From positions 11,725,001 to 11,789,000 of the forward strand of contig NC_088326.1 in assembly GCF_910592395.1 (NCBI RefSeq): DNA of 64,000 nucleotides, written 5' to 3'. The position numbers and the translations under genes were made by a program. Shown here in pieces: positions 1 to 64,000 of the stretch. Numbering within the stretch: the first letter of the stretch is position 1; each line of letters begins with the position of its first letter. The notes below the pieces were generated by a model. The model was not told where the DNA came from, ran no database searches, and was given only the letters and a program-made list of their open reading frames with translations. This DNA comes from Lineus longissimus. Taxonomy: Eukaryota > Nemertea > Pilidiophora > Heteronemertea > Lineidae.

Positions 1-249
1 TTAAAATGTTAAAAGATTCAATCAAATTCCATGGAGTTTGTTAAAAAAATTCAAAAACATTTAAAGAGATGTGAATTTTTGTCCTTAGAAATCTTCTGCT
101 TAAGTTCCTGATACAGAGAATTGAGGCTTTATCAAATCAGTTCCAAGGTGGAAGGTTAGGCGGTCGTAAACAAGCAGTTGCAGCGTTTTAGCAGGGGGAT
201 GACGGTCTTCTTTAGAAAACGGCGGTTGGAGACGAACATGCAGAAGGTT

Positions 250-271
250 TTACAACCATCGAACGACATCA
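250..271 (-). CDS. Chain 2 probable terminal exon (IDVVRWL stop)
   Basis: The acceptor TTTATTTTATTTTCCCAG is excellent. With the two bases left by the previous exon the frame reads I-DVVRWL then TAA at 252-250. A different frame of the same stretch is open for 37 codons, so an intervening exon with another phase cannot be excluded. The rest of the exon would be 3' UTR running off the window; no AATAAA is seen in the remaining 249 bases. Confidence 0.5.
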
Positions 272-3200
272 CTGGGAAAATAAAATAAATTTTTTTTTTT
301 TCATGCAGTTTGCTCTAAAGACATGCCAAACTCCATCCAACACAGGTTGATTTGAAGAAAACATTCTCCAAAGCCGAGTTCATGTGACTTTCCTTTGTGA
401 ATTCTACATAAAACTCGGCCACTGGAGATTTAACAAAAGTGTGCCATGCAAAAGATGGACAGAATGATACCAAACCAAAGAAAACAAAAATAAATCAATG
501 AAAAATTTGACAGGACTAATCACGGACACTTTACTAATTAACAAATTTTCTAATTGCAATCAGGACAGGACATATGAAGGAACACGCATTATGAAGCTAC
601 CACCACTAACATTAGAAACCTTTTTCTCAAGATGCAATTGGTTAGTTCGTGTTTTGGAGTGCAGATGGCACTGCTGTAGTTAAACATTTCGTATCAAGAA
701 AGGCTGATTTTCCTACATGTACCAAGAATTAACAAAGACCAAGACTTTGGAAGCAATACTACATCATCTTAGCTAGTACCAGATATTGACAATAGGGGGC
801 TTATACAAGATGATCTGGCTTCCATACAAAACCTAAAACAGGGTATAATAATATTGGGGCTGGCAAAAAGGAAGAAACTTTATTTGAAAAGTGTGGAATT
901 ATCAACCAATTGGATTGGTGCAAAATGTGGAAGCTGTCAAAAAGCATTTAAAACCACATTTTTCATTGTTTGATTTGAGATACATGTATTTTAGAAATTG
1001 ACACCTCACTGTCAGTATTGATTGTCTCACCAAACCGCTTGGGTGGAGCTGAAATGTTGGCCAAAACCTTGGCTAGGCCCTGGTTTTGGTCAACATTTTA
1101 GCTCCACCTTCGCAGTTTTGGTGAGACAATCAATACCTCCAGTTCAGTATCAATTCCTTAAACCTTGTTAATGTGCACTGAAGCAAGCTGGTAAGAAGTC
1201 GTGCAAGGCGGTAGTTAGTTAGAGGACATATAAAGCAGACTTGTATGTAGCACAAGTGACGGTCCACTTATAGCAAATTTGCCAACTCTTTCCGACCAAG
1301 GAGCATTTTTCACCGAGCAGTATAATGAATAACAAAACCTCTCCCAGTGGACACCTCTTTGTACAAGGACGAGTACTTTTGAAAATTACAGAAATGGTAA
1401 AATGAAAATGAAATGGAAGTTCTCACATAGCGGATAATATCCGATATATGCATATAACGGGCATCACTAATATAGGACAGAAACTGCTGGTCCATTTGAA
1501 TCCGATAAATGCGAGGTTTACTGTATATTCTAAAGGAAGGTTTGAATTCGGGTTATTGGAAAAAGAATGATTGTTAATGAAAACACCAGACAAAATCGAA
1601 ACCATGACCATATCAGACCCAATTCATCGAGTGCAAAAAGCCGTCACACGTGCAGTAGACACTAATTTAAACCCATCACAGCAAAATGAAGTTGAAGTTG
1701 AAGTCCATCATTGCAATTTTCTTGTTCCTGTCATCTTAATCTATTACGCACAGTACAATAGACAATGATTTAAACCTCTACAGCAAAATGACGTTTAGAT
1801 ACGTCATTCCATACTTTGGTGTTCTCGCTAAAGACGTATATGAACGTCAACTAGGACATATAAGCTTCCTGCGTCAAAGGGCTCACATTTATCGTACGTG
1901 TATGAAAAAACAGCGCCCCCAAGCAGCTGGCACTGAATTGGCACTATGATGAAGTTCCATGAAGCATTTGTCGGTCCACAGATGCTAGCCGACAAAATCG
2001 GACCCAAATCCACAGACCCATTAGAATTTTATACCTGTTAAAGGGATCCTACACCATATTAAGGAGGGGGGTATGCCTAGAGATGAATAAGATTGGTCGA
2101 CGCAACTAGACTTTAGCTTTGCTAGCTTAGTTTTTAAAAGATCTACATTGTACTATAAATCTACACTTTGCTACGCATTGCTACTACACAGCAGAGTCAG
2201 ACTAGACAACAAGTTGGTATATCACGTTTTGATGATTTTTATCAGCAGGATATGCTCGAGAAAAGGGGACTACAGGCAGTAGCTAGAAGACCAAACTGGT
2301 GCAGACTGAGATGCAGGGTTGGTCCAGTTTGACTCATACATGTGCAAATAGTGCCAATGTACCCTTAAAAGACAGAAGAGACCAGTCAGGGACTCTGTGT
2401 AACTTTCCACCTGCCTATAGTTTCCCTTTAATTCAAGAGTTCAGTAGAAGAGGTCAATAGTCACTTGTTAGGATTGGCTACCTGGGAGAAAAACTGGTTA
2501 AAGAAACGTCTTAAAACGTCATTTCTATTTCAAGTGCTGTACCAAATGACGTATATATCAACGTCAACAAGTACTCATGAACTTCTAGCTCATTATACGA
2601 ATCCAGAGGTGTCAAGTGGGAAGGCAGAGCACGTACATGTACTGTTATTTATACTATTCTACTCCTCTGGCGCCCCCTATGAACAGGCCTCTGGATTTAG
2701 TACAAGTAACAAATACTCACATATTTGGCTTGGTTATCTGCGAGAAGATCTGGTTGAAGATACGTTTCTTGTGGTGTGGATCTGTAAAATGCCAGCGGAT
2801 TGGTTTCGGGGGAGATCCATTGCTTAGCTCACTTTCGCCAGCGCCATCTTTCTTCCGGTGGCGAAACAAGTTACCGGCCGTATTGCTCCGGCCTAGGACT
2901 GAAATCAGAGAAAAAATGATGATGTGGGACCAGAATGGCAGAATGTCCATCCATTAACAGGCACTTAATACTAGGTATAACTGGGATTCAGTGAACTTTC
3001 AACTGGGAATAAGTAGATTTCAACTCTAACTTAGTCGAATATCAACAGAGTTATATTAGGTCTGAAGAAATCCGCAATAGCTCCCCAATGGCGTCAATAA
3101 ATATCAAAATGTATCAACATCATTTTCAGCTCCTAACAACTGGCTTCTAAACTTATTTCCTTCATAATCCACATCAGTCTACATTAGTTTAGCGGTGATG

Positions 3201-6200
3201 ATAGCCTTTCCCTCAGGATATGAGCGACAAGTTCGACATACCTCACCACTAATAATTCTGCGGTGGAATTTAATTTCAGGACAAAGAGCCCTGGGGTCCT
3301 ATTGAGGTGAGGGTCGCGTCATGAGAGGACATATCATGGATTATATAAATGACGAGGATACATAGGGTACCGAAATTCGAAGCTCAATTCACATGATACA
3401 GTTTACTCCACGCAGAGGGGAAGATACTGACCTCTGGAGTAACTGCCCTGGCATTGGCAATACCTACCATGGTGCTTCTTTCGAAGTTCCGGTGTCAAAG
3501 CCTCAGTCAGGTTTTCCAACCTCCCGGGAGCTTCAATGCTTAGGCGGCGCCCCCTTTCCCGTTTCGTAATCGCCTCGACCTCCTGGAGAAACGACGCAGT
3601 GGGGCCCTCCGATGAAACTGATGGCAGATCCTCCGCACTGAGGTTCGGTCGCAGTCCTATAAGGAGAGAAACGGATACTGGATTAGATTTAGCACCATTT
3701 ATTCCGCCGGGGGAAACATTTGTTTCCAACTTCTTCTAGTTTGTAACCAAACGATCCATGATGATTCTTCTGCAAGAGAAAGAAATGTAAATAGCAAAAG
3801 TGGCAAAATAACCAAAGGCCCAATGCTGCTGATTTGGCACAGCAACATAACATCCATGAGTTATCTTACCGGAAATATGCCATGACCATAATTGCAGGGT
3901 CTCCCATTTTGAGGTCCCTGGAGGCTGGAGGCTTCCAATTTTGACCTTGACCATATCAAACCCGAGACTAATAAAATTGATTTTATGCTGAGGCAGGCGT
4001 GACCAACCACCCTTGGAGATGGTCATTTGAAATCCAACCGGGTGCTTCTTTGAGACCAGATTGACCCCGAGGCATGAGCAACGCCTGGAGGCTGGAGACT
4101 TCGGTCCTGACCTCGACCATATGATATCAAACCTGAGAAAGATAAGATAGATTTTATTCCAAGACAGGCATGATCAACCACCCTTGGAGATGGCCACTTG
4201 AGATCAAAGCGGGTGCTTCTTTGAAGCTAAATCAGCCCCGAGAGATGACCACCATATCATATGTATCACAATTGCGGCTGAGTCTTGGTCAATCCAGTGG
4301 GTAGAGTTTGAAAAGTTTCCAAGAGGGAAATCATCTTGTGTTCTGCAATAATGGCTCTTAACCCTTTTCGGCACGATAAGTATGAGATAAGTATAAGATA
4401 AGTATAAGATAAATATGGCCCTAGCAGCCCAATAATTCACCAGTTGGGCCGTCAGACATATGGATTTGTGATGAAGACATCAACAAAACCCAAGCGGAAG
4501 GTTCAGCAACCTGTGTACCCACCATTTGGTTCTAACAAGCAATCATTCATATTCCTTTATTCTACCTCGATGATCACAGACAAAGTCACAAATCAAAAGT
4601 AACTGCCTCCACTATAAATCTCTGATGAGCTTTAATTGGCCAGCTGTTGCGAATATTCATCTGCTTGATTGCTTGCAGTAACAGCCACTGAATGTGACGT
4701 CATGTCAGTGAAGTCGGCCAAATTGGACAAATGGAAGGGAGCCATAGACTTAATTGAAGAGTCTTCCTGTTCAAAGGAGCTATCACATCTCTTCAACTCA
4801 TTTGACATGGATGACCCGCAAAACCAGACACAATTACCCACGAGTGACTGCTGATTACGTAGCTGTAATCGGCCGGCCGTAACGAAGATTCTCTGCTCGG
4901 CTGCCTGGAGTAATGATGGTGAACTGGGCATGTTAGCATAGTCTGATGAACTGGACAACAGGAATTTGGTGGTCCAGACTTCCTGTGTGCGACTGCCGAT
5001 GTGCGGGGCAAAATACAGTAAAGATTGGATAAACCAGTAAACCAGGAATGTCGGAGCCATCTGCTCAACTGGACAACAGGAAGACCGTGTTCCAACTTCG
5101 CATTCAAACAAGCCATCATTTATATTCCACTAATTCAAATGAAGGATCATCATCACTGGAGAAAGTCACCGATGAGTGCATGCACGAGTGACTGCCGGCA
5201 CTTCTAAATCTCTTCCAGCCATAATCAGCCAGACATAGCCAGGATTTCTCCGCTCGATTGCCTGCAGTAACAGCGACTGAATGTGACATCACAGAACTCT
5301 GCAAAAGGGACAACAGGAAGGGCACCATAGACTATAGTTAGCGTACAAGATATTCCCTGCCACAAACACGACATCAGAGCAGCCAACCAAACAGGAAGGG
5401 AGGCAAAGAGTAGGTTTACAAGTCTTTCCTTTCAAACGTGCCACCCTTTGTACTCCACTCATTTAACATGGATGAACACGGAAACCAGCGAATGTCGTCC
5501 ATGCAAGAGTGACTGTTTCCTCTAGTAGACAAGTCTTTGCTGGCGATTGAACATAACATCAGAGCAGCCTACCAAACAGGAAGGGAAACGAAGACCTGCT
5601 TTACAAGTCTTTCTGTACAAATGTGCCATCATTCATACTCGACTTATTTTACATGGATGATCAAGGAAACCAGCAAATGTTACCCGCGTGTGAAAGCGTG
5701 AGTGACTGCTTCCACTAGTCAATTTCGGGCAAGTTGTAATTGGCCGGCTGTAACCAAGATTTATCTGCCCGGATGCCATCGGTACTCGTGGTTGACCGGG
5801 AAAGTCGAAGCAGTTTGCGGGAAACTGACAAAGATGGGGATGCAGAGACATGATGGATGGATACCAGAAGTGCGACTGAGTGCGACTAATCACGTTCTCC
5901 AGTAATACACCATGAAAAGACGTTTTCCAATGTTCGTGGCCCAACAATGGTCTGGTCTGGTCTTGTCTATGAGAAGGCAATGGATACCAAGAACAGTTGA
6001 GAGCTGGTGGTGATGCTTCCATCTTTCGACTAATAGCTAACCATTGGGGCACATCATCCCTTTTCAATTTCACCAATTAACAAACCCCGATATTGACCAT
6101 GGACACACATATAATCACAAATTTAAGTGATTCACATGACTGACCCCTTAATTAGTCATCAATCAACTGGTACCATTCCAATTAGTATCAATTAATCAAT

Positions 6201-9200
6201 CAAATAGACCGGTTCAAATCAGTCCAACGATATCGCTTATCGCATCAATCACTGACACATTATTGATAATGTGGGTTGGGGCTGATTGGTTTTCGAGCGA
6301 ATACAATGGTTTATGAGCCATTCCGTGTCTATTTCTAGCATTGCAATTCTAACTATTGAGCTAACACCCCCGCTAGGTCCCGGTACTGGTAACGATAGCA
6401 CAACATACTACACACACCAACACTGACTGACAATATTTTGTGTGTGTACGTGGAAGGATAGGGTCTGGCCTATGCATGCTTACAGGGGTGGGAGGGAGTA
6501 CCCAAGATTGAAAAATTGTGCATTCACAATTAGAAATGGCCCCCAAAGATTGATAGCTTCTCAAAACATGATTGCATTAATGAGGTCATTTCTGCCAGAT
6601 TCCAGTTCGAATGAACTCCCTCAAGCCTCATTGCCAGCGATAACTGCTTATATTAAAATCTGAAAGATTAAAGACATGGTAGCGTTCTCTCGACCAACTT
6701 TTACTGAGTTTGTACGAAGTTGATGGTCTGCAACTCAGGAACTTAGGCTGATTTAATAACGCACACCAAACCTGAACAAAAAACCTAGCCCGTCACTACA
6801 ACACCAAGCTATTGTCCCCAGGAGATAACGGAAGAAATTAATGTTATCAGATTTCACAAAAGGCAGACAACAGTGAAATGAGCTTTGTAGAGCAGCGTCT
6901 GCCTGGTTTTGCTGTGATTGGAGAGATTTTTTTCATCCTTATCATCTGGTTTGCCAACATTGGACAGAACGAGGTGCAAATCTTGCTGGTATGTATTGGA
7001 CGGTATGATTGATGTCTGGAAGAGTGAGATACATGACCACCTGATCCAACCTAATGAGTTCTAAGTGGTTTTGTACATGTACGACTTTCTCAATAAGTGG
7101 CATACCAGTGATGACTTCATGCTCGACGAGGGATGATGTCGTTTCCATAACTTTGGTTGCGGAGAAGAAAGAAGACTCGTGAGAAATTATATGATTCAAT
7201 AGGGCTCCCCAGAGGGATGGTATCATCAATATTATCAACATTGAGAGACTCTTTTCATCCTTAAGGTCTAGGTCGCCATCATTTGACAGAACGAGGTACA
7301 AATCTTGTTGGTATGCATTGGAGGGTACATTGGATGTCTGCAAGAGTGAGATATATGACCCGCTGGTCAAACTTATAAATTGCATGTTGGTAATGGGTAC
7401 CAGGCCGCTCAATACGTAATAGCCCCCCAGGTCTTGATGGTAACGCATTGGCAAGAGGAAACTGGACGGACGCGGTACTGATGTAGAGCAATGGTAGAGG
7501 TTTCACCTGACTTGAAGGGGATTTCGCAAGACCAGCGATACAGCCTATTTTTACATTTTCTCGGGTGGTGAAAATGTAACTTCTCATTTCCTATTTAACA
7601 ATCTGACGCAGATCAGTTACCAAGATTCGGCCTGAGGAATGCGTAGACATAAGGTCCCGATCCTGCAATAAGGTGCCATTCAGAAACTCACGTATGACTC
7701 GATGATGCATCAATTGCTTTGACACTGACTGCGGCGCGGGATGGTCATAGTATTGCTTGCTTGATCAGGCACTCCTAGAGGAGAGAGGTGAGTTTGGTCA
7801 ACCTTGAGTCTCGTGCAGACGAGTGAGATCGGACCAGGGACCTATTTCAAAGATACGAGCCACACGACTCTACTACGACTCGTTAATGTGCTCGACATCT
7901 TCATACCAATCTTGTCGGTATGCATTGGAGTATATTTAGGGTCTGCAATACGCAGATAAACGACTGCTTAGTCACAGTAAATGCGTTTTTTAGCACCGAG
8001 TAAGTACCGCCTAGATAGTACCATAACGAAACCTGGCTCAATAGATTGCTAGGTTAGTCACATTCGCAAACGTATAAATGTTTGGTGGTGGATTTGCAAA
8101 CATCCATTCCGTCAATTACCGCAAACATATCAGGTCTTCACTGATCCTAGCGGATGTGTTCTGTCGAATTAATCGTCCATTTGTTTCCACCACGCAGACG
8201 CCCAATGCATATCAATCTGACTGGTTCGAAACAATTCGGGCCTTTTCTCATATACCGCTAACTGCCAAATCTTTTCACCAGTTTATTTTTAGACAAAATT
8301 GGACTGTTGGAAACGATCTATAGTAGCTGTGACCCATATATTGGCTAAAATCAACTGCCCTTATACAAGTGAATATGGAGCATTTGCTACATGCACCATA
8401 CATATGCTGTAATGTACAGCTTACAGGTACTACCAATCACTACGCCTAAACCAAGGTGCATAAGAGTAGATCCAGCTTTCAAGTAGTCAATAAAAAGTGT
8501 GTGTTTTATTGGTCTTGAAACTGGTATCATGCCAGTATGGCAGGCCATGTCAATATTTTCTTCGATCAACCATAGAGTTGTGGTTGTGCATGGATACCAG
8601 GTATGACATCCCAGTCACGCAGGAAAATAAATAATCATCACCATACCAAATCACTTAGTATTATTTGTTGATGTTGTGTTTGTGAGCACCACAACATATA
8701 GCAACCAGTGTTGAGTGACTGGAAGTAACAGTCCAAAGGGGTGGCTGCACATCAGGGTGTTCAAAGAGCTAAGTCAATTTCAGACATCATCTTCCTCATC
8801 CCCACAAAAGTGCCAATTGTTACCTTCCATACTCACCTGCACTGTCCTCTGACCCAAACATCTTAACGCTTAATCCAACAGTTGTAATCCTTGATTTGTA
8901 AATCCAAAGAAACCAGACATTACCCCCATGCAAATCCTAACATCTTGCTGTTACCCATATGTCTAATCCAAATAACTTGCCATTACCCACATTTAAAATC
9001 CAAAGAACTTGCCATTACCCACAAGTAAAATCGAAAGAACTTGCCATTACCCACACACAAAATCCAGACAATTTTCTTAAAACCCTCCTGAACAACCTAC
9101 TGCAGACAGAATCCAAAATTTCATCTCAAATCTATAAACCTCACTCATGAGCATCATCCCATGCATGACTCACACAAGCAAGTACGAGACTAAGACTTCG

Positions 9201-11447
9201 TTGTCGCAATAAAAAGTATCTCCATAGGAATCCACTAGCCGGTGATATAAAGGAGCATATTGGCCATTCCAAGGAATGCACTCACCCATTAAGACTGGGC
9301 CAGCAAAGCGGATGGATTACTGAATTGATTCCGAGCTGGAGGTGTTGGTTTGTCTCATTACCTGGAGCTAAAATGTATGCCAAGACCGAGGTGACAGCTA
9401 ACCCAAGAGATTATGGTCGTCTCACCAAATATTCTGTGGTCAAAACGAGGCTCATACATAAACCATTTTGAAATGAAACATTGTAACAAATGTGTTTTAG
9501 GAATCGGCGCTTAGGAGGGTTATGACTTGGTCAAGAAAGCTGCATTGAACTGCCAAATCTAGACAACACTGCCCCCCCCCCTCCTTTAGAGATCACAAAT
9601 ATAGCTTGGTAACAATAGTAAAACCATTTTCACAGGGAAAAGAAGAACGATTTTTTGGGGGAAATCTGTGAATAGGAAATAAAAGTGAGCTAAAATGCTC
9701 TACTCATTTGTTGGTGGTAATGATTCAATTCAAAACCTGTTCTGAAAAACATCGACTTTGTACCCAATTCGATTTTTTGGACTTGGAAAGCACCTACTGT
9801 TCAAACAATGACGTTAATACCGCCTCCTCCCATGCAGACACATCGCCATAAAAATAGATGCCTTGCGTAACACTTTTTCGTACCAGACAGCTACGCCCAT
9901 GGAACAATGCAAGAAGGTGGGTGTGTTACCGTTTGTTTATGCCAATAATAGAGAAATGTATTGTCACACTTTTTTATTTTTACAATTTATGACGAATGTT
10001 AGCAAAAATTAAAGTTTTCATGAGAAAAACATTTGGCTTAGCACACCTTAGGTAACTGAAGGAACACGCCACTCACCTGAAGATAGAAAGAGAAAAGCAT
10101 GATCAAAAGATTTCAAAATCACATTGAACATGCTAAAGTATTATCCAGGACACACTGAAAATGATAATTAAAATGGAGAACAGAACTTCTTGATTAAATC
10201 TTTACCTGATTTTTCCTCAAATGTGAACTGCTCTGCCCCAGATTTTGCCGCCGCCGAGCGACTTTTGAAAATCTCTTCCTCCATACGAGGGAGAGGGTCA
10301 CACGTATACGCCCGCTTACTCCGAACATGTGTAGCATCTTTACATCCCAGGCCAGAATTATCCGACATACCCCGACGTATATTCCGCGGACTAGGATTTC
10401 TATCTCCTTCAAATTCCTCCAAAGAAACCTTCTGATAATCTACACTTTCAACTGCTTTCTGACGATTGTGCAGCTTCGCTAAATGCGATCGTTTACCCTT
10501 ATCGGAATCGGAATCACATCCGCGGTTTGATGTATCCATATGCTTTGAAAAACAGTTGTTATTCTGCAAACCTTGACATAACTTCTCCACATCAATCTCC
10601 TTACTATCTGACTCTGACCTAGAATTTTGCAACTTCTTATGACCTTGACCTATCACAGAAAGACCTTGACCTCCAGCGGCCCCCACTTCACCAAAATCAC
10701 CATCACTACGAATCCTGCTCAACCTGAGTCCTTCCCTGGAGTCCTTTGCTCGAATCTCTGGCGTGAGAGTGAGACTTTTCTCACCATTCGGCTCAAAGAA
10801 TGGCCGTCCAAGATTAGGTTTTGCTGTGACTACCAACAACTCAACGCTATGACCATCATCGTTCTTGTTCCCCTTCTTAATGTGCGAATCCTTATCCAAC
10901 ATTCCTCTATCCCTGTCACGGAGACTCTCAGACACAGCATCATAAAAAGCATCCGATCCTTTGTCCCCTGCAGTCGCAGCATCCCCACCTGAACATCCCT
11001 CTTTCATCCCGCCACCAGCGCTTCCTTCCACACCCTCCTTCTTTGTCTCCTCATACGCCGTAGCATCGATCGTCAAACGTCGCTGAATCAATCGCGGCGA
11101 CTTCTTAAACTCCTCGTCAAAATGTATAGAATTCTGTTTCAGTTTTTGCCGTTTCGGTTTCGACGATCGCCGCTGACGCTGCTCGCCATCTTTTGGCGAC
11201 AGCATTCGGTCATCCTCCGAAACCGAATCTGACATGGTCCGGTATGAAAACGTTTTACTCCTGTATGGGGACACAGACTTTGGTGATGGCGATGGAGATG
11301 ACCGTGGTGATGGGGAGGGACTCGATTCTGGACTGGGTGGCTGAAGGTGGACATCAACACTGAGTTGTTGAGCTCCAGGTCTTGTTAGCCGGGAACGGTG
11401 GCTAGACGGAACATGAACTGGTGGAGACACTTTCTTGTTCATTTTGT
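250..11447 (-). CDS. Chain 2: Ser/Pro-rich charged protein gene of unknown function
   Basis: Minus-strand exons 11,447-10,206, 3,656-3,468, 2,898-2,721 and 271-250 join with phases 1, 1 and 2, all matching, giving about 540 residues from the ATG at 11,442 to TAA at 250. The product starts MNKKVSPPVHVPSSHRSR, has an SPSPSPRSSPSPSPKS tract (about residues 35-55), several R/K-x-x-S phosphosite-like stretches, an acidic/basic mixed middle and a conserved-looking C-terminal part (LTPELRKKHH; PIRWHFTDPHHKKRIFNQIF). No transmembrane segment or enzyme motif is seen, so a cytosolic or nuclear phosphoprotein is likely. It could be the 3' half of chain 1 if an exon between 13.1 and 11.5 kb was missed. 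Confidence 0.68.
1015..1136. mobile_element. Hairpin MITE (about 120 bp, inverted arms)
   Basis: GTATTGATTGTCTCACCAAA at the left is matched in reverse by TTTGGTGAGACAATCAATAC at the right, and inner arms also pair (GGTGGAGCTGAAATGTTGGCC against a near-complement). Related fragments occur near 9,340-9,440 and 23,395-23,440. It sits in the last intron of chain 2. Confidence 0.75.
1325..1375. mobile_element. Fragment of the TA-flanked MITE family
   Basis: AACCTCTCCCAGTGGACACCTCT followed by AAGGACGAG resembles the end of the common CAGTAGAACC element seen complete at 36,292. It is short and diverged. Confidence 0.4.
2721..2898 (-). CDS. Chain 2 exon: LGRSNTAGNLFRHRKKDGAG...
   Basis: The acceptor is TTTTTTCTCTGATTTCAG, the best in the window; 58 codons; donor CAAATAT|GTGAGTAT. 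It enters with two bases and leaves two. The basic RHRKKD and the PIRWHFTDPHHKKRIFNQIF stretch look constrained. Codon use is more GC-rich than the flanking intron. Confidence 0.8.
3468..3656 (-). CDS. Chain 2 exon: LRPNLSAEDLPSVSSEGPTA...
   Basis: The acceptor is TTTCTCTCCTTATAG; 62 codons; donor ACCATG|GTAGGT. It enters with two bases completing Gly from the big exon and leaves one. The alternative donor four bases on would break phase with the next exon. Content: a helical FLQEVEAITKRERGRR and RLSIEAP, a possible basophilic kinase site. Confidence 0.78.
3900..4245. repeat. Two-copy direct repeat of about 160 bp
   Basis: The phrase CAACCACCCTTGGAGATGG recurs at about 4,003 and 4,175, with CTGGAGGCTGGAG and GGGTGCTTCTTTGA keeping the same spacing. 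The copies differ at roughly one base in six. Confidence 0.75.
4370..4415. repeat. Short 10-11 bp tandem repeat (GATAAGTATAA)
   Basis: Four imperfect copies of GATAAGTATAA in a row. Confidence 0.75.
4560..5790. repeat. Diverged tandem repeat, several units
   Basis: GAGTGACTGC plus the following TAATCGGCCGGC-like block recurs at about 4,842, 5,187, 5,508 and 5,698. GGACAACAGGAAG and ACCAGCGAATGTC recur between them. The units vary in length. Several short open frames in this stretch are products of the repeat. Confidence 0.65.
6945..7455. repeat. Two-copy repeat of about 310 bp, third trace near 7,900
   Basis: ACAGAACGAGGTRCAAATCTTG followed by TGGTATGYATTGGA and a GATGTCTG-AAGAGTGAGATA block occurs at about 6,963 and 7,286. 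CAATCTTGTCGGTATGCATTGGA near 7,910 is a third, partial copy. Confidence 0.7.
8890..9075. repeat. About 36-bp tandem repeat, 5-6 copies
   Basis: AAGAACTTGCCATTACCCAC recurs at about 9,002 and 9,035, with more diverged copies from about 8,900. The open frame here encodes only the repeat. Confidence 0.8.
10206..11447 (-). CDS. Chain 2 large exon, start codon at 11,442
   Basis: A 1,242-base exon. The start AAA ATG AAC has A at -3. A CTAG acceptor sits five bases above it, with only a weak pyrimidine tract, so the exon may be internal or begin in the 5' UTR. 412 codons are followed by TCAG|GTAAAG, a good donor. The encoded part is low-complexity: Ser/Pro repeats, then EEFKKSPRLIQRRLTIDATAY, Gly-rich and Arg/Asp/Ser-rich stretches, ending EQFTFEEKS. 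The frame continues 12 codons past the donor into the intron. A long reverse-strand frame resembling a retroviral-type RT motif is a shadow. Confidence 0.75.
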
Positions 11448-11779
11448 CTAGTTTTATCACAGGTATCGACAGAAAACAAGTAACAGCCAAATAGTTTCTA
11501 TATCCTTTATCATGTTATGCTGGGGGCCCTAAACTTCAACAGGCCTAAGGTTTTTAAGCACGATCACAATAGCAGCAAATATAAAAACAAAGCACTCAGC
11601 AATAACTCAGTAGAACGAGAATCCCTGAATGAAAAATTCAAATTCAGAACCAATGCTCAGCAGAAGGATAATCAGTTTCATTCGTTGATGATGATGTGAA
11701 AGGTTCTTTTGTAATGATTTGTAGTCAGTCTCCTGCCTCAAATATCGCGAAGGGAAATTGCTTTCAGAACATTCCATGG

Positions 11780-11960
11780 ACCCCTAAATTGCTTCCATTA
11801 GGTCTAAACAGCATTGCCTGAAACATTTCACTTTAGAGTTTGCGTTGACTACAGATGGTTGAACTCCATCAACAGAACTGATACACGGCCTCGAGCACTT
11901 CCCTCCGAAGGTTGTTGGCAATGCACTGAAAATCTAGGCAGTTTTCTTCTCATTGCTGTC
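11780..11960 (+). pseudogene. Decayed Ty3/gypsy-type reverse transcriptase fragment
   Basis: Reading 11,820-11,940 on the plus strand gives FRVCVDYRWLNSINRTDTRP, then an LP-C-LG-S-F pattern. This matches the start of the gypsy RT core (R-F-C-V-D-Y-R-x-L-N) with the spacing to the next block kept. The catalytic YxDD block is not found. Recognition is by family pattern. It is antisense to the flanking host chains. Confidence 0.6.
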
Positions 11961-12719
11961 ATGGTGTGGGCGGGACTACTAAATGTCGTTCAACTCATCT
12001 GTTGAGAAAATTTGCGTTAAAAACAGATCTGGGGGGTTGGAATATGTTAAGCTAGCTTATCCCGATCATAGTCAGTGAATTCAGATGGACGTTTTACCGA
12101 ATCTTCTTAACCAGAGGCAAACCTGGAAATTTTGTTCCAAGTTCTGCCAAAAGCGGAGCTAATTCAAAGGAGTGTATAACTGTATAAGGAATTATTTGCC
12201 TTTCAAATCAATCCAGACCAAAGCTATGTCAGACAGAATCCTTAAGGCCGACTCTGTTTAGAAATTCGAAAGGATCCAACTGTGAAGATATCTATCTCTA
12301 TCAGCTTGACATAAAACTTTAACATGTGGAGGGGAGATTCACAAAGACTGAATTAACCTCCCTGATCCTGGTCTTCTGTCCGAAATTCTGCCAGCAGCAC
12401 CACTTGGCCTTGAAACGACAAGGGTGCAGCAGCAAGACCCCACGATGTGGTGGAGGAGGATAAATCCATCGGCCAGTGCCATTACTCCTCTGATGTCAAC
12501 CCACCAACATTCTAAATTTTCACCCATTTTTCCAGACTGCTCCACACCTATATGCTGATGACTTTCTTCTGCTATCATCAGCAGCTCAATTTATATCAGA
12601 ATCGATTTAAACCTTTCACAGGAGACACTAAGAATAAGATTTCAATCTAGCGCGCTATCGAGATGAAGTAATGGTAGTCATCACGTACAGGAAATCGATT
12701 TCTTAACTCTTTCGCTAAC

Positions 12720-12835
12720 GCTGGTTTTGGCAGTGTATGGTGCCCTGGGCCCATACCTGGTATACCCCCAGGGGCCAATACCTGGTATAGACCCGGGGGC
12801 CCATACCTAATATAGACATGGGGGGCAAGGATCCC
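12720..12835. repeat. GC-rich repeat, 3 units of about 30 bp
   Basis: GGGGCCAATACCTGGTATAGACC-type units recur three times, with CCATACCT as the common core. Confidence 0.75.
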
Positions 12836-13105
12836 AACGTTATGTTGCTTGCGATAGACTCGACTCAAAATCACCGAAAAACACAAAATGATTCCAGCTG
12901 TGTTTGACTAAATGCCTCAAACCTTGTGACAAGGTCATACCACCAATTTGAGACAATCAACAACCTGAACAACCACCATAGGAACGGCCATTAACCACAT
13001 TAGTATGAAATATAAGTTACAAATTGATATCGGCAATCTGACCCGATTCAGTGATTTTATCATCAAGTTTCGAAACCTCATGGCCATTTCATTTTAACCC
13101 TTCTC

Positions 13106-13216
13106 TTAGACTATCGAGACTTCTTGGAGGTGAAGCTGGTGTTTTGGAAGAGAGGCTGAGAGGTAAGCATCAACTGGGACATCACATGCTGTTTCTGTAG
13201 GAGGAAACTGGAGCTT
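13106..13216 (-). CDS. Chain 1 terminal exon: KLQFPPTETACDVPVDAYLS...
   Basis: The acceptor is GGGTGTTTCCTCCAG; phase-0 entry matches the previous exon. There are 36 codons, then TAA at 13,108-13,106. No good donor lies before the stop (only GTCTCG and GTCTAA), so I read it as terminal. No AATAAA is seen within about 600 bases downstream, which leaves doubt. A plus-strand GTAAGC at 13,163 is probably coincidental. Confidence 0.58.
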   Translation of the reverse strand, partial: KLQFPPTETACDVPVDAYLSASLPKHQLHLQEVSIV

Positions 13217-16200
13217 CTGGAGGAAACACCCACCCGAACGGCGATCAAAATTTTACAAGAATAATGAAATGACAAATGCAAGTGTCAAATTTGAATATCC
13301 GTCTTCCGTACAATCCACTGAACAGAAACAAACTACGATTTTTTGCCAAAAGATAGCAAAACAGCTCAGAACATGTTCGTCATTCCTGGAGAATGTCCAA
13401 CACCTCAAACATGTCCAATCAAGATATCATCGCCCTGAATATTTTCAACAAATTAATTTGATATACAAGACGTATTCTAAAATCAAATCACAAAATATGC
13501 GATACTTTTAATCTAACCACCATGTCAAACAAGTTGTCTAATCTAATTTTGACTGAGATGTAACAGGTTTTTTTTCGTTATTGTGTTGAGGTTTTGCACA
13601 ACTGCTTGTCACTTGCAAGTCTACTTGTTAACTCTTTCATGGCAAACCATAGGGATATCCTTGTTATAATGCTTCTATTCAAACTAGACAAACTAGCAAT
13701 CCCATAGGCATTCGATTCATAGGCAAACCATAGGGATATCCTTGTTATAATGCTTCTATTCAAACGAGACAAACTAGCAATCCCATAGGCATTTGATTCA
13801 TAGGCAAACCATAGGGATATCCTTGTTATAATGCTTCTACTCAAACGAGACAAACTAGCAATCCTAAATTAGCAACCCCATAGGCATTTGATTCGTTAAG
13901 ACCTAGTCTCGCCTATCGAATAGTTAAAGTAATACTATGATGTGATTTACAACTTTGTGGAAATACGTCCGTTTTTAATTGTTGATCACAAATGTAAAGC
14001 TCAAATTTTCCATTTTTTGATTAGATTTATTATAAAATCGCTGAATGTAAACCACCGCGACCGCGAAAATGTTCATGTTGTGACGTCATCAACGAAAACG
14101 GCATCGAAGCGAGCCGTCCGGGCGGGATTAAACCATCAATTTCTCGAAAATGTGCATTTCGATTCGAAAACCTTACCGATTTATGAGAAAGTGACGTAGT
14201 CATTTGTCAAAAACAGCTAAAACATTATATGGTGAAATTTGACACGAGTTACCCTTTAACATGAATAGATCACCTTGCCATTTCCTTCTCCAACACCACA
14301 GGTAGGAACAGACTCTACAACAATCTGAAGAAATTTTTACCAAAAGAGCAAATGACTTCGGATAGGTGAACTAACTGAACTAAACTGACGTTGTTCCTTC
14401 TTTCAACATCAATGGGTGTATAAATGTTTGTGGACTGATTTGATATAGTGGTAATTAATTGAGGTAACTTAATTACCTTATTGCTTACTTAGCCTGATTT
14501 TTACCAGGAGTACCACGAGTCAGCTCAAGTCATAAATAAACACAGCTCTAGGGAAATTGCGACATATACATTTCCTTGATTTAATCGTAATCACACCAAT
14601 ATTTCATCCAACATAACACATAAAACTGTTACCATATCCGTCCAGAATAAGTCGGTAGCCTACACAAAACCAGCCAACTGCCAGAGCTGGCTCATGTAAG
14701 TATCTAGCACCCTACAAACAAACGATTTAAATCACTGCAATAATTATTGTGCTTCGCTGCGATAAGAATCACTTTTACCCTGGGAGTGATGTTTCAAGAT
14801 GACAGAAATCACTTCCATGAAGAGCAAGACTTAACTTCAAAGAAAAGATAAAATGGAAACTAAAAAAATTCACCTCCATATCTACAATTTGCACAGCATA
14901 AAGACAATCATGCTAGGATGAATTTCAAAGCTTTGTTTATACTTAAGTTTCAACGATCTAAGACCAGTGCATTGATTACCGCCAAGTCGAAACAAAGGCC
15001 AAGCCAGAATATGACGTCAGGACCATCCTGCAGCTTAGTGTTCCCAACCCATTGTCTATCCAAATTAAACATACTGAAAGCATAATACCTTGAGCATAAT
15101 ATCTAGCTTGAATTGATATTTCAAAACCTGTTTTATATTGGTGAAACCAGAGTATCAGAAATCCCTTATGCTTGCGCATTGCCTTTAAAACCACAGCGTG
15201 GAAATTCTGCATCATTTGCTACCAAGCATCTTAAAGGAATTCCTTAATTGGCTCAGCTGGTAAATTTGCATATTTTTGGCATTCATACATCAATGGAGGC
15301 AATGAGTGTAAACTGTGAAATGTCCCCAAGCAAAACATTGGGGAGTTTGTTTATTTTCAATTGGTGGTAGACAAAATATTGCTTTTCACCCCACTTTGGG
15401 CAAATGTCACCCTATCTTATGGTATACAAAAGGTCAACGAACTATCACTAGAGGACATTTTTAAAATGCAGACATTCTCTTATCCCTCTAGCAAGGTTTT
15501 CATGCCAATTTTATCATCCCCATTTCAAAGAATTTTACAATCCTGAAGCAATTTCATTTCTTTGGTAAAAACTCTTCAACAATTTACGCAGACCAGCTCA
15601 AAAGACAGGGCATTTCCATTTCCACTAAAATCCCATTGGGTGATAAAGATTATGAAATCTACATAGAAATGGAATGCTGTGAAAAACTTGCATTTTAATG
15701 ATTTTTGAGTTGTCACAAATTATCCATTGTGACAGTCTCCTTATTAAATTGGTGGTAACAAGGTTATGGAAAATCTGAATATAGAAATTTGCAAACTTTC
15801 ATGGCAGTTAACGGCAGTATTTGACGTCGAATGAGATGTAATACTGAGGCTCCTTGTACCTGCAGTCTTTGCCTCCGTTCCATTGTGACATCCTCAACCA
15901 GAGTGTTCATATCTTGCCACCGGAGATCATCCCAATTACCATAATACATCTCGCTGCAATGCTATCTTTCGCTATTATTATCTGAAGAGATGTGGTGTAG
16001 CATTTCACCGAGTTTCAATCCGAAACCTTGGTGAAACCCTAGCGAACTCAGAAGTTCGAAAAAGGAAGATCCACAAATAAAAATAATCACAGCAGGAATG
16101 AACTGGTGCAATTATGAAATGTCAGACACAATTTCCAATTCAGCTCCATCCGAGGGGAAGGGCAAAGGGGAACTGCCATGTGATCTGTAATATCACCACT

Positions 16201-19200
16201 TCTAGCTGTGCTCAGAGGAAACCTACTGCTGTGATGACAGGACAAAATCAATCTCTGCTCGTACAGGACATACTGCCCAAGATGATTAGGACTAATGATC
16301 TCATCATATCTCATTGCAATCTAAGGACAGGGTTATCTCATCTCCTGCTCTCTGCAACCCACCTGATACCGAGCAAGTAATGACATCAAGCTCCTGTATC
16401 TCACATAGATTGCCTTCGACGACTAGCTGATGATATTATGGGATATCATGGTAAATCTGACAACAGGGAAGCCTGATCTCCGGTTGTCTCTTTAACACAA
16501 TTGATACCAAGCAAGTAATGACATCAAGCTCCTGTATCTCACATAGATTGCCTTCGACGACTGGCTGATGATATCATGGCAAATCTTACGACAGGGAAGC
16601 CTCATTCCTGTTCTCTCAGCAACCAAACTGATAACGCGCAAGCAATGACATCAAACTCTCTTGTCTCACATAGATTGCCCTCGATGACTAGCTGATGATA
16701 TTATGGGATATCATGGTGAATCTTTTTCCAGGGACGCCTGAGCAATGACATCAAACTCTCTTGTCTCACATAGATTGCCCTTGATGACTAGCTGATGATA
16801 TTATGGGATATCATGGTGAATCTTTTTCCAGGGATGCCTGAGCAATGACATCAAACTCTCTTGTCTCACATAGATTGCCCTCGATGACTAGCTGATGATA
16901 TTATGGGATATCATGGCGAATCTTTTTCCAGGGACGCCTAATCTACTTGAAGGAATATGTACTCACGATAGAGATTCAAAGGCAGAAGACTGTCAGATAA
17001 CTAGAAGAAGGTCTGTGATGTTTCAGGTAGCTGATACATGACTTTTCTCAATAATCAAATAATCTTGTTGTGAGATTATAAGGCTAATACTCCACTACAA
17101 CTTAGATTTTGACTTTATCTTACCTCAACCCCTGAGGGTTCTGGTACCTCAACACAGACCCTCAGTCACCACCACCCCAGCTGAGGGGCACAGTTCATCA
17201 AATCAAGGAAGAAGAGAGCTAATTAGCTCTATCTGATGATGAGATAAGGTGATAGGCTAGAGGCTCTAAGACCAAGGTAGCCATGCAAGGTTATGTAGGT
17301 CGTCACAAATCTAACCAGGTCATCCCGTTGATCCAACCCACAGCCACAGAAAAGCAATCAACTCACTTTTTGAGGATAATAGCTTTTAGCTAACGGCTCA
17401 TCAGCGCTACTATACCTCATAAACCAAGAAAAAGCCATAAGTCACTTTTTAAACTAAATCGAGCGCCGGCGATAAATTGAGTCGTTTTTTGGGTGGTGGT
17501 GGCAGTAAATCGATTACCTCCCAACGTTTCCGCATTAAATTATCATTTTAGTGTTGCCATATAAATCAATTTTGGGGTTTACCAGTGTCCCCAGTGTACC
17601 AGTGTTATCACTAGCTATGGTAAGGCAGGCTCAAGAGTGGAAAGTAGTTCGGCACAGCCAAAGCTAGCAAAACCACGTAAGATTTCATTTCAAGATATAG
17701 CTTGAGCATGACATCATGACAATCAAATAACCTTGTGTCGCCAAACATATTGAACATGCTGAATGGCATTAACAATGAGCATAACCATTTTTCTAAGTCA
17801 GAAGAAGTATTAGTATTAGCTTGTGAGCAATATAAATGTGTCACAATAAGGGGTTAGGGCAGTTCAAACGCCATTAAGGAATTTAATGGTTTGATTTCAG
17901 CGATTTAGAACTCGTAATGGCCATGCTAATGTGCAATCAGAGTAGCAACAAAGCAAACTCTTTGCCTTTAAGGCAATCCAGGTGAAATTTTCATCCAGTT
18001 GATTTGATACTTGAGTTGCTTTGGTTTCATCCGATCACAGAGAAATGTTAAGTATCAGTTTAAGTTTCCAAAGACGGACTTAGAGAATCAGGGAGCTTGA
18101 TTAAAACGACCTTTCAGAGAACGACGAAACAACAAGATCATCATTGAAACAAACAAGACACTTCGTGTTTGAAAGACTGTTTGTCCTTGAGAGTAACATT
18201 CTGAGCTTCAAGGCTTTTTACACGGTACTTACCAAGCTTATACCCAGAGTAGACCCATTTACTTCCAACAGAATTACCGGCTGTTCTCTTAATGCAAGTA
18301 TCAATTCGTTTCTTGTACCCCCCCCCCCTCCTCAAGGGTAGTTAAGCTATCACCACTAATCTTTGCCGATGCTTAAGTAGTATTTATTTTTCCTTTAGTG
18401 AAAATTTGGCGAAGCTGGAAAGAATAAGGATGCTAATGTGTCGATGTCTTGTCGAACATACAGCCTTACCCAGTAAAATTAGTCTGGTTACCTTATATGA
18501 CGGTGATAACTGATATATTGTTGATGGTGATGTCTTGACGAAAGAAAAAGTAGCATTGGTGAAAAAAGGGTGATGCTTGAGCCTTAAGATGTCGTTATAG
18601 GGTGATAAGGTGTCGTACCCTTGAGGAGGGGGGGGGTACAAGACACGAATTGATACTTGCATAAGTCAAAACTACCCGCCATCGGGGAAAAATATGCAAC
18701 AAATTTTGTACAGTGTACAACATGATTTCATGTAAAGAAGGCAATACTGGTCACATTATCTTTGTGATCAACATTCAAAAAGGCAGTACTGTGCCGATAG
18801 GCTTTGACAAGAAGCACTCAGCAGAGAAGCTTTAGGGTCAGCGTTTAAACTATACAATAAATTATTTTTTTAGTGACAACATTTCGTAGATACATGATGA
18901 TTTTGTGTCAGGGTCTGTTGATATTTTCGGTTGTTAACACAAGCTAATGATATTTGGCTTCCAGCAATATCAACAAAGGCCCACCTTTTATTTCAGCAAG
19001 AAAACGTCACACTGACAGAGTGACAACATGGCAAACAGAGGTGATTATGTATTGTGCAGTCCATCATCAGATAATGAAACACCAACATTGACACACAACT
19101 CCATTAACTTCTCATGAAATGTTACGGTAATGTGGGTTAATTTCGGAGCGACCTTTCCAAGCTTTTCTCTTCTTCTTCTTCGCGTTCGCTCTGCCTCTGG

Positions 19201-22200
19201 AGGGGTCATTCTCCTGGGAGTATTTCCCCTCCAAGGCGGGATGAGCGGTAATGCGTGCCACTACGGTTTAGCGCCAATTGGGTTTATTGGCCTAGTGACT
19301 CCGACTTCGGCTTCGTGGCATAGACACCACAAGTTGAGGAGGGGTAGTCCACCACAAGCTACAGTCCACTTGGATGTGGTCTTTTACTTGCTCTGGAATA
19401 GACACCAGATACAAGGAACCTCGGTTTTACGTCTCATGCGAAGGACGGAGCAATCGAGGTAAATCAACTTGCTCAGGGTTGAAAGCAGACAGACCGGTGC
19501 GGGAATCGAACCCACGATCTTCGGATTGTGAGTCTGAAGCCCTAACCACTCGGCCATGCTGCCCCACTCCAAGCTTTTGATTCATCACTGTTCGTTTCGG
19601 CTTGAAAGGTCGTGTGGTCAAAGTCATGACCACATACAGAAACAATTAGTATGGTACATCATCAAATAATTGAGCTCCACATTGGAACAATTCCAACAAC
19701 ATCTTTTTGAGAGTAGCAATGTTGGTTGATTTCCGGGCAAATTTATTCCACGCTTTTCATTCACCTCTATTCATTTTGGCGAAAAGGGTTGTGTTGTCGA
19801 AGTAACTACAACACTGACAGTGCATCCTGAGATGATAAAACTCCAATATTGACACAACCTCTTCAACAACGAGACAACACTGTGGAAAATTGGGTTTTTT
19901 CGTGACATGACTAATGGCTTGAGATTGGCTCTCATCTCTTTTCATTTTAGCGTGATAGGTCATCTTGTCAAAGATAAGACAACACAAACAGAGACAATTA
20001 CTTAATGTACAGATAATGTCAGATAATGAGCTCCAATAATGACACAAGCTCTTCAAATAGATGTACCAGACAGAGGTGTGGTAAAACCTATTGATTTCTG
20101 CCACCTTATTCGTGGCTCACCATTAGCTCTATGCAGACATCTCTCTTTGTTTCATCGTAAAATGTCATGTTGTCAAAGTTACAACAACATACACAGAATT
20201 ACTTTTCATACAATACATCATCAGATAATGAAATTCCATTGCTGAGCAACCCCTTCAACTATACCAGCAGACAACACTGTGGTAAAATTGGCGGTTTACC
20301 GCGACCTTTCTCACAGCACGCAATGTGCTCTCTGCGGACATCTCTCTTTACCGTGAAAGGTCGTGTTGTCAAAGTTAAAACAACAGGAACAGAGACGTGT
20401 AGAGAACATCATTAGATAATGTAGCTCCAGCAGTGATACGACCTCAAGCGACCTGAAGCAGTGCCGCGACCTTACCACCTACAAGACAATGCAGAAGTTA
20501 TATCGGTTAATTTCCGCCACATTTTCCTGCCTTTCAATTGGCGGCAGGCATTTCCTTCAGGCAGTTTCTTAATGAACTGTGTTTGTTTCCCAAATGAGAT
20601 GGGTGAGACTTGATGAGGTTAGCATGACATGATTTTGTTAGGAGTCGTCTAGCAGTCTCCAGGCAAACTTGGTTCAGATTTACAAAATCTAACATCTCTG
20701 GGTATTCTCTGGGTGACCATAAACTTCTACATTTACTAAAACAGCCCACAGCAGAAGTAAGCTTATCTCAATTCTTCCCTTTCTTCGATAAAGTCTGATT
20801 GATAGCGGAAAACGGAAAGCAAACAGGAACAAAATTAATCACAATAAAATTTCCCAATGAGTTGCAGGGCGGTAAACCACAGTTATTGCATTGAGATATA
20901 TCAAGTTAAAAACTGCCTTTAGCACTGTATTCGAGTCTTAGCAAGAAATTGCAAGAAGTATATAGCTTCGAGGACTATTACATGACCTGGCTCCAAGTGA
21001 AATTTCCAGACGTAGATGGTTTATTGTCAGTTAATCAGATTACTACACTGGCTTTCCATAACTCTGGTGGACATGATAGCAGATAATTGCAGGGTACTTA
21101 ACACCTTCCGAAAGCTTCTAATAGGGGCATTTTCGGTTCAAAACTTGGTCATAATGTTCCCCAGTGACAATACAAATGTCTGTATCAAGGGTAGTTGATC
21201 TAGTGAGGCCCGTAGCTTGTCGCGATATATTATACCTCCATTTGGTGGGGAAAGAGTAGGACTGCAGTGTCAGCCTCATACTTGAGACAGCAAAGAAGTT
21301 CTTCGCAGGTCTTATACTTGTGACACCAGAGTAGGTTGTCTTGCAAGCATAAATGAATATACTACTCAAATTCACACCGCTCATGCTTCGCTGGGCATGA
21401 CAGATTTCTTTTCCTTCCGGCCGGGACGGAAAATTACTCGTATCAATCGATCGATGAATTCACATCGCCGGAACGGATACAAATTAGGCTTGTTTTCTTG
21501 CAGCATCATTACAGGCGAGTTGTCTCTTGGGCAATGTACCAAGGTCAAGGCCATATGAGTACCACCATAAAGGAATAAACGTAAATGTATCACTTCCAAT
21601 TCCGTAGTTTTCACTTTTTTAAAGAAGATTGCAAGATTTCTCCATGAGAACTAAACTGAAAAGACAAACAATCATCACCTTGACCAGACACCAATGCTAT
21701 CAAAGATATCAACGCCACCAACATCACCTCGGCCGGACATCAACGCCAGCTGGGCCAGACTTCAAAGCAACCTTGGCCAGACATCAATGCCACTACGGCC
21801 GGACATCAACGGAGTCTAATGAAACAAATCTCATCTCCGCACATCACCTGCCGATGACATATCTACTGACAGGTGTTCCTTAACCCCAGGAAAAAATACT
21901 TATATCTTTCTTGATCTTGAGATGTCAGCAGAGACGTTTCTCCCATCTTCATGTGAGCACGCCTGACATGCTGGAGGCACTGTAAATAATTCAAATATCA
22001 TCTTTTTCTAATGGGAGCACTCCCCCTTTATCAGTAATCAATGCTCTTACCGTGCTTTCAGTGATGGCTGATGTAGTCTTAACAGATTTCTGTTTGGGGG
22101 AATTTTTAGGTCAGGTGTAGAAGTTGAATGCGGGCATCCTAGGTTTAAGGAAACATCACGGCTGTCACATTCTCCACCTACTTCTAGGAACTTGACTTGT

Positions 22201-25200
22201 CAATTTCTTATCAAATAGATTGATTAAAACTGCCTGGAAGCTTTCGTCATGTCATGATGTATCTAATAAGACAGGGTCGTCACCTGCGGGTGTGTGACAA
22301 TCTCGAAATCAATTCTGAAGATGGCAAAAAGTGCAATTGGATGATGAACGGAGAGTAGGACAAGGTAGCAACAGCAGGCTTCCATTCTATCATATTCTGA
22401 TCATTCCATCAATTCAACCGGGCAGGTGACCCACCATTGACAAGTCATGAAAGACATAGACATGAATAAGGTAATCAAATTCGATAATCTTGAACTATAA
22501 AAAGATGACAAATATAGTTCAAGATGTGCATGAAGTGTTAGAATTTGGTCCAAGATAAGCAACCTATGAATAATTAAATTGTTGTAGTGTCTGCACTAAT
22601 GTTTAAACTCTTCTTATAATTGGTGTATAGACAGTTGTAGAGAGCGGGTAACATTTCCATGATTTGACCATGCAGCAGATTTTCAATGGACCAGTGCAAA
22701 TCGTTGCACTGGCAGTTCATTTTTCTACACATAACAAATACCACCGCAAGAAAGCTGGTGACTTAGAGATCATGCCATGCATGATATCCAGGATCATTCC
22801 AAAAATATCCTCAGCACTGTTTGAGCGGAATTATGGCCAATCTTAGAACATGATAGAACAGTCTCACGGGGCCTCCAAATTCTCCTCAACACGGTCAAAT
22901 GAGGTGTCTGATGTATCGATAATGCCACGCAATAGAGTGCTTTCAGGTGACATCGCCACCTGCCATACTGGAGAGACAGATAAAAGAAAGCAAGCACAAA
23001 TGGCCATGACAGCATTTGATTCAGTTAATTCAGGCACGACAAATCATTGTTCTGCCCTCTAATATGACTGACTTTGACATTTTTTTGCTCCAAGCTGCTA
23101 GTGTCCACAGCCTGGCGCCCTTCAGTGCCACCTGCTTAAGCTTGAGGCCTCAACAGGCTTCTTACAGAAGTTGGGAAGTCAAGCAGGTCTATTGTAACTA
23201 CAAAGCTTGCATCCACATTGCTGGCTGAGTAAAGACAGACAAAGCATCAACCCAAAAATAACATAATTCTGTGCACCATTAAGCCTATTAAACTTTTTCA
23301 AACAAGCACTTCTTGGAATATTTTACAGAATTGCTAGTTAATTTGTCCGCGACAGAAGTACTGAGTCAGAAATGTCAGCCAAGGCTATGCCGTGTTTGGT
23401 GAGACAACCAATACCCCATGTTGGTGCCAATTCCTCAAACTACACTTTTGACTCCCCCCCCCACACACACCACATAGAATAATAACAAAAATAAAATTGA
23501 GTTATTATCAGTGCTTTTCCATGTTTCCCTGTTCAAAGTGATACAATATTATTACCCCAGTCTCCACGGAAATCAATCAGGGGTTCAAGGAGCAACCAGG
23601 AGGTGCTCACTTGAACTCGACCAGTAGGGGAATCAAGTAACGAATCCAGAAGTGGATCTGAGGACCTCTTGATCATGAGGCCGACTCTCTTCCACTGCTT
23701 CTGCCGCCCAACAAAGTTGTTGACGACCGTCATGAAGTAGCCTTGAGAGTGACTTAAAGCTAGGTGCAAAACAGAGCTGAGCAAGGATATTTCCTTCAAA
23801 ACACACACAACATCAGCTGGAAAAGACATTTCAGGATAATAAATATCCCGCTACATCTGAGCCGGTACGCATTGCTCAATCCAATAATGGGTTTGCGGGG
23901 GCGGTTAGAGCTAAAAGCTTGAAATTAGCAATGGATAACAGCAATCTGAAACCGAGTGTGCTATATTAGATGAAGCTAGGGGAAAAACGATGGTCAATTT
24001 GTTGCGTTGGTGACGTCAATGAAAGGATAATATTGTTTGTTCAAAAAAAATTGCGAGGGGCTTTGGCAGAGTAAATAATCCAGTATCAAATGTCGTCCAA
24101 TTATGGGCTGTTGTGTGATGGGAGAGCTGAGAGAACTCGAGTAAATAATCCAGTGTGAAATCTCGTCCAATTGTTGGTTGGTGGGGCGGGGAGAGCTCAG
24201 AACAAGAAAACAGCAACAACATGGATATCAATTTCTGGAGTGGCTAATTTCGAATAATGCATACCAAGAAAGTGGTTGATCCATGAGTACTGTTGATGAT
24301 GTCAATGTAGAAATGACGGTGTGCACCACATCAACGAGGTCAGGTGGCGTTGTAAACAGTATCAACAACACTTTATATCAACTAACTGGGACACCTAGAA
24401 GTTTGCATTGACCTCATCATATGAAACTGGAATACCAGGCAAACATTGATGAGAGGATTCAAGATCACTCCAAACACTTGAAGCCCTCAAACTTTCAAAT
24501 CACAGCGGAGAAGATTTCTCCCAAATACAAAATACTTGACCTCCAAACCAGCTTCATCGTGAGCAGTCGGTAAAGAAATTTACCAAGTGTGAAGACCCAA
24601 GTCCTGTAGGTGTGACTGGGAATTGAAACCAAAGCTTTTACAGAGCCTGGGTCTGGTATCCCCTACCTCTGGGATGCCAATGAGCTAAAGGCAAGAAGTC
24701 AGAAATCTTCTCTGTGTCCTTTGTCCTTTGATCAGAACTTGTACTGGAGCTATAATTGTACTGGGGCAATAACTGTACCACTCTACTTTACACTGTGCTT
24801 GGTCTTGCACTGAGTATTACAACCAGTTCCACCAATCGTATAATTTACAATTGCTCTCTCTCTCTCCAAAACGTCTCGCTACTTTTGTTGCATTACGCGC
24901 TTGACCATTATGTGCCAAATGTCTCTATCATGTGCTAGTTCACAAAGTTTTCGTATGGTTTCTCCTGGATTCTTAAGATCTATTCTGATGTTGGCGCTTC
25001 AGATCACGTTTGATCTGTTCTATCCATGTAAGTTGTGGTCGGCCTTTTGGTTTTTTAGTGATTCTCAGGTATTCTTGTAGGGACTTTCTGTCTGGGGTTT
25101 TGGGACGGCGCCTCAGAAGATATCTAAGCCAATTCTCTCCGGATAGTGGTGCTCCCGGGTTCCGAATGGATTCATTTGTATAGTTCTTCATTGGTTTCAA

Positions 25201-27362
25201 TTGCTCATCACGAGCAATTAGTACCGAAGGACTAATGAAACTATCCCAGCATGCTGCTGGTTCTCGTTTGCTCTGCGTACACAATGCGTCCAAGTCCCAG
25301 TACAGGGTGAATCGGAAAATCGTTGAAGTGGCATCATGCTTTGTCTCAAGTGTTGGCAACTTGTCATTGAATTGTTTGGCTGCTTGGGAGACAATTGATT
25401 TTCTGGTTGGACGGAGATGGCTGTATCTATATAACTAGATGTCAAATCAAACTTGCTTTTCCACAACAAGTGAACCGGGCATTAACTTTAAAGGCACACT
25501 CTCTTGTGTAAAAACTTTAAAACTTGAATTTGAAAACTTCTAATCGTGTAAATACACAATGAATATAGACTTCAATAATGCTGTTGTGAAGACAAGTAGG
25601 CCCATACAACTACTGTTAAGAATTCATAAAGGCTAGTCTTTATTAAACCTTACAGAAAAAGAATGGTGCAGCTCTCTCCTAGTCTGCAGTGCCGTGTACC
25701 AAGTTAAATTCGGATTTTTAAACTGCTGAAGCTTTCACAGCATACAAGCTCTTTTTATCGCTCATTGCAGCGTGGGGACAATAAAATTGCACGTTTGTGG
25801 TGCGCAAGATAGTCACGGGGTTCCCATTTTAGTGATGTACTGAATAATTCATTATACAATTACTTACTGAATACTAATCTATGAGCAAAACGTTAATTAT
25901 CACCCAAATTGCAAAAATAAATTTGTTACTTCTTTTCACCAACATCTTCCATGTATTTTTGACTTATACAACCTGAGGGAGCCAAACTTCAAGTTCTGAT
26001 ACGAATTTATGGCAACTACTAACCATGATTATAAGTTTCATTGCCAAGGGACGACTTTGTTTAACAGTTACGATGTAATTACATGCGCCATGATAATTTG
26101 CACCTAATGGGAATTTTAACCAAGTTTATGAGATAGCCTGCGGGGGAAGTTTGAACGATCCAGTCTGATTAACTTCACGCCATGATTCAGATGTCACGAA
26201 AGTCACTGCGGGACTGTCTGTATTACAATGGAACCTCACTTAGCAGACACCTCTCTATAAAGGACACCTGAGATAGGGGCACTACCAACTGCCCAGGATA
26301 TGGGACTAGCTGATATGTTCTGCACATCCACGCATGCGCAGGTCATCACTGATGAAGTAACTGGATTGCTACGGTAAGCTTAACAACGTTTATGCTTTTA
26401 TAAAGTTCAAAAACATTTTTTTGATTGTTAATTGCAGCATAGATAAGTTTTCAAAAGGAGTCATGTTAATACTCTTCGATAATTTTCAATTTTTTTAGCA
26501 ATTTCTGTGTCTTTGAAAGATATGTCTAAACTCGGCAACAAATGTCAAAGAGAAAGACAGGGGTTAATCCCAGCGGTGGATCATCTTCTGATCCATTGGA
26601 TCGGATCGCTTGCTATATAACGCATCAAAGATACAACATTATATCGCAGGGTCCACCCACTGACAATGTTGTACATAGAATGTCAAATAGCTTCAGATAT
26701 GCAAGACAAAGGGCTACGCAAGCCAACTTATCACGGCAATATACTAGTGGGATTTTTTATTTTTCCAGGAACTGTGTATCAACATTTGCTGACAAGTGAC
26801 AAGTTGATTGGATTATGAAGGGCTGGGTTACCAAGAGTTTGTGGATTGGCGGAGTACAGAAGTATCCAATGTGATGGACATCAATTGCAGTCACGCCTCG
26901 GTCCTGAGGAATGGGGAAATGAAGAGCTTGGGCCAACGCCCCACCATAGCACCAATGCCCAAGCCTTCACATGATCATCAACCCCTCAAATGATTGTCAA
27001 CCCATGCTAAAACTAGAGAAAATTCACGTTCAGCTCCGGTAACATTTTGTCAGCAAAGAATAACCAGCCATCTATAAGATGAGACACAGCTATGAAGTAT
27101 AACGCTATATCCCCAGATCTTTGATTACCTTTCCCTAGCTGACTTGACACAGACTATAATCCTGAAGCACAACCTCCTTACAATAAATTCTTGATTTTAG
27201 AGACACTGACGCATTAAAAATGTAAGACTCAGAAACCGTCTCAGACAAGCTGCTGCGAGTTACACTCTGGGATATGTTCGTCATATTTACAAAACTGCCA
27301 AGCAAATACTTAAACAGCCAAATTGCCACAGGCATTTCATTTTCAGTGATTTCACTAATAAC
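13106..27362 (-). CDS. Chain 1: multi-exon conserved-looking gene of unknown function (3' part)
   Basis: Five minus-strand exons (27,362-27,182; 23,816-23,556; 22,967-22,868; 15,953-15,860; 13,216-13,106) join with phases 1, 1, 2 and 0, each matching. The joined product is about 248 residues ending at TAA. It contains hydrophobic helical stretches (VAIWLFKYLLGSF; LLSSVLHLALSHSQGYFM), a PLLDSLLDSP segment and an acidic/Trp stretch (MYYGNWDDLRWQDMNTLVED). I see no catalytic motif and do not recognise the family; the helices could be HEAT/ARM-like or part of a long scaffold or lipid-transfer protein, but that is a guess. The 5' end lies above 27,362 and was not found. The last exon's stop may instead mark an undetected donor leading into the 11.4 kb exon. 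Confidence 0.66.
13625..13900. repeat. 81-bp tandem repeat, 3 copies plus part
   Basis: GGCAAACCATAGGGATATCC begins each unit at about 13,641, 13,722 and 13,803. The copies are nearly identical, so the array is young. The long minus-strand frame through it is repeat-derived. Confidence 0.9.
13901..15785. other. Chain 1 intron, no feature recognised
   Basis: AT-rich unique-looking sequence between the 13.1 kb and 15.9 kb exons. I see no exon with matched splice sites and no clear mobile element. Confidence 0.4.
15795..15862. mobile_element. SINE fragment abutting a splice donor
   Basis: On the minus strand the stretch from the donor reads GTACAAGGAGCCTCAGTATTACATCTCATTC-like. It matches the full SINE at 19,167-19,567 (ACAAGGAACCTCGGTTTTACGTCTCATGC in that copy's plus orientation). 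The match begins within a few bases of the exon 3' end at 15,860. Confidence 0.6.
15860..15953 (-). CDS. Chain 1 exon: EMYYGNWDDLRWQDMNTLVE...
   Basis: A 94-base exon with acceptor TAGCATTGCAG. The donor CTGCAG|GTACAAG lies at the very edge of a SINE fragment, and similarity to the SINE may reach a few bases into the exon. Phase is 2 at entry and 0 at exit. The Trp- and Asp-rich sequence is distinctive and should be diagnostic in a protein search. Confidence 0.68.
16375..16945. repeat. About 103-138 bp tandem repeat, 5 copies
   Basis: GACTAGCTGATGATATTATGG recurs at about 16,420, 16,685, 16,788 and 16,891 (with a variant near 16,558). The last three units are almost identical at 103-base spacing. 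The first two are longer and more diverged. Confidence 0.88.
18293..18661. mobile_element. 369-bp TIR element with TAA target duplication
   Basis: TGCAAGTATCAATTCG at the left is matched in reverse by CGAATTGATACTTGCA at the right. The arms run about 50 bp each and include C-run/G-run tracts and AAGGGTA. TAA flanks both ends (18,290-18,292 and 18,662-18,664). Known: 3-bp TWA duplications are typical of PIF/Harbinger elements. It is non-autonomous. Confidence 0.75.
19020..20450. repeat. Diverged tandem repeat of about 170-200 bp, about 6 units
   Basis: AGATAATGAGCTCCA-like blocks recur near 19,069, 19,660, 19,829, 20,019, 20,218 and 20,409, each followed by TGACACAACCTCTTCAAC. Between them lie GGTCGTGTTGTCAAAGT and CAACAGAGACA blocks. 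A SINE interrupts the array. Confidence 0.75.
19167..19567 (-). mobile_element. Complete tRNA-derived SINE with 11-bp target duplication
   Basis: On the minus strand it begins with a tRNA-like head: A box TGGCCGAGTGG (19,556-19,546), an anticodon-like loop CTCACAA, and B box GGTTCGATTCC (19,512-19,502). The acceptor stem does not pair, so it is not a functional tRNA. A body follows and then a GAAGAAGAAGAAGAG tail. TCCAAGCTTTT flanks both sides (19,156-19,166 and 19,568-19,578). Partial relatives lie at 15,795-15,862, 39,880-40,310 and 60,500-60,661. Confidence 0.88.
20450..22867. other. Chain 1 intron, mostly unique sequence
   Basis: Contains one short repeat at 21,690-21,810. A 70-codon minus frame at 20,534-20,749 has a possible acceptor but would break the phase match between the exons at 22.9 and 15.9 kb, so it is not called. 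Confidence 0.4.
21690..21815. repeat. Short tandem repeat (GGCCRGACATCAACGCCA)
   Basis: Four imperfect copies of a GGCCGGACATCAACG unit at about 24-33 base spacing. Confidence 0.7.
22868..22967 (-). CDS. Chain 1 exon: WQVAMSPESTLLRGIIDTSD...
   Basis: A 100-base exon with acceptor TTATCTGTCTCTCCAG and donor GAGGCCCC|GTGAGA. It enters with two bases and leaves two, so it joins the 23.5 kb exon (one base left) and the 15.9 kb exon (one base at entry). A neighbouring, longer open frame here is a shadow of this exon. Confidence 0.68.
23556..23816 (-). CDS. Chain 1 exon: DVVCVLKEISLLSSVLHLAL...
   Basis: The acceptor is TGTCTTTTCCAG; 86 codons; the donor GACTGGG|GTAATA is moderate. The exon enters with two bases and leaves one over, matching both neighbours. 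Content includes an amphipathic helix, NNFVGRQKQWKRVGLMIKR (basic) and STSWLLLEPLIDFRGDW. Codon composition and the absence of stops in this frame contrast with the flanking intron. Confidence 0.72.
24060..24200. repeat. About 70-bp direct repeat, 2 copies
   Basis: GAGTAAATAATCCAGTRT followed by TCGTCCAATT occurs at about 24,070 and 24,139. Confidence 0.8.
24870..25440 (-). pseudogene. Non-LTR retrotransposon (LINE) C-terminal relic
   Basis: On the minus strand, frames broken by at least one shift read KKPKGRPQLTWIEQIKRDLK and then RKLCELAHDRDIWHIMVKR. The G-R-P-x-x-T-W...I-x-x-DL and LA-x-DR-x-x-W patterns are characteristic of the tail of LINE reverse transcriptase proteins. The upstream part (about 25,290-25,440) is probably more of the same ORF but is not diagnostic. 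It is disrupted and lies in a chain 1 intron. Confidence 0.65.
26226..26285. mobile_element. Solo end of the TA-flanked MITE
   Basis: CAATGGAACCTCACTTAGCAG, then ACACCTCTCTATAAAGGACACC, matches one end of the family. The other end is missing. Confidence 0.6.
27182..27362 (-). CDS. Chain 1 exon: VISEITENEMPVAIWLFKYL...
   Basis: The acceptor is TTATTTCTGCAATCTAG with a good pyrimidine tract, with an in-frame TAG just above it. The exon holds 60 codons plus one base, and the donor ATT|GTAAGG is strong. It opens in phase 0, so an upstream exon must exist beyond 27.4 kb. The middle is rich in Ser/Thr with several N-x-S/T sites (for example NMTN and NASVS). Confidence 0.68.
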
Positions 27363-29361
27363 CTAGATTGCAGAAATAAAATTGTGAGAAAAAAATCTTT
27401 GGTTTGGAAAAGCGAAAGAAAATTCATAATCCGCGTCATGAAAAAAAAATTTCTAGAAATTTTATCCAGGAGTGTGAACATTTGAAAGTTTGCACTGGGT
27501 GGCCAATGCCTCAAGCCATGAGCCAGGTATTTACCAACTGGCCTAAGCTAATACTCGGACTATTTTTGCCAAGCTCTAACAATTTGGAGCTAGTCCTCTG
27601 GCACTGTGGCTTCAAATTGTATAAAAACATCCCGAGAATTCGGTGCAAAATCTTTGTGAAAGCAAAATGTTACTTTATGTTACTTTATTTCATCAGCAGC
27701 TGGCGTTACTGTTGTTGTTGTAAGGTTCGCACGTGTCGGGCCTTAAACAGGTACACGTTTTGCTGCGCCATCTACAGGATTTTATCAACAGTTCGATACC
27801 CCACTCCAACAGAACTTTAAGCGGAAAAAGCATTTTCGACAAAACAACCCAACCAAGATGTCCAAATCTGAATTCACTGACTATTTCTGAAGTGCCTTAT
27901 AAACGAGCAGTATAAATTGCTGGACCTGGAATTTCAATTGGTGTGATGATATTTGCTTGTTTGCAGTAGTCCTCCAAGAACCTGCATGTCAATAACAAAC
28001 CCAGCCATTACCGGTTTTACCCACAGACAATATCAATAACAATATCAACTTCAAAATGATGAAAATTTTTGTCTTTCAGGAAAATTCTAAGATCTGCAGC
28101 AAAACCCTTGAGTTTCTCAAACCTAACACTTCTGTGTAGAAACATCCCTGAAGCATCCAAATGATGTCACTAATCTTTCACAGGCTCACCATGAAATGAA
28201 CAAGGACAATTTGGAAACTCCAAAATATGAAATCTTGAATCTGTAATCCAAATTTCCAATACGTTTACTTGATCATCCTTTCGAATAATTTATCCAACCT
28301 CCAAAATATTTCCAGAATCTGTCCGTTTGAACTTGACAGGGCTAACTAATTGGCTCAATTGGGCCAATTAGTGAATAAACAATTAACCACAATAACACTG
28401 AATACTACTTGGAAGATAAATGAGAAACGACACTTGGGAATTTATGAATTGCTCCACAAACGAGAAAACCAAAAACATCGATCAAGCCGGCTCCATTGTG
28501 ACAACGTCACCGATATTCCAAATGAATTCCTCCCACAACACAACAATCTAATCGCACTGATCGATGATTTCAATTGAACAACACTGCTGATGAAAAGATC
28601 GCGGAAGAGCTATCCCAGAATCCCCTGCAGCAAGAGCGTCTCCGCCAAGCACCTGATAGTTGTCAGATCGTGGGCGGCAGGAACCTACACCAGTGTGTAT
28701 CTGAATCGAAATGACAGCGGGCTAAACCATTCTGAACGTGAGGGGAGTGGAGTATGCCAAAACAATCGGATATAATCAATACCGCAACACACCAGGTTTA
28801 CTGACCTCGATTATAAGGACATCGCACAGCACTGATTAGTCAGGAGTTATTTCAACAGAGATGTGACAGTGCTCAGAGCAAAAAATATGTGTCTTAATGC
28901 TGTCTTTCAAACAGCCGCAACCTGTAAAATATGCCTCTAAAATGGTTATTTTTGTCCGATTTCGACAATTTAAAGTTCCACGGAGAGCAAAACTGCAGAG
29001 CTGTCTATCTCTGCTGTCACTGTAAGCTATGTGAAGAGGGGGGAAAAATAAATCGCTCCTAAAATTGGAAATTTCTCATCCTTGTCGGATGGGAAAATTA
29101 AGCTTCTGACCAAATTCCCTCCACTCCGGGTTGCATGTCCAACCTCTTGCCTCAAGCGATACAGCATATTGAAAAACAATATTGGATATGAGATTAATCG
29201 ATTCATTCCACAACATGCCCTCGACTAATGTACATGCAGACATTGGCTTGAGGGCATCTCTTAATGCAAGAAAGCATGGGCTAGTCAAGGAGTTTTCCTT
29301 CAAAGCGAATTTCGGCCAATATTTTCTTCGCCCTTGGTGTCCTTAAAATTTCTTTACTTTA

Positions 29362-29449
29362 CAAGGTGGCCCAGAATTATTTTTCCTCACCTCAATGGAT
29401 ACACAATAGAATTATATTGTGCACAGGAAAATAATTCTTGGCCACCCTG
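29362..29449. mobile_element. 88-bp hairpin MITE, TA target duplication
   Basis: CAAGGTGGCCCAGAATTATT at the left pairs with AATAATTCTTGGCCACCCTG at the right, and TA flanks both ends. A second copy lies at 62,121-62,207. TA duplication and size suggest a Tc1/mariner-type non-autonomous element. Confidence 0.82.
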
Positions 29450-30229
29450 TAGTGGCAAATGGAACTGCACATTTGTAAACAATTGATTTTATGTCTTCCT
29501 ATTACAACAGCGGGTCATTTTGCTTCGCTAGGCCTATTGTTCGAAGAACAGAAAGTAGTCCAAAGGTCCTGTTGTATCACGAAAATCAATGTTTTCCAAA
29601 CAAGAAATTGAAGATCAGGTTTAGATGTAATATGATTGCAATGTTCTTTGCTTGTCGTAGAAGAACCTTTGGACTTTATCAAACCAAGCTGCTGAAACTA
29701 CATAGGATACGAAGTAGTTTCACAGACCAAGGAAATGCACTTTGGTGAAAGATTGAAATGGGGAACCCATACCCCTTTAACTTTCAAACAAAACTAGTGT
29801 CTCAAGTGAGAGGTTCCACTTTGCCATATCATTCTAGGGTCACATCGACCAGTACCACACACTGCCCAAATTAAATTTCATTTGACTATCATTTGTACAG
29901 GGAATGGATAAGAGAACTTGTGTTTGGAATTCCGGTCGATAGCTTAACTCTTTAGGGCTGGCAGTGTCATCTTTGAATGCTGAATTCATGTAACAGAAAT
30001 CCTCCCCCCCCAAATGGACTTTTAAAAATTTGTCAAACTCTAACTGATATGACCAGTTATTCCAAAGCTCTGAATCGGTACATTCTTATGGTACCAGTAT
30101 ACTTATTGACAATACCAGGACCATTGTGCTCAGCTTCCTCACAGACATGTTATTGTTTTCGATTTTAGCCACCTGGTGGACAAACCAGGAATCGAACCAG
30201 ACTGAAATTTAGTCTAGAAGGTTTCATAA

Positions 30230-30366
30230 CATAGAGCTACATATGTACCAAATTCCAGTCAATAGCTTCAGCAGTTACAAAACAGGCCTTGCTACTGGAC
30301 AAAAACTACGATGACAGATGACGGACGCAGCGCCATAAGATAAGCTCACCTCTCTGGTGGTGAGTT
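30230..30366. mobile_element. Dispersed repeat ending in GATAAGCTCACC...GGTGAGTTA
   Basis: GATGACAGATGACGGACGC followed by ATAAGATAAGCTCACC and GGTGAGTTA matches the end of longer copies near 37,540-37,735. Related internal sequence occurs at 61,740-61,930 and 63,100-63,960. Confidence 0.55.
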
Positions 30367-33300
30367 AACACTGACTGATAGCTGAAAAACATCGCCGCCC
30401 AATTACATTGAGAGCCCTCCAATTAGGCTGAAAGCCGTTGTAGATTTTAAACAGGTATATAACTTTAATTATTAAATGGAACAAATCTCCTGCCAACACG
30501 CCGTCAATTGAAAAATAAGCTGGTTTGAAAATGTCATCAATGTGTTTCAGATCTGGTTTGAGACACGGTGATGGAAGTACTTTGTTGCCAGGCACCATGC
30601 TTGGGTTTCAATTCATATACAGAAGACCAATAATTTAATTAATTTGCACTGGTATCATGATCTTGGAATGCGGTTTACGGAGAGCTTTGGCATAGACCTT
30701 ACTATTTCTGCTGTCAAAATAAGCTCCTTAGAGGGGGAAAAAAATTAAAATCTTCAAAAAACCAAGACTCATTCCCGACTCTCTTGAGAGGCTTGGTGAA
30801 AGTAAACGGGGCCAAACATTTCCTCCAAGGTGTTTTGTCAAATGTTGAACTTCTTACTGTACACACACTCAGCTGATACATTACTATTACATTACCCACA
30901 CATTACCCTCAGGTTTGTCGTGCCCGTATATTTCCCCGCTACACAACATCCCGAAGTGACCAGCAAACAGTCCCCTGGACATTAAGTATCATGAGAAATG
31001 ATGGGCCAATCGCCTTACCGGGACTTTGCAATTGGAAAAAGTAGGTTTTCTGCTCCAGCATAATGTATACGAGAGGTTTTCATCGCCATGACATGTGATA
31101 ATTATGTCTGCGACAAGCAACACGGATCGCTGAGCTGTATTTGACTTTGCGGAGCTATGGCCAAACAGCTTTTAGCACATCTCATGCGGACAAATTGTTA
31201 ATTTTGGGTGTGATAGACTTGAAATTAAAACATTGGTCTCTGTTCTAGAATAAAGACAGTTGGATGGAGCAGCCTAATTCCTGTAGCAATGCCCGTTTCC
31301 CACTGATTACAAATGAAGCAAACACGAACAGAATAATTAACAGACAGCAATGTCTGCACGAAAATAGCTCAGCAGTCTCAATAATTAACAAGATCTCAAT
31401 AATTAACAAGATTTTTATTTCATAACTAAATATAGCTTATATCGCGCTGAATATAACTTTTATGATATCATGAGTAGGTGGCAAATAATATTGAGAATAA
31501 TTGCCTACAGACTTATCTGCTAATGGATAAAAGATGCAACAGTAGCTATTGTACAAGCTCCACACAATTGTGTAAAAAAATAAAACAGACTTTCCAATCG
31601 AGAAGCTCAATCCATCGATCAAACCACTAATTCTGTTCACCAATTCATCATTCCATGAAAACACCAATCATGATCACCGAAGAAAACTGATAAAAGAAAC
31701 GGGTGAAACAGTCTTCGCGGAATAAAAAATATAAGTGACTGCCGGCCAGAGTCCTCTATCAAAACCTGTGTACATTACGTGTACATTGTTGTGCATAAGT
31801 TTTGGTAAAAAAAGTACTCATTGGACCAATCAATCTGCACAAAATTTTATATGTGTCAAGAAGAACCCTTTGCCAACAGCATAATAAAGTTTAAAAACAT
31901 TCCAATACCGATTGCCTGAGAAAAAGAGATTTCCGTACACCATATCCATCAAAACGTCACTGGCGCATTGATATGGCCCTGTCAAAGTACAAGTTCTAAA
32001 CTGACCAGTGAGACCACATTTTCTTAAATATATTATCAAAAAGCATATTTCTGTGATGGCCTGACTCTGTAGATTAAGAATCAACCACAGATTGAGAATT
32101 AATTCCACTTTGGTCCATCCCAGCCATGTATTTACCACAACTTGACATTTTGATAAGCTCTATGTGACTGTGCCACACTTCCGGTCGTGGATGAATACAT
32201 GTCTCTGCCCTGCCAGTCCTTCTGATTCTGCAGCTACTTAATCTCTTACGGTCGCCAGTATAAGTACATCCGCTGCATTATTCCTACGGGCCCAACAACA
32301 GGAAAAGACGCGTCAATAAATACCCTGCCTCCAAGTCGCACTCTATTACAGTGAATCCCAGCAACTGTAATCCGATTACTTGTAACAAATGCTGCAAGAT
32401 CCTGAAGGTCAGGGGATCAATGCTGCAGGAGGTAAACAAATAAAACCAGAGAGCCAGACGTGGTGGCATGGAAGTGACTGGACAGCAATAGCTTGGAAAA
32501 AAGATGACTTAAGGGTACAACTGTATCTAGTTCCTATTATCAACACCAGGGTGGGTATTGAAAACAAGACTCCCTGGCTATTCACGGTCCTTTGAAAGAG
32601 AATTACTGTTGACATTCTCCATACATGGGTTTCTATGCCAGAGCAGGCAGACGATCCAACACAAAGGGTTAATGTGTAACTTGATGAACAAAAACATGGC
32701 CAAGCTCTGAAATGGACCATGAAGCCGAAAATGTAATGATGTGAAAAAACAACACAGGTTGGGTATTGCTGATTTATTTCAGAAGAAACTACATTCCTTA
32801 TATGCTGATGGACAATCCTTGGGCAGGCAGATGAACATATTCTCCACATGATCGATACTGGAAAAATCTTCTACTAATTTGTACCACTATTGGGCGAATA
32901 TCCATGCTGACTTGGTACCAAGAGCTGAAATACAAAACACAATACATGTACCATGAAATCACTTTGATCAGTATCTCAATGTTTTTCCTCAATCTTACCA
33001 CCTTCTCCACTATACTTTTTGTCCAGAAGCAGCACACGGACAGATTCATTTTTTCAACCTGAGCACCCAGACAGATTATTGAGTTGGTGATGGTTTTACT
33101 GTAAGAGCACCCTGGACACATCTTGCTGCTGACCCGGTCAAAAGACCCAACAACACAGTTTTTCTAACTTTATTTTTAAAAATGTCCTTTCCCAGGACAG
33201 ACAAGCTCGGCAAGCTGGAAGGCCCGATAAGATAAGATGCTTAGCAATGTGGGCAATTGATTCTCCAGGGTGAAATTTCAAGGTTTACACTTCAATTGGT

Positions 33301-33501
33301 GGTACACTAGATATTACATTTGGCATGTTTGGTGCCAAAATTTTATGGTAAATTCATGACAGTCAAATTTGTGTGAGCTTCTTAACTAAAATGTCCACGA
33401 AAAATTCACAGTTTGCAGTATTTGACTGAACAGCTTCCTGTTAAATTTTAAACCTACCGTTGCTTCGGCTACTGCTGAATAATCATTAACTGCTGATCTC
33501 T

Positions 33502-34427
33502 TCACCTTGTCGATCTCTTTTTTTCAGCTAGGAACCCTGGGGTACGTGTTGCACCAATAGCTGATGACCTCTTTTTTTCAGCTAGGAACCCTGGGGTACG
33601 TGTTGCACCAATAGCTGATGACCTCTTTTTTTCAGCTAGGAACCCTGGGGTACGTGTTGCACCAATAGCTGATGACCTCTTTTTTTCAGCTAGGAACCCT
33701 GGGGTACGTGTTGCACCAATAGCTGATGACCTCTTTTTTCCAGCTCGGAAGCATCTTGGACATGAAAGACCAATAGCTCTTGATCTCTTTGCTCTAGCTA
33801 GAAGACCTAAGGGCTCAACAGCAGTCAATCTCTTTTTTTCAGCGAGGAGCCCTGGGGTTCGTGATGAACCAATAGCGATCGACCTCTTTTTTTCAGCTAG
33901 GAACCCTGGGGGAACTGCTGTACCAATAGCTGATGACCTCTTTTTTCCAGCTAGGATGCAGAATGGACATAAAAGACCAATAGCTCTTGATCTCTTTGCT
34001 CTAGATAGAGGACCTAAGGGCTCAATAGCAGTCAATCTCTTTTTTTCAGCTAGGAACCCTGGGGGACCTGGTGGACCAATAGCGATCGACCTCTTTTTTC
34101 CAGCTAGGAACCCTGGGGGAACTGCTGTACCAATAGCTAATAACCTCTTTTTTCCAACTAGGAAGCATTGTGGACATGAAAGACTAATAGCTCTTGATCT
34201 CTTTGCTCTAGCTAGAGGACCTAAGGGCTCAATAGCAGTCAATCTCTTTTTTTCAGCTAGGAACTCTGGGGGACGTGGTGAACCAATAGCGATCGACCTC
34301 TTTTTTTCAGCTAGGAACCCACGTTGTCCATTAGCTGTTGATCTCTTCACTTCAACTATGGGACCGCGTGTGCCAACATCTCTCAAACTATTTGCATCTA
34401 CTGCTTCAGGATAATCTTCCTGAGCCC
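33502..34427 (-). CDS. Exon 3 of peptide precursor: 16 peptide units
   Basis: Units fall into three classes. Class A resembles SSAIGATRTPGFLAEKKR (18 residues, P-G-F-L-A core). Class B resembles LTAIEPLGPLARAKR (15 residues). Class C resembles SRAIGLSCPRCFRAGKKR (18 residues, a C-P-x-C pair, Gly before the basic site). Order along the protein is A A B C A / A B C A / A B C A A A A, so a higher-order A-B-C-A block was itself duplicated before the last four A units arose. Amidation-type Gly precedes KKR in all three C units and in one A unit (the fifth peptide). The frame ends in TGA just after KKRSTR. The antisense strand is also open for about 150 codons, because the repeat length keeps both frames stop-free; I treat that as a shadow. 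Confidence 0.88.
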
Positions 34428-35613
34428 CTTTAAAAAACGAGAGAAAAAGAATAATGTCATAACACAGTTGCAAACAAATCTTCTTCAAATGGTAGGATTA
34501 AAAAGTTAAGATATGAAGTCAGAATCACTTTACAACTGGTGTTAATACATTGCATAAATCAGTTCCTTCATCACACTGAAGATGGAGTTGCTTTAATGTG
34601 AAGCTTATAACGAACTAATAAGTTGATGGAGAGGGTACTTTGGCTAGAAAAATTGATGTAGATCTAGGTGCCGCTGAAAGTGTTATAGAGAGAAAGTGCT
34701 GCCCTTACCTTTGCTGCTTCCATGGGTCAACGTTAATGCCAGAAGCAATATCAGAATGGAGACCCCCATTGTGCCTAAGAGAAAAATTCTACAATTGATG
34801 AATGAATCAATGACCGGTGAACAGGGCAGAACATATTTTGTAATAAACCCTTTTTAACTTAACACTTTGGGTGCTGAATGACGGAGATCTCCGCCACCCC
34901 ATGGCGTATATACTAGGGTGCTGAATGACAAAGATCTCCGCCACCTCATGGCGTATACACTAGGGTGCTGAATGACAAAGATCTCGGCCACCCCAATGTA
35001 GTATTCACTAGGGTGCTGAATGACAGAGATCACCGCCACCCCAATGTAGTATTCACTAGGGTGCTGAATGACAGAGATATCCGCCACCCCATGAAGTATA
35101 CACTAGGGTGCTGAATGACAGAGATATCCGCCACCCTAATGTAGTGTACACTAGGGTGCTGAATAACAGAGATATCCATCATGAATTTAAACTTCCCGCC
35201 AGTGATGACAAATGCAATCTTCCCCCGATTATATCTTCGGCTACCAGTTCCACCTAGCACAATAGGTCAAGGTTATTTTTAGCCTCGCAGAAGAACACTT
35301 TAACCAAGGCGCATGCATAATTTGATACAAAACGTGGAAATTATGTTCCAGATTCTGCCAATTGTGGCTAAGACCTCAAAGGTGCATTGCCAAGATTGTA
35401 ATTTTTGTTGAACTTTATCGACCAACCCTGTGACCCATTGCTATGGTTGTTAGCAATCTAAAGAGATAGACTTAACAAAACAATTGAAATTTAATAAAGA
35501 TTGAATAGAACTTACCTCTCTCGCATCCGTTCAAGAGATATCAGTGTTGGTCAATCGGACTCGGATGAAAATGCTCGAATGAAATTCTGGTCGGGTTGTG
35601 AAATGTTTCATTT
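33502..35613 (-). CDS. Secreted multi-copy peptide precursor gene (3 exons, 328 aa)
   Basis: Seen: exon 1 (about 35,613-35,516, 5' UTR), exon 2 (34,774-34,709, ATG at 34,769) and exon 3 (34,427-33,502) are joined by GT-AG introns. Exon 2 ends one base into a codon and exon 3 supplies the other two. The product has a hydrophobic signal peptide (residues 1-17), a spacer ending in Lys-Arg at 48-49, then 16 peptide units of 15 or 18 residues (50-325), each closed by KKR or AKR, and a terminal STR. Known: this layout is typical of neuropeptide or antimicrobial peptide precursors processed by prohormone convertases. Inference: the units are released as mature peptides, and those ending in GKKR become C-terminally amidated. 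I do not recognise the family. It could be a neuropeptide, a defence peptide or an epithelial secretory peptide. The gene model is firm; the role is open. Confidence 0.86.
33520..33738. repeat. 54-bp coding tandem repeat, 4 near-identical copies
   Basis: The segment CAGCTAGGAACCCTGGGG recurs at a strict 54-base spacing (about 33,525, 33,579, 33,633, 33,687). The four units are almost base-identical, including silent sites, whereas older units further into the gene differ at many sites. 54 bases is exactly 18 codons, so expansion adds whole peptides without a frameshift. Confidence 0.93.
34709..34774 (-). CDS. Exon 2 of peptide precursor: signal peptide
   Basis: On the minus strand, a TCTCTTAG acceptor is followed four bases later by ATG (34,769-34,767). 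The 20 complete codons read MGVSILILLLALTLTHGSSK, a short charged-free N-terminus with an uninterrupted Ile/Leu core and a likely cleavage near His-Gly. The exon ends AAAG before GTAAGG, a strong donor. The leftover G plus GG from the next exon makes Gly, so phase is kept. The exon is only 66 bases and is too short to be found by ORF length alone. Confidence 0.87.
34866..35185. repeat. 47-bp minisatellite, about 7 copies, in intron 1 of the peptide gene
   Basis: The core GGGTGCTGAATGACAGAGAT recurs at about 34,867, 34,914, 34,962, 35,010, 35,057, 35,104 and 35,151. Copies differ mainly in the CCATGGCGTAT versus CCAATGTAGTAT segment. It lies wholly inside intron 1 of the peptide precursor gene. 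The arrays encode no product. Confidence 0.9.
35516..35613 (-). promoter_or_regulatory. 5' UTR exon of peptide precursor gene
   Basis: A consensus donor (GAGAG before GTAAG) lies at 35,516/35,515 on the minus strand, and a TATA box lies about 30 bases above the predicted start. No ATG in this stretch opens a long frame, so it is taken as untranslated leader. The exact transcription start is inferred from TATA spacing only. Confidence 0.6.
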
Positions 35614-35638
35614 TGTGCGCAATGACGCAGCGAACTTC

Positions 35639-35644
35639 TTTATA
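35639..35644 (-). promoter_or_regulatory. TATA box of peptide precursor gene
   Basis: On the minus strand the sequence reads TGATATAAAGAAG, with TATAAA at 35,644-35,639. A TGCGTCA half-CRE sits just downstream. Spacing to the leader exon and its donor fits a focused, regulated promoter of the kind common in peptide hormone genes. Confidence 0.6.
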
Positions 35645-36291
35645 TCAATTCCATTAGGCCTAATGAAATAAATTCTTTGTTTCCAGTCGACCAACTGACC
35701 TGACTCTACATACTACTCCCGACTCTAGAATATTTCAAAATATTTGGTTCCAAAAATGCCCAATGAAACTCTGATTTTTAGTAAAGAACTAACAATTCTT
35801 TGTTTCTGAAAAGAAAAACCACCTCGCACATGCGCACATCAGAGTGCTGCGGGTGAGTGAAAAGGAAGCTGGCTTCAGCCATGTAAGTCTAAATTATCAA
35901 AATTAAGTTTTAAAAAATTCTGATCATCGGACCCTCCAGTTTTTTGGGCTGTTACCGGAAACAAAGCTTTTGTTTTGTTTGGCCTTATCAGACTTTAGGG
36001 ACACTGTTTATGAGCATTTCTCATCAATCATGGTTTCCAAAACTCACTGCATGACATTTTAATGATACTGTCTATGCAGATGTTTAATTTTAGATGCAAA
36101 GTAATTGCTCTTCCCTAATGAAAATGTAATATGCCTGCTGTAAAACAAAACTAAGCACCTAACTAAAGTATACACCTGTTGCATCATACTATTAAAAACT
36201 TATAAAGACTAGTATAAATGTAGTCCCCATATAAGCTGGACTGGACTTATTTGGGGACTGCATATATAGGGATGATGACAATCTGTAAGTA

Positions 36292-36469
36292 CAGTAGAAC
36301 CTCTCTATTAAGGACACCCTCGGGACTGACAAGTGCCATCCTTAATAGAGAGGTGTCCTGATTAGAGAGATAAAATTGAATGGAAACAACCAATTTGGGA
36401 CCAAAACTAGTGTCCTTAATAGAGAGCTTGTCCTGAATAGAGAGGTGTCCACTAAGAGAGGTTCTACTG
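36292..36469. mobile_element. Complete 178-bp TA-flanked MITE
   Basis: CAGTAGAACCTCTCT at the left and AGAGAGGTTCTACTG at the right, with TA directly outside both. Internal blocks (TTAAGGACACCCTCGGGACTG and GGACCAAAACTAGTGTCC) are shared with the copies at 39.4, 42.5, 58.4 and 59.2 kb. No transposase is present in the window. Confidence 0.88.
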
Positions 36470-36569
36470 TATTACATTTGTAAAATCACTATGACTAGTC
36501 TAAGAGAGAGGAGCATTGTGAGTTGGCCAGTACTGTTGCTATCAGAAGTGTAAACCAGTGACACTGCCG

Positions 36570-36985
36570 TTATGATTTTCTCATATGAACACTACACTCC
36601 TGCCATCTTTATGTTCTCATTGGAACTACATTCATGACCTTATCACACAAGACAGGAAGAATAAAATTTGAAATATCACAATTCGACAGCTGAGCACTGC
36701 AAGTAGGCTGTGAGAACTAAACCTAAACACAACAATCTTGCCATCTTTATTTTCTCAATAGAACAACTTTCACATCCACAGAACAAGCTAAGCTCTGACA
36801 GCCTAGCGTTGCAACAACTAAACCGTGAGACGCTAGAATATCCAATGTAAACACTACATTATCGCCATCTTTATTTTCTTAATGGTACTATGCAGACCAC
36901 ATTACACAATCGAGCCAACTGTTGTCTTAATTTCCAAATGTAAACACTAAACTATTGACATCTATATTTTCTCAATAGAAATAGT
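36570..36985. repeat. About 120-bp diverged tandem repeat, 4 copies
   Basis: GCCATCTTTATTTTCTCAATRG recurs near 36,602, 36,742, 36,864 and 36,958, each after an AAACACTAC-like block. Confidence 0.7.
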
Positions 36986-37529
36986 CTGGACTTCAAAGGG
37001 CATATGCCTTGGCTTTTTTGAACACAACACCACAGAGAAAAATTGTTGATTATTGATAAAGGGTGGATTATTGATAAAAAAGAAAATATGGGTAAGGATT
37101 TCAGTGATATCGTTTTCAACTAATGAAGTTAGAATTCCTCTCGAGGGGCAACCTGCAGGCAGGTCACACCCACAACAGCTTCAAACCTTATCGACAGTAT
37201 CGAGTCTGTGTGGGATCTAGATTCATTTTATTAAAAACATCAATCTATCAATATTCTCGGCTTTTTATACACAATGTATATCAAGATGAACATGATATGA
37301 AACAGTCCCGAGGACTTTTCGTCACGTAGGTTTTAACATAGGAAAAGAACGTCAAATCGAAAACACGAGTCACATTTTAGGAACCCTTATGAGATGCTCC
37401 TACGGTAAAAATTTCATGATCCCAGCTAGCAGCGTTCATAAGATATAGCAAAAAATAGGTTTTCAAAGAACGCCACCTATATGGCAGACAAGCAGTCAAA
37501 TTGCGCTAACTTTCATTTTGAAAGAAGGT

Positions 37530-37735
37530 CTTGCCTAGGGGTACCCACACACCAAGTATGAACCTTTAAGGTCAAGTGGTTAAGAAATGTGCCACTCTTT
37601 TGTCAAAAGTTAATGATAGACGACGACGACGACAGACGACGGACGCCATGTGTCAAAAGTTATTGACGGACGATGACGACAATGGACGACGGACGCCACG
37701 GTATCATATAAGCTCCCCTGAACGGTGAGCTAAAA
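37530..37735. mobile_element. Dispersed repeat with GACGACGGACGCCA and GGTGAGCTAAAAA end
   Basis: CACCAAGTATGAACCTTTAAGGT, then two GACGACGGACGCCA blocks, then ATAAGCTCCCCTGAACGGTGAGC. The 3' end is weakly palindromic (GCTC...GAGC). The family also occurs at 30.3 and 61.7-64 kb. Confidence 0.65.
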
Positions 37736-38204
37736 ACCGTGATTTGTACACCATTGGCTACACATATGTGCCAATCTTTTCTTACTTACAAATGAACCAG
37801 CTGAATTTCGATGGAATTTTGACGGAATTTAATCAAAGAAGACCATTGTACCTGCAGCGACACCTGTCACTGTGTCTATTATCACAAAAGGTTACTTTGA
37901 ATATAATGGCCCAATACGGCCAAGACACTGATCACAAATAGACTTGGGGTTTCAAATACTGATAAATATCTATGATATTTTGAAAAATTATCATAGTTAA
38001 CATACCTTAAATTCCACTGATCAGGACTGGGCTGTTTTTGAGAGTTACCTCCGTATCCAATCTTGGTAACAAAGAATGTGGGACGAAGTGTTATCCTTTT
38101 CCTTCATCCATTACTGTAACGATAAGACACGAAATAAACATCAGAATAACAAATCCCATTACTCGAACATGAAAGAATTCTGCAAGACAAGTATAAAATT
38201 AAAA

Positions 38205-38330
38205 GCACCAAGTCATCATTCCACTGTAGAAGTCATCATTCCACTGTAGAGAATTCTATTGTGCAAAAACATACGGCACACTCAGGTATAAAATCAGGCC
38301 GAATATTGGGTATAAAATCAGGCTGATTAT
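38205..38330. repeat. Two short direct repeats (19 bp and 24 bp, 2 copies each)
   Basis: AGTCATCATTCCACTGTAGA is doubled near 38,210, and GGTATAAAATCAGGCYGAATATT is doubled near 38,285. Confidence 0.75.
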
Positions 38331-39200
38331 CGAACCACCATCTGTCTGTTCATATCTCAAACTAAACCTGCCTGGCAATAAGGCTATATACACAATATTC
38401 CTCAATTGAAAGATGTCTGGTCTATTGTGTCTAGGGTAGGCCTAAAGAAGAGTACATGCTTACTTTTTGTGAATTATCAAAGCAATTATCATCATAGTCT
38501 ACCAAAAAGATATCCTGACAACAGCCTGGAAGAACTGTCCTGCAAAGATGATAACCGCACCTCTCACAGGGGCAGATCAAGGAACAAGAAGGGGTGTGCA
38601 CTGCATTTCTCATCAAAATTTCTGATGTGTTCCAAAGTTTCATGGTTAAATTCAAAGATTTTCATAAACTAGAGGGCGTATGCCCCCCCCCTCGCTTTGG
38701 TCCACACCTGTCTAAATTCTTGATGTCAGCAGCATGTTGGTTGTACTATCACCCATTGGCCATTTTCAGTGGTAACCATGATTCTTGATGGCAGCAGCAA
38801 GCTGGTTGAATTATCGGCCATTGCCTCTGTTACAGTTTCCAGTAAGCACTTTAACGATTCCTTCACAGTGCGCCCACAATGCTTTGATGATCTGACACAT
38901 AGACCAAACACAAGTCCATTAGGCCAAGATGGTTGGAGCCCTTGTACAGTCTTGCCATCATTAAGTAATGGCGATGATCGTGGATGGGCTCTAGATTGGT
39001 CAATAACACTGAACTACCATGAGAGAAGGTCACGAGGGTAGTTGATCATTATGCCGACATGGCAACGTAGGAGAGGGCCAGCAGGCCAATGTCTGAGTAT
39101 GTTTTGTCCATCACGCAGGCATCCCAAAAAAGATTATTTGCCCACTCTTTTAGCTGTCACCTGGCACTCAAAATACAGTATGAGCAGGACATCTGAAGGA

Positions 39201-39296
39201 TATTCTTGGGACTGACAAGTGCTGTCTTTTAGAGGGAGGCGTTCTGAAACTGGGGTGCCCTACTAACAGAGATAACTACCAAGGGAGGTTCCACTG
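39201..39296. mobile_element. Truncated TA-flanked MITE copy
   Basis: GGGACTGACAAGTGCTGTC through GGGAGGTTCCACTG-TA matches the 3' half of the family. Confidence 0.65.
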
Positions 39297-39373
39297 TACA
39301 GGCACAATGTAACAGGCAACCTCAAAAACATTGGACTGGTAGCAAGCAATTCTACTTCCTTGCACACAATATA

Positions 39374-39541
39374 CTGTATAACCTCACTATTATTAAGGAC
39401 TGACAAGTGCTGTCCTTAATAGAGCGGTGTCCTGATTAGAGAGGTCAAATGGAATGGAAACAACCAATTTGGGACCAAAACTAGTGTCCCTAATTGAGAG
39501 GTTGTCCTTAATAGAGGTGTCCGCTAAGGGAGGTTTCACTG
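39374..39541. mobile_element. TA-flanked MITE copy with decayed left end
   Basis: The left end reads CTGTATAACCTCACTATTATTAAGG and the right end GCTAAGGGAGGTTTCACTG-TA. The internal GGGACCAAAACTAGTGTCC block is intact. Confidence 0.8.
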
Positions 39542-39869
39542 TACAACACTGCGTCTTGCATTCTGATAAAACAACCAGCCATAATTTTAACCACAACAAC
39601 CGCAACCGACCAGATAAAATCTCTGCCATCTCTCCGACACAGACCATATAGAAACCACATTTATATGATCGACGGGATCTTGGTAATTGCGTTACGTTGC
39701 TAGTCGTTCCGGATGCTGTTACACTTCATACGGAGGCTATGTGGTCAGAGCGAAGATGTTCAACTCTTGTGCCCGTGGTTACGACTGGTTCTTGTCTTGA
39801 ATATCAAGTTAGAATGACACACCACACGTTTTTCCCAACAAGTCCAATGGCTAGACAAAATTTGTGCCG

Positions 39870-40315
39870 TGGCACCCTGTACTTGAGAATCTACGCCAGG
39901 GCAGGTAAATGATTTGAGGAAGGTGGAGAGCAGCCCCATAATGGACTTCACACGTCCAGCAAAAATCAAATCTGCCTTGATCCTGAGTGTCTACGCGAGG
40001 GCAAGTGAAGGATCAGTAGACTATTGTGGACTCCATACCTCCAACAAAAACTCAATCCGCCATGTTCCCGAGTACCTATGCCAAAGCAAGTAAGATTCCA
40101 CAAAGGTGGAGAGTAGCTCAAAGTGGACACTATCCCTTTGCTTAAATCCAGTCCCCTTGTACCAGAGTGTCTGATCCAGGGCAAGTAAGATTCCACAAAA
40201 ATGGACAGTAACCAATACAGTGGACTCCATCCCTCCAGCAAAAATCAATTCCCTTCCACAAGAGTGTCTATGCCAGGGCAGGTAAAATATCCCACATAGG
40301 GCAGCCCGATAGCCT
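39870..40315. repeat. SINE-body-derived tandem repeat, about 4 units of 110 bp
   Basis: GTGTCTAYGCCAGGGCAAGTAA recurs near 39,890, 39,988, 40,070 and 40,258 with TCCACAAAGGTGGAGAGTAG and GTGGACTCCAT blocks between. The core matches the SINE body (GGTGTCTATTCCAGAGCAAGTAA on the minus strand near 19,400). Confidence 0.65.
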
Positions 40316-40332
40316 ATAGTAGACGTTGCCGG

Positions 40333-40372
40333 TGATGATGATGATGATGATGGTGATTGTGATGATGATAAA
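40333..40372. repeat. GATGAT microsatellite
   Basis: (GAT)n with two interruptions. Confidence 0.9.
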
Positions 40373-42493
40373 CTTTAGGTCTGGTGGCCTAGTGAGATCC
40401 TTGCCTATCGTTTGCTACAAGCATTTTCACTGCTTGTGGCTTGCATGGAGTGTGGATGGGAAGCAAACATAACCGGTTGGAGAGGTCCTTCAGCTATCTT
40501 CGAGACCAAAATAACCAGGAGCGAGGGGTTAAAAATCTATCGACCAACTTGCCAACACACTTGCCAATTGATGCGTAAGGCGAGATGATTGATGACCTAA
40601 CTATATCTTCCCTGATCAACGCCAAGATCGCGTGGGATTCATTTCACTAAGACAAATAAGGTTGATTTCCCTATGCGTGAACTTTTGACCTCACCCATGT
40701 GACTTGGCTTCCATCCCTCACCTCACCAAGATACACAGCCTCCTGCTGTAAACCATATTTGCAGACATTCATGATATCCAGAAATAGAGCTTTATGCAGA
40801 CATTCAAACAGCTCGGTCAAATACAAGACTTTGAAGCAGGTTCATTCCAGTATTCCAGGGTGCGTTTTGATAATGCCTTAGTCTGTAAAAATGCAAAGGT
40901 TGGTGTCTTCAAAAGACAAAGGCAAGTTCGCGGTGCAGACCTCAAAATAAACTACTGCCACCAATCATTTCTTCTCCCCTCTCAAACCTTCTTTCATATT
41001 TTCCAGTTCCTGAGTCAAAACAGTTCTAATAATTTTTTAATTCGAGGCCTGCAAATGAGTCGAAATCCTTTACGATGCTCTGCTCATAAGGGGTTGATTT
41101 GAAGATCAATGTACCATAATGTACTCAGTCCTACAGCACACGGAATACACGAGTATTTTTCTCAGACAGATACCGTTGCTGTTCCATTAATATGACAAGC
41201 AAACAAGCAAATATTGATTGCAACATCAATTAAAATAGAGAGTGGAGAAGTTGGTACATACTGCTCGTCCAAATACTGGATGAGAAAAATAAAGTTAAAT
41301 CATCCACCATTTCGTTAACACTTTCAGCACCATCCGATTTAAAAGAAGATCTCCGCCACTTTTACAGCCATAAATACCCCCTCCAGCCGCTTAATAGTAT
41401 TTGATTCTCTAACCAAGTTTCAGCAAATTTGTATGCATAATAACTGCACTACAGCATTGCGTATAACTGCATTTCTATTTTCCTGGACCACCAGTGATTA
41501 CGAGCGTACCACTTTAAGGGTGATGAAGGTACTGACTCATTGAATGTGTTCAGAAGCTCTAAAGAGTTTTATCGAACTAGTCCAGCCAACCTTTAATGTA
41601 ACATCTTAGGGTTAATCTGACGGTCGATGTATCCATACCAAGTACGCGAGAACACGCTAGTATATTTCTCAGATAGACATCGCATTCAACGCAACGACTA
41701 ACAAATATTGATTGAGGCCTCAACGAAACCGGCCGGCGAAAAAATCACTGCATCCTCACACTGGCCTTGGAGAGAGCCTTGATACAAGTTACATGTCAGT
41801 CAATATAGATTATGTATCAAATTTATTACTGTATTGTGACATCTGTGATGGGGCGTGCAATAGTCAAGGCTGTAATGGAGATTCATTTGAATGACACAGT
41901 CGGGCCAGTAACTGATAAAATTTTGAGCAGTAGCGGACCAAGGGAATTTCAAAATAATCGGACGGGTTTGAGAAGATGATAATTCGACCTATTTCAGTCA
42001 AACCCTATGCCAAGATAGCACATATCAAAATAAAGTTTTTCATAAAATGATTTGTTGTATTTATAGAGTTGACTTCTCCCAGCAAATACCACGCAAATAC
42101 CACCCCAAATACATACTGTGCCAGTTGAAAATGAACTTCAAATTGATGAGACTGGAGCCTCCAACCTATAAATGTTCAATGGTCATCTCGTTATGTTCAC
42201 AAATCGTAAATGGCTGTTTTGAAAGTTTGAAGGGATGATTACAAACAGTAACAGGCCAGAGATCACACTCGCTAACATAATTCATTTCTAAAGTTTGCGA
42301 AAATCAATTCTCACCCCTCCCTGGTTTAAAATAGACACTACGACATGAATTATAGTAAACCGTTACACCGACCTTCCACAATTATAGGCAGGTGTAGGTT
42401 TACAAAGATCAATAACGAGAAAATGTTCAAGAGTTATTTTTATATGAATTTATTGACTGACGGGCGATGGAGTATTAGCAAATGAAGGGCGTT

Positions 42494-42897
42494 CAGTAGA
42501 ACCTCTCTATTAAGGACACCCTCAGAACTTACAAACTGTCGTCAACGGAGAGGTGTCCTGATTGTAGATATAGAGGTCAAATGTGACTCGCTCTACCAAA
42601 ACTAGGCGCTTGTCGCATCTGAACTTGACAGGTTGATACGGACTTGTTGTTCATTTCCCTATTGTAGACCTTTTGTGAAATCTATTACAAACTGATTTAG
42701 TTACATTTCACCAAAGGTCTACAATAGGGAAATGAACAACAAGTCCGTATCAACCTGTCAAGTTCAGATGCGACAAGCGCCTAGTTTTGGTAGAGCGGGT
42801 CACAAATTGAAAGATAGTTTGGGACCAAAACTACCATCCTCGATAGAGAGAGTATCCTTATTAGAGAGGATTCTGCTTAGGGAGGTTCCACCGCCTG
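42494..42897. mobile_element. TA-flanked MITE split by a nested MITE
   Basis: The outer element starts CAGTAGAACCTCTCT, breaks after GAGGTCAAAT, and resumes at AAATTGAAAG...GGGACCAAAACTACC, ending GGGAGGTTCCACC. Removing the insert and one AAAT restores GAGGTCAAATTGAA, the sequence found in intact copies. Confidence 0.87.
42583..42803. mobile_element. 221-bp nested foldback MITE, AAAT target duplication
   Basis: It begins GTGACTCGCTCTACCAAAAC and ends GTTTTGGTAGAGCGGGTCAC. The inverted arms are about 97 bp and nearly perfect, with a central spacer of about 27 bp. AAAT lies directly outside both ends (42,579-42,582 and 42,804-42,807). High arm identity suggests recent activity. The class is not clear from a 4-bp duplication. 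Confidence 0.9.
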
Positions 42898-43119
42898 CAG
42901 TCTTTTTAACTTTTCGGAGCTCAGGGTAACTAGTGTCAACTTGGCACAGTTCTGAATTACTGTGCCAAAGAACCACTCGAGCAGACCACAGGGTTAACCA
43001 CGGAGTGCCCATCTTATGATACTACATGATATCAGCATCATATAAGAGGCAATTCGTGCGGTCAGACTAACGAGAATTATGTAGTCCCCAAGGCGTTTTG
43101 CTACAACTTTATTACTGAA

Positions 43120-43570
43120 CTATCCTCCCTACAACCCTGCCACGTGAATGCAATATATCATATTGGAGATGGGCCCTAAAGGCAATAATTCTCGACCAGG
43201 GGGACCTGCAATGCCAACACCACGCATGTTGATGGCCGGATGATTCCTACGGGAACGACAATTTAATATGTTATGCTTTATCATGCCAGTGAGAACGCAT
43301 CGCCTGATAAGTACGTGAATGTAATACTCAACACTGGAGATGGACTCTCAATGAAACCAATTCTCTGCCGTGGGGACCTCCAAAGCTAACACCATTCATG
43401 CTGTAGCCGCTTCCCCTAAAATGGGTTCCAGGACATTCATGGCATTGAGAGCACATTGCCTGATAAGAACGTGATTGCAATACTTAACACTGGAGATAGA
43501 CCCTAAACGAAATCAATTCTCGCACATGGGGACCTCCAAAGCCAACACCATGCATGCCATGCATGCTGAT
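43120..43570. repeat. About 175-bp tandem repeat, 3 units
   Basis: ACGTGAATGCAATA then TGGAGATRGACCCT, AATTCTCG, GGGGACCTCCAAAGCCAACACCA and ATGCTGATGGC recur in order near 43,140, 43,312 and 43,471. Confidence 0.78.
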
Positions 43571-44869
43571 GGCAGCATTCCACATTAATACTTTCATCTG
43601 GCAGTCTTTCCATTACGGCAGTTTGATTTCTCTACCATTTAAGCACATAATTTGTAGTGGTTCCGTGGCAAAGCACCTGAAAACTCTCCTTACCAGGGAC
43701 GTAGCTGGGGGGAAGGCAGGTGGCAAATGCCCCTTAAAGACGCCACCAAAAATGTGTTTTTGAGCATGATTTTGGCCGGAGACACCAAGGCTAGCTATGC
43801 TGGCTTACCCATCCAAATCACCAGAGCATGCTGAGCCAGCAGTGACTTATGGTAACAAATGAAAATCTATAACCTGGTCCAGAGTGTAAGGTCATAGCCA
43901 GAATACATTACCAGTATATCATGATAACATTGTTATAAATCAGGCAGGAAATGCTCTTCACATGAAACTAAGTGGCCGTGGCATATTGACACCGAAGGGG
44001 ATAGCTGGAGATATTGACAAACCGCTCTACAGATAAACACCTGTTAGAAAGTCAAGAGTTTACATCTTAAGGAAATCGGGGGTTAATGTTCGCTTCTCCA
44101 GCCCTACACATAAGCCCCCGAGACGTTTCCCCCCATTGGCTGAAGCATCAGGCACACAATAATGTATCATTCCCAATTCAACAGCTGATCAACCATGTAG
44201 AAAATAGGTTCATGTTGGACGAAGTTATCGAACAGAATCGCAATGTTACGGGTTGTTGACTTGGAGGTCAATGAGCTGTTGAATTATATTGATTCGTATA
44301 ACCATGAGGATGCTGGGGGGCAAAAGAAATGACCCAGGCAGAATGGATGGATTATAATGAACGCAAGTATGGAAAAGATCATGCTAATTTGTATGCAAAC
44401 AAAATAACGAAAATCCCCTCTAAAAGACCGCATTTATTTTGCAAATCTTGTTGATGCCCGAGGCTCTGTTTGGTTCGTTGAGTACTAAAATTTAAAATGA
44501 TTTTCTTAAATGGGTATGCTGTAGATATCGCACATTGTTGCAATGAAAATCACTTGTCTGCAGTTATCTTGAAAAAGTTCATCTACCCATGAAGCCAAAA
44601 TCGCTTTCTTATCAACCCCATTAGTAATCACGATCTGCCATGAGCATGATTACCAAGAACCACTCCAATTAATCACAAATATCTAGCAAGCACGCAATTC
44701 CTATCAGCTACTTGCATCTTCGCATCTTAGCAAAACCTTATAAAACTGATTCTGATTATGTGGGAGGTGGGGGAGGAAATGTTTGATTGCACAAAGACAA
44801 AACAGGGAAATCAACTTTGTTGTGGGGAAATGTTCTTGTTTTGGGCCTATTTTCTTGTCTTGGGTCTAT

Positions 44870-45225
44870 CAATGTCTTGCCTTCAAACCCAAACCCAAAG
44901 CTTGCTACACCTAGATGCCCATTGCACTGGTATGCAAGGGTTTTACTATGAATACCTTCATAGTGTACAGACAATAAGTAACAGTGTTGGAATTATTCCC
45001 CATTGGCAGGTGAGAAGCCCAGGTAATAGGCCCAATCAGCCAACAGTCTGAAGTGAAGAGGTTCCGCTGCTCAAACTTCAAAGTTCAAACCCAACGCTTG
45101 CCAAGAAGCCCACCACTGCGATGCAAGGGTTTTACTACGAATACCTTCATAGTGTAACAAGTAACAGTGTTGGAATTATTCCCTCTTGGCGGTTGAGAAG
45201 CCGAGGTAATAGGCCCTATCAGCAT
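44870..45225. repeat. About 215-bp direct repeat, 2 copies
   Basis: GCAAGGGTTTTACTATGAATACC, AGTAACAGTGTTGGAATTATTCC and GGTAATAGGCCC recur at about 44,934 and 45,122 in the same order. Confidence 0.85.
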
Positions 45226-45793
45226 TATCTATACTGAGAGAGTTACAATGACATAAACATACAGCTACTCAAGGTAAAATATGGATACGAGGGGAAAGCT
45301 CAACAGGTTGGCAAAGAGATGTTATACTTTCACCAGGCTTCACGCTAAGTTAAAGGAGTACCCCGTTCGTTCACATACATTTCCTGTTGGTCCAACTATA
45401 TCTAGTTCCTATTTCAAACAGCAGGTGATGCCAATAGTCATGCATAATGCATGCAACATTCATGCATGTTCTCATGTTATTAGCATACAATAGGTGCGAG
45501 AATCAATCTAAAGTCGCCAAATACACAGTAGCGTCAACAGTGTATGTTTCAATTTCGGTGATTTGAAACAAGTCCAAAAGCGAATCCTTAAGCACCTCGC
45601 AAATGGACAATTTAAGTCACTGGGACCAGCGAACATGATTACAAATGACAAATCTGACAAAAAACGCCTGCTGGAACTTCTCACACAACCCCTCGGCGAA
45701 CATGTACCTTTAGGATAGGCTAGATATTTCCTGACACTTTGCCAAGGTTGAGAAAGTAAACGCTTCGTCTTAGTACAATCTGAGTACAAACAA

Positions 45794-46606
45794 AGCGTTC
45801 TCCACAAGACCATTTGTCAGGGCGGCCCACTCTGACTTGGCAACTTACCACCCTACCTTAGAAGACCCACCCTACCTTGCTCCAGAATTTCGGAAAGGGT
45901 TTCTGTCTATCAGGCCACCCTACCTTAAACTGCTGGCCACCCTACCTTGTGTTGGACACGGGCAAAACTTCTTGAATATCAAGGGTGGTCACCCTACCAT
46001 GACGAAACCCTGTGGAGGATCAGGAATGAGCCCAAGGAAAGCGTGCAGTTGTCGAAATGGATGAGACTGCTCAACGGGATGGTGACTCAGGGAGCCGAGT
46101 CGCAGCCAGGGCAGGGCGAGTGTGGAGAGTCCGACCACCCCGACTCTGCCCCGTCTGGTGCATCACCAAGGGCCATCCCACGAGCCCAGGCTTTGTAAAA
46201 GCCCCCACCCCTCCATTTACAAGTTACCTGCACAAGAAAGGGTTTGAAATCTTTGAAATCCTACATCTCCAGCACCGAACATACACAATGACTGTCTCCG
46301 ACACATTCTAAGCCTCCAGGTCTTCTCATGTCCTTTATCGCAATGAAATTTAAACCTGGAAAGCCTTTAAAGGTCAACCACATATAAGAACAACACAGAG
46401 TTCTCCAGGTCTTCTCAAGGCAGGGTGTCTCCCTTGTTTGCCAGTGTGCAACACCAGGTAGGTTGGCCAGCAATTCGAGGAAGGATGGCCCTACAGAAGC
46501 CCTTCACAAAATTCTAGAGCAGGGTAGGGTGGCTGTTCCTGGGTAGGGTGATGAGCTGCCAAGGGAGGGTGAGTCACCTTGATTAAAAGGCCTTGTGGAG
46601 AACACT
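45794..46606. mobile_element. 813-bp element with about 200-bp terminal inverted repeats
   Basis: The left end AGCGTTCTCCACAAGACC pairs with GGCCTTGTGGAGAACACT at the right. Successive blocks (CCACCCTACCTTGCTCCAGAATTT; GGGTTTCTGT; CTGGCCACCCTACCT-GTGTTGGACAC) all recur in reverse on the right. The interior (about 46,010-46,200) is not part of the repeat and looks coding. No clear target duplication is seen. Confidence 0.78.
46003..46197 (+). pseudogene. Coding-like segment inside the TIR element
   Basis: The plus frame reads LWRIRNEPKESVQLSKWMRL, then NGMVTQGAESQPGQGEC, a Ser/Pro/Asp-rich tail and TAA. GC-rich codon use stands out from the surroundings. There is no ATG that clearly starts it and it begins at the inner edge of the left inverted repeat. 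It may be a captured host exon or the remains of an element gene. I do not recognise it. Confidence 0.4.
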
Positions 46607-46619
46607 GTCAGTACCAAGA

Positions 46620-47714
46620 TGAGAGGTGATATTGTTTACACAAACATCAGAAACTCTTCACTGTTTTCCCTGTAGTATTTTTTATTTTTTGAACACGCAA
46701 GACGTCAGGCATTTTATCTTATTTTTCACTAGATGCCAATTTTGTCGTTTGATATTATGGAATGATGTTTTTTTATGTACTTCTTGTACGATGTACTCTG
46801 AGTTTTAGAGACTGAAAGTGTTTTGTTTTTCAGTAAGTCAGGTGCTTTGCGTATGATGGTTTAAATGAGAGAGGTCTTACATACATGTCTTAATGATTTC
46901 TGAAAAGTCAGCCCATAGGAGGCACTGTTTCAAACATATCCAAACGCTCAAGAGTCAGGATGATGCTTTCCTTTATGCACCAAAGATTTAAGAAATCAGA
47001 GCAGGAAGCGCTTTTTTAACAATCTTGACATGTAGCTGTCAGTGTCAATCAAATTTTTCCTTGAAGAGATTGACAGTTTAATCTGCCAGTAAAAAACTCA
47101 AAAGTTTTGGGTTTCATCGAGTTGGAAGAAAAAAGCAGAATGTGGTTCAAGCCTTGAACCAACATGGACTGGAAATGACAGCAACTGGTGATCAGAATGA
47201 CATGCAACTAAAATCTTTTTATTGCTCATTCCAGCAATAAAAGTTGCTTGTTTGCAGCTTCCTTTACTCTTGAACTGTAACATGTACTGTATATTGTATG
47301 TCAAGAGTGACATAACTGCATCAGTGACTGCGTTGGTGTCACAGTAATATTGTAGTGTTATTCTCACCAGTTGCAGATGTCATGACCGGCATCAAATTCA
47401 TTCCAAATGCGACCTGGGAGACAATTTTTAACAGACATCTGACAGCTGCATTCAACCCCAGATGTTTTATTCCAGTTCTATAAGAAAAACTTAATTGTTA
47501 TTTTCACAGGGAATGCAGACGACAATTACGTCTCATTTAAAGGAGGTAGCAATGTCAGGCTTCATGGAGGTTGCTTGCTCAAGGATACAACTAAACACAG
47601 TTGCAATGATTCTTGAGCCTTGAAGCCACACCCCCTGGTGAAGGTGCTTTGATAAGAACTTCACCACTGCACAATCTCCGTGGCGGTTTTGTAGAAAGTT
47701 GGGAAATGGCTCCG
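46620..47714. other. Unassigned intergenic DNA
   Basis: AT-rich sequence with no credible exon. A minus-strand frame at 47,098-47,367 has no splice or start support and contains an AATAAA-type motif. Confidence 0.4.
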
Positions 47715-48433
47715 CTAGCAGAAGCTAGCCCCAAGCAGTAGCTGGCCCCAAGCAGTAGCTAGCCCCTAGCAGTAGCTGGCCCCTAGCAGTAGCTGGCCCC
47801 TAGCAGTAGCTGGCCCCAAGCAGTAGCTGGCCCCTAGCAGTAGCTGGCCCCTAGCAGTAGCTGGCCTCTAGCAGTAGCTGGCCCCAAGCAGTAGCTGGCC
47901 CCTAGCAGTAGCTGGCCCCAAGCAGTAGCTGGCCCCAAGCAGTAGCTGGCCCCTAGCAGTAGCTGGCCCCTAGCAGTAGCTGGCCCCAAGCAGTAGCTAG
48001 CCCCTAGCAGTAGCTGGCCCCAAGCAGTAGCTGGCCCCTAGCAGTAACTAGCCCCAAGCAGTAGCTGGCCCCTAGCAGTAACTAGCCCCTAGCAGTAGCT
48101 GGCCCCTAGCAGTAGCTGGCCCCAAGCAGTAGCTGGCCCCTAGCAGTAGCTGGCCCCTAGCAGTAGCTAGCCCCTAGCAGTAGCTGGCCCCTAGCAGTAG
48201 CTGGCCCCTAGCAGTAGCTGGCCCCTAGCAGTAGCTGGCCCCAAGCAGTAGCTGGCCCCAAGCAGTAGCTGGCCCCTAGCAGTAGCTGGCCCCTAGCAGT
48301 AGCTGGCCCCTAGCAGTAGCTGGCCCCTAGCAGTAGCTGGCCCCTAGCAGTAGCTGGCCCCTAGCAGTAGCTGGCCCCTAGCAGTAGCTGGCCCCTAGCA
48401 GTAGCTGGCCCCTAGCAGTAGCTAGCCCCAAGC
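47715..48433. repeat. 17-bp minisatellite, about 42 copies
   Basis: Unit GCAGTAGCTGGCCCCTA, with two main variants (CCCCTA and CCCCAA) plus rarer AGCTAG and AACTAG forms. The period is strict throughout. Each unit contains the self-complementary AGCT and GGCC. Confidence 0.97.
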
Positions 48434-51400
48434 ACGCAGGAAAGAAAACACGAAGAGGAACGTAGCCTTGCCCTGACAAACATGACGAATTATTACAGGT
48501 AGCGTCCATAGCTCGGTGGCAATTAGCTAATTTGCAAATTAATCATTTAGCAAAGCTAGCATTGTTTTGCTAACCCAAGAAATTGCTTAAGCAAACAAGA
48601 CCAATATAGAACAGGATCAATGCTTTTATGACTGAATAGAAGGCATTGGAAGAGAAGTTGTGCAGTCAAATTCCCTATGCAGGAATGCAGACTGGCTTCA
48701 GGTCTTCAGTTTGCAATGCTTTACCAAGGTGAAGGGGATTCATGCTCTTTTTCCCGACACTTGGCTGGGGAGGCAAAAACGGCATTTTTGGGATAGACAC
48801 ACCAACCTCGTGGGTCTGGGATGAGTAAAGACAAAAGATTGTACAGGTATATCAAGAATTGCCTGAGAACTGCTCAACCAGTGCTACAACATGAGAATTT
48901 CTGACTGGTACCGATCTACACACCTGGGTGGAGTAAGGCAAGGAAGACAGAGTCTCAAGCCAACAACGGTGATCAAACTAGGAATTATTTGACCGTTACA
49001 CGAGAGTCCAAGCCACTACATCGCAGCAGCTACATGTAGGCCTATGTGTCCCATCAGAGGCCGGCCTAAAAGACCTTGATGCGCTGATAAAAACTGATTG
49101 CACAATTTCGAGATGCCAGTGGGCCAACAACATGATTGTTTATTAAAACATGTTTATTTATTGTTGAGCGTGCTGTGCCTGTAGTTTATATAATTACGCC
49201 ACAGCTTGTCCGATGTAACAAATATGACATGACAAAAATTTCCAAAAAACTGAAAGTGGCCTTGTGACACAGTGTGATGTACATGTACATGTAGTCTGGT
49301 GATGACTCATAACCAGTGGGCTTACAATTTGTACCAAAGTTCACAATATTGTACATGTCATGCATGTGCAAAGGAAAGTTTTTAAAGAAATGTGTTTAAA
49401 AAATTGGGACATATTGATCTAGTTCTTGAGAAATTCAATATTCTCTATGCTTCAACACACCTGAAAATTCATTCTCGCAGCTACATAGGTCCTTTTGTTG
49501 TGATGAGCTCAAGTGTACAAAATATTGAATTTCCAGATCAACAATACCCAATTTTTTTCACACGTTTCTCTAAAACCTGTACTGTGTCTAGTCTAATTCT
49601 TTCATGTAAGACATGTAAGAAGTTTCCACTCAATCATGTGATTTTTCTTTATTACAAATTTCAAATCTGATGGGAGCACTACGCCTTGACAAACCGCAGA
49701 GGTGTCCATTGTGTGTGGTTGGCTGCAGCTATCATTCACAGCATCTTTTAATATCTTTGAGTGATATCGCAACAGGTATCAAGATGATGTTGATGATTTT
49801 TGCTAGTAACCATTGGTGATGAGGAACACCATGAATGGGCATCACTGACATGTACATTGCAGAATGAAATATACATGTACACATAAGGCCACAATATATC
49901 ATGTGTATGTAGTCATCGTTATCTCATGTAACGTGTCAATGTTCACTTTTCTTTTTGTGGGACATGAAGAACCAATATTCAAAGAGCAGGCTACACATGA
50001 TTCACGATGTCACTTTTTACCCTCAAGCCTAAGTCAGTTAAAGGGATAATATAGGCAGCAGCTAGGCAGGCAAGATAAAGTTACACAAAGCCGCCAATAG
50101 GGGTCTCTCACATCTCACAGTAGGTCGAAATGATTCACGCTCGTCCGAGGGATATATTTAGTGTTAAGTCTGACACGACCAAGGGCCCTTACTGTGTATA
50201 CTAGTCACTTGAATATGGCCAAATTAGCCCCTCTCGTCCTGCCTATAGTCAGGAAGCTCCACTGTGGTAACCAAATGAGCGCTTGAAAGATAAAAAAGTG
50301 TGACTGCCCCCCCCCCCCCAATAGATTCACTATATCATTCTTTTGCCATTGGAGACAAAATCTTGTTCTTAAAAACAGAATGAACGAAATATTTTTTACC
50401 GATTTTAATCTATAATAATTATTATGACTAATTTACTCACTAATATGGCCTATCACTTCAATTCCTGGAAAATATCCAGTAAATAAACATATGTCTCCAG
50501 TCGGTGTAAAAATCTATACACTCATATTAATGATGTACACAATCGACATCAAAATGTATAGTGTTCTTTCATGGTTTGATTCTGAGTCAACGACAGTTGG
50601 GGCGGGGTGGGGAGTTGGTCTTTAATGAGGATAAATTGATTGATTGATAGCATTCACTATGTACTTGACATTATTTCTAGGTAGTGGTGGATCAAGGGAA
50701 TTAGAATCGAACATTTATTCATAAACTTCATAGTTTACTTCTAGAAATTTGGAAGGGAATGGATTTTGGATATTGGCAAAAGGGTTAGCACTCTTCTGTA
50801 ATAGAAAATGCATTAGCTCTTCTGAATAAACGCTTGGGAGGACATTTTGGGGGTAGTGCGCTGCGCCCTTCTATTTTCATCTAGAAGAAACACTTTATCA
50901 GCCGAGAGACTCCCAGGTACAGCATCAACAATACAGGGCATGGGAACACAGACACTAGGCCGACCTTTCAGTAGCTCAACTCAAGTAACCAAGGAGAGAA
51001 TGTCACAATATTGACACAGAATGTAAAACGTTTCGAAAAACTAAGTTTCCAGTCCAATAGACGAATTCGAAGAAGTTTGTTTTGGCACTGACCAGACATG
51101 CGTTTCACCTTGAACAAAGGATCGCCGTGTCTCTAGGCAGTGTCCAAAGTCAGCTTAGGCCTTCTGACGTGTTCTGAGTGTGCGCATTTGATTTGTTTAG
51201 GCACTGATTCATCTTCTTCGAATTCATCTATTTACATCATCCCAGTCGGAGGAAGATGTGGAACAAACCAGAGACAAACTGTGTGGTTGTATACATTGTA
51301 CAAACTGTTTTCTTGTTCATTATACTAGGCCTACCTACATTGACTGGTGAAACATCCAATATTCTTAGTTAACATGGTTATAAATGAGATGACACTTGAC

Positions 51401-51840
51401 ACTTAGACTTTCAGTTCAGGAAATTGCCAAATCCAACGCACGACACATCAGTCATCACAGTCATGACAGTGACAGTGTCAGTGACACTCATTCATTCACT
51501 CAGTCAACCCTTCTAAGTTTACTCTAGTCTAAATAATAGTCTCAGTGACCTGACCACACGTTCCCCCTCCCCCAAACCCATGCACATGGATCATAAGGTT
51601 ATAGACAATGACATGTTAACAGTCACATCTCCGATCTCAGTACACCTGTACTGTCAGAATATGTATACAAACCACGTACAAAATGTACAGTGTACATTAC
51701 ACAACGCAATGGAAATCCTTCAGAAAATCCAGACAGAACAAGCAACAACATAGAAAATCGACTAATTTAGGCACATTCTGATTTTGCGATTACTCTAAAA
51801 TTCCTGTCGTCTGTTACATATATTCCAGTTATTCCATATA
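48434..51840. other. Unassigned intergenic DNA
   Basis: AT-rich, with a C-run near 50,306-50,320 and a GTAGTGGTGGATCAAGGGAA end (50,684) like the borders of a CAG-GGCGGATC-type DNA element also glimpsed at 38,569 and 41,930. No exon or RNA gene recognised. Confidence 0.4.
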
Positions 51841-51919
51841 TCAACTTGCCGTGGATGAAAATATCGGAAAAGAAGGCAAAAGTGACATTTTCCCATACCT
51901 TTCCGAAAGAATTTTTCCA

Positions 51920-52100
51920 ATCCTAAAAACCGGAAGTCGGCAGGTCATCGCCGAAAACGGCATTGTGGGAAATTATCTCGTTGCGCGAGATCGATGTTAT
52001 ATCCAATCCGCGGTAACAGGTCATGTGATCTTTGAGGTCTCACTAGCCGGTGAGGAAGCCAGGTCTACCAGCCTCCAAAAATGACGCGACGTCATTTCAT
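51920..52100. promoter_or_regulatory. CpG-bearing promoter-like patch (ETS, E-box, CRE motifs)
   Basis: Within about 180 bases: ACCGGAAGT (51,929-51,937, ETS/GABP type), CATTGTGGGAAA, TCATGTGATC (52,021-52,030, USF/TFE-type E-box) and TGACGCGACGTCAT (52,082-52,095, CRE type). CpG density is well above the flanks. Housekeeping metazoan promoters commonly combine these sites. An open frame through it (51,851-52,084, plus) may be chance. I cannot tell the direction. Confidence 0.45.
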
Positions 52101-52434
52101 GCATACCCCTGTTCCAGCGGCTGTAGACTTGGCAGTACCTTACTCTCACACAAACCTATACATTTCTGAATCACTTGTAGAATACATCTGGCCAAGTTTC
52201 AACGTCGTCTAGACATATTGTCATGCATCGAATGATGCAGAACAATGCATGAGACACCCTGTATGTCAACGCAAATTTGAAAAATTTCGCCTTATAACTT
52301 CAAGATTAACAAAGATGGTGAAAAAAAAAATTCGTACACATCTACTCATCACCTTGAGAAAGCCAACTGACGACTATTTCAATCTTTTATATAAAAATAG
52401 GCTGTCGTTGCGGCTTTTGTTTGAGTTTTTTGCG

Positions 52435-53640
52435 ATGAGACGGTCACGGCCAGGCCGAATCAGTCCTGGCTGCTCCCCCGTGTTGCCAACATGGTGAGAG
52501 AGATGAGACTGTTACAGCCAGTCCAAATCAGCCCTTGCTGCTCCACCGTGCTGCCAACATGGTGAGAGAGATGAGACAGTCACAGCCAGACCGAATCAGT
52601 CCTGGCTGTTCGACCGTGATGACAAGGTGAGAGATATGAGACGGTCACAGCCAGGCCAAATCAGTCCTTGCTGCTCCACCGTGCTGCCAACATGGTGAGA
52701 GAGATGAGACAGTCACAGCCAGACCGAATCAGTCCTGGCTGTTCGACCGTGATGACAAGGTGAGAGATATGAGACGGTCACAGCCAGGCCAAATCAGTCC
52801 TTGCTGCTCCGCCGTGTTGACAGCACGGTGAGAGAGATGAGACAGTCACAGCCAGACCGAATAAGTCCTGGCTGCCCCACCGTGTTGACAGCATGATGAG
52901 AGAGATGAAACGGTCATAGCCAGGCCCGAATCAGTCCTGGCTGCTCCACCGTGTTGACAACTTGATGAGACAGATGAGACGGTCACAGGAAGGCCACATC
53001 AGTCTTGGCTGTTCTGCCTAGTTGTCAACATGGTGAGGGAGATGAGACAGTCACAGCCAGGCCGAATCAGTCCTGGCTGCTCCACCGTGTTGATAATATG
53101 ATGAGAGAGATGAGACGGTCACAGCCAGGCCGAATCAGTCATGGCTGCTACACCGTGTTTGCAACATGATGAGAGAGATGAGACGGTCACAGCCAGGCCG
53201 AATCAGTCCTGGCTGCTCCACCGTGTTGACAACATGGTGAAAGAGATTAGATGGTCATAGCCAGGCCGAATCAGTCGTGGCTGCTCTGCCATGTTGTCAA
53301 CATGGTGAACGAGATGAGACGGTCAGCCAGGTCGAATCAGCCCTTGCTGCACCACCGTATTGACAGCCAGGTCGAATCAGTCCTGGCTGCTCCACCGTGT
53401 TTGCAACATGATGAGAGAGATGAGACGGTCACAGCCAGACCGAATCAGCCCTTGCTGCACCACCGTGTTGACAGCATGATGAGAGAGATGAGAAGGTCAC
53501 AGCCTAGCCAAATCAGTCCTGGCTGCTCCATAGTGTTGACAGCATGGCGAAAGAGATGAGACAGTCACAGTCATGCCGAATCAGTCCAGGCTGCTCCACC
53601 GTGTTGACAACATGCTGAGAGAGATGAGACGGTCACAACC
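52435..53640. repeat. About 68-bp minisatellite, about 17 copies
   Basis: Unit core GATGAGACGGTCACAGCCAG then GAATCAGTCCTGGCTGCTCC and ACCGTGTTGACAACATGGTG. Copies differ by point changes and small deletions, and one higher-order pair (52,560-52,800) is repeated almost exactly. Open frames crossing it encode only the repeat. Confidence 0.95.
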
Positions 53641-53969
53641 AAATCGTGGTGTTCGAGAGTTGACATCATTGCTGACATCATTGGCGCCAAAGACTATTTC
53701 TTTTGACCCTGTTGACCTCGCTTCTAAAAGATTTTTGAGAAAGCCATTCAAACATTAAAATCAACTGCGAACATTATCTATTATATCACCGAGCTATATA
53801 AAAATGATATATCAAGAAATATCTGTCGCAATATTGAATTATACGATTAGCTGGAACTATTTGCACCCAATTACTCTTCCGCCAGCCTGACCTCGTCACA
53901 ATCATGGCGCCTTTTCAATATACCGACGAATTAAACAACGGAAATTCCTGTCTATCAATCGTTAAAGCC

Positions 53970-54047
53970 TTGATGGCCTCGGCGGTTAGACGGTTGCACT
54001 GTAGATTGGATGGTCACGGGTTCGAACCCCGGCGATTCTGTTTTTTT
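53970..54047 (+). ncRNA. tRNA-like Pol III cassette, unit 1
   Basis: A box TGGCCTCGGCGG (53,974-53,985), B box GGTTCGAACCC (54,019-54,029) and a T7 run (54,041-54,047). The T-arm pairs; the D-arm and acceptor stem do not close well, so it is tRNA-derived rather than a standard tRNA. Promoter boxes and terminator are all in place, so transcription is possible. Confidence 0.55.
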
Positions 54048-55120
54048 GAAAAATGTTCTTATTACTCTAATTTATTCATGTACGTTTATCAGGCGCGGAT
54101 CTGAGCGGGTGCACCAGACGCACGGCTCCTAATTGATGTAAACTTTTTAAATTGACCACTCATGACTATGAACACACCTGTCCAGGAATTTTGATGAGAA
54201 ATGCAGTGCACGCTCCCTCTTCTTCCAGTTCCTAGATTCGCCGGCCTTCTTATGCCATCATCTTATACCGTTATGAAAAATATCATGAAGAAAACCCCTT
54301 CACCCGAACTTTTCAAGCTTAAGTACAAACTGATTCCAGGTGTTCGAGCACTCCAGAGAATGGTTTGACTAGTCAGCGGCTTGAATTCCCGAGGGTACAT
54401 TGAGGCCAACAACTATTTCGGTTGACCTCGATTCCAAACCCTTTTTCAAGCTTCAAGTGGAACCATGACTTCTCAAAGAGCTGAGAGAATTATTGATATA
54501 TCATCAAACTGCAAAAAAGATCTCACCAAAAACGGAATGTAACTGTACGTTTGCTTAAAAATCTAAGATTTGCATGTCATGTCAAACCCGTCTCACATCA
54601 CACGCTAAATTCATCATTAGTGATGAGCATTTAGTTTGTAACTACAGTGATGAGCAGGCGGATAGATTCAAATTACATATCATCTTCCTGGTCACCTAAA
54701 TCCCACACCCAAATTGTCCCTTCCAATCACGTGCACGGAGCTACAAAGATATGATTGCCGTGTGCACGCGCACTTCCGACTCCAAAAGTATCGACTCGAA
54801 TCATAATTCAAATCCGCCATTGCTGTCGTCATTGGCGCCAAAGACTATTTCTTTTGACCCTGTTGACCTCGCTTCTAAAAGATTTTTGAGAAAGCCATTC
54901 AAACATTAAAATCAACTGCGAACATTATCGATTATATCACCGAGCTATATAAATACGACATATCAAGAAATAGCTGTCGCAATATTGAATTATACGATTA
55001 GCTGGAACTATTTGCACCCAATTACTCTTCCGCCAGCTTGACCTCGTCACAATCATGGCGCCTTTTCAATATGTCGACGAATTAAACAACGAAAAACCCT
55101 GTCTATCAATCGTTAAAGTC

Positions 55121-55196
55121 TTGATGGCTTCGGCGGTTCGACGGTTGCACTGTGGATTGGATGGTCACGGGTTCGAACCCCGGCGAATCTATTTTT
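55121..55196 (+). ncRNA. tRNA-like Pol III cassette, unit 2
   Basis: Same layout as unit 1: A box TGGCTTCGGCGG (55,125-55,136), B box GGTTCGAACCC (55,170-55,180), then a T6 run (55,191-55,197). It differs from unit 1 by a few substitutions in the A box and anticodon-like region. Confidence 0.55.
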
Positions 55197-56371
55197 TCGA
55201 GTTTTTTTGAAACATTTTCTTATTACTATTTATTCATGTACGTTTATCAGGCGCGGATCTAAGCGGGTGCACCAGACGCACGGCTCCTAATTGATGTAAA
55301 CTTTTTTAATTGACCACTCATTAAATTTTGGAACACACCTGTCCAGGAATTTTGATGAGAAATGCAGTGCACGCTCCCTCTTCTTCCAGTTCCTAGATTC
55401 GCCGGCACTCTTATACCATCATCTTATACCATTATGAAAAATATCATGAAGAAAACCCCTTCACCCGAACTTTTCGAGCTGAAGTACACACTGATTCTAG
55501 GTGTTCGAGCACTCCAGAGAATGGTTTGACTAGTCAGCGGCTTGAATTCCCGAGGGTACATTGAGGCCAACAGCTATTTCGGTTGACCTCGATTTCAAAC
55601 CCTTTTTCAAAATGGACATTCAAACCATAAAATCAGCCACAAACAATCTTTGTTGAAGGAACAACTTTGGCATGAGATAGGCTGTTTTTCATGCAAAAAA
55701 GTTTCAAGTAGAACCGTGACTTCTCAAAGAGCTGAGAGAATTATTGATACATCATCAAACTGCAAAAAATGTTCTCACCAAAAACGGATTGTAACTGTAC
55801 GTTGCCTAAATATCTAAGATTTGCATGTCATGTCAAACCCGTCTCACATCACACGCTAAATTCATCATTGGTGATGAGCATTTAGTTTGTAACTACAGTG
55901 ATGAGAAGGCGGATAGATTCAAATTACATATCATCTTCCTGGTCACCTAAATCCCACACCCAAATTGTCCCTTCAAATCACGTGCACGGAGCTATAAAGA
56001 TATGATGGCCGTGTGCACGCGCACTTCCGACTCCAAAAGTATCGATTCGAATCTTAATTCAAATCCGCCATTGCTGTCATCATTGGCGCCAAAGACTATT
56101 TCTTTTGACCCTGTTGACCTCGCTTCTAAAAGATTTTTCAGAAAGCCATTCAAACATTAAAATCAACTGCGAACATTATCTATTATATCACCGAGCTATG
56201 TAAATACGATATATCAAGAAATATCTGTCGCAATATTGAATTATACGATTAGCTGGAACTATTTGGACCCAATTACTCTTCCGCCAGCTTGACCTCGTCA
56301 CAATCATGGCACCTTTTCAATATGTCGACGAATTGAACAACGAAAATCCCTGTCTATCAATCGTTAAAGTC

Positions 56372-56447
56372 TTGATGGCCTCGGCGGTTAGACGGTTGCA
56401 CTGTTGATTGGATGGTCACGGGTTCGAACCCCGGCGAATCTATTTTT
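56372..56447 (+). ncRNA. tRNA-like Pol III cassette, unit 3
   Basis: A box TGGCCTCGGCGG (from 56,376), B box GGTTCGAACCC (56,421-56,431) and a T5 run. Both boxes are unchanged across the three units. Confidence 0.55.
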
Positions 56448-57624
56448 CGAGTTTTTTTGAAAAATGTTCTTATTACTATTTATTCATGTACGTTTATCAG
56501 GCGCGGATCTAAGCGGGTGCACCAGACGCACGGCTCCTAATTGATGTAAACTTTTTTAATTGACCACTCATGAAATTTACGAACACTCCTCAGTGTCCAG
56601 GAATTTTGATGAGAAATGCAGTGCACGCTCCCTCTTCTTCCAGTTCCTAGATTCGCCGGCCTTCTTATGCCATCATCTTATACCATTATGAAAAATATCA
56701 TGAAGAAAACCCCTTCACCCGAACTTTTCGAGCTGAAGTACACACTGATTCCAGGTGTTCGAGCACTCCAGAGAATGGTTTGACCGGTCAGCGGCTTGAA
56801 TTCCCGAGGGTACATTGAGGCCAACAACTATTTCGGTTGACCTCGATTTCAAACCCTTTTTCAAAATGGCCATTCAAACCATAAATTCAGTCACAAACAA
56901 TCTTTGTTGAAGGGACAACTTTGGCATGAGATAGGCTGTTTTTCATGCAAAAGAGCTTCAAGTAGGACCGTGACTTCTCAAAGAGTAGAGAGAATTATTG
57001 ATAGTCTATATCATCAAACTGCAAAAAAGATCTCACCAAAAACGGAATGTAACTGTACGTTTGCCTAAAAATCTAAGATTTGCATGTCATGTCAAACCTG
57101 TCTCACATTACACGCTAAATTCATCATTAGTGATGAGCATTTAGTTTGTAACTACAGTGACGAGAAGGCGGATAGATTCAAATTACATATCATCTTCCTG
57201 GTCACCTAAATCCCGCACCCAAATTGTCCCTTCAAATCACGTGCACGGAGCTATATAGATACGAATGCCGTTTGCATATGTTCATTTCTCTTTTCCACCG
57301 CAGTGGGCCTATATATTTTACCGTAGCTCTATAATGTTACCTGCAGAAATGACATTCGGCCAATGAGACAGTACTGCACCATATCTCTTCTTGATGTGCC
57401 CTCCCCTTCATTGTTCGCCATGTTGCCAGAGAGTGTACCAAGTCTTAGCCGAATGTTCCATGCCCCTTCACTACGCGTACTCTGTCTGATCTAGATGTGT
57501 ACTCTACCAACGTAGTGCACCTTGTTTATACCGGGTGGACCTTGCCTCCACCCTTAGGAAAAATCTGTCTCATTTTCACATGGTGAATACCTGATCATTT
57601 TCATAAAGGGATTGCATGAAATCA

Positions 57625-57925
57625 GAACACCAGACCTGAAGAGAGAGCAGAATGCAACAACCACACCATAACATGCTGCCACAACCAGACCTGATGAACA
57701 GGAGATATTGGCACAACCAGACCTGGTGAGATTGCAGATGCTGCCACAACCAGACCTGATAATACAGCATATGCTGTCACAACCAGACCTGATAGACAGG
57801 AGATGCTGGCACAACCAGACCTGATGAGATTGCAGATGATGTCACAACCAGACCTGGCGAGATAACAAATGATGTTACACCCAGAGCCAAGGGCAGCACG
57901 AGCAGATCCACACCTGATAATCCAT
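57625..57925. repeat. About 42-bp minisatellite, about 7 copies
   Basis: CACAACCAGACCTGATGAGA recurs with GATGCTGC-type spacers. Copies vary in the GACAGGAGATGCTGG versus GATTGCAGATGATG segment. Three overlapping minus frames through it are repeat-coded. Confidence 0.92.
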
Positions 57926-58101
57926 CTCAAAGCAGACCAATGAATTACTTCGGAGAAATCCTCAACCCGGGTTCACTTTTTGAAACATACTGAACCAATG
58001 ATTGACAGGGAGGACCGAGGATAAGACGCTTTTTCTGCCTTGTCCTGTGGTAGATTGGCTGGGTGATTTCGGCACATTCTTGACGCTATCAGAAAACTTA
58101 C

Positions 58102-58230
58102 ATAAAGATAAAGTTTGTGGATGTCAGCGACGGCATAAGTTCGAGGCGATTCTCTTGGACTCAAGTCTGCATACTTAGTTTGTCGTATCGATATAGCTCA
58201 CTGTGAATTAGAGGGAGAATTTGGGTGTGG
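58102..58230 (-). promoter_or_regulatory. Probable minus-strand leader exon
   Basis: On the minus strand a perfect-looking donor CTTTAT|GTAAGT lies at 58,102/58,101. Upstream sequence is more CpG-rich, with one short ATG frame (MQT stop) and an otherwise open frame without ATG. It reads away from the promoter patch at 58.2-58.4 kb, so I take it as a 5' UTR exon of a gene running left, whose coding exons I did not find. Confidence 0.45.
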
Positions 58231-58380
58231 GATTTAGGGAACCCTTTTCAAAACAACGGGAACACCCAAGTCCGCAATAATTGTTCATCATTTGAACTGC
58301 GCACGTGCGTTTCAATTTCATTTCCCGCGAACTCTCAAATCTCAAAGACCACATGACCTACTAACACGGATTGGATATAA
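58230..58380. promoter_or_regulatory. Likely bidirectional promoter
   Basis: TGCGCACGTGCG (58,298-58,309, NRF1/E-box-like palindrome), TTTCCCGC (58,321-58,328, E2F type) and CCACATGACC lie in a CpG-enriched stretch between a minus-strand leader exon and the plus-strand gene beginning near 58.4-60.2 kb. The motif calls are by consensus only. Confidence 0.5.
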
Positions 58381-58390
58381 CATTGACCTT

Positions 58391-58569
58391 TATGGTTAAC
58401 CTCTCTATTAAGGACGCCCTCGGGAATGACAAGTGCTGCCCTTAATAGAGAGGTGTCCTGAATAGAGAGGACAAATTGAATGGAAACAACCAATTTGGGG
58501 ACAAAACTAGTTTCCTTAATGGAGAGGTTATCCTAAAGAGAGAGGTGTCCGCTAAGGGAGGTTCCACTG
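58391..58569. mobile_element. TA-flanked MITE copy
   Basis: AACCTCTCTATTAAGGACGCC through GGGAGGTTCCACTG then TA. The left tip has decayed (TGGTTAACC instead of CAGTAGAACC). Confidence 0.8.
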
Positions 58570-58679
58570 TACATGATACCGGTACTCGACATTCAAGTCA
58601 TCGTATTGTCTCGACTGAAATACATTCAGGCGGCAAAGTCCCAGTGAAGACTCCTTCAGTCTTTCCATCCTCAGGAGAC

Positions 58680-58710
58680 GTGCTGGGCCAGGAAACTTCA
58701 GGATTGTCAG
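58680..58710 (+). other. Possible non-coding exon end (donor TTGTCAG|GTAAGGG)
   Basis: A strong plus-strand donor lies at 58,710/58,711 downstream of the bidirectional promoter. The exon start is not clear (a CATCCTCAG acceptor at about 58,673 or a further upstream start are options). It could be a 5' UTR exon feeding the ATG exon at 60,237. Confidence 0.35.
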
Positions 58711-58853
58711 GTAAGGGACATGTGTCAGGCAATCCCATGGTTCAAGTATCCTGGGCAACAGATAATGAATGATGCTCTGGTTGTGTGGGCTGATGCTCTG
58801 CTGTGGACTAGGGTTGCCCTTGTCTCAACCAGTGATTTGTAGTCTCCACCTCA

Positions 58854-58994
58854 GAGCATAGGCCCCTGAATGCTAATTAGCGGGATTATCGGGCTAAACA
58901 ATGGGATTAGCTTAACTCCCTATATATTATTTCCTAGCTAATCCCATTGTTTAGCCTGATAATCCTGCTAATTAGCATTCAGGGGCCTATGCTC
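58854..58994. mobile_element. Foldback element, arms of about 63 bp
   Basis: GAGCATAGGCCCCTGAATGC at the left pairs with GCATTCAGGGGCCTATGCTC at the right, continuing inward to GGGATTAGCT / AGCTAATCCC with only a few mismatches around a spacer of about 15 bp. It could extrude a cruciform or be a MITE. The target duplication is unclear because CTCAGAG overlaps the end. Confidence 0.8.
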
Positions 58995-59019
58995 AGAGAC
59001 ATAGAATCTCAATTTGAGA

Positions 59020-59105
59020 TATATATAGAGTCTCCACCTGAGATAGAGTCTCCACCTGAGATAGAGTCTCCACCTGAGATAGAGTCTCCACCTGAGATAG
59101 AGTCC
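59020..59105. repeat. 18-bp minisatellite, 4-5 copies
   Basis: AGAGTCTCCACCTGAGAT repeated without gaps. It starts immediately after the foldback element. Confidence 0.92.
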
Positions 59106-59230
59106 CAACCTTTATGGTATGGTACAGCACCAAGCTACCTGGTGGATCTCCTGCCGGCATATGTCCCTGGTCGGAGTCTGAGATCAGGGTGCATTGGTCT
59201 CCAGCAAACTCCTAGTTTCCAGCTGGACAC

Positions 59231-59408
59231 CAGTAGAACCTCTCTATTAAGGACACCCTCGGGACTGACTAGCGCTGTCCTTAATAGAGAGGTGTCCTTA
59301 TTAGAGAGGTCAAAATGAATGTTAATGACCTTTTTGGGACCAAAACTAGTGTCCTTAATAGAGAGAGTGTCCTTAGTAGAGAGGTGTCCGCTAAGGGAGG
59401 TTCAACTG
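59231..59408. mobile_element. 178-bp TA-type MITE copy
   Basis: CAGTAGAACCTCTCTATTAA through GGGAGGTTCAACTG. Length is identical to the 36.3 kb copy. The flanks are not an intact TA pair. Confidence 0.85.
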
Positions 59409-60146
59409 TTTAGTCTTAAGTTAACCTAGTTCTCGCTATACATTGTCTTCACAAACAATTCTTGTTGTCGTGCAGTTGCTTCAGTGTTCAAAGTTCTGGC
59501 ATTATTCCATACGAAAATAAATATTGCTTTAGCCAAGAAAAATTTTCTTCAAAATAAAATTCATTGGCCTGAAGTTGCCTCTTGGCACAGTTTTTAGGTC
59601 AAATTGAATTATAATTGATCCAGCTGACACAATGGGTTTGATCTGAAACCGATAACCTTGGTTGGATAAAATCATATATAATTGTTGACCTATTGTATCA
59701 TACTAAGTTGTTCTGGGGCAGGTAGGACTGCAGGACTGGAGTTTGAGACAGTTGGCTTTTCCAAATATTTTACTTGTGTTTAAAGGTATATAAAGCAAAG
59801 GGAGCGTGCTTGGTGGAGTGCAAAGAAAGTAAGTTAAAGTCTGCTCAAAGGTTCTATCGTTGACCCTTAACAAAACCTATCCTTGAAGCATTAAATAGAT
59901 TGTTTGCTTCTGTATCTTTTGCCCTTTTTGTGATCACCCTTTCCACAGGCAATTGGAGTTATACCAGGTGTCCATTGTATGAATGGGTGCCAGGCTTGCC
60001 AGGGAAGTTGACCTGTAATGCACCAGCACCCTGTCCAGGGGGAAGTGATTATCCTAGTCATTGATGCTACTGAAACCGGGATAAGGGCTAGCTCTGATAC
60101 CATTCGGCAGCTTTGGCTTGACTTAAACTTGATTTTCTGCCTTGAT

Positions 60147-60222
60147 CTGTTGATATGTTAACATGTTAATGGTTTGACATGTTGACATGTTGATATGTTG
60201 ATATGTTAATATGTTGACAAGT
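60147..60222. repeat. TGTTGATA/TGTTAACA-type short tandem repeat
   Basis: About eight imperfect copies of ATGTTGATATGTTGACATG, ending a few bases before a splice acceptor. Confidence 0.85.
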
Positions 60223-60237
60223 TGTTCATCTTACAGG

Positions 60238-60455
60238 ATGGATTCAGAGTTCAAGACGAGTGTCGAAGCCTCCGGGAAAAGTACCAAGGGTTCTAGAAAG
60301 GGGTCGACCGCACGTAGGGACTCTGGCCGGATTAACCCCTTCAATGTTCAGGTGGAGGACCTTGAGTCCCAGCCACTACTCAACCGGTCTACCAACGCGA
60401 AGTTGGAGGCCTCCAATGAAGAATTTCGAACCAGGTCGGGAACAGGCATCCAAAC
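60238..60455 (+). CDS. First coding exon, MDSEFKTSVE...
   Basis: The acceptor TTGTTCATCTTACAG ends one base before the ATG. 72 codons plus two bases, then CAAAC|GTGAGT, a strong donor. Codon use is GC-rich. A second overlapping frame (from 60,260) is a shadow. Confidence 0.75.
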
Positions 60456-61330
60456 GTGAGTAGATTTTATGTTTACATTCCTTCGGGATCAATTTCTGTT
60501 TTCTAGAACTTCTTCTTCCTCTTCCCCTTCTTCAGCGTTCACTCTGAACTTATATGTCATTCTCCAGAGAGTATTCCTCCTCCAAGGTAGGAGGAGTGTT
60601 TTACATGCCACTACAGTTAGGCACCAAATGGGATTTCTGATAACCTATTCTGGGCCCTGACCGACCCATAAATGATTATTTGTTGTTATCTTCAAAGTGG
60701 TTGTTTCAAATGATGTGGGTGATGGTTGGTAGATGACAGCAGTGGTTTTTTTGACCACTTGTTTCATGCGCTGATGATAGATGGAGACACCTGTATAGCG
60801 TCATTCTTCATCTTGTCTCGTCATTTACCAATACAGTGGAACCTCCCTAAACAGACACTTCTCTCAGCAGCACACCCCCTCTATCTATAAGGACACTGAT
60901 TTCGGTCCATGTTGGTCACTTTCATATGATTCAACCTCTGCAATCAGGACACCTCCATATTAAGGACAGTATTTGTCAGTTCCAAAAGTGTCCTCAAAAG
61001 AGGGGTTTTTAGTGTCATGTCATATTCTACATGATACCAAGAATCAATAAAGACTTGTATTTATGATAAGAAAGGTTGTAACGTGGAGCAAAGCTTATAT
61101 CGAACACCTCTTGCGTGTTGGTGTAGAGTTGAGATAATTCCATCACCACTCAAGGACTTTGAGTCTGAGCCCAGCAGGAACCAAAATTTCTAGTTTTTTG
61201 TAATGTTGCAGCTTGCCTCATTCTGGAGGCGAGGTCTGATGGCTGGTCTCCATATCTGGCCTCCACAGATTCAGACAAATATCCTCTGCAGCTTGTCAGT
61301 GACTTTCTGAGAAGTACAACCAAAACACAG
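60238..61330 (+). CDS. N-terminal part of an unrecognised gene (3 candidate exons)
   Basis: Exons 60,237-60,455 (ATG at 60,238), 60,743-60,792 and 61,212-61,330 join with phases 2 and 1, both matching, and the last ends in phase 0 (CAG|GTATTC). The product starts MDSEFKTSVEASGKSTKGSR, is Ser/Lys-rich, then has DLESQPLLNR, whose E-S-Q-P-L-L fits the acidic dileucine sorting signal. It continues FFDHLFHALMIDGDT and SCLILEARSDGWSPYLASTD. Inference: an N-terminal cytosolic tail of an endosome or lysosome membrane protein, or a cytosolic adaptor. I do not recognise the family. The middle exon is the weakest. Later exons lie beyond or were not found. Confidence 0.58.
60500..60661. mobile_element. 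Partial SINE copy
   Basis: CTTCTTCTTCCTCTTCC then CATTCTCCAGAGAGTATTCC and ATGCCACTACAGTTAGGC match the tail half of the SINE at 19,167-19,330. The tRNA head is missing. It lies in the first coding intron of the plus-strand gene. Confidence 0.75.
60743..60792 (+). CDS. Candidate 50-bp exon, GFFDHLFHALMIDGDT
   Basis: Acceptor GATGACAGCAG (weak pyrimidine tract), 16 full codons with one base at each end, donor GACACCT|GTATAG. It is called mainly because it repairs the phase between the exons on either side. Confidence 0.4.
60834..61012. mobile_element. Old TA-flanked MITE copy
   Basis: Starts TA-CAGTGGAACCTCCCTAAACAG and includes TTAAGGACAGTATTTGTCAG-type sequence. It is more diverged than the other copies. 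Confidence 0.65.
61212..61330 (+). CDS. Candidate exon, CLILEARSDGWSPYLASTDS...
   Basis: The acceptor TTTTTTGTAATGTTGCAG is strong; 39 codons; donor AACACAG|GTATTC. Open in one frame only, with SDKYPLQLVSDFLRSTTKTQ looking helical. Confidence 0.6.
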
Positions 61331-61734
61331 GTATTCCGTATGGTTTTCAGAATGAGTTAACAATCCCCGATCACGGCCCAAAAAGTTCATTGACATAATA
61401 TGTGCCATTGCTCAATGAATTTATCTTTGAATGCAATCAAACTATGTGAGTTCCAATCGAGGATTGTAAATTTGAACTTGCTTTTCTTTGTTTAGTACAG
61501 AAAAGTTATTGATTGAAACTATTCATGTCAACATATTAACTGAATTGATATGCTTTGATTTTGTCGATAGATCTAGGTCATATTGTCTCTGGACTCGATT
61601 CCCTGATGACATTTCTTGCTTGTCTATGTTTTGATATTGATTGAGACCCAATTTAATACTTAATTAGGTATAAATTAGGTACTAATTAGGTCTTCATTGA
61701 TTGATTGATTGCTATATATATGTTGGTTCATCAA

Positions 61735-61935
61735 CTTTTTGGCTCACCGTCTAGTTGAATCTATACAATACCGCAGTGTCCGTCGTCTGTCGTCGTCGTC
61801 GTCGTCGTCGTCCATCGTCGTATCCTATTTCAAAAACAGTGGCACGTTTCTTAACCGCTAGGGCTATGAACTTGAAACTTTGTACACAGGACCCCTCAGG
61901 TCAGGTGACCTCTGACAATGAATTTCAGTTGGATT
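61735..61935. mobile_element. Dispersed repeat with GTC-GTC microsatellite
   Basis: GGCTCACC... then CTATACAATACCGCAGTGTCCG, (GTC)n at 61,787-61,812, AAAACAGTGGCACGTTTCTTAA and GAACTTGAAACTTTGTACACA. The same order recurs at 63,120-63,240, 63,410-63,520 and 63,630-63,960. Confidence 0.75.
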
Positions 61936-62120
61936 TGATACTTGACTTGATTACATGCTTACTAAAGAGTTGAATGTATTTAGGACAGTCGAGATGACAG
62001 TTTCTACAAGTGTGTCATGTGTGGAATAGTAAGGGGGCATCTTAGTAAAGGAGCAAGAATATCTTGGTTCAAAAACTGAATCGACACTAAATGTTAACAC
62101 CTCGAGTGTATATCGATGCA

Positions 62121-62207
62121 CAGGGTGGCCCAGAATTATTTTCCCTCGCACAATGGATACACAATACAGTTCTATTGTCCAAAGGAAAATAATTCTGTGT
62201 CTCCCTG
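62121..62207. mobile_element. Second copy of the 88-bp hairpin MITE
   Basis: CAGGGTGGCCCAGAATTATT pairs with AATAATTCTGTGTCTCCCTG, followed by TA. The left TA has mutated to CA. Confidence 0.82.
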
Positions 62208-62340
62208 TAGATCTACGTCTATTATACCCAACCATTCGGTGCCCAATGACGCTATTCTACGTCGTTGAACAGGGGGTCAATCTGGGTGGCCGCACATCAA
62301 GCCCAGATCCTTGATGCCCACATTATTGCATTTCCTTATT

Positions 62341-62406
62341 TAACTATAATGATAATAATAATAATAATATATAATAATAATAATAATAATATAATAATAA
62401 TAATAA
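62341..62406. repeat. (AAT)n microsatellite
   Basis: Two (AATA/ATA)-rich runs of TAA triplets with short interruptions. Confidence 0.95.
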
Positions 62407-63099
62407 ACTTTTATTAATGATTAAGGCCATCGGCCCCTTACAATAATACAAATTATGATATCAAGCGATACAAATCAAGATGACATAACAAAGTAATACA
62501 ATTAGAATTCAAGTCTCCTACCCCTACTCTTGTATAGAAAAACTAACAAATTATGCAAAGTTTCTGCACACTTCTTATTCATTAAGGAGACAAAGGAATA
62601 TCTCGTCGGCTCGGAGAATTAGGTAACAATCTGGTACGAAGATCTTGCAAAAATACACATACATTCAAAACATGAACTTGCTAGCGGTGAAGTGCAGGAA
62701 AGCAAAAATGACAAGTTGGTGAAATGGGGAGGGTTTTTAGGCACAGATTGAAAATGCATTGACTGAGTGATATATTCAATGGAGTAAGGCATTTAATAGG
62801 AGAAGCTTCTCGTTCACTTTTACAGTAGAAACCATGAAATCAAAAAAGGAATATCTGTGGAAATGAGCAGTTTTTGATGGAGAAATAGAGTTGTTAACAT
62901 GGATGAAGGGCAGTGAAGGGCAGTGAAGGAGCAGACTGCTCTATAGTGGAGTCTGTCATTCACAATAATCACTGGCACCCTGGCTATCAAACGATTGGAA
63001 ACACATGTCGATACCATGTGTGGTGTGACTGCATATTCTAACTGTGAAGATGCTCCACCATAGATCTCATCTTTCTGATGAGACGTCCACAAATAGAGC

Positions 63100-64000
63100 C
63101 AGGATCCTCACTGGCCATGTTGTCTGTATCCTGTTTCAAAAACAGTGGCATGTTTCTTAACTGCTAGGATCCTCCAGGTCAGGTGACCTCAGACACTGAT
63201 TTCGGTCCAATCTAATTCTTGACAATGCCATCAGCAGGCCAAAAGTGAAAACCTAAAAAGTGTGATATCTCTCTTATAAGTGAATTGTTTCGATGATATT
63301 TTTATGGTATGTACTCCTAGCAAGGATACATCAGATATCGTACGGGTTTTTGATTTGACCAAATCTTTAAGGTCACAGAGGTCAAAAGGTGTAAATTGGG
63401 TGTGAGTGTAAATATGGCACGTTTCTTAAAACTATGAACCTGAAATTTGGTACACATGACTCCCTACGTCAGATAACCTCTGACAACGAATTCCGGTCTG
63501 ATCTGATTCTCGACTTCAAAACTGAAAAGGTAAAAAGTGCAATATCTCGCTTATCAATGACATGTTTTCAATAATATTCTTCCTGCAGGTACTCCTTGCA
63601 ACTGCACAGCAAATAATTCATGTCTAGGTCCAACAGTCTATACAATACCGCAGTGTCCGGCGTCTGTCGTCCTGGTCATTGTAGTCGCTGTGGTCGCTGT
63701 AGTCGCCTTAGTCACCGTAGTCGCCATTGTCGCCGTAGTCGCCATAGTTGTCAGTCGTCCATTGTCCAGCATCGTCTGTCGTCGTCGTCTGTATCCTGTT
63801 TCAAAAACCGTGGTACAGTTCTTAACTGCTACATGTAAGGCTATGAACTTGAAACTTTGTACACAGAACCCTCCAGGTCAGATGACCTCAGATACTGATT
63901 TCAGTCCGATCTAATTCTTGACTTGGCCATCAGCAGGCCAAAAGTGAAAACCTAAAAAGTGTGATATCTCTCTTATTAGTGAATCGTTTTCGATAATTTT
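63100..64000. mobile_element. Three more partial copies of the 61.7 kb dispersed repeat
   Basis: AAAACAGTGGCATGTTTCTTAA (63,137), GGCACGTTTCTTAAAACTATG (63,416) and AAAACCGTGGTACAGTTCTTAA (63,805) each precede a GTACACA-CCTC-GTCAG-TGACCTC block. Two copies also share AAAAGTGTGATATCTCTCTTAT. The family runs off the right edge. Confidence 0.75.
63670..63765. repeat. 9-bp tandem repeat GTCGCCGTA
   Basis: About ten imperfect copies of GTAGTCGCC/GTCGCTGTA inside the last dispersed-repeat copy. The open frames here are repeat-coded. Confidence 0.88.

Follow-up and report, generated by a model that had tools for sequence, protein, structure and literature searches.

The minus strand of the analyzed stretch of Lineus longissimus DNA (the window; 64,000 nucleotides, contig C20, 11,725,001-11,789,000, chromosome 19) probably carries a protein-coding gene for a secreted precursor of 328 amino acids. 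We consider it likely that this precursor is processed to about 16 peptides and that two genes on contig C5 are related to it. What tipped the balance towards a gene, over the evidence of the repeat alone, was the control for the signal exon together with the genes on C5.

Predicted gene layout and peptide units

The layout could be read on the minus strand from a promoter motif to a polyadenylation-like signal. A TATA box (TATAAA, 35639..35644; a motif only) lies 31 nt upstream of the presumed transcript start, and the 5' end of exon 1 was placed by its distance from this box. Exon 1 (35516..35613) is a predicted non-coding leader whose donor GAGAG/GTAAGTT is present in the DNA. It is followed by intron 1 (34775..35515, with the ends GTAAGT...TTAG), which contains a 48-bp minisatellite (34869-35177) and dispersed-repeat sequence. 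Exon 2 comprises 66 bp (34709..34774) with the ATG at 34769; its 61 coding nucleotides encode the predicted signal peptide MGVSILILLLALTLTHGSSK, called by our own hydrophobicity heuristic, and end at a phase-1 donor (AAAG/GTAAGG). Intron 2 (34428..34708, 281 bp) has the ends GTAAGG...TTAAAG and leads to exon 3, whose coding part of 926 nt including the TGA occupies 33502..34427. The polyadenylation-like AATAAA (33169..33174), again a motif only, is located about 330 nt beyond the stop. The phases fit, since 61 and 926 nt add up to 328 codons plus a stop. Thus, the TATA box, the leader exon, the 66-bp signal exon and the single large exon of the first-pass annotation were all located in the DNA, and its phase arithmetic was confirmed. 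Straight past the TGA, at 33440-33512 on the minus strand, we noted a degenerate, out-of-frame unit, GTGAAGAGATCAGCAGTTAATG, with a donor-like GTAGGT behind it.

Exon 3 begins with a 28-aa spacer, AQEDYPEAVDANSLRDVGTRGPIVEVKR (34342..34425), the 3' part of which resembles a diverged unit. The 16 units that follow are arranged on the minus strand as a first, divergent A-type unit of 45 nt (STANGQRGFLAEKKR, 34297..34341), three 207-bp higher-order copies (33676..34296), each of the order A-B-C-A with 54, 45, 54 and 54 nt, and three additional repeats of the final 54-nt A unit (SSAIGATRTPGFLAEKKR, 33514..33675). This gives ten A-type units including the divergent one, three B units and three C units, with 14 distinct units in all. 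Class A mostly reads ...PGFLAE, and class B is represented by LTAIEPLGPLARA, with EPLGPL or EPLGLL. The C units of the three 207-bp copies are SRAISLSCPQCFLVG, SRAIGLLCPFCILAG and SRAIGLSCPRCFRAG, all with KKR directly behind them; they carry a CPxC pair, whereas CxRC itself occurs in only one of the three, the others having CPQC and CPFC. Thirteen units end in KKR and three in AKR, and unit-by-unit reading bore out the earlier description of 16 units with these separators and of three peptide classes. Together with the in-phase hydrophobic signal exon of 20 residues, a dibasic or tribasic site in 16 of 16 units gives the locus the features of a multi-copy precursor.

Several other features of the window were recorded. 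A 448-codon ORF (10168-11514, minus strand) has a Ser/Pro-rich N-terminal part, and a search of 5.8 billion proteins returned one relative of it, with 58% identity over 74%, on a 7.4-kb JGI contig; DNA of a related animal is therefore probably present there. Neither this ORF nor its relative was found in the viral and prokaryote collections. On the plus strand, 53667-57276 contains segments that recur at a distance of about 1.2 kb with 93-95% identity, and the ORF LAPKTISFDPVDLASKRF[LF]RKPFKH occurs there three times. At 21614-21730 on the minus strand, a further ORF starts like a signal peptide (MLVALISLIALVSGQGDDC...), and a tRNA-like match of 39.1 bits lies at 19491-19563, also on the minus strand. 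Copies of a dispersed repeat that features TTAATAGAGAG as well as its inverse are present at 36292-36473, 58398-58573 and 59231-59409 and are 85-89% identical.

Open minisatellites and the signal exon

The repeat itself turned out to be weak evidence for a gene, because the plus strand over the array is open as well and because other minisatellites of the same genome, one of them clearly intronic, read antisense as open repeats spaced by KKKR. The array could accordingly be a non-coding minisatellite, intronic or intergenic, and the signal exon a chance occurrence or part of another gene, a possibility that we regard as unlikely. The plus-strand unit ctgatgacCTCTTTTTTTCAG resembles a 3' splice site, its pyrimidine tract reading as KKR in antisense; KKR spacing can thus simply reflect an acceptor-like repeat in an intron. 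The plus frame (DLFFSARNPG...) is open for 305 codons, with wobble positions that coincide with those of the minus frame. Two loci elsewhere show the same appearance. At L012 (1495-1716 of the locus) 54-bp units hold the tract TTTCTTTTTCCAG, start immediately behind a PAN-domain exon and its donor and read antisense as STKINTSRAPQQFWKKKR (...QQFWKKKR). At L010 (1020-2120) the units read NSKVLTHGVLSKKKR, with 267 codons open, and the other strand has an exon-like ORF next to them. Pyrimidine-rich tracts occur in the units of both loci, in L012 ending in AG, and the antisense of the units gives KKKR-spaced open repeats; the two loci share with the window array the pyrimidine-rich strand, the unit length of 45 or 54 bp and the antisense spacing. 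Unlike the window gene, however, both lack a signal exon flanked by an acceptor and a donor within the 3.2-3.5 kb scanned, and neither matches the C5 genes L019 and L043 better than shuffled sequences do. A dibasic-processed secreted multi-peptide precursor stands as the best reading of the locus, but because of these look-alikes its proof from open frame and KKR spacing is weaker than the first-pass annotation had held.

Full openness is itself not confined to the gene's array. We sampled 17 arrays with a length of 200 bp or more, eight in the window and nine in 200 kb elsewhere in the genome, and found a fully open frame in four, all four in the window; the open frames of the other three comprise 69-75 codons versus 268 for the array of the gene. 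A protein search with exon 3 against the genome of 391,118,348 bp revealed one full copy (E 8.8e-190) and 17 other places at E <= 10, unrelated minisatellites among them.

The signal exon separates the locus from these arrays. When a signal exon was defined by an acceptor, a purine at -3, a donor and a hydrophobicity threshold of 2.4, a definition chosen after the exon had been seen, exon 2 was the sole hydrophobic ATG exon of this kind on both strands of the window. Simulation with a stricter Kozak rule produced none in 20 strands, and a set of 150 simulated strands contained on average 0.087; a 200-kb sample of the genome (20 x 10 kb, both strands) contained one. Moreover, exon 3 and the L019 exon are preceded in phase, at a distance of no more than 1.5 kb, by a signal exon, whereas this was the case for none of 83 control ORFs of at least 120 codons taken from the 200-kb sample of the same genome, with criteria that were likewise fixed post hoc. 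Among eight loci matching exon 3 that were scanned (L014, L015 and L020 lay outside the scan, and six matches had no locus), only L019 had a signal exon with acceptor and donor. The lack of such an exon at the control ORFs and at the other seven loci argues against a non-coding array. In addition, no exon of a host gene was recognized on the plus strand in a limited search with Pfam on a few ORFs.

Candidate relatives on contig C5

L019, a secreted-precursor gene on the minus strand of contig C5 near 22.33 Mb (2407-1360 of the locus), was found by its similarity to exon 3, at E = 2.28 genome-wide and rank 11 of 18. It was then found to carry an upstream signal exon on the same strand, with 61 coding nucleotides and phase 1. 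A tandem partner, L043, lies with it at 22.326-22.333 Mb on the minus strand, and a partial inverted copy, L042, is located between the two on the plus strand. L043 is 44% identical to L019, and their signal peptides agree at 16 of 20 residues; the signal exon of L043 also ends at 61 nt, with a donor, GTAGGT, that falls outside our GTRAG search pattern. Both genes have the motifs ACLRCWGLG and SLWCRxC (CLRCW core) as well as KR sites.

The L019 segment EPKRLVAVDPDYIGRPTRPRVFSLACLRCWGLG aligns collinearly, with one gap, with the window units B and C (EKKRLTAVEPLGLLARAKRSRAIGLSCPRCFRAG), which have E in place of D. The score of L019 against the window precursor was 83, versus 33.6 (SD 6.0) for shuffled sequences and reached by none of 500 of them. 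For L043 it was 52, versus 32.5 (SD 5.3) and reached by 1 of 300; this is only a partly independent test, as L043 is a relative of L019 and was found through it and not through the window. In controls with the reversed window the scores were 43 against L019, which 18 of 300 shuffles reached, and 33 (132 of 300), and the decoy arrays L010 and L012 scored at shuffle level. When L019 was searched back on the genome, seven places appeared at E <= 10 among eight candidates scored. Besides L019 itself, these comprise two C5 neighbors, at E 0.0032 and 0.029, two places in the window gene, at E 0.41 and 3.84, and two more. A comparison of the L019/L043 profile with exon 3 by hhalign gave a weak result (probability 14.5%, P 0.0019). 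The signal peptide of the window gene shows little likeness to those on C5, its scores being reached by 50 and 16 of 300 shuffles. For L019 there was no Pfam match above the cut-off, and for its exon no PDB match at E <= 1.

A signal exon of 61 nt in phase 1 behind an upstream acceptor is common to the window gene, L019 and L043, as are a single large exon 3 and KR sites. Both C5 genes have A[VL]DP, then CxRC[WF] and later a G, where the window gene has AVEP or AIEP. They differ from the window gene in having no tandem array and no G-KKR; their Gly-rich N-terminal part (GGGWSGGSR) and their second, final motif SLWCRxC are absent from the window precursor. The B-C homology is suggestive and falls short of proof; from these alignments, a common ancestry of the window gene with L019 and L043 is likely, and the match speaks against a mere minisatellite.

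Changes between copies and the coding strand

The three 207-bp copies differ by 29 changes, of which 15, 11 and 3 fall on codon positions 1, 2 and 3. This counts against a non-coding repeat, since neutral non-coding DNA should not avoid wobble positions. Taken singly in the minus frame, 26 changes are nonsynonymous, 2 are synonymous and 1 would give a stop, with an expected synonymous fraction of 0.291 (P = 0.0037); the would-be stop falls in codon 43, which is different in all three copies, and the stop itself occurs in none. The nonsynonymous excess hints at a diversification of the peptide cores, although the counts are small and some changes are adjacent or clustered; some of the adjacent ones may stem from gene conversion. 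When each of the 14 distinct units was compared with every other, 135 of the single-base codon changes were synonymous, 253 were nonsynonymous and none gave a stop, with expected fractions of 0.291, 0.669 and 0.041, respectively. Purifying selection between units was not seen in this comparison. The older differences between units look near neutral, and positive selection is not supported for them.

The same 29 changes give 26 nonsynonymous and 3 synonymous changes in the plus frame (P = 0.027), a fit nearly as good because the third positions of both frames coincide. Codon usage did not separate the strands either (0.04 for minus and 0.02 for plus with six training exons); a score trained on one ORF placed the plus frame (30.6) above the minus frame (18.0), and in the L019 exon the sense frame scored no better than the other frames. 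It is nevertheless highly improbable that the plus strand, with its frame open across the whole array, is the coding one: the window has no signal exon on that strand, the frame has no homologue at E <= 10 among 7,998 candidates scored, and it is in the minus frame that units B and C match L019 and L043.

With the minus strand as the coding strand, the product could still be an uncut, repetitive secreted protein of structural or mucus type, as secreted tandem repeats need no processing. We consider this quite improbable, given that the dibasic or tribasic site is kept in all 16 units, that the KKR/AKR codons show no change among the three 207-bp copies while the cores change, and that a Gly before KKR in three of three C units fits amidation.

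Routing by a signal peptide, cleavage by convertases, trimming and amidation at Gly are established steps in the processing of peptide precursors. By this scheme the 20-residue signal peptide would route the window precursor into the secretory pathway or granule, and enzymes of the furin or prohormone-convertase type would cut after KKR, AKR and VKR. After trimming of these basic sites by a carboxypeptidase, about 16 peptides from classes A, B and C, each 12-15 residues long, would be released, among them SSAIGATRTPGFLAE, LTAIEPLGPLARA and amidated SRAIGLSCPRCFRA. The CPxC pair of class C could form a small disulfide loop, and the Gly ahead of KKR predicts C-terminal amidation of this class. 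The array itself probably arose by tandem amplification of a block containing B and C, and the gene probably shares its ancestry with the two C5 genes. The peptides would presumably act outside the cell, as signals or in defense. As to their target, the substitution pattern leans towards another organism, as in defense or mucus, and the amidation signals lean towards one of the worm's own receptors, as for a neuropeptide.

A broader idea, which we offer tentatively and consider rather unlikely, is that of a CxxC family of secreted peptides, seen only in L. longissimus so far, with one member that would have expanded into a fast-changing array of three classes. Its cores would be diversifying under selection while the cleavage sites are fixed, as in host-defense, mucus or recognition peptides, and its raw material may have been acceptor-like minisatellites with antisense KKR-spaced repeats. 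If transcribed, the gene would provide a new peptide family, with candidate relatives for comparison, in a phylum with few studied peptides, and a case for asking whether selection diversifies array peptides. Since the antisense strand of a minisatellite can read as an open repeat with KKR spacing, peptide discovery from genomes alone needs a check by signal exon or homology.

Comparison of the product with protein sets, as proposed in the first-pass annotation, returned no relative: the precursor had no homologue at E <= 10 among the best 7,996 candidates scored from 5.8 billion proteins, and exon 3 matched no Pfam family above the curated cut-offs. YadA_head, DUF5853 and other Pfam matches on exon 3 were all below these cut-offs and were rejected. 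The PDB held nothing better than E 0.86 for the precursor, and it was not found in the viral and prokaryote collections. Six unit strings and six CxRC strings were absent from 5.39 million open papers, and no open paper combines two of the six terms searched for the peptide units. The unfamiliarity claimed for the family thus agrees with proteins, Pfam, PDB and paper text, whereas 'undescribed' is unconfirmed. A study of L. longissimus neuropeptides names peptide families including pedal peptides 1, 2 and 3 (PMC8557429); none of the family names in its abstract and the matched passages points to the present units. Likewise, the passages of the nemertean toxin papers PMC9132205 and PMC6410017 matched by our terms contain no multi-copy precursor.

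Among known systems, the pedal peptide/orcokinin type is exemplified by the starfish SMP precursor with peptides of 13-18 residues and a DPLSAGF core (PMC5656890). Like this type, the window gene combines a signal peptide with numerous short peptides that are related to each other, of 12-15 residues in its case, and there is a partial likeness in class A, mostly ...GFLAE, and in class B with its EPL. However, the DPLSAGF core is in no window unit, and a CPxC class is unmentioned for the SMP precursor in the part of that paper compared here. A match to a pedal peptide precursor did not appear in the protein search or in Pfam, sets whose content of animal precursors is uncertain. With multi-copy neuropeptide precursors in general, as far as they are described in the matched parts of PMC8557429 and PMC2575521, the window gene has the overall layout and the expected processing in common; it differs in the three unlike classes per array and in recent copy differences that are nearly all nonsynonymous. 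A secreted multi-peptide precursor is therefore a known kind, while the unit sequences of this one look new.
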